From Paramacrobiotus metropolitanus (taxonomy: Eukaryota > Tardigrada > Eutardigrada > Parachela > Macrobiotidae): a DNA stretch of 64,000 nucleotides. The notes under the pieces were generated by a model that did no database searches, had not been told where the DNA came from, and saw only the letters and a list, made by a program, of their open reading frames with translations. The position numbers were made by a program, and so were the translations under genes. Of the stretch, positions 1 through 64,000 are shown piece by piece; position 1 is the stretch's first letter; each line of letters opens with the position of its first letter. The stretch lies in contig NW_026570382.1 of the NCBI RefSeq assembly GCF_019649055.1, forward strand, positions 62,001 through 126,000, read 5' to 3'.

Positions 1-42
1 ATGAATATCAGACCGTTCTACACCAGATTGCGAAGAACCCAT
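1..42 (-). CDS. Possible N-terminus of a minus-strand gene running off the left edge
   Basis: On the minus strand an ATG at 42-40 sits in a good initiation context (GCC before, G after) and opens a frame of 14 codons to the window edge, reading MGSSQSGVERSDIH. An MG-x-x-x-S start is the pattern of an N-myristoylation site, and small myristoylated proteins (for example some MICOS CHCHD3-type proteins) begin this way. Only 14 residues are visible, so the identity is open. A plus-strand frame over the same bases (26 codons to a stop) is an equally short alternative. This is inference from start context alone. Confidence 0.22.
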   Translation of the reverse strand, partial: MGSSQSGVERSDIH

Positions 43-690
43 GGCCTGCGCCTGCGCGGCACACAAGAAAACTCCGTGTAATTAAATGATAGACGAGTGC
101 GAGTGTTAAGGTAAAAATACATTTATTGTCGGTCGTTGTTAGCATACAGATATAAAGCTTCAAATAACAAACATTCCCCACGCAAGCGGCTCAAACTCTA
201 TTTCCTTTGCCTGAAACTAGTTAGGCCGTTGCCAGCCAAGCGCTATGTAATAAAAATACGGAAAAACCGTATTTTTGGGACGGCGTACTTGGGAATATCG
301 CGTGCTTCCACCTGCGTTGAATGTGTGCAACGTATTGAATTGTTGTGATGTTAGCGAAAACTACTGAATAAAATTATTTTGCATTCAGAAGACATACAAC
401 TGATAGAAGCAAACAAATCTTCATGAAAGGGAAATGCAGCATTGCTGAAATTCACTTTGCTTGTATATATACAGAGTACACCCATACAAGCTGCAATAAA
501 CGTAGCACTTCCGGTTAAGTAAGGTATCAATAGCATCAACGAATGAGTGTCCAGCTGTTTTGAATGGAAATCTGTCAACCATTTTGCACATGTATTTAGA
601 CAAAAATATTCGACTGAGTATGCAAACATGATATTGAGTTTGAATTTGTAGAAGTGATTATTGTTATTATTGCGTTAACTCTTTTTAGCA
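43..690. other. Non-genic stretch
   Basis: AT-rich sequence with scattered stops in all frames. The short open frames here have no signal peptide, splice or homology support. It may hold the divergent promoters of the left-edge gene and of the 764-1634 gene, but apart from the TATA box at 693 I see no clear element. Confidence 0.5.
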
Positions 691-692
691 CA

Positions 693-698
693 TATAAA
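693..698 (+). promoter_or_regulatory. TATA box of the Tyr/Gln-rich secreted protein gene
   Basis: TATAAA lies 71 bp upstream of the ATG at 764. This would place transcription start near 720-725 and leave a short 5' UTR of about 40 nt. The same layout (TATA box, short leader, tiny first exon) recurs at the genes starting at 17428 and 20840. Confidence 0.5.
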
Positions 699-763
699 TT
701 TTGGCAGTTGGTATTAGAATTTGCCGGTAGGTTACAGGTTGTTCAAAACTTTAATTTAGAAAA

Positions 764-1634
764 ATGATTGGCTATTCCTTATTATTGCTGATTGCCGGCA
801 TTTTGGACTTCCTAACGGTTTGCAACGGTAACTTTGAGATCTTTGAGGTTTTACTTGTTCATCTAATTAATTCTGAAGCAGTGGTATCGTATGGTAGCCA
901 TGAGTACCTAAAAATAAATTATGAAATTCTTTTAGGCCAACTATATTAATTTTTATCTTACGTACGACGTATTTAGTACTATTTACTATATAATAAATTA
1001 CTGTTTTAGAGATAATGTTAGGCTGTTTGTCGTCTCCTCAAAGTGCATACATTTAATGTATGTTTGTTTTTGTTTTTTGCAGGACAGTACAGCGGTTGAG
1101 TATACCTTATATTTATATACTGCATTATAGTACATCTCTATGAGATAAATATTTACGAATACATGAAATATGTATGTACGGTCTGTACATGTATATCTAC
1201 TAATATTTAGCGACGGTTTTCGGTTTTTTGGATATCGTCAGTCATATGTCTGTCATTATGTTACAGTATATTTTTTGGACTGTTGTATTCTATCTATATG
1301 AATTGTAAATATGTTTGATCGTTATTTTACATGCTGATTTATATAATTAGGTGTAACAAACAGCTTGACGCCTGACGAACTGAATTACCTGCAGCAATAC
1401 ACGCTACAGCAACAAGCCGCGCAGGGCATCTATCAACAGCAACTGCTTAGCGGCGTTGGATCGCCTCCGTTAACATCGTACACCCCGACTTACAATAATT
1501 ATCAGAACTATCCCACTTCTGGTAGTTACCCGAACGTGGTGGTGGGAGTGCCGGTCTCGGGCGGATCGTACGCCAATAATTATCCCTACTCCACATCGAA
1601 TTATCCTTATTATCAGTATCCTTACACCGGCTAG
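764..1634 (+). CDS. Small secreted Tyr/Gln-rich protein, two exons
   Basis: Exon 1 is 764-827 and exon 2 is 1351-1634; the intron begins GTAACT and ends TTAG. The junction splits a glycine codon (phase 1) and gives a 115-residue protein. Exon 1 encodes a hydrophobic signal peptide (MIGYSLLLLIAG...). Exon 2 begins VTNSLTPDELNYLQQY, has a Gln-rich stretch, then a long tail rich in Tyr, Pro, Ser, Asn and Gly, ending in YPYYQYPYTG. No enzyme domain is visible. Tyr-rich secreted proteins of this kind are often structural (cuticle, adhesive or eggshell matrix, where Tyr can be cross-linked), but that role is inference. The signal-peptide exon split by a phase-1 intron matches the two genes at 17.4 and 20.8 kb. 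The join rests on phase and splice consensus only. Confidence 0.6.
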
Positions 1635-2554
1635 AAAGAGAGCTTCTTATCTGGCTATCAAGTACATATTGCTGGATTGCTGACCCAATCCATTATTAAT
1701 TACTCGTAACTCGTAGTTGGAAATTTCTGCTGTTCTCAATAATTATATTAATTTACCTTTCTCCGCATGAGTTGTGCACTGCAATCGTCATATGTTGCTC
1801 CGTTTAAGTTATGTTCAGGAGCCAGACCAACTGCTTGGCATACAAAACATGGCAAAAAAATGTATGCTGTTTTACAAATGTATGCTGGTTTAAAAACCAA
1901 AGTATGCTGTTTTTCGTGAAACATGTCCATTAGATTTCACTCAACTACATATATAAAGTTTCGTATTTTTCAGACCCATATGCGTACTTTGCCGGTTGGT
2001 TTAATAACTTTAATACGGTACTTGTTCCTGTGTTCGTAGTTTTTGGCGAATATTGTTCAAGTAGAAAAATAAAAAATATGTAGATAAGATGTGTAAATAA
2101 GAAGGCTGACTGGAAGTTATTAACTGACTGATTGTCCGCTTTCACCAGGCACCAGGTCCTGCCATTTTATCTGCACACCTGTCGCCTGGGCGTACACCCT
2201 CGTGCGGCGTGTAACGTTGTAAGTTAATTCTCACTGATGTTCGACTTACGATTTCCGTTTCCGGTGCAACTGCATTAAAGCAAGCGGCGAAGTTCTTTTT
2301 CTGCAGACTGAAAAGTCGAAGCTGTTTTGAAAATTTATAGATCGGGAAAATTTGTGGACACTGTAGTTTTTTAAATGGTCGAAGGTTCCAGTTTTTTTTA
2401 GAATATATACGTTAAAAATATACTAACAACATCATCAGGATATTGCAAAATTTGCATCGCAGTTCTCTGTGCCTCAGTGGCCGCTGTATGTCGTGTATGA
2501 TTTTGAGTGCGGAATTCTAATTCTGATCTCTGCTGACTCTTCCCTTCCCCCACC
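1635..2554 (+). other. Intergenic region upstream of the RBBP4-like gene
   Basis: No supported gene. The last 100 bp before 2555 turn CT-rich and lead into a strong start context (CCACCATGG), so this is probably the promoter and 5' UTR of the WD40 gene. I see no clear TATA box close to it, which fits a housekeeping promoter. Confidence 0.4.
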
Positions 2555-5500
2555 ATGGCCATGGACAACGAGAACAGCGCCCTGTCCACGGGCGACTACC
2601 TGGACAACGACGCCTCGCACCTCTCCGTCCCGGACACCGCCAGCACGGCGCCCCAGACCCCCCTGGCGGCATCCTCCCGGGCCGACTCCCCCGAGATCTC
2701 CACCGTCCCCCCGGCCACCCCCTCGGCCGTCAATCCCGAGGCGGCCTCCTCCCAGTCCCCCGTGCCCAAGTTCACCGTGGACAAGCGCATCAACGAGGAC
2801 TACAAACTGTGGAAGAAGAACATCCCCTTTCTGTACGACGTCTGTCTGATGACGGCCACCCAGTTCCCCAGCTACACCGTCGACTGGGTGCCCGAGTCGC
2901 AGACGGTGACGGACGAGGAGCTGGGGCTGGAGTATGTGCAGCAGAAGATCGTCCTGGGCACGACGGCAAGGAATGAGGAGGACGTGCATCTCAATGGTGA
3001 GTGGAAAGCACGCAGTAGAAGTTTCTTCATGCTTGGTTCCTTATCGTTCTTCTAGAATCTACCAGCTTCATTCTTCAGTTTTTGATATCACCGTGTACTT
3101 TTGTAATTTTTTTTCTGTCGTGGTTTGCTTTACAGTAATTTATTTTTGTGGAATAGAAATAGTGCAATCTGTTTTGTTAGTGCGTTCGGAGTAATCGATA
3201 TCTGTGGCAGTTTTAGGAAATTTTAAAATTAATCTTGACTGTTTATTTTGTCTACTATTTAAATCACTTTATTAATTCCCTTGCATTAGAACGCGTACTC
3301 GAAATGCGTATGGGTGTGATGTCCTTCGAGCTGCGCTGTATTCCTGCAGAAATCTCTTTCCCGTTCGATTTCATTTAAATTTCACGAAGAGCTCACAGCT
3401 AAACGTTTTAAATGAACGAATTTTATGGGCTTCCGGTGCGTGACGCAATTAGAACCGCCCGGTGTGGCACCGTGATTTGGCATACATTTGAAAGTCTTCT
3501 TTATTCTTGATTTTCGTGTCCGAAAAGTGGCTTCTTCTGTCCAACTTTGGATGAAAAATAAGGAAAAAATTACGAAAACCATCAGGCATAAAGTGGTGAA
3601 ATAATAAAGAACAAATTACAGAAAGTGACAAATGTGGTATGTGCAAACAAAAAGGATTCCGCCTGTGTGACGCACAGTGCCACAGTGAAATGCAACGGGA
3701 AGCGAATAAGCCGTTGTACATTTATTTATTCTATGGAGTCATTAATTTTGATAATAGGATTAATTAAATATAATGGTGTGTGAATAAATGATCATGTGAA
3801 AATTGCGTTGCTTATGCTGATAATCGTTGTTTTCCTAGCTGCAAGCAGAATATGTATTTAAGTATGTGCTTAATTCTTTATCAGAATACTAGTATAAGGT
3901 CGTAACCGCCCTTAGGGCAAGCGGGCGGCGGTGTTAAAGTTTGGATGTGTAAAAACGAGAAATTGAAATCATTGGTCTGTAGATGCTGTTTTTTAATTTA
4001 GGCGCTTAAGGAAAGTGAGTTGAACGGGTGGCTGAAAAAAATCTCAGCCTTCGTTTTCGGTTTATTTCTCATGAATCACTTATCGCATCGCGAATTGTTC
4101 AGACTCCTTCGATAGACAATCTTCGTGACTAACCAAAACAATAAACCTTGTTTCAGGAAAACAAACCGTGCTTGATAAAAGTAATGCCAGATGAAACTGT
4201 GTAATTATTCATTATTGTATCCCAGCTTGATGAAGTCTTTTCGTAATTCTTTTACGTGCGTCATGTTCGAATACCTTTGACTGGCTCAGCAAGAAAATTG
4301 CCATTACATATTACCAACAGGAAAATGTTAGTTGGCACGGTGATTGCGCCGATTGAGCTATATGGTCAGCAAATTTTGAGAGCTTACTGTAAGAATACAG
4401 TTTATTAGCTACGTACTTCGTTTTTTTTCGCTGTTTTTGTTACCAGTTTTTGCTGCGCAACAGGCGCAACACGAAATGCCGGCTTGAGTGAAAAATGTAG
4501 CCAAGGTATTGTCCTTACAGAAACCAGTTTGATCCAAATAAATTCCTAATGCACTGAAGGAAATTTACTTTTAAGCGGATCTGTGGATTTTACGAAAATT
4601 TGATGGGTGGGGTCTCGATTCTCCCCTGTCCTGGTCAAATAGGGCCACTGAAAGTTGCATTGGTGAACAGCAAAAAAAACAGGGAACAACTCCTCCATCA
4701 GAAACAGGAGTCAAACTCAGGGTCAGTCAGGTTTAGGAGTTCGGCGAGTTTGTCTAAGCAGCGTTGTGTTCATAACACTTTTTATATTGTTTTATCGTTG
4801 AAATCGCATGCTGTACGGTACCTTACAAATCGCGGCTAGATTTTAAAACCTAAAAAGCCGGCGGACTTCTAGTAATATCGTAACTCAATAAGTAGGCGCG
4901 GCATTCTCTGCGTTGATAGTACTCGTTTCTTAACAGTTTGTACGGCGAAAGCAGTTTATGATAAAGTATCGAAAGATGCAGTTGCTGTAAATTCTAAATT
5001 AAACGCATTGGGTTTTGATTTTTTACGAGTTTCGGGAGAGGGATGCTTAAAGCCACGATGTGCATTTAGTACGAGGGGATGGGACATATTTAACATATTT
5101 AAGTGACGCGCCTATGATATCGCAGCTTAAACGAGAAAGTTATTATTGTTATCAAACGCATTGATCTGTAAACACTAAAATTATCAGGACAAGAATCGAT
5201 GATTCAGGGTGCGCCGAAATTTATTTGACGCCCCGGAGTGATAAACTAAGAGGGTGAGCGTTTCTATTTCGTACGCACGGGGAGACGCTTTTAGCGTTGA
5301 TTTTGAGGGAAAGATGGGCGTTAAATTCGGATTTTACGAACATATTCTTTGTAATGTAGCACCAGCACAGTTTAAGATATGGTCACCAGTACACTGAAAC
5401 TTTCAATTGTACACGATGCTGGTCGACAAACGATACAGGCCTGTTACGATACTACGAAAATAGTTTGTGAATGTCATCCTGACGCAAATCAAATCCTGGT

Positions 5501-8500
5501 TAAAGCGCCGTTCTGTGTTTAGCTGCCCCTTATCTTCGGTTTAATACTTGTTCATCGTCTTGAGTTTTTGAAAATCCAATTATTCTGATGAATGTAATAT
5601 ATTTTTTACAACGAACAAAACCTAAGCCTTTTGGGCGCCCCAAAGTTGAAGTATTTCTTGCACCCTAAAGTTTTATCTTTTTTACTTGTAGTTGAAGAGT
5701 AGGTGCGCTTAATACTTTATCAAAATACAGCAAATCATTATTATGCTTGAAATCACTTAAAGATCAAAATACATAGAAAACCGCATATTTTGGGAAACCA
5801 AACGTTACATAAGGAACCAAAGAAGCTATCTCACAAAAAGCGTTAATTAAGCATTTTAAATGTTGATTTCTTCAAAGGCGGCGGTTTTAAAATCATTCTG
5901 CTATCACAAAATATGATTAGCATTGACAGTAATATAATTTTATCCACTGTTGAGGTTTAGGTTGAATTGCTTCCACTTCCTTATGCGACCAAACAAACCA
6001 TGTTGTAAAAGAAAATACATCGACATAGTATAATATATGGAGTGGTAGGTAAGCTAGGTTTACAAACCGCTTTCGCTGCGAAATCGGCGTTAACCGAGAA
6101 AAATAAAGCTCAGTGACCTTCCGGGTTTGCGGTGTCAGAGGCCCCGGGGTCTGAGGGTGCAGACCACAGTGATTACTCGGGTTGAACTCAGGTCTTGGAG
6201 TAGGTGAAGAAAATTAAAGTCACTAAAGGTCAACACAGCGACCTTTTAGGTTCGCCGCGTAAAGAACTCACGCTTTTTGGGGGTGTGAAAACATTAAAGA
6301 TCACCAAAGGTTAGATGTGACCCTGTTCGTACCACGGAAGAAACCGATACCCTTTTGTGCTACTGTATTCCATGTATCTGTAAATATTTTGGTTGTAATC
6401 TTATGTCCGCCATAGTTTGATTCCACTGTTCTCTGCCAATCAGCCGGTATCCCTTCCTAATACCTGTTCCCTTGTATTCCTACCGTACTAACAACTTATT
6501 AATTATTTAACATTTATGTATTGTTGCAGTCTTTTTTAGTGTAGTATCGACGATGTACTTAAAGCATCTCACCTGGATTGCTTATACAGCACTTCCAGGG
6601 AGCTAGATGTAAGGTCACGAAGCAGCTATGATTACGATTTCCAGGATAAAGAAACACAAATTCACTGTGCGGCCGGATCGCAGGCTTAACTTTATTAGTA
6701 CGTCCCGTACGAACGGACGAAAAACTAAAATCAGGTTTGGAAATATGTAGGATGGGCATCTTCCGATACATGTGTCTAGTCATGCTACGCTCGTGGTGAG
6801 ATGGTCAGAACAGAAAGTCACACATGGTGAACCGCTTAGACAGCATTCATGCGCTTTAATATCGAGGTATTTTCACGTATTCCGCAAGCACTCTGCCCGA
6901 ATTCAAGGCGTTTCCTAATTTTTTATTTATGAAAACCAAGAACACGCTGGTGAATACATGCGGAATACGGAGAATACCGGGACACATTAAATGGAAGCTA
7001 CAGTCATGTCTACAGCTATATGGAATACCGATGGAATAGGTGGGATTACTGCTGAATGCCAAAGGTACTTTGTCGTAGGGGCGAGATTGATATGCCTTCA
7101 GAGTGTGCCCGTACTCTCACTTACACTACCTGTATTCTGCCTTTATTCCTAAAGTATTTTCCCTCGCTTATCTCGCCTTCATGACTGATTTACTGCAGCT
7201 TTCTTGCAGCATGTTAGCGCATTCCCACGTATTCGGTCTGTGTTCAACACGCATTCACCGCTCCAGCAGAAAACTAAAGAGATTTAAAAAAATACGTTGT
7301 CAACATGGACTGTTGATGATGGACAGCATACAGGTGAATTCGTGGGAGTACGTTAATGCAGCACAGTAAGAAAAAGTCAGATGCACTTGCAAAAGGCAGA
7401 ATGCAGTAAAACTTTTCCTTAAAAACACTCTTTATTTGGGACACTCGTCTATAACATTCAAAATGTAAGGAACTGGATAGTCTCGTAGACTGTAGCATAC
7501 GGAAGATACTCTTTATACAATTCACCCCTTTATAACAGCTACATACCCCATCAATAATAAATATATGAATTATAGTAATACCGGAACATTTTTTTAGACG
7601 TTTACTCATATGGCAAACGTATGAATCACAATCACCCTTAAATCAGTGTTTTTTTGTCCCGAAAAAGACAAAATTTGTCCTGGAAGTATTTTGTCGTGAC
7701 CCGGCAAAAACATCTGGGTACAAATGCTGTTTTTCCCCTCCAAAACCATTGCGTCTGTATTCTGAATTCCTATACTATGTGGTACAATACTAATTAGTCA
7801 CTAGAGGAACCTTTTGTGTACGTACTTAGGTATTTTTCATAATTTATCAATACTGTAGGGATTTAATAACGGTTTAGGTTCAGGTGCGGTTGTTGTGTAT
7901 GAGTGTATGCTAAAGTTTTCGACTGATAATGATACCAGCACGAACAGGTAAATAACTGAGATTTGCGCAACTTTACTGCTTTTTCTGGAAAATGCATTGT
8001 TTTTCCTCGATATCGGTGGACATCTGACACTTTCTGTGTGTCGCCAAACCATCCACTCCAACCTCGCTTGATAGCACTGAGCGTCCAGTTAGATTGCCAT
8101 GCAGTTAGGGAATACCGGTGCGATGTGCACAATTTCTGGTACTACGATTCGCAATCGCTACTTCCCAAAACAAAGAAATGTAATAAGAGTATTATAAATT
8201 TGTAATAAGATACGGCTACACTGGCCAGGCGATGTAAAACATCTTTTGCCTGAGAGTCAATGGCAAAGGTGAAATCTGTCGATTAATATCCTAATAAATA
8301 ACAGTAGTTAAATTAGTAGCCGCCTGCCGGATAATTAATAACAGTGGGAAACAAATAACAATATAAAGAGTGAAGCCAAGAATTTTAGTGCTAGTGTAAT
8401 GCGGTAAGAAGACTGCGCCACTGAAACATCAAGTTTTGTCGAGCGCATTCACTATTAAGTGTTACACCGCGCAATGGAACTGCATGGCACACGCAGCCGT

Positions 8501-11500
8501 TGGGACGCGACTCTGTGTGAAATCCTGATAAGAGACGTTTTTTGACATTTGAACAGTATTGACGCGTACGTGCCCGTTTGCTGTGTGTATTCAGCTATGG
8601 CCGTTGAATGTCTTCTGTTGATTGACCATAAGCCCATTACGATTAATGAAATTATGAATGTACAGGTAGAAATATGCATATAATATTAAAATAAAAGAAT
8701 TATTGCTTGCGCTGTGTTCTTATGTATATATACATAATTATATAGATACATATATGTACAACGTGTGCATATGTTCTTGTATTATATTACAAACAAGAAA
8801 CAGAAAGCCGACCGCTTCAACGGGTGCATAGTTATAAGAAACAATACGAGTGCAATGCTCATTGCTCAGTAATTAACGTTATGGGTTAGCATTTCATGGC
8901 GCTAGTGAAAATTTCATCTGCCGGTGCCGGCTGTTTTATATTACAGTGCTTTACTCCTTTTTTTGCTGCTACAAAAAGAAGTCAGCTATAAAAGCAAGAG
9001 AGTGCGCCCAATAACACCGATATCGCTGTTATTTGGCGCACGCTTTCTGAAGGTGAATAATTTAATTTAAGTACAGTAATTTTTTATTAGGCGCTACCAT
9101 TGCTACCAGGAGTTTTGTAGGGGCTGCACTACGAATAAAAAAATCAAGAAAAAATGAAACGCCTAATTTTCAAGTACATACAGGTCGATCGCACCAAGTG
9201 TGGGCAGTTAGAAAAAATATCCGTTTGCTACCACTGAACCCGAAAATCTTTTTGTTATTTTTATATGATAATTCATGGTCTATAGCAACTTTTTTAGTCG
9301 TATTTCTGCGGTAGAAGTTAATATGCAGGGAACGGTAGCCGAATTTTTAATTTCATTTTATCCAAAAAAACGCACTGCTTATTAAGAAATATCTATGCTC
9401 AGTCTATAATTCTTTAAAAATTCTGGACACGTGAGAACTACCAAACAATAATACGGTTTTCTAAAGGTCCTTCTCTAACGTCCTTTAAATCACAAACGCC
9501 TGGCCAAACGCGATCCCTGCTCTAGGCAACCACATCCTCCGGATGGTACCTTTTAACGTACAAGTCTATGGGAGCTAGTTCTTGTTTTGAGCTCACAACT
9601 GGCACTAATCACACAAGAATCTTTTGCTAACCCTTAACGAATGCCTTTAAGGCCACCCAATGGCTTACAAAAAGGTTCACAGAAAAATATCAAATACTGA
9701 ATTTTTGAGAGGGGCGGTTATAAACATTAAAAAACTGACCCCTACCCTCTCCTATTAAGCCCCGCCCTACTCGTTCCGGGCGCATCAACGGATTTCAATT
9801 TCGACATCGCTGGATTTGCAATAAAAAGTTGCACTAATTAAGGTGAAAGTAAACAACAAAATGGTTTACACAATTATTTTTCAAATTATTTTACTCAACT
9901 GCCCACACTTGGTGCGATCGACCTGTATAATACACATTTTTCCAGTAATACGGTCGAAATATCGCAATGTATGACCGTACGTCCGTACGTAATAAATGTA
10001 AAAGAACTGGTGAACATGCAGTCGCGCACAATGGATAAAAAGAAAGAGCAAGAGTGACCATCTCAATTATTTCCATAAGGAAGATGTACGTGTATGAGCT
10101 TGAGCGTTTACACTTCTTCAAATTTGAAAAGTGAAATTATATAATATTTATGTAAGACATAATTATAATTAAGTATATACATAGATTATAATTATACCAT
10201 TGACTTCTACGTATAAACATAAACATACAAATTGATACTCGTACATCTTCATTATGATTAATTGGTATGTTTATGAGTAGAAGCTCAGCTGCCGACAGAT
10301 CTTTGTCAGCTAAAACTGGTTTAGTATTTTTCGAACGAAATTTGCCAAATCACGACAATATTCGTGAAGAACGAGATAAAATTGTAACTGTCCAGGCGTT
10401 ATCAGTCAGCGATGAATGCGATTTGCATGAACCGACGTGCGAACCTGTGTATCACATGCCGTTTTCTGTGAACCACTCATCCGTAACATATAAAACTGTC
10501 TTTCCATATAAATATAATTAATAGGGATACACTTTCCGCGGAACCAAATGCAGTTTTACGGGTGAAGAGAACCTCTGTATTACATTCAGCTGCGGCTGCA
10601 TACACTGACGGTACATACAGTAACGCGTATGTAATGTGATGCAATCACATTACATTAACGTCTGAAGGAAATAATTTTAGCAAACCCATAATATTGCTTT
10701 CTATAACTTTCTTAAAAGACAGTTAGTTAACAGTTAATTTCATCAAAAATTATATTTGGCATTGTGCGTGGTAGCGCCAAGTTGAAGACAGCGCATATTT
10801 AATTCGCCCCCTCACTTCCCTGTACTTGTTAGTTCTGCTCAATTATTATGGATAAAACTATGGTTCACGGTTCACCTATTTGAAAAAAAATTTTTGCTGT
10901 CTTTTGTATAGATCTCATATTATTTATATTTCAATTTCATTTCCGGTGAGTTTTCGACTGACCAGCGTTTTCAGGATATTTTGGCTTGAAACTTTTAACG
11001 GTCTTCGTACTTTTCAGTGTTTGTTTTTTTCTCATGTACTTTTGTCGCCTATTTCAAGAAAAAAATAAGGTGGTTGGCTTTCCTTATCTTCCACAGGAAA
11101 GAGGAATGTTTTAAAATATGCTGTTTTCAAAACCGACCGGGATTTTTTAGGTCGCCGTGGTAAATTCCCTGTACACTTGTAAGGCATTACTCGGCTTCTC
11201 CCGGCTCATTTTCGCACAGACACAACTGTTAGGTGTTCTAGTTTTGTGTCTGCTTAGGGGGTAGTCGCTATTAGCTACACTTGTCCAACAAAATCTGGAA
11301 CCTAGTGTGTCATCCAGGAATCTTCCCTTTGGGAGACCCTGCAGAATCGGAAACCAATCCGAATTTTGAACAATTTTGTTTTGTTCGTTTGCACAAATAT
11401 CAGCCTTTACGGTGATATAAAGTACGAAAGAGACCCAGACGATCTGGATTTTTTCGTAATTTTTTTGTTGATCCTCCCCCTTTGCATTTTACGAAGTGGT

Positions 11501-14338
11501 CACTGGTCAAATTCCAGTGACCACTTCCGAAAAAAATCCGAAAATTCCAAAAAGAGTTTATATACCAAAACAGAGTTTTTTTCCAGTTCTCCAAACATAG
11601 CGTTACTAGTTTTAGCAATAAGAGAGTTAAAAGTACCAAACTCTGAAATTTTAATAATTGGCAATAAATAAACTTGTATGGCAATTTGTTTGTTATTTGA
11701 GCGGAGATGATCAGTTGTCCCTGAAAATTGGCAGGCATCGTGATAATGAACGTGCGCTTCCCGGCGGCCATCCCCGACCGTTTCGCCCATCTGGACGACA
11801 AGCCGACGGAGTTCCGCAGCGATATCGGCCTGTTCAGCGCCTCCCCCTCCTGTTTGTTCACCTGCGGCATCATCGCCCAGTCCTACCCTATCACCAACGT
11901 CCGCATCATGCCGCAGCGCCCCCAACTAGTCTGCGCCAAACTGGCCGACAGCACCATGCTGGTGTACGACTGGAAGGAGGAGCTGGAGGACGGCTGGTCC
12001 TACGATGATCCCATTGTCGAGAAACCGGGACTGTTTGAACTGGTCGGCCACGACACCAAACACCCCGCATCACACGGACTGGCCTGGAATCCCACGGTGC
12101 AGAAGGAGGGCTGGCTGGCCAGTTGCGCCAAGGACGGGAAGATCCTGGTGTGGGATGTGGGCGGGCTGCGGGAACGGGCGGAAGTCACGCCCACCGTGAC
12201 CATCACTGGACATGCGACATCCGTGGAGGTAAAACTGTATTCCCGGTGTTATTTTTTCCGTATTTTGCTTTACTTTTCGAGGCATTTCACGGCTAAAACG
12301 GGCCTTCTTGCGTATGAAACGTGTTGAAATAGAGAAAAATATTTGTAAAAAAATTAAATAAATTTTACCAGCGCAGGTACTCGGTTGTGTTTGGATTTCA
12401 GACTCGTGCTTGATCTGAAAATGAAGTCTAACCTGAGCTTCACTGTATTCCAGTTTAGCATTGGAAATCATTAAATTTTGGTAAATTAGTTTAATAAAAT
12501 ATTGTGATATTGCTGTGTGAATTACCAAAAGTACTGCACGTACTCTGTACTCGTAGCTCTGATACGAATTTTACTTTTACTCTTCAGCGTATCAGCCGTT
12601 GTAGTGTAGTGGCACGTGTCTGGTCTTCGGAGAAGACTGCATTTGATACTGTGCTTGTTTTCTTGTATGTCGATTTTCAAGCGAGAAAAATCAAGGGATT
12701 TAATTTAATATCCCGGAGTTAATTAACAGCAGTTTATAACAAATCATTTTTATTACTGTTATTACAAAAAATAAGAAAATCAATAAAATAATGATTTTTG
12801 AAATGTAATCTGAAATTCAGTTCAAATCAACTGTAAATTTGTAATCGATTCTAACTGTCTTGATAATTGCATTTATCAGTTCTTTTTTATCCCAGTTTTG
12901 TTCTATTTTTCTGTTAAAACGTCAAATCTTTTGAACGAAATTCATTAGAAAGCGATTTCTCCAATAGTCATTTCGGTCTTCTTTCAAATAAATTGTATGT
13001 CTAGCCATAATGTCTAAAACTATGTCTATAAGTATGAAAAAACGGTCTAACACTGTTTGCGTCATCTATACGTGCAGGATATTGCCTGGCACCCCCTGTA
13101 CCCCACCCTGATCGCCTCCGCGGGGGCGGACAATTGCTTCTGCCTGTTTGATCTGCGCTCCCGCGATCTCTCCCGTCCCAGCCACTCCGTCGTCGCGCAC
13201 ACCGCCGGCGTCAACGCCGTGTCCTTTGCGCGGGCCCAGTATTTACTCGCCACAGCGTCCGACGACACAACGATCGGGTTGTGGGATATGCGCTATCTGG
13301 GACGGAAACTGCATTCCCTGCAGTACCACACGAGCGATGTCTTCAGTCTGGACTGGTGCCATGAACCCGACCAGTTGACGGTGTTGGCGTCGGGCGGGGC
13401 GGACCGACGCATCTGTCTGTGGGATGTGGCCCAGGTGGGGACGACGGTGGAGCGCAGTGTGGAGGTGGACGCGCCGCCGGAGCTGGTGTTTGTCCACGGC
13501 GGACACACCGGGCGGGTGACGGATGTCGGGTGGAATGCGGTGGAGGGCCGGAAGATGGTGCTGGCCAGTGTGGCGGAGGATGCTATTGTGCAGGTAACCA
13601 CGAGCCGGGGGAGGCTGTGTAATGGTATCAATAAATTATTTAAAAATTTTGAATAATGCAGGATGATCATTGTGAATAAATAATGCAGACTAATCATTTA
13701 AAGAATTTGTATAATTATATGTGCATCAATTATTTAAAATGGTTAAATAAGGCAGAATTGTCATTTAATAGTTTTAAAGATATGTGAATCAATTGTTTAA
13801 ATATATTTAAAAATTGTTAAATAATGCAGAACAATCATTTAATAATTTTAAATACGTATATATTTACTATTTAAAATTGTTGACTAATGCAGAATAATCA
13901 TTTAATAAATTTGGGTATATATGAATCAATTATTGAGAATAGTTAAATAATGCAAAATAATCATTAAATTTGTAGCAGTTTTGCTCATTACTGCGAAAAA
14001 AGAATTTTGAAACAAGTCAAAATAAACACCAATTAAAAATAAGCCATAAAATAAATCATTTAATAATTTTAAATGTGTATGAATCAGTTACTTAAAGTTG
14101 CTGGATAATGCAGGCTAGTCATTGGCCGTCACATGTTTTTACGATAAAGCTGGATATTATTACTGGGAGCCATACGAGAATTACATATAAATAATATCAT
14201 GTGCTGTAGGTATGGATGCCAGCGAAATATCAGCTGTGTACGGAAGAGATTCCCGCCGCGGTGGAACCGCCCTCCGAGCCCCTGTCCTCCACATCGTCCA
14301 CGGCCGCCACTACAGTGGCCGTGGCCGTTGAATCCTAG
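2555..14338 (+). CDS. RBBP4/Caf1-55-like WD40 histone-binding protein
   Basis: Four exons: 2555-2996, 11735-12228, 13078-13593 and 14210-14338 (phases 1, 0, 0), giving 526 residues. After an unusual Ser/Pro/Thr/Ala-rich N-terminal extension of about 70 residues comes the CAF1C/H4-binding segment (INEDYKLWKKNIPFLYDVCL), the hallmark of the RBBP4/RBBP7/p55 family. WD40 blades follow, with GHDTKHPASHGLAWNP, AHTAGVNAVSF, LATASDDTTIGLWDMR, ASGGADRRICLWD and HGGHTGRVTDVGWN all aligning to family blades. Family members are shared subunits of CAF-1, PRC2, NuRD and Sin3-HDAC complexes in the nucleus. The region between the helix and the first blades is poorly conserved (family average about 425 residues), so this may be a diverged paralogue rather than the main p55 gene. 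The acidic family tail is replaced by a Ser/Thr/Ala/Val tail. The start has the CCACCATGG context. Confidence 0.88.
9181..9925. mobile_element. MITE-like element with 29-bp TIRs and TA duplication
   Basis: The left end reads CAGGTCGATCGCACCAAGTG and continues TGGGCAGTT. The right end at 9897-9925 is its exact reverse complement. Both ends are flanked by TA (9179-9180 and 9926-9927). TIRs plus a TA duplication are the signature of Tc1/mariner/pogo-type insertion. The 745-bp body carries no long open frame, so the element is non-autonomous. Confidence 0.65.
11493..11527. repeat. Short perfect hairpin in RBBP4-like intron 1
   Basis: gaagtggtcactgg and its reverse complement ccagtgaccacttc face each other across a loop of about 7 bases. 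The role is unknown; it may be the remnant of a foldback element. Confidence 0.5.
12229..13077 (+). other. Intron 2 of the RBBP4-like gene
   Basis: AT-rich intron from GTAAAA to CGTGCAG. No nested gene or clear repeat is seen. Confidence 0.7.
13622..14135 (+). repeat. Degenerate tandem repeat filling RBBP4-like intron 3
   Basis: Almost the whole intron (13594-14209) consists of about seven diverged copies of a 60-85 bp AT-rich unit. Its core is ttaaataatgcag followed by aataatcatttaataatttt and atgaatcaattatttaaa. Core copies sit near 13653, 13681, 13750, 13824, 13887, 13949 and 14106. Each unit carries a TAATGCAG string that resembles a 3' splice site, yet the acceptor used is the later GTGCTGTAG at 14209. 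Confidence 0.7.
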
Positions 14339-17309
14339 TACATACTGGCTTTAACCACGATGTTTTCAATTCATTCTTCCCTGGCTTCCAAATGCATGCT
14401 TTGTTTTGTTTTTGTTTAGATTTTGCTGTCTGTATAGTTTAACGTTGTTATTTTGTTTCCTGTTACCAAGTATTCCAGTGTATTGAGTACGTGAAACTTC
14501 TGCGATGTGCAAAAGCAGTTTTTTATTGTTGATCAAAACCTTACTAAGGATTTTCATAAGCAACATTCGCCTGGACTAATAAAAGCTATCAGCGTAGCCT
14601 GCGTAGGCATACTACGTTGTACTTCATAATTAAGAATTTAAGCAATAAAAAAACAGTTAAAGTCACTATTTGTTTTCTTGGGTTAGAAGCACAGTATTTA
14701 ACGTATTACACACCCGTAATCGTGTCATTACCTTTAACATTTCTTATTATAGGCGCTTTTTACTTCAAATACTTCAGTTCTTCTCTTATTTTGGCCACCT
14801 TTCGTGTAAATGTTCGTAAACTGCATCGGTCAGCGATGCCATCGATGTGGCGCGCTTCTTGGCTAACCATTGATCGCGTATACCTATGTTTTTGCATCTA
14901 GTCTCGAATTTCTTCATTTTTGTTCGGTTCTGACTTCTAGGTAAGGTAGATTTGCCTTTTTTCCGGCGCAGCTCGGCATGGCATATCTTCTTTCGACTTA
15001 CACAATGTTACCGGGCGATATACTGTTGTTCCAGAGACCAGTGCGGTCATGTACACAATTAACAGTTATATTACAAATACACCATCAGTCCCGGCAGTTA
15101 AAACTGAGCCACTGGAAATGAAAAAACGACCGGCTTTCTTCTCGAACATACAGCATGGTAAGCTAGAGTTACATAAGCGGCGACAGCGGGTCATTCTTAC
15201 ATACTGTTACCGGTTTACCGGTATGTAATTGTATTCTCCGATGGTATTTTCTGCGGCCTTCCTGGATGCGTTTCGACGCTGTTCTACAGTGGAAACTTGG
15301 GGTTTTACTCCCCCCGGCCGGCCCCCAGATCCCATCGGGCATGGCCCACAGAAACGTCCAACTGCACCTCCACGGCCCGGTCCATCACCCCATCCATCCA
15401 GAGGGCAGAGGCCGGCTTGACAGATACACTTCGCGCGGTCCAGTGTGAGCGCAACGATATTTTCCACAGTGACCACCCAAGCGTCCCTGTGCGGAATGGA
15501 CGGCTGAAGTCCATGTTGAAGATCCGTTTGAGCACGTTATGAAAGCGTTCGACCGGCCAAAACATCAGTATGCTCATTGTGGATGATGCGGTACGGCCGG
15601 TACCGCATAATACACAATGAGCGTGCTGATTTGTTTGCCTTGATTGGTTAATCCAGAGTGCAGATATGCACTGTGGGATGATGTTCAGAACTTTAATTCT
15701 GTGCATTACCCAGCACAGTGTATCTGGCATTTTTGCAGTTGGATGGGAACGTTCTAGTCGGAATCCGGCCGGATAACAACGCCGGGTATAGTTCAGTTTC
15801 TGCCAGTGGCCGCAGGTAAATACTCGTAACATCCGTTCACATTACATGTTATAGTGTATGTATTACGTACGTAACACACTGTACATGTCTCGTGCAGCCA
15901 CCCCGATATAGATGTCATATAGTCATGCGATATAATATACAGGGTGCGAAAAAGGATGCCTGTAATAAAGGGGGAGTGGAGTGGATACTTAAGCGGTTTC
16001 CTCCTGGATAGCCCCCTGCAATGGTTCACACCGCTTGGGTGCATGATAAATTCATGAGCGAAGATGTTTTACCGATTGCAATGGTTATTTCTGGCAACCA
16101 CGTTGTGTGATCGAGTGCTGGACAATGGTGGGCAATCAACAGTATGAAGGCGTATGCTGTGCTAGTACTTCTACGCAAAGTGCACCGAAGTTATGTTAAA
16201 GCATGATAAAATATCGGTGAAGGCGCAGTATGATAAAATCACATCGGTCCTCGTAATATTTCAACAAATACCACGTATCATTATAGCGCCGGAATCATTA
16301 ACCCAAAGTTTCGTTCTCGCATGACAGTTTTACAAATAGCAATCAAATATTACCTAATAATATACTGATGATAAAGTACTTAATAAATTATTAAATACTA
16401 AATGCAAATAATAACTAATAAATAAACGCCTATGTAATAATTACGAGTATTAAGTGCTCAATGAAAACAATAGTAATCGAAAACAACAAAAAGTAGCTAA
16501 GAAATGTTGATTAGTACTAAAATGTGACAGTATGTCTTTTTCCTGTGGGAATTCGCCCACCAGTCCGCTTTAAACCTTGTACCATCCTATGCAATGTGGT
16601 GAAATATCACTTAAGCTGCGTAATCAGGCAAATATGCAACAGAAAATCGTCCGGTGAAATTTCCTGAGCGTATATACGATACAATCTGACTAAATGAGGA
16701 GGCTACGGTCTATGTTAAAAAGCCTGCGAACAGCCTTTTTTGCCCGCTGAGGCTGATTGATCAATGCAGCCTCTCTGCTGTGACTATAAATAGACCGAAG
16801 ACAGAGGATTTCAGTGCTGCTAAAAAGCGCAAGCTGAATGCTGCCTCGCTGTATCGACCGATCGGCACATGTGCGTGTGAGTGGGTTAATCCGCTCGCAT
16901 TCACTTACACACGTATGAGTGTGGCCGTCTGTGCGCGTACGAGCTGTACAAACCGGTTTTCGCTGTCTTCGCTAGAACGCACACCCTAAACCCGTAGCTT
17001 CCTTTCTTGCTCGCATTGTACATACGTACACCAATACATGCGAAATATTTTGTGGATTCACTTTTTTTCAGCTGGCGAAAAATTTGCTAGGTACGCTTTT
17101 GTTAAGAGCAAAATTTAGAGTGTCCTTAAACTAAACGTGCTCTGCAACGGGAAAGTGTACCGGCAACCGGATGTCTGCTATCCGGCTTCGTTTTGCTGAC
17201 GATACTGCTGGATACGTATTCCACGTAATAATGCCACTTACAAGTGTACTAAATTTTTACGCCAGCTATTTTATCCCGCAGTGTACAAGGGACGGCGTTT
17301 CGGGACGCA
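14339..17309. other. Intergenic region with a GC-rich island and a palindrome
   Basis: No gene is supported. A GC-rich patch at about 15295-15425 stands out from the AT-rich surroundings and is open in several frames on both strands, but none matches a family I recognise. A near-palindrome at 15571-15622 lies close by. Near 15940 a CAGGGTGCGAAAAAGG string resembles a transposon terminus, but no matching partner was found. Confidence 0.4.
15571..15622. repeat. Interrupted palindrome centred on gtacggccggtac
   Basis: tgctcattgtg...atgcggtac on the left is mirrored by gtaccgcat...cacaatgagc on the right. There is one internal mismatch block on each arm and the centre is about 4 bases. Confidence 0.6.
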
Positions 17310-17317
17310 TATATAAG
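17310..17317 (+). promoter_or_regulatory. TATA box of the Gln/Gly/Pro-repeat protein gene
   Basis: TATATAAG lies 118 bp upstream of the ATG at 17428, giving a predicted leader of roughly 85 nt. Confidence 0.5.
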
Positions 17318-17427
17318 AACGACGGAAGCTAACTGTTTTATCAGTATTACCAAAATATTACTGTTCCTTGTTAAGTCTCGGCTGTACTTGTGCATTTATA
17401 CATCCTCGGAAAAAAAAACTACTCAAC

Positions 17428-19061
17428 ATGGCCCGTTTCGCAGTTTTGTGCATTGCCGGTAAGACAAAGAGCACAGTAACCGCTTTATTTAATTCATTAT
17501 GGTAGATTGTTCTTCACTGCTAAAACTGCATATATCAAGTCATATCTGCAGTTTATTCTGCTTAAAAAACTTCCTTTTTCTCTTTATTATCTGTACTCGT
17601 ACGAATGCTAGCGTGCGTATACCTACAACGCGATGGAGTCGGTGAACATTTTGTCCTAGATAACACTGCAAATACATTAAAAGTTTTTACAGACTGCGAT
17701 CGATTTTTCCATGGTATTACTTTATTTTCCTGCCATGTTTTCTGAAAATGTTTTGTAAAACAACCGTTCAATAACGCTAAAGACGGTATTGGATGTTTCG
17801 GTACTTTTAATCCATCCTATCTTAATTTTTTAAAGCAGTAGTGTGCAACTATAGCAGTTAGAACTATAAGGGGAATTTACCTGCTGAGGCCAGCACTCCC
17901 TGTACTTGCTGCCGTCACCCGCCTGGAGTGTGACGTTACGGCAATACATACGGTTAAATCAGGCGCGGTACATAAGCACCATGTTTAGCCACAACGTAAA
18001 ACTCCAGCCGGGTGACGGCAGCAAGTACAGGGAGTGCTGGCCTCAGCAGGTAAATTCCCCTTATATGTACAGGACACAGGTACATATTGTACCTTACTTA
18101 CTTTCTTCGTCTGGATTTTACCATAATATGTAATAAACAGAACACTGGTCACATAAGGAAAAAACAGTTAGAAAACTTACTGTAGGAGAGAAGTTAAACC
18201 AACAGCTATTCATGGGATATGCTCGCATGTAGGCATTGTTCTGATTTGTTTGCATGTATTGTTTCGTCCTGCACTTCCGTGTGTGCTCCTTAGAGTCCGT
18301 GCCCAGGAAGACTTAGTGTGTTGCGGCTGTGTGCAGCAAAACGTTTATATCTTAAGCCGGCCTTTTTCTTTTCAGCCCTGATGGTTGTCGGCATCTGCCG
18401 CGCCTATCCACAACCCCCTCAGAACCAACAACAACAAGGTCAAGGTCAGCAGCCGCAAGGTCAACAACCGCAAGGTCAGCAACAACAACAGGGCGGTCAG
18501 CAAGGAGGAAGCCAGCAACAGCAAGGAGGCCAGGGACCCCCGCAAGGCCAACAAGGAAACCAAGGACCTCAGCAACAACAAGGAGGCCAGGGACCCCAAC
18601 AAGGCCAAAACCAGGGAACCCAGCAACAGCAAAACCAGGGACCCCAACAAGGCCAAAACCAAGGACCCCAACAAGGTCAAAACCAGGGACCCCAACAAGG
18701 TCAAAGCCAGGGACCCCAACAAGGTCAAAACCAGGGACCCCAACAAGGTCAAAACCAGGGACCCCAACAAGGTCAAAACCAGGGACCCCAACAAGGTCAA
18801 AACCAGGGACCCCAACAAGGTCAAAACCAGGGACCTCAGCAAGGCCAAAACCAGGGACCTCAGCAAGGCCAAAACCAGGGACCCCAACAAGGCCAAAACC
18901 AGGGACCTCAGCAACAACAACAAGGTTCTCAACAAGGTGGTAGCCAAGGACCATCCCAAGGTGGCAATCAGGGAAATAGCCCAGTCATATCCCAACCTTC
19001 CGCGAGCGCTTCCCAAGATGCCAGCCTGGCTCTGAAGGGAACCAATACCAATGCCAATTAA
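17428..19061 (+). CDS. Secreted Gln/Gly/Pro/Asn repeat protein, two exons
   Basis: Exon 1 (17428-17458) encodes MARFAVLCIA; exon 2 is 18376-19061. The phase-1 junction restores an Ala codon and completes a signal peptide ending near VGICRA, for 238 residues in total. The mature protein opens YPQPPQNQQQQ and is then almost entirely repeats. About a dozen copies of the octapeptide NQGPQQGQ (24-bp DNA unit) lie between roughly 18580 and 18900, framed by irregular QGQQ and GGQQG blocks. The non-repetitive tail ends ASQDASLALKGTNTNAN. No Cys follows the signal peptide. Such low-complexity secreted proteins are usually structural, silk-, glue- or matrix-like; that role is inferred. The tail (SLALKG) matches the tail of the 20840 gene (KLALKS), and both genes share promoter layout, intron position and intron content, so they are paralogues. 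Poly(A) signal AATAAA is at 19273. Confidence 0.75.
17866..18064. repeat. Foldback inverted repeat in the intron of the repeat-protein gene
   Basis: The arms are 17866-17929 and 18001-18064. The reverse complement of the right arm matches the left arm at 63 of 64 positions by my reading. A 71-bp spacer contains ggcgcggtacataagcacca. A decayed relative lies at the same place in the 20840 gene. Transcribed pre-mRNA would fold into a very stable hairpin inside the intron. Confidence 0.85.
18580..18910 (+). repeat. 24-bp tandem repeat coding NQGPQQGQ
   Basis: The unit is ggaccccaacaaggtcaaaaccag. Most central copies are identical, and copies differ mainly at wobble positions (ccccaa/cctcag, ggtcaa/ggccaa). 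The high identity indicates recent expansion or homogenisation by slippage or unequal exchange. Confidence 0.85.
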
Positions 19062-20760
19062 ATTAATTTTGTGACATCGCACTCATAGAGAAAAGTTTAT
19101 TAACAATGTAATACTTGAAGTTTATACGATGTACGACATGGATCAGCCATTGCAAATTAAGTTTTGCAAACAAGGTTTCTGATGTTCAGAATGGTTGCAC
19201 CGTCAAACTGAAATCTCTGCGCTTAATTTATCTACCAGCAACGGTACATACATTTGTAGCAAACGCAAACCAATAAAGTGTGCATTTTATTCTGTTTTCG
19301 CCCATGAAAAGCAAAAGCATAGCCATTAGTTACCGGCACATTATAAATGGTTTAAAACATAAGGATGGTAAGAACACAAGGGCTCGCACAAATCAAACAG
19401 TGTAAAGTAGTGCGTTCATGTACGTACATTATTCCAGTTTCACATGTCCTGGCTGGATTCCAATGCTACTTCGTTGGCGCATATTAACGCCAGGCGTCCC
19501 TGTCTTCCCTTTTCCCTGGCATCTCTCCAGAGTTTGTAAGTTACAGCTCACGTTTGCAAGACGGTTCTGTGACTATGACACCAGAAAAAGTTTAAGCCCT
19601 TTACTGATGTCGCAGAACATGCCTTGGTTTATAGTACATACCTGCTATAACTATCGCCTTCGCACATTCAGAAGCGAAATGATACTTACCTACAGCACAT
19701 AACACAATATATAATATGCGTATAATAATAATTTCAAGTTGTCACTAATGCTTTAAAAACAAATTGCACAAACTGCATATAAACGGTACATATCTGCACA
19801 AGTAAAAATGTTTTTTTTATTTATCAGCCACGTAAAAACACGCAAGTACTGAACATCCGGTACTGAGGTACTGTAACCATAAAAACACAAATTAAATGAA
19901 TGAGCTGTACATGTGTAGAACCCATTTTTATTTTTATAGGTACATATTTCATACGCAATTTTATGGCTGCTCTGTGATGTTATCTAAGGGTGTCTGTAAA
20001 ACAGCAACAGGCTGCAGCTATTCACATTATTTTATGCCCACTTTCAGAACGATGCCGACGGCTTGGAAAAATGTTTGTCGTCTAACATGTACTTAAATTT
20101 AAAGCAGTACGTTATATTATTGCGTAATAGCTGTACAAGGTATTCTGAACTCAAATTAGCCGGACTTTGCTTTTCGTTTTTCGTAAATGAATTTAACGTG
20201 AAACTACGGGCGTGCCATGTATTGCAGAGCTACCTATTACAAAGGTGAAAAGAAAAGTAATATTGGTAAGCAGTAAGCAGCTAATACACAAACGGTTCGC
20301 CGTATTATTCTTTCATGCATGCCTAATGTGTTGGAGATTCCTGTGGATGCCACTTGAAACTTGGGAATTGTTCTTATGTAAGCGATTTTTAACAGACGTG
20401 GAATTCGGTTTTAGCAGGCCATTGCATAGTATAATATCAAGGTGCCAAAACGCTTTAACTTCTTTCTACCGGGATATTACTATGTACAGTATCTGTACAA
20501 CCGCTATAATATTAATAACCGCTCGTATCATACGCTTCAGACTGCGCCCGAATGGTACGATGTGCTAATATTATTCAGTACGTAACTGCAGCCGACACAA
20601 TGCAACATGTGCAATCGCAATAAAAATAATATGTGTGACTACAGAGCAGGAAATGTATATTCTAAGAAATATTGCCGAAAAATGTGCTTATCCTAACTGC
20701 TCTCCTGCATATTTGCATTTTGCCAGCATGCAGTATTAATTCCATAGTTTCAAGCCGGCA
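19062..20760. other. Intergenic region between the two paralogous secreted-protein genes
   Basis: Contains the 3' UTR and AATAAA (19273-19278) of the upstream gene. The remainder is AT-rich with no supported gene; the open frames present lack splice or family support. Confidence 0.5.
19273..19278 (+). promoter_or_regulatory. Poly(A) signal of the Gln/Gly/Pro-repeat gene
   Basis: AATAAA lies 212 nt after the stop codon on the coding strand. Confidence 0.5.
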
Positions 20761-20768
20761 TATATAAA
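20761..20768 (+). promoter_or_regulatory. TATA box of the Gly/Pro-rich secreted protein gene
   Basis: TATATAAA lies 79 bp upstream of the ATG at 20840, giving a leader of about 45-50 nt. Confidence 0.55.
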
Positions 20769-20839
20769 TTCCAGCGGGCACTTCCCAGTTCTTGTCGGTG
20801 GATTTGTTATAATTCCAACTCGGTTTCTGTTTTTGTACC

Positions 20840-21615
20840 ATGGAGACCCGATTCGTTATTCTCTGTCTGGCTGGTAAGTGGTTCTTTCACATATGAACCT
20901 CCTTATATATGTACAATACTAGCGTTGGGTCCTAGTAAGGTATAATTGCGTTTTTTAATCATGAAGAATATCTCACAAACACCGATTCACCATATGAGCT
21001 CATAGAAGGGGGAAAAGCAAATCACCAACACAGCTTCCCTGTGCTGCGATGTCTGTCAGCTGGAGTCTAACGTTATGGCTGTGCATATAATTATGATAAG
21101 GCTAAATCCGGCGCGGTACATTAGCGCCATGTACACGTTGCGACCCGCAATGTCATACTCCAGCCGGCTGACGGCAGCAGTTACAGGAAAGTCGTGTTAG
21201 TGATTTGGTTTTCCCCCAGCTATGCACTATGTATTATGGGCATTACTGTAGTCCGTAGTGATTAAACAGGTACCAGCAACATGTGCTGGGCTTTTTGCCG
21301 AGCCGCCTGAAAGCGCATTAACTGATGGTTTAGTTTCATGTATCGAATGTTTCAGCTATGGTAGCCGTGGCGCTGTGCCAACAAGGCCCTGACGGTCGTC
21401 CGGATAAACCGCCTCCTCCTCCCGGGCATGGTCCGCCTCCTGGACAGTTCGGAGGCGGTGGTGGTGGAAGCTTTGATCCGTATGGTGGTGGTGGTGGTGG
21501 TGGTGGCATGCCGCCAGGAGGCACCAACGCCGGTAGCGGAACGGCAGTGGATAGTTCGGGATCGTCTGCTAGTGCCGCAAGTGACACTAAGTTAGCCCTG
21601 AAATCCAATTTATAA
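20840..21615 (+). CDS. Secreted Gly/Pro-rich protein, two exons, paralogue of the 17.4 kb gene
   Basis: Exon 1 (20840-20873) encodes METRFVILCLA; exon 2 is 21356-21615. The intron begins GTAAGT, ends TTTCAG and is phase 1, giving 97 residues. The signal peptide ends near VALC; the mature chain opens QQGPDGRPDKPPPPPGHG. It then has two poly-Gly runs (GGGGGG, GGGGGGGG) around an SFDPY, and a Ser/Ala-rich tail ending SDTKLALKSNL. The signal peptide split at the same place, the shared C-terminal LALK motif and a related foldback in the intron tie it to the 17428 gene, although the central repeats differ completely (Gly/Pro instead of Gln/Asn). A structural secreted role is inferred. Poly(A) signal AATAAA is at 21816. 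Confidence 0.75.
21040..21215. repeat. Decayed foldback in the intron of the Gly/Pro-rich gene
   Basis: aacacagcttccctgtgctgc...gtcagctggagt on the left pairs imperfectly with actccagccggctgacggcagc...ttacaggaaagtcgtgtt on the right. The centre carries ggcgcggtacattagcgccatgt, nearly identical to the centre of the 17866-18064 foldback. Confidence 0.7.
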
Positions 21616-23761
21616 CAGTTGACCCACTGATTGTTAAGCGGCGTTGACTGGCCAGCTGAACCGTCATAAATTCAGCCATTCCATCTTCTTTGCAAAAATC
21701 GTTTATAAGAACATGATAATTATATCCTTGAAACGAAGGAATGTTTGGTTATGTTCGTTTTAAAAAATGCCGCAGCCTGTTAATCTGCCGGCTTACTTCA
21801 GCAGCAAGTGTTTGAAATAAAGGCAACTGCTATACCGTTTGTTTCAGTTTTAGTTCCTCAAACTTGTCCAGCACAGAATGATACGTATAACGGTATAAGT
21901 ACAAATGTACAATACAGTAGGAGTATATCAGCGCACTATCCAGAAAGTCTACCATTCTGCCGTCAAAATTAAGACGGACCAATAAAACTGCTTGAAAACA
22001 ACCAAAGTAATCCCGATCGATACATTTAGGGTATTTATATTATTGACATTTATTGTATGTAGTACGGTATATGACACTTTACAATTAAATGTGATAAAAT
22101 ATAATGCCTTTCGAGTAAATCTAAATGAATAGCGTTACTAGCGTCGGAAATAAGTCGGACGTTGCTAACCACGACTCTGAATTCTAACTCACTCGAGCCA
22201 AAATCGTACTATATTTCTGTTGTAAGTTATTCTGTTTTCCGGATTTCACTGCTAAAGTGTAAAGCCGCTTTCATAGTTGATGTTCGGATCTGTCTTGAAC
22301 AAAAATTGCGAAAAGACAGCTTGAACTATGAACGACTTGTTTGCGAACAGAAAACTGTTCGCAAGGTCAAACTGTGAAAGCTTCCCGATCAGTGACAAAA
22401 AGACAAGAAAAGACATGTAAAAAGACGGTTCGGGTTGGGCAGTCCCCCCGCTACAAAAAAGACAGTTCGGAAGCTTGTAGCCAATAGTTTTCATCTGACC
22501 GCTATGACGCACAAGCGGATGCGGTGTACTGTACACGGATACATAAAATATATACAAATATGTTATTTTAAACTGCGCAAAGTGAATCATTTTCTAATCA
22601 CGCTCGCTGCTGTATATTCTGATTTTATTTTTATTGAAAACTTTGAATAAATTGAACTGATTGATTCCCCCACATTAAGTTCATATGCCACCCAAAAAGT
22701 TAACTTCTACACGTAGTAAGAAATCTACGCAAGTGTCACAAGTGCATGGTTAGCCCATCACCAGTGGTGAACACAACTTCCGCCCAGAGACCGAATTCGC
22801 CATAACGACGGCGACTGAGATTTACCGGTAGAATGTACCACTCCCGCTGGGTCACAATATTTGGTTTGTTAACACCAGTCGAGCTAAAGCGAGAAATGCA
22901 AGCAAAGCCGGCAGCTTTTTCTTCTCGATATCCTTTTTTGGCAGCATTTTTGAAAGTGTTGGAAACTCAAAAATTTTAATTAGAATAAAAACTGGAAACT
23001 GGCGGTTATGTGCATGCCTGACAATTTACGTATGCACAACTGTACTTAGTTGTCGTAAAAAATGAAGGAGGAGCGACATTTGCCGAACCATTTCTGGTAT
23101 GACTATGAACGATTACGTTCATGAGCATAATCGAAAAAGACAAAAAATTATGTTCGGTTCGCCCAACTGTCTTGAACACTTTTATTTCAAAATTGTCTTT
23201 TAATGTTCGGTCTTTTCATTTTTGTTCTGTCTTTTGCCCGAACATCAACAGACTATGGCAGCGGCTTAAGGAAAACTTACTCAGCTTGTTTTGTGGTGAA
23301 TTTGGCCAGCGAGGGAAACAACCAAAGATCGTTTCAAAGGCGACAGGCTGGAAAGCGGGCCCGCCCGCCAGGGCAGTCTGTTTGACTTTTGGTACTCACC
23401 GCTTCCGCTACAACGCCAGAATGCTCCGTTGTATATAACCGGTCTACATCTCTGCATCCTATCAGCCACAGTAACGTCCCTACTCATGCTTACCGTTTTT
23501 GTGTCTAGCTGCTGCTAGCGTTGTGAGGCTGCTGTACTTGGCGTTGTACCAGAATAAACTATAAACAGTTAATTATGGTGTCCTCTATTGGCAGTTCTAA
23601 AGGATTACTCTTGTGTGGACTATTGTGGATCGATGTTGAGAGGGCATCTTTTTGCGCATTCATGCAGCAGAAGCGCATGTTAATTGTTATGCGAAATACC
23701 TCATGATTTTTATAGAATCACACATGGCGTTATTGCACAACATTTTCTGTTAACATTGGTT
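21616..23761. other. Intergenic region where gene orientation switches
   Basis: Holds the 3' end and poly(A) signal (21816-21821) of the Gly/Pro-rich gene, then about 1.9 kb without a supported gene. Around 22250-22450 and 23100-23240 there are several gttcg/cttgaac/agacag-rich words in both orientations, suggesting an old decayed repeat. Confident genes are + strand to the left and - strand to the right. Confidence 0.4.
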
Positions 23762-24917
23762 TTAAGGACCGGATGACGTCCCGCCGATGGCTCTGGGGTG
23801 CCTTGTACTCTGCCCGGAGGTTGAATTAGCCAGGTTCGAAGTGTTGCCAATCTTCACGGGGGATGCGTTAAGCAGCGACCATAATCTTTTTCGATATTCT
23901 TGTGACATAATGAGGAAAATGAACTGCAAAATAAAAAAACCCACATTGAAATAGATCTTCTATATGTAAATTCTCACACCATTTTGAGCCCGCAGTACGT
24001 GAGTGCGCGCCATGCACCGGCCACAAGAAACGTACCGGAGATCCTGCAAAACCCGCAATATAGATCGTCCGCATCCACAAACCCAAGGGTGGATTTTTAG
24101 CGTACAGATACGGAAAGTTCGAAACGATCAGTGTGTGCGGCAAATAGCAGACCAAGTACCATAGCACCGATACAAACAACATTCGGGCTTTGTTCATGCG
24201 GTTGACCTTTTGTTTCCGTGCAGCGGCATTCCTGGGTAGAATGGTTTTTGTGTCGACTACGCGTTGAGACGACTGGGTCCACCATGATCCGATCATAATG
24301 CTGAGATATGCCGTCATCGTGCCGGCTAAGGGAATAATGGTACAAATATAATTAACCGCTTGCAGTGCCCAATCCGCACCGTTTGATTTCTGGACACTAC
24401 AACTATTCCACGGTTTCGTATTCGCCGTGGATTTCCCGCCAATTTGCAGTATAATCAGTAGGTTAATAATAAATGGAATTATCCAACTGGTGAGCAGAAT
24501 TATTGTCGTGTGGCGGCGCGAGGCGAAGGTCTGATAAAAATGCGGCAGAAAAATCCCCACAACGCGATTAACGGCCAAGAAGAACGTGGACCACTGCTCC
24601 ACGCCGATCATCAGCATGTAGAAAAACTGGAAAAAGTCACACGACATGTAAACGAACCGGAATGTCGGCAGATAGAACATAAAACACAGTCCTGGGAACA
24701 TAACGCCGCAGATAGCTAATTCCGTGGCCAGAAGATGGATAATCTGTATGGTCGACGAGGAAAGCCGCTGTTGACCTTTGGTGATAACATAAATGAGCGC
24801 AAATAACAGGATGACCGCCGGTGTAAAAAAGACGAAATTCACGGCAAACCATGCTGCCAGTACAGGCTCGTATTGTTGGCGTAACGAGACATTAGAAATC
24901 GGGGATGAATTGTTCAT
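23762..24917 (-). CDS. Rhodopsin-type GPCR 1, two exons
   Basis: Exon 1 is 24036-24917 and exon 2 is 23762-23923 (112-bp intron, GTACGT...TTTGCAG, phase 0), giving 347 residues. Seven hydrophobic segments are visible. Class A features: N-terminal NxS/T glycosylation sites, Cys at the start of TM3 (SCDFFQFFYM) paired with Cys in loop 2 (WNSCSVQ), NRVVGIFLPHFY in place of DRY, CYLPHTLIV in TM6, and SPFIFLIMSQEYRKRL in place of NPxxY plus helix 8. That last motif exists only after splicing. Read through without splicing, the frame runs into unrelated residues after AGSP, so the join is well supported. It is closest to GPCR 2 and to the pseudogene between them. The ligand is unknown. A local lineage-specific expansion suggests a chemosensory or peptide receptor, by inference. 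Confidence 0.85.
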
Positions 24918-25840
24918 TTTGACGTTTGCGTTTTAATGATGACTGCAGCTTTGGATGTGATTTGTTTTTGCTTGGCTTCTTGTGCACTGTTTATATTGCA
25001 GATATTTTTCGATGAGGATAAAGCGTGGTGATCCATTAGCTAATTGTCTGTGCATCTCGTGCGTATCTCACCGCGTCTACAAAGCCCCTGCCAGCTTTCT
25101 GGTTATCGAGATGCATGCGTTTTCTCGGTACAGCAATTATACTGTCTCGTTATTTTGGACTCCTGTGATGTATCGCACTCAGAACTATGGCACCATCCCT
25201 ATGTGGAGGTGTATTTCCGGTATGTCAGTGGCATATTATCCCACGGCGTAGCACAGTGTATCCACAGCATGATGCGCAGCTAATTGAAAATGAGAGTGTA
25301 TTGGATGTTTGTATTTACAAGTGGACTCTATGAGACAATACGTATCGCATGGGGTTGGAACGGAGAAATTTGTTTCGACTCGTGTAACAGGTTTGTGCAA
25401 GCAATGCGTTCCACGAATTTTAATCAGGATGAAAGCCACTATTATACTGGCGCACCTTGCACTTGTCCGTTGTTACTGTTATTGCAAAAACGGCCGCCCA
25501 CACTTTACACGGTGAACACGCCTGTGACCAGTTTTATGCATGTGACCAATCTTGTGATCCACAAAGCTTAACAAATGCGAAGTGTTTATGATACAACAAC
25601 CGTATGAAAATCAATGATACGGATAAGAAAATACGCTTTCCTTAAAACAGCAGTAATGTTGTCGACAACATCCATTACCTCCAACTTTAGAATACCCTTT
25701 TCGGTCCAAGAAAGGTATCCGTTTATACAAAGTTAGATCACTAAAACGCGGCGCACTAGACGACATAACCATGCGTTATTGATTTTCAGCTGATGCATTG
25801 AAATTCACAAACAACAACAAAAAGGTTTCTATCAAAATTA
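24918..25840. other. Upstream region of GPCR 1
   Basis: No supported gene. Probably contains the promoter and 5' UTR of GPCR 1 and the spacer to the GPCR pseudogene. Confidence 0.4.
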
Positions 25841-27048
25841 TTAGGAAGAATTCCCGGTGCTTCGTTTGTGAGAGGTCTGTTCGGGCTTAGCATTCAGATG
25901 CCGCCGGTGGCGATCTTTCTTTACGGCAGATGCTAACTGAAACTGCAAGAAGCAACCACACGTACACTCCTTAATTCGGTACTCTTGCGACACTGTATGA
26001 AATATAAACTGCAAAAGAAATAGAAAATATCGGACTAAAAGTTGTTTGGGTATTCGTGGGAATGTGTCACGATAACTGCGCATGCAGAAAACCACCATAT
26101 AGCAAAGATTTTATAATGGGATAAGCGCTTACGAGGGCAACTTATAATGGCAACCACATTACTTGTACAATATAATGTTGTTCCACGAATACGATTTTAC
26201 TCTATCATGCAATTTTAATGCTCTGTTTCTGTGTACTATGGAACAAATTTGCTTAAAATCGCATTTTTTTGACTTTGAATTTATAGTTGTGTGATTTAGT
26301 AAAAGCACACATATAAACATTTACGTACAGAGTTATGTAAAAAATGTTAGCATACCGGTGATCCCATTGAGCCCACTGTGTGCACGAACAACATCCGTAC
26401 TTTGTTCACGCGATTAATCTTGCGTTTTGTAGCAGCAATGCTTCCGAATGATACCGGTTATGCATGCAATTTATTTTAATGTCGAGAGAAAATTGTAAAA
26501 TACGACCCGACCATAATGCTCACCCTCAGCTAAGCTATCGTTGTCCCGGCCAGCGGAATAATCGGAGAAATATAGTTTACGGTTTGATGCTGCACTGGCA
26601 CCAACTGCCACCGTTGGATGGCTGGACAGTGCAACCGTTCCATGGTTGCGTAATTGGCACGGATTAACTTATCTCCAATATGCAGAAGAAGTAAGAAGGG
26701 AGAATATAAACGGTGTCACCCAAGTGATGACAAGGACAGTAGTACGGATAGTGTTTCGACGGGAAGCAAATCTCTGGTAGAAATGCGGCGGAAGATCCCC
26801 GCGAAACGGCTTATGGCGAGGAATAAGTTGGACCACTGTTCCACACCGACTACCAGCAAGTAGAATAACTGGAAGAAATCGCAGGACATATAGAGGAAAC
26901 GGAAAATTGGTACGTAGATTATGCAGCAAATGCTCAGTACATTACGCCGCAGAGGGTGTATTGGATGCCCAGCAAATGGAGGATCTGGGTGGTGGATAAC
27001 GACAGGCGCGGTTTATCAGTACCATTGGCTATCACGCAGATTAGAGTC
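25841..27048 (-). pseudogene. Decayed GPCR, relative of GPCR 1 and 2
   Basis: Recognisable pieces in order on the minus strand: a TM1 remnant (about 27048-26990), TM2-TM3 pieces, then PPHFYQRFASRRNTIRTTVLV (about 26770), TM4, a loop 2 remnant with the conserved Trp-Asn-Gly-Cys context (about 26640), an RVNKVRMLFV-like piece (26390-26410), the exon 1 end with an intact CCG|GTATG donor at 26356, and a tail exon FIFHTVSQEYR (about 25841-25995). Frames change repeatedly, and most of TM6 and the N-terminus are missing. It sits between two intact paralogues and is a dead tandem duplicate. Beyond 27048 the homology ends in a GCTCGCTC-rich tract. Confidence 0.8.
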
Positions 27049-27059
27049 CTGCGTGAGAG

Positions 27060-27240
27060 TCAAATGTTTGGCTCACGCTCGCTCGTTGTAATTCTAACTG
27101 TTGTAAAATTTTTCTCAGCTCGCTCGTGCTGCCTCGTCTGCTCGCTCGCTCGGCTCGCGTCCAGATTTTCTAATGCTCAGATCGCTCGGCTCGTTAGACC
27201 ATCTTAGTTTTTATGCTCAGATCGCTCGCGAGCAAAATTA
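27060..27240. repeat. Low-complexity GCTCGCTC-rich tract
   Basis: Irregular runs of gctcgctcg, plus a short direct repeat (ttttctaatgctcagatcgctcggctcg and tttttatgctcagatcgctcgcgagc). The tract sits exactly at the break of the GPCR pseudogene. Confidence 0.6.
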
Positions 27241-27353
27241 TGTGCGGATCGAATATAAAAACGCACGTTGGTTTTTTTTACGGCAGCACCGCTGCAGGAA
27301 TTTTATCAAGTTTACGGATCTGCGTCGCAGATACTGCTGCTTTATCAGTGAGT

Positions 27354-27527
27354 GAGCAGAGAAGCGGCTCACGTAAAGCGACAAAGTCTTTCAAAGGATT
27401 TCAACGTATTGCGCCGTGGTGCTGTGGTACTGCCTACGCGGATTTAACGACGTTGCCGGGGTTCGATTCCCCCATCGGCGCCTTTTTCAGCCGTTTCTCG
27501 GTTTCCCTCGGATTGCGCCCTGCTTAG
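27354..27527 (+). repeat. Dispersed repeat carrying a tRNA-like unit, copy 1
   Basis: About 174 bp, close to 90 percent identical to the reverse complement of 36811-36984. Order: a leader (agaagcggctcacgta...ttcaaaggatttcaacgtatt), a 72-bp tRNA-like unit (27411-27482), TTTTT, and a tail (cagccgtttctcggtttccctcggattgcgccctgcttag). No clear target duplication flanks this copy. Confidence 0.7.
27411..27482 (+). tRNA. tRNA-like unit with A and B boxes (probably tRNA-derived, not a working tRNA)
   Basis: GCGCCG...CGGCGC form an acceptor-like stem. TGGTGCTGTGG fits an A box and GGTTCGATTCC is a perfect B box, followed directly by a CTTTTTC Pol III terminator. The anticodon arm folds poorly: a CTACG/CGTTG stem encloses about 12 bases instead of 7, and no U33-anticodon loop can be read. 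It is therefore better called tRNA-derived. A covariance-model search would decide. Confidence 0.45.
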
Positions 27528-28504
27528 AAGTGTTACAGCACCCGGTGTGCAGACTGCAGAGGGCAATATTAACCGCGAACCGCACCGGCAACGGACCGTA
27601 AATTGGTCTTATGCTAGACGTTGCAGTAGTATTGTTGAACTGTTCTTTTTCTGATTATTATCACTCTGATACAACAAGTATCAATAACAGTTAAGAGTTC
27701 TTCAGTTTACAATAAGGAAGAAGTGATTTCGCTAGTTGATGCAGCGGCGAGCGGTTTCATGTATGCCATAATTTCTGTTGAAGATAGTAGTGCCTGCACG
27801 TTCTGATATCAAGTAGAATAGAGGAGTTATGAAACCAGTTTTAGTTTCTTCTGATAAAACATTTATGGATTACCGCTGATATTATTTCCACCGCTGTTGT
27901 GGAGTACAGAAACTTTTCGCGCTACAGCTCATGGTCAAGTACTGCTGAGCAATCGTCTACAACGAACTGCATATTACTATTAATAGGCAGCCGTCATTAA
28001 CTACAGTTTTTTTTTCAGGAAAAAGTTGGATATCCGCGTGTGCTAGGATTATATACATAATTGTACAAGTTGTGGATCCGCAGGAAGACTCCTGCAAACA
28101 TGTCTCGACGTAAGAGAAAACTGAAACAACTGCCAGCAAATTCAGCAATGTAGCCAAGTAATCCTTGCGGTTGTTGCCGTTACCCGACTGCTATGGCGAT
28201 TTCTGTAATTACCATGGTCTGCCGCAATCCTCGTAATATGCAGCTTTTCGGTACCAAGGTATACACCCGGGTGAGCAAAAACTATTTTGAATGTGAATTT
28301 TCCTAATCGTCAGCTGCAGGATTTCAAACACATCTTGCGAATTTATCTGCGGTGCTGCCATTAGTACTGCATTTGTCAATGTTTTTACCTTTGAGAATCA
28401 CAATTTGTACCTTCAGTGCCCAGACTAAACCCTTATTGCTTTCGACCGGCCAGTTCATGGTCTAGGTGAACTGTTTAAGTTGAAAGAACACTTCTTTTAA
28501 AGTA
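27528..28504. other. Spacer downstream of GPCR 2
   Basis: No supported gene. Short open frames on both strands have no family resemblance. Confidence 0.4.
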
Positions 28505-29697
28505 TCAAGAAAAGTTTCCAGTGTTATTTCTGGGAAAATGCTGGGCAGACCTATCGTTCGAATGTCCCCAGTTATGGGCGTTGTTGCTCCTTGCCGAAAA
28601 TTGTAGGATGAGCAGGACCAGTCTCCGGCGGTACTCCTGCGACATTATAAGGAATATGAACTGCAAAAATAAGACCTTTTTATTCTAATCGTTCTGGTTT
28701 TTCGGGGGTCTGAATGAAAAATTTATTTTATGAAATTAAAGGTAGGTTTTATGCGCATTAAAAAAATCACTGAATTTCGCTTCGCAACAGGGCTTTTGAA
28801 GAAACATACCGGTGATCCAGCGAAGCCCATCAAGTATATCGTTCTCATCCACAATCCCAGCGGCGGATTGTTAAAATACAGAGTCGAGAAGGTCGTGACA
28901 ATAATAGTATGTGGCAAGTAGCAGACCAGATACCATAATACCGACACAAACAACATTCGCGCTTTTTTCACACGTTTGACCTTTTGCTTCATGGCATTAA
29001 TTCTGTCAGGCAGCGCGGCATGTACATCAACTCGATGCGCATGCCTGCAAAAGATTCCGAAATACGACCCCAACAGGATGGCCAGATACACGGTCATGGT
29101 GCCGGCCAGCGGAATAATCGTGCAAACATAATTCACAGCATGTAAGGCCCAGTTGACACCATTCAGCGGCTGAACAATACAGCCGTTCCACGGTTGTGTA
29201 ACACCCGCGGATTTGCCTCCAATTTGCAATAGTATTAGAAGAGTAATTATCAACGGCACAATCCAGCTGATGACAATAACCGCAATGGTGTTTTGGCAGG
29301 AAGCAAAGGTCTGGTATAAATGCGGCAAGAAGATCCCGATGAAACGGTTAACGGCCAGGAAACATTTCGACCACTGCTCCACCCCGACGATCAGCATGTA
29401 GAAGAACTGAAAGAAATCGCAGGACATATAGACGAACGTGAAGGTGGGTACGTAGAAGATGCAGCATAATCCTGGATACATTATACCACAGAAGGCTAAT
29501 TCGGTTCCAAGCAGATGGATGATCTGGATGGTGGATGACGACAGAAGGTGTGTACCATTGGCTATTACGTAGATGAGCACAAACAGCGTGACGGTGGCCA
29601 GCGCACAGATAGCAATGTTAATAGCAAACCAAGCTGTTAAGACTGACTCGTAAAGTTCTCTCGAGTTAATGCTAAACACCGCGGTAGTATTATTCAT
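28505..29697 (-). CDS. Rhodopsin-type GPCR 2, two exons
   Basis: Exon 1 is 28810-29697 and exon 2 is 28505-28660 (149-bp intron, GTATGT...TTTGCAG, phase 0), giving 347 residues, the same length as GPCR 1. The start is taken at MNNTTAVF (29697), which aligns with MNNSS of GPCR 1; an ATG six codons upstream is less likely. Motifs: N-glycosylation sites at the N-terminus, SCDFFQFFYM at TM3, NRFIGIFLPHLY at the DRY position, WNGCIVQ in loop 2, a basic third loop (KQKVKRVKKARMLFV), CYLPHTIIV in TM6, and SPFIFLIMSQEYRRRL across the splice junction. Without splicing the frame diverges after GSPV into an unrelated tail. Tandem paralogue of GPCR 1; ligand unknown. Confidence 0.85.
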
Positions 29698-32263
29698 TTT
29701 TACAATCAACAGCAATCATACAGGTGATATAAGTCGTAAGCAGTAATCAAACGAGAAGGGTTGTTGTTTCGTTTTTGCTTGCATACTGCTACGATTTTAT
29801 GGTAAGAAACCCAGCATTCTAGTGTAAACCAGCAGGAGACAAATAAGCCAATTTCGGTTTCCGTTGCAGGTACGCAAAATCCTGGGCCGTGTTTGTCGCA
29901 TTTCCGGCATAATTTAAGAGAACTCAATTAATTATTCAAGCTATAGTGTTAGTTGTCAGCGCCATACTTACCTGGAGAAATGTGCCATACTATTGCAAAT
30001 CCGGGAAATTCTGGACGCACGTGCATACTATGATTATACGCATGCGTAACTAAATTACCTGTTCTGCTACTCTACAGGAATGCTCCGTTTGGCTTGCTAA
30101 GCAAACACACCATTGCCATCAGCTGAGGATCTGTTCACTTATTAAAAGCCGTGAAAAGCCTTAAATTATGGTCATTATGGCTTCCGGTGGTGGTGTAGGT
30201 CAAGATGCGGGATAAAGAGCTACTTAGTGATAGTATCCCTTTTAAACATTCTCTTGGTCTGCTGAAAAAGTCGTGGCAGGAATCGAAAGTTCGTCCTCCC
30301 TCATTTTCCAACTTTAAACACAGAGTGTACGTCATTGAGGTAACTGCAGTAACTGACGCAGCTGCATCGGTCACTTTCTTAACCGCTATGTAAATGTATG
30401 TTAAAATTACAATAATTCCATGGGTTTATGCAACGTTTACACAATTGCAGGATTTATCAGATGAGTATATTTACTTGCTAACAAATACGCACATCGCAGC
30501 CTCGCTGCAGTTTACTGCACCACACGCGCGCTATCACTGAGACACAGTGCAACATACATAATAAAGGGACGCCCAGTAATAAGAGCACCTCCCCCTTTAG
30601 GTTCGAAAAGTTAGAGCGCCCTTCGAAATTGACACACAGGGAGACGTTAATAAATGTCAAACGCAGTAAACTATGGGTATCAGATTAGGGTATGTTTCCT
30701 TTATCTGGGTTCCCAAGCAAGATGGGCAACCCTCTATGCGCGCGGTTACGTTATTACTCAACCTTTCGCAGCTGTTGTGGCTGCCTGAAAATTTTGATTT
30801 TTTCAAAGTAATTATTTTGACAGTACTTCTTTAGTATTTAGTTTGTATCAAAATGTTCAAGAGGCTGCATCAACGACGGATTCAAAATCTTTCTAAAATT
30901 TATGTTTGTAACTTTTTCAAAATTAATGTAATGTCTTTGTTTCTAACTTTGTAATCCTGTTGAAATATATAGAAAGCGGTTCTGCTAGAATTCCGATAAA
31001 TTTAATTTGACGAGCATTTTTAACTAGCCGGGAGCCCAGATACGGGTTTGTACTGCATAGGGACTAGGGAGCCCATATAAGGCATTGGTCGAAGTATGGT
31101 ATTTAGTATTTACAATACATAAAATATGGCGGTAATTGCTAGCAAGCAGCTGTATGCATACAAACCGGTCCACATGATTAAAAAGATTAAATACAGCGAA
31201 ATATGCAAATTCCCATGATATGCCTTCTCCATTGCGTTGACCTGTGAGCCGCCCGTGAAACAAATTCGATAATTACGGTACGCATTAACGTCAACTATGT
31301 ACAAGTGACGAGCACAACCACGGTAAGGCCCAATGTAACAGCGGTTGGCATTTCTAAAGTTCAAATAGAATCTTAAGAGACAATAGATCAATTTTATTTT
31401 CCCCCCATTATAGTGATCGGAAAGCTTTTCATAACTTATCGATACAAATACGAAGCAATAATCTTACTATTTAATAGAAGTAGCCTCTCATTGAGTTAGC
31501 AGCTATAGACCGCGGAAATAGGCGGCCGATTTACAGAGAACATATTATCTATCATCTTTAAACTTAGTCGAAGCTGGGCCGAACCCAGGATGAATACCAC
31601 TTCTCACGCTGGATCCCGATACTAACCGAGTCAAATTCCCTTCATGATCAGGTACTTACCATTAGTTATCTATTTAACCTTTGTATACTATGCCCTGACA
31701 ATGGTTAAACGTTTAAGCGTTTCGCAGTCAACAACACTGGACAACAACATTGGACGATATCTTTTAATTTATTCTGTAAATTCAGCGAGGTAGTTACTAA
31801 TGTTAACAGCCAAACTGAAACGTTTGGCGTTTTCGGTCCAGCTTTAAGCGAATTGTTGCACTTTATGGGCCGAAAAATTCGTGACCTGACTGGAGAAGCG
31901 CGTTCTACTGCTTTTCTTAAACAACGTTTCAGTTTGGCTGTTATTAAGGGAAACGCTACGGCTGTGTTAAGTACGCTACCATTTAACCCACGGGTGGATG
32001 GAGATTTTGGTTGTTTTTTCAATGTTTAAAATTTTAACAGTAACGTAGTGTGCCTGCGCTTGCACTTCTTGTTACTTTGACGGCTATTGCCTATTAAAGT
32101 AATATACTAAAAAAAATGTTAACTAGGCTCACCAATGTCAAGGATCGCGCAGGTAACAATATAACCGCCAACGCTGGCACGGGCATTCATCGCAGTAAAA
32201 GAAAAAAAGTATTGATAAGACGGTGGCAGACACAGTACAGATATGAAAAATTAAACCAGTCTA
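29698..32263. other. Region between GPCR 2 and GPCR 3
   Basis: No confident gene. A minus-strand frame at about 31110-31391 contains one strong membrane segment (HISLYLIFLIMWTGLYAYSC) and could be a receptor fragment, but no start, splice partner or family motif is evident. A roughly 26-bp inverted repeat (aacagccaaactgaaacgtt near 31803 and its complement near 31923) lies in another short open frame. Confidence 0.4.
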
Positions 32264-33383
32264 TTAGCTGGACTTGGAAATTATGATATGAAGTTGATGT
32301 GACAAGTCGCCGGTCATCCTTCGCGAAGGACTGACGCTGTTCCCATTAACCCTTCCTTTTAAAAAAGCCAAGCATTTTTGAATATCTTTTTTCAGTGCAG
32401 TTCTATATTCCGTGCCAACAATGAAGAGTATTACCTGCAAAAAATTACCAAATAAAAACAGAGATCAGACCAACTGATATCACTTATGGTAATCTAACCG
32501 GGTTCGCAGCGTAGGCTACTAACTGCACGGTCCTCCCGTACATCGACGACCGGATATCCTTGGACCAAAGCGTGCTATAATAAGTGGACATTAACACGGG
32601 AGCAGGTAAGGTCATGCAATTCAGGATGGAAGAGAAGAACAGTGCTTTGACAGTAGCCAGCCGTCGCTTCTGAGTTCGCCGCTCCAGCTCACTCATCAGT
32701 ACATTGGTATTCCAACCTAACCGTTGACATCCCAGCAAGGCAAACAGACTTCCATATGTCACACCCACAATTGCAACAGGGATGTAATTTCCGAACACTA
32801 CCATCAAGTCACTAATGATTCCCTGCCCGAAAATCCTTGCACAATTTCCAATCGACGGGTGCTTGCCATACACTAAGCCGGGGACGACGTTGGCCGCTGG
32901 AAGCATTATTACGATGGACACGATCCAGGCAAAGAGGAGCGCAGCAAACGATACCCGACGGGAAGAGAATGCGGCATAACGGTGAGGCAGAATGATGGCG
33001 ATAAAGCGGTTGAGTGCGAGTGCCGCCCACGTCCAGTTGCTAATACCGATGTTGACCAGGATGAAGAAATAGACCGGTGAACAGTTATACGTGAAAGTAA
33101 AGCGCATCTGCGTTAAGTACACCGGCAGTGTGATGGTCGGGGTGCTAACAACGCAGAATATAAAGTCTGTAGCAACAGAATGCAGAATCAGTACGCCTGA
33201 GCCGCTTTTCCATTTCTTCAAGCGGTACATTATTACTAAGAACACAATCATCAAAACAGCAGCTAAACTGGCTATGCCAAATTGTACTCCAATCCAGATA
33301 TGCATTTCCACTGCGGAAAGCGTTTGACGCAATGGCAATGACCCATTTGACACGTTCGACGGGTTTAAAGTTTTGTTGTTCAT
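32264..33383 (-). CDS. Rhodopsin-type GPCR 3, two exons
   Basis: Exon 1 is 32499-33383 and exon 2 is 32264-32434 (64-bp intron, GTTAGA...TTGCAG, phase 0), giving 351 residues. Motifs: several NxS/T sites in the first 15 residues, TM1-TM7 hydrophobic blocks, NCSPVYFFILV with the TM3 Cys, NRFIAIILPHRY as the DRY equivalent, IGNCARIFG loop 2 Cys, a basic third loop (ERRTQKRRLATVKALFF), and a true NPVILFIVGTEYRTAL (NPxxxF plus helix 8) that forms only on splicing. The intron position in TM7 is the same as in GPCR 1 and 2, so all three share ancestry, but this one is much more diverged and retains the canonical NP. Ligand unknown. Confidence 0.85.
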
Positions 33384-36042
33384 TTTATCCGCAGAAACTA
33401 AGCTGAGATTTAGAGTTTAGACGCATAGACTGAGCATGTGTACTGCAAAGTGCAATGAGCGTGCCGGCATTTTTGATTGTTATCATACTGTGCTCATCCT
33501 GGGAAGCCGCTCTTGAACCCACCGGAAATTATTTGGGTTGTTTGTCCATTCTCTGATGTACGCATATAGACTTTTCGCATCCGCTTTCGTGCAAAAGCTG
33601 ACGAGCATGACCTTTCCTGGTAACCCCATGAATTCTTCAACAAAGAGGCTTGGCTGAAAACGGGTTATATGTATCATCGAACATCATTACCTTGTTACGT
33701 TCGCTGCGGTTTTCATTGTGATTGCTAAATTCACGCTCTAGTTATTATCCGTCAGATTTCCTTATTTTCATTCGTTCTTGCGCATGGCCGAACCCGTGCT
33801 GCTGCCTGGTGCGTTCAGACCCAGAGAGGGCCTACACCTTTCGTCGGAATGGACTGCGGAATAGAATGCAAATATTCGAAATAAAATTTTCGGAACAGGA
33901 ATCGCAATACGTAATTTTCATCGGAACGTAAGCTAATAAGTATTAAAGCCAAACAGATCGGAATCTGATAAACAAAGCCGAACAGAATAATTTTTTATCG
34001 GAACGGACAAAAATTAGTTTTAATGTTTTACCGGATGTAGATGCTGAAATTATGTAACTACTTGTAAATTAAGATAATATCAATAAACGTACAAAGCTCA
34101 GTACGGTGAATTTTTTTCCATATTAAGATAGCACGATTAATCTTCTCTGCAGGAGCGGCATTCACCGCATTCCGAAATACAGCCAGCCGGCATCAAATAC
34201 AGCTGAGAGACTTTGTTTTCGCTTTGCGATAACCTTTATTATTCCACGCAAAGTTGAGATTTTCATTCCCTATCACAAGAAATCTTTAGATTCGTTTCAC
34301 AGCGTCCATCCATAACGCTCGCAAATAAGTTTGCGGAATTTCCGAGTGGATATCGCTGTATATGTTTTCCTAATTTCCATAACTATTTTTAAATTGCCGA
34401 GGTTCCCGTGCGCTAAATTAACAATTGTAAGCATACTAAGTACATAATAACCTCTCGATCACCTTATACTGAACTTTCTCGTGCCGAAATGTACAGAGTA
34501 CTGACGTCGATGTCATTTGAGCTGATGTAAGCTATGAAGTACACGTTTATATCTCTGCTTTGTTTTGGGCGTTCCTTTCCTGGCTCATTTCTATTTCTAT
34601 TTAATTCAGTCAGTGCGCTTTATATCTTTAAAACAAATTATATAATAATATTATATTATTATTTAATAATTAATCGCAACGGATGCCAGGACTATCAGTA
34701 CCAGCTACATACCTTGGCATTGGTCAGCGGATTACTTTCGAAAAGCGTTCCCCATTTCCGCCTACCAAAAAAAGGTTTCACTATCGATAAACCAATGGTC
34801 GAAATTCATTTTGAAAACATTTAGTAATTTCGTGGACCAGATATTAGAATTTTGTTTTATTAGAATCGGTCGGATACGAACGTGCCGACATGAGAGGTTG
34901 TGTCATAATTATGTATTGCACGCTTTGTGCTTGATACTGCACGAAGAAGATTATATTATCGCTGATAAAAATATGAACATAACATTAATGTACACTGTGC
35001 AGTATGTTTTTGTCTTGTATTTATGTATCAGGTAATATTTTAGTTTTTTTTCCAGGAAATTTCAAAACAACTAACAGCACCATTAAATCGGCCGTGGTCC
35101 CGAACTGGCTCATATTACGAAAAGTCAGACATCTTTCTCTGTTGGCTGGTATACGGCCAGTGCAGCGCACTATGGTGCATAAGTTATGATTCATAGAGAT
35201 AAGGACGGGTATGTTAGAAAACGGAGCTGTGCAGCGCGGTATCTTGAATACGTGCGGTATAGTTGTTTTGACCATTCGGAGCACAGATAAGCTCCGGATC
35301 GTGATGACACACGTTACCCGTCGTTATCTACTGCGCATTATGCACAAAAAACCAACTGGCGTTGGAAAGATACGGGAATGTCTGAGTCTTCGTATTTTAT
35401 TTTTGTTTTCGAAAACGTTTGATCGAAACCGTGCCGGCATCATGCCGAAATTGATCCATCCCTTTTTCAGCTGACATTGAAACTTCGATAATTTTCCTTG
35501 GTTGGCGAGATCTGAAAACTAGTGCAGCTCTTGTACTTAATAATATCATGGTTATTCTTAGGCTTCTTAATTCTCGGCACATACCGAAGCGAAAATTTTC
35601 TCGACTGTACGTAAACTCAATTTAAGGTGATTAACAAAAATACGTATTAGCAGCAGCTTGGAGATTGCGTTGCTGTTTATAAATCCTGTTTGCCCTAACA
35701 GCAAGACGCAACCATTTACATGATATTAATAACATGGCCTGCCTATCTGCGGGCTGCTTACATACAGACTGTACGTATAACGATAAGTAGCACGTATAAG
35801 TAGCAACTTAAAACGAAAACCAAGCAAGCAGCATGCTGCTGTAAGGTATGGTAATCACTTCCTTTCGTTAAAATGTCCATTTTCTACAGCAGATGTTCTT
35901 TCGGTAATGACTTTCGCCACAGCTGCATTAACGAACATTCACAAACCAATATTCATTACCAATACTCTAAGCCAGTAACAAATTTCACAAAATCTTGCGA
36001 AATGCGATAATAAAAAAACGCAGGTTTTAAGAGATAGAAAAT
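33384..36042. other. Region between GPCR 3 and the first WAP-like gene
   Basis: No supported gene in about 2.6 kb. Open frames at 34534-34824 (+) and elsewhere are AT-driven and have no family features. Confidence 0.4.
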
Positions 36043-36324
36043 TCAAAGGACTGGTAAAAATTTACGACAGATCGATCCGCAGGTGTCGTCAATCCAAATT
36101 TTGCAGCATTTTTCATCGGGCTGGCAGTTCCTCTGGGTGGTGCAGGTGGCCATCATTTGTCCGTCGAGAATCCGGAAGTTCTTCCCGCATACCAGGTCGC
36201 CTTCGGGTAACGCCGGTCGCTGAATGAGTTTTGGGCACAATGGAAGTACTGGCTCACTGGTAGCCGCGCAAAGAGACATCGCAACGAAGACAGCTATCAT
36301 CCAAATGCCGAGTCGATGAGTCAT
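36043..36324 (-). CDS. Small secreted WAP-like eight-cysteine protein 1
   Basis: 93 residues in a single exon. A signal peptide (MTHRLGIWMIAVFVAMSLCAATS) precedes a domain with eight Cys in four-disulfide-core order: LCPKL, VCGKNF, TC-x5-C-x5-CC, then CGSIC. The C3-x5-C4-x5-CC spacing is exactly that of WAP domains. The stretch between CC and C7 is 7 residues, longer than the 3-5 usual in WAP, so this is a WAP-like variant. WAP proteins are typically secreted protease inhibitors or antimicrobials; which applies here cannot be told. It is the most diverged and most distal member of the minus-strand family. Confidence 0.8.
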   Translation of the reverse strand: MTHRLGIWMIAVFVAMSLCAATSEPVLPLCPKLIQRPALPEGDLVCGKNFRILDGQMMATCTTQRNCQPDEKCCKIWIDDTCGSICRKFLPVL

Positions 36325-36810
36325 TTTAGGAAGACAGAATTATCAGCAGTTTATTATCGGTTGAGATTCAAGTTAGACCAAAAATGTGTGCATAGTATAG
36401 ACAGGATTATGTCGCCTGCTTTCCGTAAACTGAGATTTATAGCGGTGTTTCTTAAATTATCTAGAGTAGTGAACGTTTCTTCAACCTTTTAAGCAGGTTG
36501 CGAAAATCTTTTTCCGGATTCTGCGTATGTGATTAATACCAGCCATGATTCTCTGCTTATTGTCCTAGCATGTGACTGTACGTACTGTACAGTTGTACAG
36601 AATACGCGGATACAGCAGAGCGAAACTGTTTTAACTGTGATCAGCAAAATAACAATTATTCCAGAACACTTGATCGGTTCAGTTATTGGTTGACTCGGAG
36701 AAAGTTTATGTAACGCATCACGAGCAACCTTTCTCAAATTCTCCATAGTGATCACGATAATAACCGGATCTAGCACGATCTGCAGATTGTAAACACCGAG
36801 CAATACTCGT

Positions 36811-36984
36811 CTAAGCAGGGCGCAATCCGAGGGAAACAGAGAAACGGCTGAAAAAGGCACCGATGGGAGAATCGAACCCCTGCTACGTCGTTAGATGCGC
36901 GTAGGCAGTACCACTGCACCACGGCGCAATACGTTGAAATCCTTTGAAAGATTTTGTCGCTGTACGTGAGCCGCTTCTCGCTTC
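36811..36984 (-). mobile_element. Dispersed repeat with tRNA-like unit, copy 2, inserted in GPCR 4
   Basis: Flanked by ATACTCGT (36803-36810) and ACACTCGT (36985-36992), an 8-bp target duplication with one mismatch. Cutting out the insert and one duplication restores the GPCR frame across the junction (YAKR-VLLGVYN). The content matches 27354-27527: leader, tRNA-like unit, TTTTT and tail. The size and the target duplication fit a SINE, although a leader of about 50 bp ahead of the tRNA part is unusual. Confidence 0.7.
36856..36927 (-). tRNA. tRNA-like unit inside the GPCR 4 insertion
   Basis: A-box TGGTGCAGTGG and B-box-like GGTTCGATTCT are present, a CTACG/CGTAG stem encloses a 12-base loop, and TTTTT follows. 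The acceptor stem is slightly mismatched (GCGCCG / CGGTGC). It is 72 bp like the copy at 27411, so they share one source, and it is probably not a functional tRNA. Confidence 0.4.
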
Positions 36985-37759
36985 ACACTCGTTTAGCGTA
37001 GGGAATCTCCGCATTGTTGATTTCCACAAAGTAGTGGATGGTATCCATGAGATTATGCGGTGCCCAGCAGACGATCAGGGAAACAATTAAAGAGCACAGC
37101 ACTGTCGCACCCTTGCTGCGCGTTTGCTTCCGCTGTATCGCATAGCGAGAAATAATTGCGGGTAGAGCAGTCGCCATAAACACCGTCGGCAGATCGAAAT
37201 TCACAATCATAACAATTCTGGCCCATAATGTAAACCGATAGCTCTTTAATAGTTCTGGATCTGTGTAGAAACGCTGGTAATGCATGATGATACCGGGCAG
37301 AGTACAAGTATTGACATACACCACAATTCCAAGTATTAATGCCATTGACATCTTCCTGGAGTAATTGTGTCGGTAAGAAATCGGGAAAAATATGGCTCAG
37401 ATGCGATTAAAGGTTAATAGCGCGTGCAGGCTCATAATTATTCCCTCTACCGTCCAATTCGTGTACATGTAAAGGATGTGCGGCATCCGGTCGCCACATG
37501 CACCTGACCACCAGTAACAGTAAATAGCGGCAAATCGCAGTGAGCAGTATCTGTATACGGTATTAACAGAAACCAATGCCAGGAGAACCGTTGAAAAGGA
37601 GGTTAAGGGTTCCTTGAACACGCATAATATCGTTGATGGGAGAAGGTTCGTAAAGAAGCCGATGCCAGAGACCACAGCGACGAAATGATCTGTCCAATCG
37701 GAAGTAAAAGTAAAGGTGGTGCTAACTGTTGAATTGTGGGAATCGAGCCCGTAAAATAA

Positions 37760-38510
37760 ATGTACCTTTGGTGCTGGTCATTTTCTCATGCGCTACAAAG
37801 TAACGGTTTTAGTAGGTACATGAAACGGTGTCCCTGGCAAAAAATCGTCATTTGCTCCCGCTCCATATTTCGGGAAAACTGGCAGAATTAGTGCATATAG
37901 CTTTCTGCAAATTTCGTCAAATATTTACTGCTGGTTAAGCAATTCCCACTGCAAGAAGGCATTTAAAAGAGACAAGTTTAATTATTTATAGTACGTAGTT
38001 GGTATGTTTAATATGAGCTAGCTGGTATGTGTATGCGCAGTTATTATGATAACATTGAATCCCTTGTATTTTTCCCTTGAATACACAGGGCCAGGGATAA
38101 AACGTAAACTGTTTGACTGTTTTCACTGCAATGCGCACCGTCGATATACCGTTGTGTTCAAAATACAGTGTATTTCATTCAAACAGATTGAAAATCCAAG
38201 GGTTTAAGTTGCCGTAAATCTTAAACTTAACTCGGAAACTTAAAGTACCGTCTAGCGCTTGCACAATTAAATACTGCAGGTAAAACGGCGATTGTTTTAA
38301 TATTACTGTAGGTTATCGAATCGATGCGCTGAGGTATACGTCACTAGTCGCGTGTATTTATTCAAACCATCACTTAAACACGTGTTAGAGAAATGATCGT
38401 CACTGGTCAGAATAATTGCGCCATGCGTAAAGGTTAATCAAATGCAACGCAAAATTCTTCCACAATATCTGTGCATTCTCACGAGCAAAGAAGTCTTTAA
38501 AGCAGCACCA
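37760..38510. other. Spacer between GPCR 4 and WAP-like gene 2
   Basis: No gene or repeat that I can support. Confidence 0.4.
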
Positions 38511-38789
38511 TTAGACGGCCTTCCGGCACACTTTCCCGCAGATGTCTGCGTTCTTGTACACTTTACAGCATTTCTCCCCTCTTTTGCAGTTTGAATCGCT
38601 TGTGCAGGTGCTTTTCTTCTGACCATCGACAATCACAAATCCCCTGCCGCAGATAACCGGTCCCGGTCCACTACGATCCAGAAACTTTGGCAAATCAATC
38701 AGTCCCGGGCATTTACCGGCGTCCACCGTAGCGGCCACAACCAGTAGAAGCAGCAGACAGCCTGTGCAGATAGTCTTATGATCATGCAT
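38511..38789 (-). CDS. Small secreted WAP-like protein 2
   Basis: 92 residues from the ATG at 38789, chosen because MHDHKTICTGCLLLLLVVAATVDA is a good signal peptide; the same frame also has an ATG at 38840 that would add 17 residues and bury it. The mature part starts GKCPGLIDLPKF and has Cys in the order GKC, VIC, TC-x5-C-x5-CC, then ICGKVC, with 8 residues between CC and C7. A GPGPVICGRGFVIVDGQ block links it to the members at 45953, 49409 and 57363. The mature protein is Lys-rich. It is a probable secreted inhibitor or defence peptide by family analogy only. Confidence 0.8.
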   Translation of the reverse strand: MHDHKTICTGCLLLLLVVAATVDAGKCPGLIDLPKFLDRSGPGPVICGRGFVIVDGQKKSTCTSDSNCKRGEKCCKVYKNADICGKVCRKAV

Positions 38790-41099
38790 TTTTACAGAAC
38801 AACGATTCCGAAAGTCAGGCAGAAATAATTCGGAGTTCATACAAATAATCGACTACAGACTCGGTCTTTACTGAAACAAACAGGTGAAAACAGTCAGTAA
38901 CAACGTTGTTCGCTTGCAAGTTGCAATATAGAGAATATATCACTGGCAGGCAACCTCTGTTTTTGTTTTTGATAATCCATTTACGAGCTTCTCTCTGTTA
39001 TTGGTAACTCACTGAGCACAATATGGAATTTCCGTGTTTTTACACGTTTATATAGTTTGTTTGCTAACCGGGTTTCTGTATTTAACCGTATGTTTACTAT
39101 TGTCGTGTGATAATTGCTTTATTACTTGAAATAATTTGTAAACATGTTGTTCCCAATGTTTCTTGTTAAAAGGTTTTTTACCAATACTTTGCGCAACTCA
39201 GAAAAACGCCACAAGGTGCACTAATAAACTTGCAGTAATTTCACGCATATACAGATAGGTATAGCGGCTACAGTAAGTATCTAAACACTGCAGTTGCAAT
39301 CATTACAAGATAAAGCACTGAAAACGAGATTTTCTGACATTAAATGCAGCTTCAGTCTGCTCACATATCAGTAATCGTGCTAGCATAACAGTGCAGTTTT
39401 ATGCACTTACCATTCGAAACCGTTACCTTCGAAATTTCAGCAAACTGCCAGCAGGGAATAGCGTACGGGAGTTCTTGTCGGGTATTAGCGTCTGTTTTCT
39501 GAAAGCGCCAGCTGGTTTCAAAGCGACGCCCGCCGGGATTTAACCACAGTGCGGCTTCCGTGCTGGGGACGATAAAAGGAGCGGATAAATTAGAAGAAAT
39601 TTTGCTGTTGTAATTCTGTTTTTGTTGCCAATCCATGTATTCTAACTGACTTGTGCTAATAAACCACAGTCCGGCAGATGTTGCCTTTGAAACCACGTGC
39701 CAGCAGCTAACTACATGGGCCATATCAATGTGTTACTTGTAGCCCGCAATTCAAGGACAAAACGGAAACTGTCCAGCTGACTTCTAAATGTTGTTGTCGT
39801 CATTAATAAATTATTTAACTGTACTTAAGTCCGAATCTGTCCGACTGTCCGGGATATAAAAAACAGTGGACAAACGATGTTAGTATATGCAAACGTTCCA
39901 ACCGAGCAATGGTTATAGACAAAACGTCCTAACCGAGCAATGGTATCATGAAAATGAAACAGGCATTAAGATACTCCCCCAAGATCATATTTTTGGTGAG
40001 AAGTTCGCTTCAACCGATATAACGCTGCAAGCCCTATACAACTGTAATACATTATCACAGCTGTCATTGTAAAGGACATGTTTTTTTGTGACAAATTGTG
40101 ACACTGTCAACAGTTAAGAATATCTAGATTGTGCGAGAACAAAAGTTTTTCATGAAGAAATAATTTGGTGGCACTACACAGTCTTCATATTATCATAACA
40201 TTTATGCACTTAACTGAATTACTTGCGTCACAAATCTTGACAAGGTTGTTCAACAAGTCATCTAATTATCGTTTTTTTATAAATTACTGAAAATAACTTC
40301 GATAGCATCCTGTATGCCGAAAGGTAGCTACAAGAACCGGAAGCAATGTTGCGCAGGATTATTTTAAGTGTCCGCACTCCCGGCCTGACGGAGGTCGGTT
40401 TTACGATAAACGAATAAATTCTGGTTGCATATCTTAAATCATTATAAATAAAGGTGGTTTTGGCAGCAGAGTACAGATACAAGTGGTCTTTTCGGAATTT
40501 TGCTAATGAGAGTATGACATGCGGCTAGACACTAGATCAGAATCCCACCGTTTTTCTCAGATTATAGCCGTAATGAACACAAAGTTATTGCTTGTACAGA
40601 GTATACCAGCGACCACACACCCGCCAGTATAAGAGACACATGCACTATTAATATTTGGAAGGATCGTATTCGTTTACACGTTGCATATCCACATGACGAG
40701 AAAAAGCTAACACAGTGTGTTAGCTGCATCGTAAAATCACATACAAAATAATTTCGAAGCCAACGTGGCGACTGGCGATATTAAATTTTGTGCTGCTGCT
40801 GTTGGCAGGCACACACGAAAGTACCGCAAGACAACAACAAATTAACCACTGCCAAATAAAACGCGGGGAAACAAGTTTTTACGGCTTTAGTTTTAAACGC
40901 GGCATCGGCACAGCCACCAGTCATAGCCACTGTCGCCACTGTCTGTGCTTGCGCTCATGGTCAGTAGTATCAGGCTAATTTCTTTCTGTAATGTACAGAT
41001 GCAGTGTACATAGACACATTTTGAGATTCCCTGGGATCACGATTTAAGTCAAAGCAAAGACAACCGGAAATTATCAATTCTGGCATGTTAACACAATTT

Positions 41100-41395
41100 C
41101 TTGCGTGAATCCCTGCTGGTTTCGAAAATCTCAACTGTAGGGCTGCCTTTAACCGGCAGTCCTACCGACGAAGCATCCGCAACACAGGTTGCACGATCTA
41201 CATCCAGGACAAACCGGGATCGTACGGTTGGGTGTTCGGCGTGGCAGCCGCCTTTGTAGGTGGTAATCGGAAGCCTAGTCCGCCAAAGTACCTTTCTGCG
41301 TCTCTGTCTGCTGGTTTCGAAAAGCAACGTCAGCCGGACTGCCGTGGACCGGCAGCCCGTCGGATGTGGCATCCGAAATACAGTCTGTACAGGTT
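41100..41395 (-). repeat. Diverged direct repeat with coding-like pattern
   Basis: Two blocks of about 85 bp begin ctgctggtttcgaaaa (near 41109 and 41309) and share ccggcagtcc/cccgtcgg and gcatccg words. On the minus strand they translate, in two different frames, as CISDATSDGLPVHGSPADVAF and CVADASSVGLPVKGSPTVEIF. The conserved protein pattern suggests an old tandem coding repeat, now probably degenerate. Confidence 0.45.
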
Positions 41396-42697
41396 ATACG
41401 ATGGAATCACTACCGCGTTGCTACTGGAGCACAAATGGGGTCCGCACGGCACGATTTCTGGGCAGTGCAGTGGTCGTCAAAGTGGTCGTAACTACTGTAA
41501 TTCCGGGTAAATTTTGTGGAAAAAAAATGAGGACGAAAAATATACGGAAATGCTAAGTACGCTTCTTTCGTTTTCATATAAACCCGCACCGTGAGGGAGC
41601 ACGTACTCCCTCGGAACACTGGTTTTGTGAAAACAAACGAGCAGACATAATGCATAGCGCCCAGCCGCATGCTTGTGCCTAAAATTTGGTGTAAAATTTA
41701 ATCATCTTATAATACAAGTATGTATGTACAAATAACGACGAAGAATCCATCCAACAATTATGACATAGCGGAGTATTTCTGTATGACGGATAAATTAACC
41801 GACTTGTTCAGTCAGACGTACAGGTGATCGCAACTCGCAAGTACTGTATGTATAGAAGTACAGATGGTGAGTGCGAAGCGCCACAGGCACACAAGCACGC
41901 TTTATACGCATTTTTTGCTGCGATTTTACGTACCGTACATGTGTTAAATTTCCGGATGGGTTTGTACTCGTATGAAGGCTATTTATTAATAATAATATAA
42001 AACTGGTTTTGACTGTCGAGTACTCTTGCTGTTTATCAGACGGAATACAGTACGTGTAAAGGGTATGGGATTGAGCCACCTGTTAGTTACTTTAAGCGAA
42101 TTAACACTGTGAGCAGAATTAAGTGTAATGTCGAGCTTCGGTCGTTTGGCGGCAAACTTCCAAATACAAAAAATGTTAATTTTAGATTTTGCGAAAATAA
42201 AAGCCTTTGATTGATAAATATTATATGGATAACGCCGGATGCCAGAAAGAAATTGTCAGCGATTTACCTTGCAAATACATATCTAGTACGAGGTTGCAGT
42301 TCGCAGTCACATTTGGAATACTATATAGTACCGATAATCGCATGAATAGCACGATGGAAAACTGATACATGGCCACGTAGAAAGCTTATGAACACCGCGG
42401 AAGCGGCATGACGCAACTACTGTATTCCAGGTATCCACACACCCTGTGGAAATCATTCTCATGGGAACAACAAAACTATCGAAATTTGGAAAACCAGAAA
42501 AGTATAAAGTCAGTTTGGGTATCAGTGCCCTATTTTTGTCATAAGCCAGTTTCTTTGGAAATCTGTTAGTAAGCGCACGGAAACGTGATGAGAAACATGA
42601 GGATAGACACAAAACCAGAATGCAACGATTTCTCTCCGATTGTGAAAATATATTTTTATAACATAGCTAAAGCCACGACACGAGCCGATTGATGGGT

Positions 42698-42970
42698 ACT
42701 TCGCTTTGCCCATTATTTCAATCAGTACCGCTTTAGGGATCAATATATTAATCACTTTACCGAATTGAGAGCCTTTGTGGCGGGCGGCTACATGAACAAC
42801 CACGGCTGACTGAAATGCAGTCTATGCATTACCATTCAGTCTATGCAGCCTAAGCAACTTATCAGTGTGCAATCTATGCAGTAAGACCAGCACTGCATCT
42901 ATGCAGTAAAAGTGATTAATATATTGATCCCTAAAGCGGTACTGATTAAAATAATGGGCAAAGCGAAGTA
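42698..42970. repeat. Inverted repeat with ~60-bp arms
   Basis: acttcgctttgcccattatttcaatcag...taatcacttta (42698-42758) is mirrored by taaaagtgattaat...aataatgggcaaagcgaagt (42907-42970) with few differences. The 148-bp spacer is built from several tctatgcag repeats. Probably a foldback MITE or its remnant. Confidence 0.7.
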
Positions 42971-43620
42971 TAAATAAAATGCGTTACCGTATGCACACAT
43001 GTACAATACTTTGCTTGAAGTGCCACCTTTTCGGTTCTTTTACATATCCGAAGAAACACGAAAACGCTCGTAACCGCAGTGTAGAACTAGACAGAAGACA
43101 TAACGCACAGGATATTAACGACAGAGACGTTTTTAGTTACGAGTTCCATCAATATCCGCTGGCATCAGCAAAATAAATCAAAAGGATGAAAAGTCGTACT
43201 TACTGTACGTGCACCATGCAGTAGTCTTGACAGTATGAAAAAGGATATTGATCCTCGGAGTATCAACGTAGAAGAATGTGTCGTGACTACAGCATTAGAC
43301 AAAAAATATAACAAAATTCAGTTCGTATCCACGGCCGCCAGAGAACATTAATTTCGTAAAATGCACGGACAGCCGCTTTCAGCTATTTTTACTGGAACGA
43401 TAAAGCAAGCGTAAACGATTTAATAATTACCGTGAATGGATGTTTAAGGGGTTGATAACTTGGTGGTACCGCAGTAGAAAAGGGAATGATTTCTGCGGTC
43501 CCTTTAGTCGGCATGTGGTCGAGGATCCCTCTTGGGCTTCATGGTAAATTGTACGACAACTGTAGCAACGAAATGCATATCAATTCAGTACAGAAACTAA
43601 GATATTGAATATGGTAACAT

Positions 43621-43848
43621 TCATAAATTACAATTTAAAGTATCCGACTCAGAATAAGATTGCGGATATTCAAGAAAGCCAGCCCCGACACACTTACCTT
43701 TTCCCATATAAATAATACAAATGATGAGGATAATAATCACATATAAAAATCGGTAAATTTTCGAGTTATCGGATTCCGGAGCCTCCTCATTGCGATCTTC
43801 CTGCTGAGCCGAATCCTTGGGAACCACAAACCAGCCATCCGCCTCCAT
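43621..43848 (-). CDS. Possible exon of a single-pass membrane protein
   Basis: The frame opens MEADGWFVVPKDSAQQEDRN and has an acidic stretch (NEEAPESDN), then one strong membrane span (KIYRFLYVIIILIICIIYMG). It is followed at once by a perfect splice donor, GGAAAAG|GTAAGT. The same frame stays open about 170 bp upstream of the ATG (for example VLAKDPRFIQTRRPTIQL), so the exon could begin earlier, up to about 44010. I cannot find the downstream exon. The product is unrecognised. The coordinates given run to the stop reached if the donor is not used. Confidence 0.35.
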   Translation of the reverse strand: MEADGWFVVPKDSAQQEDRNEEAPESDNSKIYRFLYVIIILIICIIYMGKGKCVGAGFLEYPQSYSESDTLNCNL

Positions 43849-44551
43849 TGGTGTCTGATCAGACTGCAGCTGAATAGTTGGTCGACGTGTCTGGATAAAT
43901 CTGGGATCCTTCGCTAAAACAGCGTAACTCCATACTGCTCCGCTAAAATACTCATTGTTATTATTAGTACTATTCGTAGTGCTTGTTAGCCAGCAAGATA
44001 TATCGTATAGTTATATAGCTTTGCAAACATTGTCCCTAGACGTTCGGTCCCAGATTTTATGGAGGATACGGAAAACCGCTGCTACCACACTAGCAAATAC
44101 TAGTATGTACATGTATATTGATACATGTACATGTACAATATTGTATCATATCGAACGATGCACGAGCTTTATCGATTTTTCGCTAAGGTATTGCACGCCG
44201 TACAAACCCCGCAGTGCAAGGCTGCAAGCAGACTGGGAACTGGGAGCCAGGGATAAATGGCCTCTGTGTGCGAATGTAAAAGAGATAAGCTACATTGTAT
44301 GCGTTATGAAGCCTCTGTGTTTGTAAGCGTTACGCGCTGTGCAGAGATTTGATAACCTCCCAATCATTCGCTCGATCATTGTGAAAAAAAATAGGCAACC
44401 ATAAATCACTGCTTCAAGAAAGCAACAGTTAATTTACATGTTTTCATCAAGCAGCATTCCATAAAAGAGATGGACCAACACAATTATCAAATACAAACAC
44501 CGTGTACCCATGTAGCGGTTCCGTGTTAGCATATAAAATGTAGGCGTGCTG

Positions 44552-44882
44552 CTACCCTGGCAATGCACTAGAAAGCTTTTCCGGCTTCTGGCATATAGAT
44601 CCACAGAGGTAGGTTGTCTTTGTAGATCTGCAGCACTTTTCACCTTTATAGCATCTAGAGTCGCCTTTGCAGACGTTTGGTCGCCCAGTAGGGGTATGGA
44701 CACATGTTGGGCCACATAGTGCCGGTCCGTGGCCGCGACGTTCGCCGTGTGGCAGGTGAGCCATTGGCTGATCAATTTCTCTGGACTTTCCCCCGTTCCC
44801 CGTCAGCCGCTTCCAGGGTAAAGACAAATAATCCAGCCACCAAGCAGACAGTTCGCTCGCTGTCTTCTTGGTGGCTGGGTTG
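44552..44882 (-). pseudogene. Frameshifted WAP-like gene, relative of the 45953 gene
   Basis: One frame carries a signal-peptide relic (TVCLVAGLFVFTLEAA, compare AVCLVAAGLFVYSVDAA at the 45953 gene) and stops shortly after. Another frame carries the domain: REIDQPMAHLPHGERRGHGPALCG, VCKGDSRCYKGEKCC and LCGSICQK. A frameshift near 44800 separates them, the first domain Cys is lost, and the start codon region is replaced by a hairpin (44833-44878). Seven of eight Cys survive, so decay is recent. Confidence 0.7.
44833..44878. repeat. Hairpin at the 5' end of the WAP-like pseudogene
   Basis: ccagccaccaag-c-agacag faces ctgtct-t-cttggtggctgg across a loop of about 8 bases. One arm is part of the signal-peptide relic (CTTGGTGGCTGG codes LVAG), so the other arm looks like an inverted duplication that destroyed the start. 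Confidence 0.7.
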
Positions 44883-44941
44883 TTTGTTGAGGGATACGTT
44901 TTAAGTCTAAAATTGAGTCGGTTTGAAATGAGGTACAGCAA

Positions 44942-45952
44942 CCGAAAAGTAGTTCGAGGAAATAATAAAATATGTTTTATTTCGTTGCATGATCTGGAAC
45001 ATTCAATTTTCGGCCTGCAGTTTTGTATATAGCGCTCACTGCGTGGTTAAAACTGCTTTCTACCTTCGTGCGTCTATATCGCAGCATTAAAAAAGATAAC
45101 ATAATTGCGCCAAAATGCACTTCACATAAATGCGCTTGCAGAGATCGGGTGGATCATCGCGGCGATCAGGGTCGAAGCCGCCAATAGCGCGAGCCGGAAA
45201 CCAATTGACGAAGGGCAGGTAGCGATCATAAAAGCATGCTTGCTTTGAATGAAGTGCAAACATAACTGGAATCTTTCGAGTCTCTCGAAATAATGAGCGA
45301 TCGGACGGTTTGACATTCGTTTCATCAGAGCGAGGAAAATCGCTGGCATGGTCACTTGGGATACGACCTCCCAAGCGCCATGGCCATGTAGTACATAGCA
45401 ACGGATTCCCTTTGCGCCAGTGTAACAGCAGCCGGAGACAGGGAGGGATAATACAGAGAATACCGTTATATTTCTTAGGAATGTTCGTTTAGTCGGCTTC
45501 GAGGACAGTAAATCGGGGTTGGTGGTCCATGGGGATCGAAAACTGCACGGTAAGGCAACTGAAGGCTGAGAGAAGAACCCACTGGCGACAGGGAAAGCCA
45601 CACGAATCAGCATAAAGTTATCAGCATTTGCCAAAACGAATGAAACATAAAAGTACATACTGTTCAAAGGAACAGCACATACTGTTCAACCCTACGCGCA
45701 TCAACTTATCCATCATTATGTTGCAAAATGACAACGGTTCGGAGAATTCGTTGCTTTTATTGCCTGCACCAATCCAATAGTGCTCGTTCGAAAAATCAAC
45801 ATTTACAACTTTTCGTTCAAGCGACACTCGTGAAAACCAAAAAATTATACCATCACTGAATATAAACAGCATGTATTGTACACAATTCAGCTTACAAGGT
45901 TTTCAAAACATGAAAAGCTGGAATGCTTCGCATAACATGCTAACATATAAGA
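44942..45952 (-). other. Spacer with a hypothetical hydrophobic open frame
   Basis: The minus strand has a 181-codon frame (45122-45667) with hydrophobic ends (a FYVSFVLAN start and an ALLAASTLIAAMIHP end). An overlapping frame lies upstream (45621-45872). No family motif, signal peptide or splice pair is convincing. It may be a receptor fragment or chance. Confidence 0.25.
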
Positions 45953-46237
45953 TTATTCCGTCTTCCGGCACACGGATCCACAGAGGTTATTTTTGTAGAC
46001 TTGACAGCACTTTTCGCCCTTGGAACAGCTGGAATCTCCTTTGCACACGTTTTGTCTTTTCCCCTCGACCATGACGAAACTGCCGCCGCACAATACCGGT
46101 CCATGTCCATGTTCCCCGGCTGGTTTATGGGCCCATGGTGCATCCACTTGCGCTGGACACTTCCCGGCAGCGTCCACGGAATAGACGAATAATCCTGCAG
46201 CCACGAGGCAGACAGCAACGATCATTGAGGACTGCAT
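45953..46237 (-). CDS. Small secreted WAP-like protein 3
   Basis: 94 residues from the ATG at 46237 (MQSSMIVAVCLVAAGLFVYSVDAA, a good signal peptide); an upstream in-frame ATG at 46285 is less likely. The mature domain begins GKCPAQVDAPWAHKPAGEHG and carries HGPVLCGGSFVMVEG, then VC-x5-C-x5-CC and LCGSVC. It has eight Cys in WAP order with 7 residues between CC and C7. It is the intact sister of the pseudogene at 44552 and close to the 47927 gene (shared AEHGHGPVLCGG-type block). Target unknown. Confidence 0.82.
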   Translation of the reverse strand: MQSSMIVAVCLVAAGLFVYSVDAAGKCPAQVDAPWAHKPAGEHGHGPVLCGGSFVMVEGKRQNVCKGDSSCSKGEKCCQVYKNNLCGSVCRKTE

Positions 46238-47926
46238 TGTTTTCGAGCTAAAGGGAGCTGGTTTAAAATGACGCCAAATCGTCAAAAAAATTAATCGAAA
46301 TGAGCAACTGAGGGAGATCCGTTTCAGTTGAGTATAATAAAAGTGACAGATACTCCAACTGCATTATATAGTGTTCTGCTAACACCGCCGACTGTTTTTC
46401 TCAACACGGTGTTTCCGTGTTTTTGTTGTTATGAGCTAACCGGCTTTGGTGGGTTTTGTTATTTGTACAAGTTTCTAGGTAACAGCTCATTCACAATTCA
46501 GTGCGTGGTAAAGTTGTTTACCTGGCGACCACGCTGCTGCAAAGGTACGCACACGGAATTTCCGAAGTATTATATTTCTGATAAAATATTTACGAAATGC
46601 AGCGTCATGGTTAATTAAGTATTGCACTCGGTCTTGCGTTGTTATCGAAAACAGTTAATGATCATTATGTTGTTTGTTGTTGAATAGCGAATAATTTACA
46701 GCGTGTTGTAAAGTTATCGTTCTCATAAGCTGTCATATTATATTTTGCTTCGGCTGCTGCAACAGTAACGAGTTGACCGATCATCCACAGCTAGATCCTC
46801 CCGCTGTTCACCAGATGGAAGCATCAGGAAGCCACCTGGCTATATAAAATCTGGCACCCTACGACATTCCATGTCCCGACGTACATCGCGGAAATGATTG
46901 TGTTGGACGAGCAAAAGAAGCCGTACAGCTTGCGACACGTTAGCCGCCCAACCATCAAAACACATGCGGCGACGAAAACTGGAGAAGCAACGCTCGCATG
47001 GAGGCTAAATAAGCTGCTGAATAAAATTTACTGCTGTAGTAGTGATGTATTGAACTTACGTTCTCTAACTTGTTTTAAGGCCGCTTTGTTCTATGCTAGC
47101 TTCCTATAAATTCTTGTATAATTATTTGATTCTGATCTTCTGATTGCGTTTCTTGATGTTCAGCCAGGTTTAAAATCCCATGCTAGACTGTCAACCTAGC
47201 CGGATATGGGCTACCTGGTCTGATTGCGATTAAATTAAATTAGACTCTTAAGCTAGACTCTGAAGCTCTTAATACTATTACAGCAACAATAATTCCGTTA
47301 ATTCATCTAATGACCTGGGTGAATCCGTACATCGCACTGTAAACAGTCGAGAATTCGAATGTATGCAAATTTCAATGTATGTCTTCCAGTGTATGTATAG
47401 TTTATGTATCGTATATTTAAAATTCACACATTACGTAAACGCACAAAAACTGTCAAAATTGTGCAAGAAAAATGCAGTCGCTAGTGAAAGGCATATAACA
47501 AAGAGTAAACGAATTCTAGATCGAGAAAAATATTGATTTTGATGGTTTTTTGGCAGTTGCATTCGTTTATGTTAATGTGCATCAATGTTAAAGTACTCAT
47601 AGCAGCACGCAAAATTTTAAATTTTCACATCGACACAAGTAGCACAACGAAATTGTCTTGATGGATAGTTTTTTATCTGTTTATGGGTATTTAAATCACC
47701 TTTCAGACAAGCCCACAGCACACGACTAACAAGCCCACATCTGTACATCAACTGCAGTTTAGGCCCCAGAAGGAATGCTGCTCTCAATTAATTGCTTATT
47801 AAAAGTCACAAAACAACTTTAGAAAAATCATAGCAACAAATGTATCTATCAGCAGGTTCGTACCGCGCTAAAGCATTTATGAAGCGTTGAGTATTTCTCA
47901 AAAGAAAGTTCATAAAATTAATATAA
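46238..47926. other. Spacer between WAP-like genes 3 and 4
   Basis: No supported gene; short open frames only. Confidence 0.4.
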
Positions 47927-48238
47927 TTACGGAAGGATCAGTACACGCTTTCGGCAGACACGCCCGCATATATCGCCCTTATAGACTTTGCAGCACTTTT
48001 CATCTTGCCGGCACACGGCATCTTCCGTGCAGACGTCTTTCTTCTTGCCATGGACCATGACGAAACTGCCACCGCCGCAGAGAACCGGTCCGTGCCCATG
48101 CTCCGCTGGAGACTTATGTTCAAATGGCGGGTCGATCAGGGCGGGGCATTTGCCGGGATTGGCGTCACCGACACAGCTGATGGTGGTCACCGACACAGCA
48201 ACAATAACGCACACGGTAAAAATAATGGGGCGAAACAT
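47927..48238 (-). CDS. Small secreted WAP-like protein 4
   Basis: 103 residues from the ATG at 48238 (MFRPIIFTVCVIVAVSVTTI, signal peptide); the frame is open further upstream, but the extra residues lack a signal sequence. The mature domain has GKCPALIDPPFEHKSPAEHG, HGPVLCGGGSFVMVHG, VC-x5-C-x5-CC, then ICGRVC and a basic tail RKRVLILP. It is the closest relative of the 45953 gene, with one extra Gly in the CGGG segment. The Lys/Arg-rich surface is compatible with either a protease-inhibitor or antimicrobial role. Confidence 0.82.
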   Translation of the reverse strand: MFRPIIFTVCVIVAVSVTTISCVGDANPGKCPALIDPPFEHKSPAEHGHGPVLCGGGSFVMVHGKKKDVCTEDAVCRQDEKCCKVYKGDICGRVCRKRVLILP

Positions 48239-49408
48239 TTTTCGACTGGAGAAGATACACGTGTAGTGTTGAGCACTCGAATTGAAAATATAAATTGCAC
48301 TTGTAAGACTTAGAATTAAAAAGTTACCCTTTGTTAAGAGAATCACGATGTTGGGGACAACGAAAGACAGTCATCCCTTAATTAACAGTCGTCCTGCTTT
48401 GTGATCGAAGATTTTATAGGGGTTGGTTAAATGCGCAGTCTGCATACTTTCTGTTGCAGCTCTTCGGTGCAGGATTGAAATGCTCGTGTTATTCTATGAA
48501 ACTGTCAATCATTCATAAATTCGGCTGGACGTGTCATCCGTGCATTGTCTATTGCACAGACTGAATCAGCATTTTGTGGTCGTGGCCAGTTTTTTTCTCG
48601 ACGATCATACCCGGATTGGGTGAATGGTTTGTATCAAAACCATTGCGCCATGTTCTGCACATACAGAAGATGGCGCAATAAGAATAATGCAATAACCATG
48701 TTGTATCGGAATACCAAGCAGATACGTATGAACCTGCCCATGTTGGATTTAACTTGACCAATGGATTGCAACGCAGTACTGTATTCCTCTCACCAACTCA
48801 AAAAGAATGCAACCGTTAATTTTTTGAGAACTTTGTCCGATACTTTCTCGAACTGCTTATTAGATTGAGCATGACCCTTTTAAGTCTGGTTTTCTACTTA
48901 ATGCGAAAGGAAAAATGGATCTCTGAGTTCCAACGACATCATCTACCTGAAAATTTGCAAGATGCTGAGCAACAAGAGACACACAATGCCGTCGGTATCG
49001 AAAGTATCCCTAAACAAATACATACTCCCAGATATTTTTATTCAACGACGATGCTATGTTTTTCGATAAAAAGCTGTTATGCACTCTGTCTGATTCATTT
49101 TTTTATTTTCTAATATCTTTTATACTCGGACTATAGATACTGGACTACTCGTCTTCGCAGTGCAACACGCATCATGATTAACGATATTTTTTTGTAAATA
49201 GAAGTTAAAATTGTTAACTTTGTAAGCGGTAAAGGCGTCCGGATTTAAACCGTAGAAAATTTTCTTTAATTCACGCATTTTTCCGGACTTTAATCGTTAA
49301 CTCGCAGTTAGCATAATTTGTAGTTCAGCCTATTGACCTTATTGCAACGCAAAGGAATTCATAAAATACCAAATCACCGTATAAAAGTTGCATAACTGGA
49401 GCAATCTG
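48239..49408. other. Spacer between WAP-like genes 4 and 5
   Basis: No supported gene. A frame at 48865-49113 (+) has no family features. Confidence 0.4.
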
Positions 49409-49711
49409 TTAATAACTGGATACTTGGCAGACTTGTCCACAAGTGGAATCCTTCCACACGGCACAGCATTTCTGGTTAACTGGGCAGTCGCTGTCGCTGG
49501 CACATGTGTCAACCCGGGATCCGTTAACAATAACGAATGCCGTCCCGCAGATGACCGGTCCCGGTCCGAGACTGATGGTGGGCAATGTGGGGAACGTGGG
49601 CCGGTCCGTTGGAGGAGGACACTGTCCTGCATGGCTGGATGAGTCGCTTCTAATGCCGCTCGGCATCCAGACCGCACAAGCTAATGAGATTGCGATTATA
49701 CCGAAAACCAT
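49409..49711 (-). CDS. Small secreted WAP-like protein 5
   Basis: 100 residues, single exon. The signal peptide MVFGIIAISLACAVWMPSG leads to a Ser-rich linker and the domain: GQCPPPTDRPTFPTLPTISL, GPGPVICGTAFVIVNGS, TC-x5-C-x5-CC, CGQVC. It pairs most closely with the member at 57363 (same Thr/Pro-rich first loop and GPGPVICGTAF). One potential N-glycosylation site (NGS) sits in the domain. WAP-like eight-Cys order is complete. Confidence 0.82.
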   Translation of the reverse strand: MVFGIIAISLACAVWMPSGIRSDSSSHAGQCPPPTDRPTFPTLPTISLGPGPVICGTAFVIVNGSRVDTCASDSDCPVNQKCCAVWKDSTCGQVCQVSSY

Positions 49712-50634
49712 TTTACTTTTGGCAGATACTGTAAGCCGTACGGTATCGATTCCGGTTGGGTGTTAAGTGAGTGTCAAAACAGACGTCTTTCGGCAATAAA
49801 TCTTTCCAATTTTTGCGTGGTCATTGGCAATACAGCTGTATTACGACACCTGTGAAATTTAGATTATGCTCCATCGGTGGAAAATCCGATTTCATTGGAT
49901 GGTGCCGCCAAATGCGCTCTAGACGGCCCAAAAAGCCATAAATGTCTCCACAACGAACTTTTATTGCAGTTATTAAAGCACGCTAAGCGCACATCGATAA
50001 ACATATGTATTACGGTAAACCGCAGTAAACGGCCAATGACAAGCAAGAAAATTTTTCTTCTTTGAGTTATGTTGTGATTACAGATGTGGGACAAGGGTGC
50101 CGTTGATCATATTGTTGCCACTACTTTGTTCGAGCTTGATCGCGATTGAACATAATAATATCGGGTTTGAATGTTTTAGATTTCTTAATTACATATGTAT
50201 GATTACTTCGATGTTGTTAGACACACCAGTAGTGCTTTTCAGAGCTTTCGGCGAACGTTCTGCCGTAAAGTGAAGAAAGATGTAAGTGAGGTCTCCAATG
50301 TGACTATGCTTTACAAATACAACAGAGGAAACTTCCGATCAGAGGCTCATTTTATTAGACGACAGAGGGCGCCTTATTCGGGAACGAAGGATAAAAAAAT
50401 CATGATCAGAAATCGTGTTGGCAGGCAATAGCTTCGATGAATCTACACACACAGGTTACGCTCATTGCCGGCAAATCGATTAAATCAAAATCACAGTCGA
50501 ATAAAACGACTTAACAGTGCTTAATTATTCCGAAGTAGTATTAAAATTTGAAGTATGTACATAATACGGCGTTCCAAAAAATGGAAGGACTTCGATAACG
50601 ATTACACAAACCGACTGCCGGAGCAAAATTAATT
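49712..50634. other. Spacer between WAP-like genes 5 and 6
   Basis: No supported gene or repeat. Confidence 0.4.
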
Positions 50635-50928
50635 TTAAGCAGCTTTCTGGCAGATGGGTCCACAAGTATCATCCTTGTAGTATTTGCAGCATTTCTCGGT
50701 GTGCTTGCAGCTTCTATCGTTCTTGCATATGGGATGGTTGAGTCCTTCGATCGTGCGGAAATCCTTAGCGTCGCAGCCTTCGGATTGCGTTTGTTCTTTG
50801 GGCATGGATTTGGTAGGTCGTGGACAGTGGCCCATTGTGTGGCTGGGCTTATGCGTGGTGGTCCTAGCCTCCACTGTAATGGCCAGGAAAGCCGTCAAGC
50901 AAAGTACCGCTACGCTTAATCGGTGCAT
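50635..50928 (-). CDS. Small secreted WAP-like protein 6
   Basis: 97 residues, single exon. Signal peptide MHRLSVAVLCLTAFLAITVEA, a short Thr/His-rich linker, then GHCPRPTKSM, GCDAKDFRTIEG, IC-x5-C-x5-CC, CGPIC and a short tail QKAA. Compared with the others, the first inter-Cys loop is polar (KEQTQSE) and the GPGPVIC block is missing, so it forms its own branch. All eight framework Cys are kept. Confidence 0.8.
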   Translation of the reverse strand: MHRLSVAVLCLTAFLAITVEARTTTHKPSHTMGHCPRPTKSMPKEQTQSEGCDAKDFRTIEGLNHPICKNDRSCKHTEKCCKYYKDDTCGPICQKAA

Positions 50929-51551
50929 GGCTTAAAGAATTTTAACAGTTTCTTAAGGTAAGACAAAAAGCGCAATAGTACATAATTTTACTGATTTGGA
51001 TTGTTGAAAGCCACAAGGAACTGACCCTATATATAGCAATGCCGAATAGTTTAGCTTCGGTGTTGTTGTATTTACTGTCAGTAGTGTTTTGACCGTTTCT
51101 TGCAGCTGTTGTTTTTTTGTTGGTTGGCTGCACTTTGCCAAGAAATTACATTAAGAAAATTTTCTCAGCTGCATTGCGTTATGAATCGAAATTTCCTCGA
51201 ATCCCCCTGCAAAGCTGCTGGTTGATGGTGATACCGGCATGTCATGCACTTTGTTTTTCAATCGTACTATGTATCTGTACGTATACGCAATGGCCTTAAT
51301 ACAACAACAGGTTGTTTTGATTTTGTTTTGTCAGTTTGTTCTTAATGGTTCCACTCCACAAATGTGTTTGCTTGCGGCCAACTGTCTACAACGGCACCAT
51401 AACACAAAACAAGAAAACACAAGCTCTGGTAAACAACTGCAGTGATTCAGGTTCAAACAAATACAGAATTTGCAAGGTAACAGTTAGCACAGATATCTCT
51501 CTACTTTATTTGCAATATGTACGGAGACGAGCATCGCTCACAGAAATACAT
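50929..51551. other. Spacer between WAP-like gene 6 and the retrotransposon
   Basis: No supported gene. Contains the 3' junction of the retrotransposon copy; no clear poly(A) tail or target duplication could be recognised. Confidence 0.4.
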
Positions 51552-54457
51552 TCAAATAAAAAATGTGTCCCAGTTGGCACGAGAAGGGACCGTACATAAC
51601 ACACTCATGGCATTCCCACGCATTATTTCCAAACTTAAACGCTGAAACAAAAAACAAGTAGAGCGGCTCTCGCCCGTCCTTAAAAACAACTTCTTTCCAA
51701 TCGCCTTTAACGTAACAATGCCGGTCTCGCACCAAAAGCCGAAAGTCTCACATGCAAAGGGGACAAAATTGCAGCGATCAGTAAGCGACTTGTATTTTCC
51801 AATCTTCTCCCGGCAAGCCAGTTCGGCGGCGGCGCCAGCACACTTTGAAGTTGCATTAATGTAAGAATCGCACATCGTGTCTCTGCACGTCACGTCCCAC
51901 ACTAACGGCTGTCCGCGGTACCATTTCCAACGTGTGGCTCCGTCCGGTCGTTTTCCGTTCTCTCGCACAAAACCCACAGGCTCTGGATACGACTCGATTC
52001 CGGCATTGCAGAGGGCCCGCAGTATGATGTCGTTTATACCGTTATGGCGCTCCCTTCTTCCGATGTACTTCTTACAGGCAAGCCCATGGTAACCGTTTTG
52101 TGCTACATCTTTTCCACATCTGGTACACGAATGGCCCTCAACAATTTTAGCACCCAGCCATAGGCCAACGGAAATGCGAAATGTCTGGTCGTCCAAAAAA
52201 TTGCCGAATACTTTCGCCGGAAGAGCGCTAAGCCAAGCCCCTGCGTATTTAGTGCTGACTGCCCTCAAGCGTGCTTCCTCTTGTTTATTGTCACCAATGT
52301 TACTCCACAATGTATCGACATCCTTCTGAATAACGGCGTTATCCCATACACATTGATGGACACGGGCCAGGTCCAGAGGCAGCTCTTCACAACCGGACTC
52401 CAGTTTCCAAGATTCACACGCATCATTGACCAACTGCTCGCTACTGCCATTAAAGATCTGGGATGTCAGCTGACGAGTTGCAAACATGGAAGCCAAAAAG
52501 GCTGAAGGAGCCAATGCTTTCGCTCGTCGCACACCCAAACCACCTTTGGCAACAGGGAGCATAGCCTGCGTATATACACGTCCGTCCAGTTTGGTGTTAG
52601 TGATCTCTTCGAGGGCTTCTTTAACGTGCTTGTCGAAATCATCCAGAAGCTCCGGCACTTTCCAACAAGGGCTACAGCGCAGCGTATACATGAGCTTCGG
52701 GATGGACAGGCAGTTCCGCAGGAGGTAGAATCCATGATGGGCGTTTAGCAATTGCACGCGCTCTATAAAAATTTTCAACGAAGCAATTTTCTGTTGCAAT
52801 AAGTGGGTTATGGCCTCGTCAGTTAATGGTGCACCAAGAAACGTTACCGTTTCAGGCTGCAAAACAATCGCACCGGGAGCAATTGAACGCAGCCTGTTCC
52901 TGGCCACCTCGCGTTCTTGAGCAGTTCCACCAATCAGGAGCATTTCGCACTTCGCTGGGTTCAACTGCAGTCCGGCGGCACTGCTGGCGGCGATGATTGA
53001 TTTCAGGTCATTTGCCACTTCTTCCACCGTACCTCCCAGTGCACCGTCGTCCAGGAAAAACACCCGCAGTTTCGAGGTGCAACGAGGCTGCTAATGCAGA
53101 ATAGTAGTGCAACGAGGCAATAAAGCAATGGCCCCATAGGATCACCCTGCTGGATCCCCGTGGCGGAAGACAAATCTTCCTCACTGCCATTGCATGATAA
53201 GGTAGATGGCGCTCCATACGCACTCAAAACAAACGGATAATATTCGGGAAAGTGCTCTAATACAGACTGCAACATAACATCACGGCAGACGGTGTTAAAA
53301 GCATTTCTGTAATCAATTTTAAAAAGAACCCGTAGGGCGTCGTATTCATCATTTATAAAACTCCGAACGGCGTGCACAGCTGCTTCCGCTCCACCGCGTG
53401 TACCACATCCAACTTGAGTAGGAGTAAATAATTCCTTCGCTTTCTTACCACATCGCTTCGTGACAATCTTGGCAGCTAGTCTTTGTAAAACGTTACCCAC
53501 AGCAATAGGCCGAACACCGCCATCTTTCTTAGACAGGGCAATCAGGATCGCGCCAAACAAAACAGGTCGCACCTCCTCCGGCACCTTGCCAGCCACAATA
53601 AAATTCATTAGCTTACACAATGCAGAACAAAGTTGAGATTCGACAGCATCCTTGCAACTCAGCATATCTTTGAGGTGTTGTGGACGGAGACCATCCAACC
53701 CTCCCGCGGATCCGCTTGGAAAGCTAAAAACAGCACTGATAACTTCCGCAGCCGTGATGGGCGCGAACGTGGGCACGTCATTCTCTGCGGGAACAGGAAA
53801 ACTCGTATCCACTGGTGCGTCAGGGTGTTTCGAACGGAGAACCGATAAAACTTTGGCATCAATATTAAGCACGCTTTCTTCGGACGCCAATCGAGCAACA
53901 GCTTTATGCACAGAGCATTCATTGATGCATGAATCCACCATTCGGCGTAAATGTTCTGCATCATCAGTCGCGTGGTACCCGCCGCGGGGTTTTTTGGTCG
54001 GGGTGCCACTAGGGGGCCGAACTCCACTTTCGAAATCCCGTAGCTGCCGTCGAAAGCGCCCGGTTAGAGATTCCTTCTTCTTCGATGCAGCATCCCCATC
54101 TGTCGCAAAACATTGAGAGGCGAAGAGTAACAAGGAGGTCCAATTAGAAAGGGCGGGTTCCTTCACACACTGCTTGACAGCTCTTGCAAAGGTTTCAGCT
54201 GCTTGTGGACGAGCTGCTCGAGGAATATCTTTATTAATCTTTCCAAATCTACTAGCGCTCTTCAGTACATTTATGAGGCTTTCTGTAGAAGGCCGGGATA
54301 CTGGTGGAATACTGGTAGCCTGAGATGGGGGAGCGGAAGGACTGGCTGTCACTTGCACCAGAGTGGATGACAGTGTTTTTGGGCAGACATTCCTGTGTGT
54401 TCCCCATCCACGCAGTTCCTTACCACATCCCGAACACAGAAACGATTGAGTGGGCAT
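51552..54457 (-). mobile_element. Non-LTR retrotransposon with reverse transcriptase and restriction-like endonuclease, frame-broken
   Basis: Reading 3'-ward on the minus strand, the frame from 54457 encodes an N-terminal C2HC finger (Cys 8, Cys 11, His 21, Cys 25), a linker, then a reverse transcriptase: SGSAGGLDGLRPQHL, KDGGVRPIAVGNVLQRLAAK, motif A LFKIDYRNAFN and motif B GIQQGDPMGPLLY. The frame then breaks twice in about 70 bp: ASLHYYSALAASLHLETAG is in a second frame, and the catalytic FLDDGALGGT is in a third (51552-53063). This last frame carries the thumb region, a CTRCG...HGLAC zinc finger, and RPDG...VWDVT, the PD-D/E-K type endonuclease of R2/NeSL-type elements. Copying by target-primed reverse transcription is known for that group. 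The two frame breaks make the copy inactive unless they are assembly errors. It lies inside the WAP-like cluster. Confidence 0.85.
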
Positions 54458-56066
54458 AAGCGAGCTGTAAGTAAAGGTACAAGGGCAGAAACAAACTCTA
54501 CAGAACAGACAACATCAGGCCTTGAACGAGGAAACGACGTACCCACATTACTTGGGGTTCATTTAGCATTCCCCCCAAGTAACTTCGTTGAAAGCCCGAG
54601 AACAACACAAGAGATTGAGGAGATCCATCACAGGAGATCCATCCATTCGATCTATGAGTTGAATTCTGAAGCAACAGGCTGCAAAAAAATTGCGATGAAC
54701 AGGTCCCGCATCTCAAAGCCTCAAAAATTGCGATGAAAAGGTCCTGCACCTTTTTATTAAATAACCGCGATATAAATCTAAATCGCTTAGAGTTAGGTCG
54801 ATATCAATAGTGCACAAAATATGTAATGATATTCGGTAGATATATGCTAATCAGTTAAAAAGAATAATTTCAGATATTATCCGTTTGCAGAGAGCACAGA
54901 TATTATCCGTTTGCAGTAAGCGAAGAGCGGCAAAAACTTGTTTGCATTAAAATAACGCGTTAAATACAGTACGAGTACTACAGTACGAGTACTCGTACTT
55001 ACAGCAAGCACATACAACGATACTGTAGCTGGAAAGATTTTACCATACTCTTCGACAGACAGGTAACAGATCCTTGCCGATTAAATAAATAGGTCCGGGG
55101 GGGGGCGGGGTCCGGGATGTTGTTTGATTTTCGGTTTATTGCGACTTTGTGTCGTTTTTCAGTCGGTTTTGCGACTGAACGGTCAACGCGCATAATAATT
55201 CTTCCATAATTTTACTGCATTCCAAATTGCGTGGACAGTTGGTACTGCTGTCAGGAAATCCAAATAAAACTGTCATGCGTAACGGAAACGGCAGTCTCGG
55301 AATAACTGGAAATAGCTTCACGGCGTCACGGGTGAAGGGTGGGCGACATCTGTGGACTGTAGTGCCCGTCTGCTGATTACCAGTGGCTTTGGAATGCACA
55401 GGCACGAAATGGCAGAGTACTCTGTACATGTAGTTTAAAATTTTTGTTTTTGGGGAAATGACCCGGTATTCATTTGCTGCTGGTATACAAATTTTACTTT
55501 TGCGCTCTCCAAAATGAATTTTTCTCATCGCTCTGCATATTACCGGTGTATTATACCGCACCGTTATCTAAAGTAATTTCAGTCTATAACCGCTATGTAT
55601 TGTACCGACCGTAATACCAACCCTTGCAATGCACCAAAAATCTGATTATTATTAAATCGCGAAAAGCACATGTGAGAACAGCCATGAACAAAAACTACAA
55701 TTTTTTCAAATTTGTATAAGTGAAGATCCTTCCGAAATTCACAACGATAGCAACTGCACAGAACGAGGCCTTTTTTCCAACTTTATTGTGTCAAACCAAC
55801 GCACAATATTATGAGCAGACACTTCCATGTTGAGTTTTACAATGTAAAACTCAACATGGCAGTGTCTGTTCGCAATATTGTGCGCTGGTTTGACACAATA
55901 AGCCAACCACAAGCAATAATGAGAAAAAAGAAATAGCCTAAAGAAGACAACAAGGATGATATTCCGCACAGCAAACACTTTCCAATTGCGAGCATATCTG
56001 GCGCAAATTTCGATGAGTATCGCCGACATTGGCATAAAAATGGAAAGGAGGAAACACATTCTCCGT
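54458..56066. other. Spacer upstream of the retrotransposon
   Basis: Contains a duplicated 25-bp word (caaaaattgcgatgaacaggtcc / caaaaattgcgatgaaaaggtcc near 54690 and 54722), a direct repeat cagatattatccgtttgcag near 54871 and 54897, and the long hairpin at 55784-55900. No gene is supported. Confidence 0.5.
55784..55900. repeat. Long hairpin with 57-bp arms and 3-base loop
   Basis: Arms are 55784-55840 and 55844-55900, separated by aat. By my alignment 52 of 57 positions pair. No other copy was noticed in the window. It could be a foldback insertion or, if transcribed, a long double-stranded RNA hairpin. Confidence 0.85.
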
Positions 56067-56342
56067 TTATCCGTCGCAGCTGTTATCCTGCTTGAGGCAG
56101 ACCTTTTCACAGTCTGCATATAACTTACAGCATTTCTGATTTTTGGAACAAGCCTTATCATCCTTGCATACGGGAGTCTTCACTGAGCCGACCGTTGTAA
56201 TGAAATCCTTGGTACACTTGACGCTGATGCCGGATGGCTTGGATATGGTGCTGGGACAGCCCAGGTTAACGCAACCCAGGGATTGTACCGTCTGAATGAT
56301 GACGGTCAGTATCAGTACAAACTCAATAAAACGGGAGTACAT
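56067..56342 (-). CDS. Small secreted WAP-like protein 7
   Basis: 91 residues from the ATG at 56342 (MYSRFIEFVLILTVIIQTVQS, signal peptide); the frame is open 49 codons further upstream without a signal sequence. The mature domain is GCVNLGCPSTISKPSGISVK, TKDFITTVGSVKTPVC, C-x5-C-x5-CC, KLYADCEKVC, and a tail CLKQDNSC that adds a Cys. Here CC to C7 is 5 residues, the canonical WAP spacing, whereas the paralogues have 7 or 8. It has extra Cys near both ends. Closest to the member at 58668. Confidence 0.82.
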   Translation of the reverse strand: MYSRFIEFVLILTVIIQTVQSLGCVNLGCPSTISKPSGISVKCTKDFITTVGSVKTPVCKDDKACSKNQKCCKLYADCEKVCLKQDNSCDG

Positions 56343-57362
56343 GTTGAAAAATTTCGGTGGTAGGTAGAGGAGTGAACAGTTTAATTTTCGATAGGTTTCA
56401 GTAAATAATCGGCTATCCGCAGACTGAGTCGAAGGTAGCCGTGCACTGCATTTTATTTTATACGGAATGCGGTTTTTGCTGAAGTCCAACAGAGAGGAAA
56501 TGCCACGTTGTTATGAGTCTGGCAATGTTAAATGTGCCGGTTTAGAGCTGTAAACAGTAAACAACAATGTTTCAGCAGATTTTTGTTGCAGTTTGGTATA
56601 TTGCAAGAGTTTGTCATTGCAGTGTATCGAATTTGTGCACAATAAATAATAGCAGTGTTGGAATGTCAATGGTCTCACAATGTAATACAGATTTTGTAGC
56701 CTGTATGTATGATTTCAGTACAATAATTGGTCAAGATTCGATTCTTGCAAAGGAAAAAGAATTTTAAATTTGTTCTGAGCACAAATGCACGATAGAAATT
56801 TCCTGGTTAAACTGACCCCTTATTGAGTGAAGGGCCTGCGTAAACAGGGAATTTCTGGTTCACTTTTCACTGTTCATATATTCACTACAGTAATTTTTCG
56901 CCTCCCCTCCATAAAGGATTTTATTCATCATGTACACAATCAGCAACGTCATGAAAACAGCTAAATCAAATAGCAAACGAAAAACCTGTCACAAAAATGC
57001 GCGTGAGGAAAGACACTTGCTTAGACCATTTGCGCCTTACCTCGCCGAATTTTTACACTTAAACGCTGAGACAAGATCAACGCTTTTACATATGGACAAT
57101 GATTCCTGACTTCTATCTTTAAGGATAACAGCGGCAGCTTCGCATTAACATCCAAAAATTCATGTGCGCACAAATATTAATCAAGAAACATTCGATAAAT
57201 AAGTGTTGCATCCCACGCATCGCATCGCGTTATTTGCACATACCGGTAAATGTCACACAATATGTCTTTAGCAGCTGCTTCTTCAGCGTAAGCGGTAGTG
57301 GTGGTAAAAGAAAGCTTGATCGTGAGCAAGTTGACCTAATGGTTATCCGGAAGGGTCCCCTC
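56343..57362. other. Spacer between WAP-like genes 7 and 8
   Basis: No supported gene or repeat. Confidence 0.4.
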
Positions 57363-57659
57363 TCATTCAACTTTGCGACAAACTGGTCCGCACGTATCAT
57401 TTTCCCATACTTTACAGCATTTCTGATCGGATGGACAGCTTGTGTCACTGCCACAAGCGGGAATAAAACTGCCGTCGATAATGGAAAAGGCGGTCCCGCA
57501 GATGACGGGACCAGGTCCACGGGTGATGCTAGGCAGCATCGGTGGTGTAGGACGCGCGGTTAACGCTGGACACTCTCCACGGTGTATTGCGGCAAGGTTC
57601 CCCGGCCTCCCATGTACTAGCAGTAAACTGCAGACAAGCAGAAATTGATACCGGTACAT
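57363..57659 (-). CDS. Small secreted WAP-like protein 8
   Basis: 98 residues from the ATG at 57659 (MYRYQFLLVCSLLLVHG, signal peptide); an upstream in-frame ATG at 57728 would bury it. The mature domain is GECPALTARPTPPMLPSI, GPGPVICGTAFSIIDGS, AC-x5-C-x5-CC, KVWENDTCGPVC and RKVE. It is the sister of the 49409 gene, with which it shares the Pro/Thr-rich first loop and the GPGPVICGTAF block, although 8 kb and other family members separate them. Confidence 0.82.
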   Translation of the reverse strand: MYRYQFLLVCSLLLVHGRPGNLAAIHRGECPALTARPTPPMLPSITRGPGPVICGTAFSIIDGSFIPACGSDTSCPSDQKCCKVWENDTCGPVCRKVE

Positions 57660-58667
57660 TTGTTGCGCACGTTTTGCTCCTGTAAGCCTATTGACAATCT
57701 CCCCCTCTTTTGGCAAGGAAAGATACAATCAAGGAAAGCTTTAAATTTTATTTTACAGTAGACTACAAGTTACCTAGCCACTTCAATATTTCAAGTAAGG
57801 CAGCAAGTTATCTGTCTGTAATATACGCCGAAATGTAGCTACAAATCCGGTTACACATGTGCTTGCTAGCTAAGACGCTTCGTGTAATCTTCGTAAACTC
57901 CATCATGCCACGAGGAAAATGGTTGGATATTTATACTTGCTGCCGACCGGTGACGGCCACCCACCACCCCTCGCATGCTTGTTAGAAGGAACTTGTTTGC
58001 AGCATTCAGAATACTGACTTCCGGTCGCGCTATCCATTCAGATTCTAAGAGGTAATGTTCTCGGTGTTATGGGCACTTTGCCGGACATGGAAGAAATGAC
58101 CGGAGAGTTTTTCTTATAGCTCGTTATGTTATCTTTGTTCAAGAAGGTTTAATTCACTTTTGTTAAACGGCAAACATGCCGTTAGGCGTTAAGAACGGTT
58201 CTCAATACTTCTATACATACCTACTTCTCAAAACTGAATACGGTTCTTTAATACCGTAGTTTAATACGTACGTACGTACCGCTGAACTGTTGCACAGCGG
58301 TCGCGGTCAAGTATAATGAAGCGAATTTACGTAATACAGCATTTCGATTTTTGCAAACCAATTAATTATACTCAACTTTTGATTTCACAATCCACAGATT
58401 AATAAAAAATCATTATTATATGCAGGAACATCAGAGATACAGGTAGACCGCATTGCAAGTGTTATTACTTCTTACTGTGCACCACCAATAAACTTAAAGT
58501 AAGGTCTTTATATCTAGTAGGTAATAAGAAATAATTTTTTAAAATTCTGCTCCCCGAGTTCTCTTTCATTGTGAAATGTTGTTGCATATCGTTATGCTGG
58601 CGACAGTTGTTCATTGTCTTCGGCGTAGAAATTTTTATGTTTTCATGGGAATATAACTGCATTAGGC
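57660..58667. other. Spacer between WAP-like genes 8 and 9
   Basis: No supported gene. A short cgtacgtacgtacc run occurs near 58267. Confidence 0.4.
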
Positions 58668-58946
58668 TCAGCAGTCCGGTGTCACACAGACCTTTCCGCA
58701 GCTGTTGTCCGTATACAATTTACAGCAAATCTTTCCATCCGAGCACCCCTTGTTGTCCTTGCATACAGGATATTTGGCCGCGCCAACCGATGTCATGATG
58801 TAGTCCTTACTGCAGGTTACGCTGATAGTGGCTGGCTTGGGTTTGGGTGCTGGACAGTCGGGATTACTGCATTTGGAATGTACCGTGGTAATGATAATCG
58901 CCAATGTCAATACCGACACCACAATGCGCATGTACATGCTGGACAT
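58668..58946 (-). CDS. Small secreted WAP-like protein 9
   Basis: 92 residues, single exon; the signal peptide is MYMRIVVSVLTLAIIITTVHS (an alternative start lies three codons upstream at 58946). The mature domain is KCSNPDCPAPKPKPATISV, TCSKDYIMTSVGAAKYPVC, C-x5-C-x5-CC, KLYTDNSCGKVC and VTPDC. Ten Cys are present: eight in WAP-like order, one extra near the N-terminus and one at the C-terminus, which may form a fifth disulfide. Sister of the 56067 gene. Confidence 0.82.
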   Translation of the reverse strand: MSSMYMRIVVSVLTLAIIITTVHSKCSNPDCPAPKPKPATISVTCSKDYIMTSVGAAKYPVCKDNKGCSDGKICCKLYTDNSCGKVCVTPDC

Positions 58947-60407
58947 ATTTTGGTTAATATGGATGCAGAAATGATCTATTTACAGCAAATTTGCGGAACA
59001 GATCAGCAATGTGCAAGGTGTATAACAAACTGCAGACGAATAAAAAGAAGTAATGAACAGCTGTTTGCTTACGTGATATCACGTTTCTGTAGCTGCCGAA
59101 CGAAGAGGAAGTGCAGTACTGCCACGTATTACATAACTTGTACAGATACCGGTTTTGATCGGTGAACGGCAATCTGATTTCAACATATTTCGCTTGCTCG
59201 TCATATCCTGGGCTTTTCATTACATTGTACCGGATTTTTCGCACAATTAATTTGTATCACTGATTTGACGTGCAGTGTTTTCCGCTGTACGGCTAATATC
59301 ATATTTTATGCCGTATTTGACCGTTGGAAGCAGTCGGAAGCCGTTTGGTTGTATACGATCTACAACCATGAAGTGTACAAACTTCCGCCCTACCTGGTTG
59401 AACTGATCGACTTTAAAGATCTGTCATCGCAGTACAATCTCCGGAAGCCGAAATGAATCCGAGCCAGAGCGAAACAGAAAATCGGAGAAAGCACGCTGGC
59501 CATGCGGTTAAAGAACGTTTTTTTGAGCGGATTCAAAAAGGTAGTTCACATATACTCAGTGTTAGCGGTGCTAGCTTTTTCACTTTCGCTCTGAAAACTG
59601 TTAATCTGTCTAAATAATCTCTTCTGGAATTTTTTGTTGCATTTTTTACCGACCAGACACTGAAGTCCTGTTAAACGGGTTGTCTGCTCCTGATACTTGA
59701 ATGAATGAATGCATGTACATTATAGAGTAAAATTTCACTCTAAACTCTAAACATCTAGGAAGTTGAGCTGTTTATTGACCTGAGTACCATTGTAGCATTC
59801 CCAGTTTGACTTTAGTTTAAAATTAAAAATTACTGATTGATACAACTCCGTGAATTTGCAACCGCAATATTACGCTCATAACAAACAAATGTACAACCAA
59901 CTTATGTATATCTATATACATACTTCTGTCGGTAAAGACTGCAACTCAAGTCAGACCCATCGCATTTATGCAGGGTTTAAAACAGTTTTTTACAACATTC
60001 GAAAGAACAATGATTGTTTTTGGGAGCTTGACCGTGAGCAATGGTAGAAATTAATTTCAGTGATTTCGTGCCTTCTTTGGAACGTTCCTGGAGTCTTTGA
60101 CTATCCGGTCGCATATGCTACGAAATAAAACAGAATAAATGTCTTAAAAGGCAACAGTATTTCCAAAAATAATTACCGAATTTACATCAAAAGTAGAAAC
60201 ATTTATATGATTAATATTGTATTTCCGCAATAATTACACACGTTTTACTGCATAACCGAATAATATGAGTATTATACGGGTAATTTGTACTTTGTATCTG
60301 TACTTAGTATCTGTACAAATGTGTGAACAGGCAGTAATTTTTTATCCAGGCAGTAAACGTACGGTAACGTATTGAAAATTAATTTAAAATTAATAATCCG
60401 TGTAGAA
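58947..60407. other. Spacer between WAP-like gene 9 and the astacin-like gene
   Basis: No supported gene. If the GTAAGT donor near the end of the astacin-like exon 3 is used, further exons of that gene would lie here, but I could not identify one. Confidence 0.35.
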
Positions 60408-61693
60408 TTATCTCGGAGGTACAGTGTATGTTTGCAAATACTTACGATCGGGACACGTTGTTACGGCTGCATTACACTGATACCGCGCCACCAACGCCAG
60501 ACAATCTAACCGGCTCAGTCGCGGTATGAAAAAGTTCTGATTCGTCGGAGCATCCACCGGGTTGGTGTACACCGGCAACCCGGTACCCGTTGTCGACTGG
60601 AATTTCGCGGGCGCATATAAGGTCACCGAGTAATAGTCAAAGGGACTGGCGATGACATTCGTTAGCGTTGATTGGAAGGGTGAATAAATATTGAATCCCT
60701 GCAGTGAGATATCCACATTGGCCGGTATAACGGTGATAGGTCGGTCTAGGCGCTGGAATTCATTGAGAAGACCTAAGGTGTTGGCCAGGAACTTGACGAC
60801 TTCTCGTGTATTGCCAACACAACCTCCCGGAGCTCCCGATACCAGGATCAGTTTCTGTCCTAGCCGGTTCTGTGCTACGGCGTGGGCGCCGATAGCCATG
60901 CAAATAAACGGTCGAGTCCTGTAATGTGATTATGGAACATGTGCATTATGGAACATCTTATGTTAAACGTTTGGCCATACCGCAATAAAAATAAAAAGTC
61001 GCTGTACATTCCAAACAAAAATATAAAAGGCAGCTAAACTTGTGAAATTTATAAATCGCAAAATCCATATATAAAAACCTAGTATTTTTTGAACTCTTAA
61101 ATTGCAAAAACATCTGTAGGTTCCCTATAATATAAACCCCGGGAGATAAGGCAGAGGAAGCAAACTTGTTTTGAGCATATAATTTGCTGAAAGAGAGAAA
61201 TTAAATTTACTGTTATTTAGGGTGAGTTTTTATGATTACACGGATTTGTGAATTGGTATCGTTATGAATGCTTGCAAAAAATACATGATAACTATTTTTA
61301 TCATTTACCCGTTGTTCAGATTAGCCGTAATCCATAGGAAGTCCCCGGGTGGTGTGCCGGGTGTGGTGAACTCGAAGAAATTGACACATCCATTGAGATC
61401 GGCATTAATTAACGATATTCCCTCTCGTATATTGCGCACTTCCGCCCCGGCTGAAAATAATCAAGCATGATTCAGTTTACCGGAAACACATTTTTAAATT
61501 TACGATTTTCTGTAGAAATGTTGGCAGAATGCGTACTGTAGCGACCGGTTTCGATGTAAACCGGAATGCGGGTAACCGTGTCAGTGGTGCTCAATCTCGG
61601 CCAGTTGTTGAACCGCGGATCGGTGTTTAATACTGCCCCCTGGAGAGAGGACGGCACCGCTAATAGTATGCAAATCAGAAAATGAAATCGCAT
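60408..61693 (-). CDS. Astacin-fold protein lacking zinc-binding residues (probable pseudo-protease)
   Basis: Exons 61537-61693, 61309-61450 and 60408-60918 (phases 1 and 2) give 269 residues. Signal peptide MRFHFLICILLAVPSSLQG. After the join, RIPVYIETGRYTGAEVRNIR reads like the astacin N-lobe (compare VPYVI...AMxEI). The four disulfide Cys of astacins are present (74, 106, 133, 248). The active-site helix is aligned as KFLANTLGLLNEF followed by LDR, in place of HExxHxxGxxHE...DR: all three zinc His are K, N and N, and the catalytic Glu is Phe. The Met-turn region reads FDYYSVTLYAP instead of YDYxSxMHY. The frame is otherwise intact, so the fold is probably kept as a secreted binding protein. 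Exon 3 contains a perfect donor (CGATC|GTAAGT at about 60446), so a longer spliced form is possible. Confidence 0.7.
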
Positions 61694-62318
61694 TTTTTAC
61701 ATGCACTGGCTAAACGATAGGCACTGTACAGTGTACACCCTGTGCTGTCCTGACTATGTTAGAGAGACTGAAATCTTATTTCGTCGAGGAGTTCGTTTAA
61801 TTTAAATTCTGCAGTTTTTTGGAAGGTCTGGGTTAAGATGATCTACGTTGCGCAACTGTTAGTGACACTGAATGCGCTTGTTTGCGCTGCGTAAGCGTTA
61901 GATGTGTCCACTCTGGCACAGACTGCATAATGAGCGTTTATCGTGCTCGCCATGCTACACTTGTATTATAACGAGGGTCATGTAGACACCGTTCCGGTGA
62001 AGCGACGATGAAGAAACCGCTATACAGCCTATTGTGTATTTGTACAATTTGAAATTTATAATAAACCTAATCTCCATACAGCATCTATCACGGCTAACAC
62101 GATACGGTGTACAGTACTCCTATTTCGATTTTGATAATTATACTGCATGGCAGTTATACTGCACCGATTAAGTACTGAATCATTAAACTTTTCTCAAAAA
62201 TACAGTTACCCAACTTTGTGCTTCTCCTTATCTAATCCAGTGAGTAAACACGGCCTTTCATCTTTCCGAGATTAAAACTCTTTGTACAGCGTGGGCGAGC
62301 AGAAAATAACTTTGAATA
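61694..62318. other. Upstream region of the astacin-like gene
   Basis: No supported gene; presumably contains the promoter. No TATA box stands out. Confidence 0.4.
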
Positions 62319-62956
62319 CGAGGCGTGTGTCCCTTACTTAGATAGAGCACATTTACCTTACCATACTTAGATAACTGTGTCCGTGTTGTGCACTCAATGT
62401 GCAGCGCTGTCAACCACCCAGAGATGGCAACGCTAGGGCGAATTTGAAAAATGTGTTGATTCAGCCGTTGATAACTTCAATTGCTCACATCTCGTGAATG
62501 TGGGAACAAAACTGTTCAAGCAATATCTCAAAGATGCAGAAAAAATTCACAAGATATTTGATACCAAGTAATATAGGATTTAGAGCAACTGAAAAAAGTT
62601 GCAGCCTTTTTGAGTTTCTCGTAGACACACTATAGGATCTCTTCGTGGACCCCTTCAACGTAATACTTACTATGCTATGTCTATGGGAAACAGAAATGGC
62701 TCTAATTTATTTCAGTCGCTCTAAATCCTGACTTACTTGGTATCAAAAAACTTGTGAATTTTTTCCACATCTTTTAAGATATTCCTGGAACAGTTTTGTT
62801 CCCATTCGATGTTAGCAATTGAAGTTATCAACAACTCATTAACAGATTTTTCAAATTCTCCTGACGTTGCCATCTTTGGTGGTTGACACTGACAACACAG
62901 TTATCTTAGTATGGTAAGGTAAATGTGCTCTATCTAAGCAAGGGACACACGCCTCG
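62319..62956. mobile_element. Foldback MITE with ~290-bp terminal inverted repeats and TA duplication
   Basis: The left end cgaggcgtgtgtcccttact and the right end (complement cgaggcgtgtgtcccttgct) are near-identical. The match continues inward with small gaps for nearly the whole half-length, for example agatagagcacatttacctt, gataacttcaattgct, gggaacaaaactgttc and tttgataccaagtaa. TA flanks both ends (62317-62318 and 62957-62958). There is no open frame, so it is non-autonomous and Tc1/mariner-like by target site. Confidence 0.8.
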
Positions 62957-63231
62957 TAGCAGAGGTGATTTGAGTAATCAATGCACGTTTACGCTGAGTT
63001 TTCACGAGACAGGCTGCGGTGGGTGAGAAAATCCCATTGCCTATAACGCTTTCTGGCTGCTTCTTGCGCATAGATTACCGATCAGCATTCAAACGATAAC
63101 AGTAGATGCCGAATGTGGATAACGTTTTTCGTGACAATGAGCACGGATGCGACGTATCTAAACTGTAGACTGGACACTGGACAGTCGCTTGACAGCCACT
63201 AATGTTGCCAGAAGTGCTCCAATCTAAAATG

Positions 63232-63235
<4 letters not shown>

Positions 63236-63271
<36 letters not shown>
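63236..63271. repeat. (TA)n microsatellite
   Basis: An uninterrupted ta run of about 18 units between attata and aattataaaag. Confidence 0.95.
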
Positions 63272-63276
<5 letters not shown>

Positions 63277-63284
63277 TAAAAGTT

Positions 63285-63460
63285 TGGTAGTGCATAGAGT
63301 GAAAGGTAGAGTGGCCTGGTAGTGTACCGAGTGAATGGTAGTGTCAAAGGTTGTGCACGGAATGAAAGGTAGTGCCCGAAAAGATTGTGCACGGAATGAA
63401 AGGTAGCGCAAAAGGTTGTGTACGGAGTAAAAGGGTGTGAAAGGGTGTGTACGGAGTGGT
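63285..63460. repeat. Degenerate minisatellite
   Basis: About six imperfect copies of a 25-30 bp unit with the theme ggttgtgcacggaatgaaaggtagtg. On the minus strand it keeps a frame open by periodicity only. Confidence 0.75.
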
Positions 63461-63719
63461 CACCATAATTATAACAATGACGATGTAGTGCTATGGTCAC
63501 ATAACGCAATATCACAGTATTTTTAAAATGAGTACCTGTAAGTAATAAACAGGGTAAGGGGTGCTCATGTAGCTAAAATAATTAAAAAACCTGGGTGGGA
63601 GGGGTGCATATAACGGTTGCTGTTTTACACCGCCCTCAGTTAGACATATAGAGTGCTTGTACATCTACTGTAAGAATCTCATGATTCCAGTGTATTCTGT
63701 TAGTGCTAATTAAATTTCA

Positions 63720-63975
63720 AAGAAATCGAAATTTAGAAAAGTCACGTTTAAATTCCGAATATTCGGATTTTATTTTTACCGCAGTTTAAATTTCGAATAT
63801 TCGGAATTCATATTGCCACATTTTGAATTTCGAGTAATCGGAATTCAAATTACGGCATTTTAAATTTCAAATATTGTATTTGACAATCTGAAAAAATATA
63901 TTTAGATTACTGGGAACTGGAAATACTTGAATTTGAATTCCGAGTACTCGGAATTGGTATCGAAATTCTTTCACA
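63720..63975. repeat. Palindromic AT-rich repeat cluster
   Basis: Five or so spaced copies of an imperfect palindrome with the theme aatttcgaatattcggaatt (near 63755, 63795, 63830 and 63935), with variants taatcg and tactcg. It continues to the window edge. Confidence 0.7.
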
Positions 63976-64000
63976 TGCAATTTCGAGCACTTGCGGCAAG

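Follow-up and report, generated by a model that had tools for sequence, protein, structure and literature searches.

Does a gene whose product has the outline of a secreted astacin peptidase, with none of the catalytic residues, encode a working protein, or is it a gene in decay? This question is raised by a gene on the minus strand at 61693-60408 of the window, that is, of the whole stretch of 64,000 nucleotides analysed here, from the tardigrade Paramacrobiotus metropolitanus (contig NW_026570382.1, positions 62,001 to 126,000). An earlier interpretation made from the letters alone (the sequence-only reading) had favoured a pseudo-protease over simple decay.

The target gene has three exons, with GT..AG borders, introns in phases 1 and 2, and a frame that stays open throughout; its read-through product is 280 amino acids long. 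Exon 1 (61504..61693; minus strand, as for all features below) carries the start codon, a signal peptide (61693-61637, a hydrophobic stretch judged by eye), the mature N-terminus AVLNTDPRFNNWP and strand I (RIPVYIE), and runs in frame to a GT donor. N-termini resembling that of the target were found at loci L001, L002 (two genes), L005 and L006 of the same genome. Exon 2 (61309..61450) encodes the helix with Cys85 and belongs to the N-terminal subdomain, with an intron at the matching place in paralogue models. Exon 3, up to a donor discussed below (60446..60918), encodes the remainder of the astacin-fold domain, including the degenerate catalytic helix KFLANTLGLLNEFQRLDR (residues 153-170, 60741..60794), which replaces HExxHxxGxxHExxRxDR, and the altered Met-turn SVTLY (residues 208-212, 60615..60629), which replaces SIMHY. 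The astacin cysteines are at residues 85, 117, 144 and 259, and two extra cysteines are at 250 (60501..60503) and 266 (60453..60455). The in-frame GT..AG exons, the hydrophobic start and the four astacin cysteines bear out the claim that frame, signal peptide and family cysteines have been kept.

We found that the target matches astacins weakly. A Pfam-A search returned Astacin as the only family among the matches listed at E up to 1, with an E of 8.4e-4 and a score of 19.5 bits, short of the 22.5 bits that the curated cut-off requires, and the best phmmer match among PDB sequences was likewise an astacin, at a weak E of 0.17. Alignment A1 brings together 11 exons of the family described below; the Astacin profile is matched by 10 of them at E <= 0.1, the best at 9.2e-10, and the five other Pfam families listed for these exons have one matching member each. 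When A1 was compared by hhalign with ten catalytic astacins of the same genome, the two aligned over 110 columns (probability 98.3, E 1.2e-14), and the degenerate helix fell in register with HExxHxxGxxHE. The placement of KFLANTLGLLNE against that motif, as first proposed, is therefore no alignment accident. The target also keeps the family-specific Glu and R-x-D-R (E164, R167, D169 and R170). In astacins, the cysteines pair as C42-C198 and C64-C84 and the family-specific Glu pairs with the mature N-terminus (PMC9848320).

The target protein was searched against its own genome (169.8 Mb, 533 contigs), which yielded 31 matching stretches, three of them the target gene itself and the best-scoring other 39% identical. 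The set was widened by searches with three relatives, and the loci were modelled with a purpose-written spliced aligner, giving 48 family gene models including the target. Of these, 42 have no frameshift, although some are partial, and six are frameshifted; three pairs are more than 80% alike, two of them with one frameshifted copy, and so the independent intact genes number fewer than 48. The members of the L001/L003 and L012/L013 pairs are 99% alike in protein, L001 and L012 being frameshifted, and may be recent duplicates, haplotypes or assembly errors. In the same genome, the Astacin profile finds matches in at least 164 stretches, and catalytic astacins are therefore abundant there. The repeat described from Hypsibius scaffold ends (PMC5531438) gave no exact three-unit match, and the cuticle family PF00379 gave none either, in a search whose control also drew a blank.

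Residues were counted in an alignment that joined the 48 family models to 12 catalytic astacins from this genome. These 12 were drawn from 20 astacin loci. Of the other eight, four were kept apart (L057-L059, and L060 because an exon edge truncates it), and four more, L042, L050, L051 and L056, were read with the careful tree described below, three having full motifs and L056 lacking the Glu. We found that the loss of the three zinc ligands and the catalytic Glu, which the sequence-only reading had reported for the target, is common to the whole family: the first His, the Glu and the third His are each present in 0/48 models and the second His in 3/48, whereas all four are present in 12/12 catalytic rows. 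In the target, the site reads KFLANTLGLLN in place of the HExxHxxGxxH of active peptidases. The Met-turn is altered as well. Its Met is Thr in all 47 family models with the position (Met 0/47), compared with Met in nine and Leu in three of the 12 catalytic rows; the turn of the target, SVTLY, has exchanged Met for Thr and His for Leu and so does not have the active-peptidase form, although it retains the zinc-ligand Tyr, which is otherwise seen only in L020 (2/47). The loss pattern is unchanged among the 42 models without a frameshift.

Other parts of the domain are largely kept in the family. The helix Gly is present in 45/48 models and the family-specific Glu in 47/48. Within R-x-D-R, the first Arg is kept in 42/48 (Lys in the other six), the Asp in 42/48 and the final Arg in all 48. 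Among filled rows, Cys85 is present in 38/43, Cys117 in 45/46, Cys144 in 48/48 and Cys259 in 36/44. Cys250 is specific to the family (44/44 filled family rows versus 0/12 catalytic rows); Cys266 is found in 40/40 filled family rows and is not exclusive to them, since 3/7 filled catalytic rows also have it. An Arg four places ahead of the first His position is likewise characteristic of the family (38/48, versus 2/12 in catalytic rows). Clade-wide loss and added cysteines, together with the missing prosegment described below, go beyond what the first reading had seen.

To place the family among astacins, we built a careful tree with the active-site columns excluded. All 44 family rows fell on one side of a single branch (support 100/100; 100% of 200 bootstrap trees), opposite 28 astacin rows made up of 25 catalytic-type and three other degenerate ones. 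Nine of the catalytic-type rows had been added since a family query matched them, and all nine have the full HExxHxxGxxH; one of the 25, L056, lacks the Glu. A quick tree with 43 family rows gave the same family split. Within the family, the target falls in a set of six in the careful tree (100/96), and the quick tree groups it with two genes of L002 and with L003, L005 and L006. L001, L012, L027, L028p5438 and L060 were left out of both trees, L015 additionally of the quick tree and L079 of the careful one. The trees are unrooted; because astacins are zinc enzymes, we take it that the site was once present in the family and has since been lost. One scan of prokaryotic contigs and one of viral contigs with exon 3 found no relatives there.

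Two further kinds of altered astacin were seen outside the family. L056 (G000 C326:16824-17246) has all three His, with the catalytic Glu replaced by Leu (HLVLHALGMFH). L057, L058 and L059 (G000 C36:443767, C36:1087178 and C52:533442) have no HExxH and a turn that keeps an IxH core. These three were placed among the catalytic rows and possibly represent a separate loss; as grouping with the family was not rejected (p-AU 0.248), we did not adopt a second independent loss.

We also asked what fold the family is predicted to adopt. The superposition suggested by the sequence-only reading succeeded with a paralogue and failed with the target itself: an AlphaFold model of target exon 3, built from 11 rows, had a pLDDT of 38.6 and was unusable. 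The modelled paralogue was L004, nearly all of whose domain is encoded by a single exon, and its alignment (A4) comprised 33 family-only rows; a 68-row alignment, A3, contained short N-terminal exon rows out of register and was not used. The L004 model reached a pLDDT of 65.1 and a pTM of 0.67, compared with pLDDT values of 43.6-53.9 for the other four models. All 21 Foldseek matches to PDB at E <= 0.001 were astacins. In VIA-align, the model superposed on BMP1 (3edh) with Z 11.8 and an rmsd of 3.3 over 165 residues, and scored Z 11.2 with crayfish astacin (1ast), 8.2 with myroilysin and near 5-6 with MMPs. By way of this paralogue, we infer that the target also has an astacin fold.

Active astacin peptidases have a prosegment with FXGDI; none was recognised in the target. 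With a pattern combining mature start and strand I, the N-terminus was located in 17 of the 48 family genes (one further match was junk). In 11 of the 17, among them the target, the conserved mature start comes immediately after a Met-plus-hydrophobic stretch; the N-terminus of L007 is ambiguous, L015, L018 and L025 carry roughly 9-17 extra residues, and no signal peptide was seen in the N-terminal exon of L026 or L037. In contrast, a further stretch that does not resemble a signal peptide precedes strand I in 4/4 catalytic genes. FxGD occurs in none of the family N-terminal exons inspected, that of the target among them. The catalytic exons likewise showed no strict FXGDI at the expected position, although some of them have GDI-like pieces, and the contrast between the two groups therefore rests mainly on the extra stretch. 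Where the N-terminus is readable, the prosegment thus appears to be absent or very short in the family.

The sequence-only reading had ended the protein at a stop in exon 3, at 60408, and had pointed to a GTAAGT near 60446 as a possible donor. In the target, seven bases follow Cys266 and then comes GTAAGT in phase 1 (60440..60445). Of the 48 family rows, 35 could be compared here, namely those of intact models with a Cys in the Cys266 column: GT occupies exactly this position in 30 of the 35 and GTAAG in 21. The amino acid that a read-through would encode here varies among family rows (Arg, Gly, Cys or Ser). A GT this regular, where the residue varies, points to splicing and away from two codons conserved for their own sake. 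With a donor at 60445 shared by the family, the C-terminus set by the stop codon is in doubt, and the gene would be expected to continue in other exons. From the family alignment, exon 3 probably codes only as far as 60446, and the tail and stop of the first model (60408..60445) would be intron. The three-exon model thus stands as far as the in-frame joining of its exons, but its stop at 60408 and the 11 residues ahead of it are doubtful. The GTAAGT itself is conserved across the family and so probably used; the exon joined to it was not found: when the 3.4 kb downstream of the target was compared by tblastx with the regions that follow other family loci, no exon emerged as convincingly homologous.

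Eight downstream pieces of other family loci were compared with Pfam; two match above cut-off, one has a weak unrelated match and five have none. The two are a hemopexin repeat at L011 (E 2.5e-7), about 0.75-1 kb past its donor, and a CAP domain at L005 (E 1.6e-8), about 0.6-0.75 kb past its donor; each is putatively on the same transcript as the dead domain. Thr-rich stretches lie downstream of other family loci, e.g., L014, L022 and L026. Just 3' of the target in the window, four related small cysteine-rich sequences lie in tandem on the same, minus strand (58668-58946, 56085-56273, 50647-50826 and 45965-46102). The member at 58668-58946 has a signal-peptide-like start and a sub-threshold match to WAP (13.8 versus 20.8 bits).

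Together, these results make it probable that the target is a member of a large clade of secreted astacin-fold pseudoproteases whose zinc site was taken apart before the clade spread. The three His and the catalytic Glu would have gone ahead of the expansion; the Met of the Met-turn would have become Thr, a basic residue would usually have come to occupy the first His position, and Cys250 would have been gained. The parts that hold the fold (the astacin cysteines, the Gly, the family-specific Glu and R-x-D-R) would have been largely retained. Such a protein would need neither zinc nor an activation step; it should therefore leave the cell already folded and work through binding. Its partner would be another extracellular molecule, held perhaps in the old substrate cleft. 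Non-catalytic extracellular binding is the likeliest function by inference, and the lack of activity, the order of events, the binding mode and the ligand are to be read in the same way.

What occupies the dead site bears on how this binding might work. At the first His position, 22 models have Lys and 19 have Arg (41/48), which suggests a rebuilding of the site and not just its loss; at the third His position, 25 have Asn and 13 Ser (38/48). It is possible, and we propose it tentatively, that the dead site is a new, selected binding pocket, established before the clade spread, with Lys or Arg in place of zinc, Asn or Ser, and the Thr of the turn, carried by at least 48 loci with different tails, and, jointly with this, that the clade, with its hemopexin-like and CAP tails, is a set of secreted recognition proteins.

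Alternatively, the dead domain could act as a decoy or regulator that binds substrates, inhibitors or partners of catalytic astacins and so tunes their activity. Partners would be plentiful, given the abundance of Astacin-profile stretches in the genome, and the overall fold is retained in the paralogue model. However, the floor of the cleft has been rebuilt, with Thr for Met, Lys or Arg for the first His and the added Cys250, so a substrate-like cleft need not persist, and we regard this alternative as unlikely. A decoy, an inhibitor and a matrix-binding protein, the roles put forward in the sequence-only reading, are candidates alike under these data. It is very unlikely that the old scaffold has acquired a different catalytic function or a new way of binding metal: Lys/Arg and Asn/Ser do recur at the first and third His positions, and the target has its Tyr, but a wide range of residues stands at the positions of the Glu and the second His, and the Tyr is confined to two models, unlike what a new catalytic set would show.

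Selection on the coding sequence addresses decay. The dN/dS set comprised 17 pairs of intact models with more than 50% identity over more than 100 codons. Eight pairs were saturated, and the nine with finite dS gave dN/dS of 0.11-0.33, although only L010/L019 (ratio 0.30) has a dS below 1, the other eight exceeding 1. For the target against L003, pN was 0.405 and pS 0.795; because its synonymous sites have reached saturation in comparisons with the closest family members, the target has no ratio of its own. Where four relatives (L002p4300, L003, L005 and L006) agree, the target differs from them at 14/71, 15/76 and 11/17 of codon positions 1, 2 and 3, counts that span the path from target to relatives rather than the target alone. 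In simulations, a neutrally evolving target remained without a stop with a probability of about 0.09 at 0.1 changes per site and 0.0125 at 0.2. That the target is on its way to becoming a pseudogene, as its longish end branch (0.88 versus a median of 0.52-0.55) and the six frameshifted family models might suggest, is highly improbable in view of its intact frame, clean splice sites, codon-position bias and the low simulated chance of staying open. The earlier preference for a pseudo-protease over decay is thus upheld by substitutions shared across 48 loci, by dN/dS below 1 among paralogues and by the codon-position bias.

If the pseudoprotease reading is true, the astacin fold can be co-opted wholesale for non-catalytic use, and the family offers many natural variants for mapping the demands of the fold in the absence of selection for catalysis. 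Counts of astacins made by profile alone would also mix enzymes with non-enzymes.

How do these proteins compare with known systems? With astacin peptidases (MEROPS M12A, PF01400; crayfish astacin, BMP1/tolloid and the meprins), they share the fold of the paralogue model, a secretion signal, the astacin cysteines, the family-specific Glu and R-x-D-R; unlike them, they lack the zinc ligands, the catalytic Glu, the Met of the Met-turn and a recognisable prosegment, and have Cys250 in addition. Some M12A entries are filed by MEROPS as non-peptidase homologues. Among the papers listed by searches of an open-access library, no clade of astacin pseudoproteases was recognised by title or by the start of the abstract; dead metzincins have so far been known mainly among ADAMs. 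Dead ADAMs (M12B: ADAM2, 11, 22 and 23, UNC-71 and others) are reviewed in PMC11266112, where, in the portion available, the M12 rows of the table are all ADAMs, UNC-71 included, and astacin is mentioned once. As in the tardigrade family, metzincin domains without zinc ligands and Glu have been retained in working proteins; unlike it, as far as that portion describes them, dead ADAMs carry disintegrin and membrane parts and typically keep the Met-turn (PMC11266112). The venom vesicles of the wasp Meteorus pulchricornis contain 36 metalloproteases, six with the canonical zinc motif and 17 more or less degenerate (PMC8310156, in the part at hand). In that part of the paper, which does not mention astacins, the wasp proteins differ from the tardigrade family in being of ADAM/MMP type, in a loss that is not clade-wide and in the furin site that separates the pro-domain from the catalytic domain in most of them; what the two have in common is a large expansion of secreted metalloprotease-like proteins (PMC8310156).
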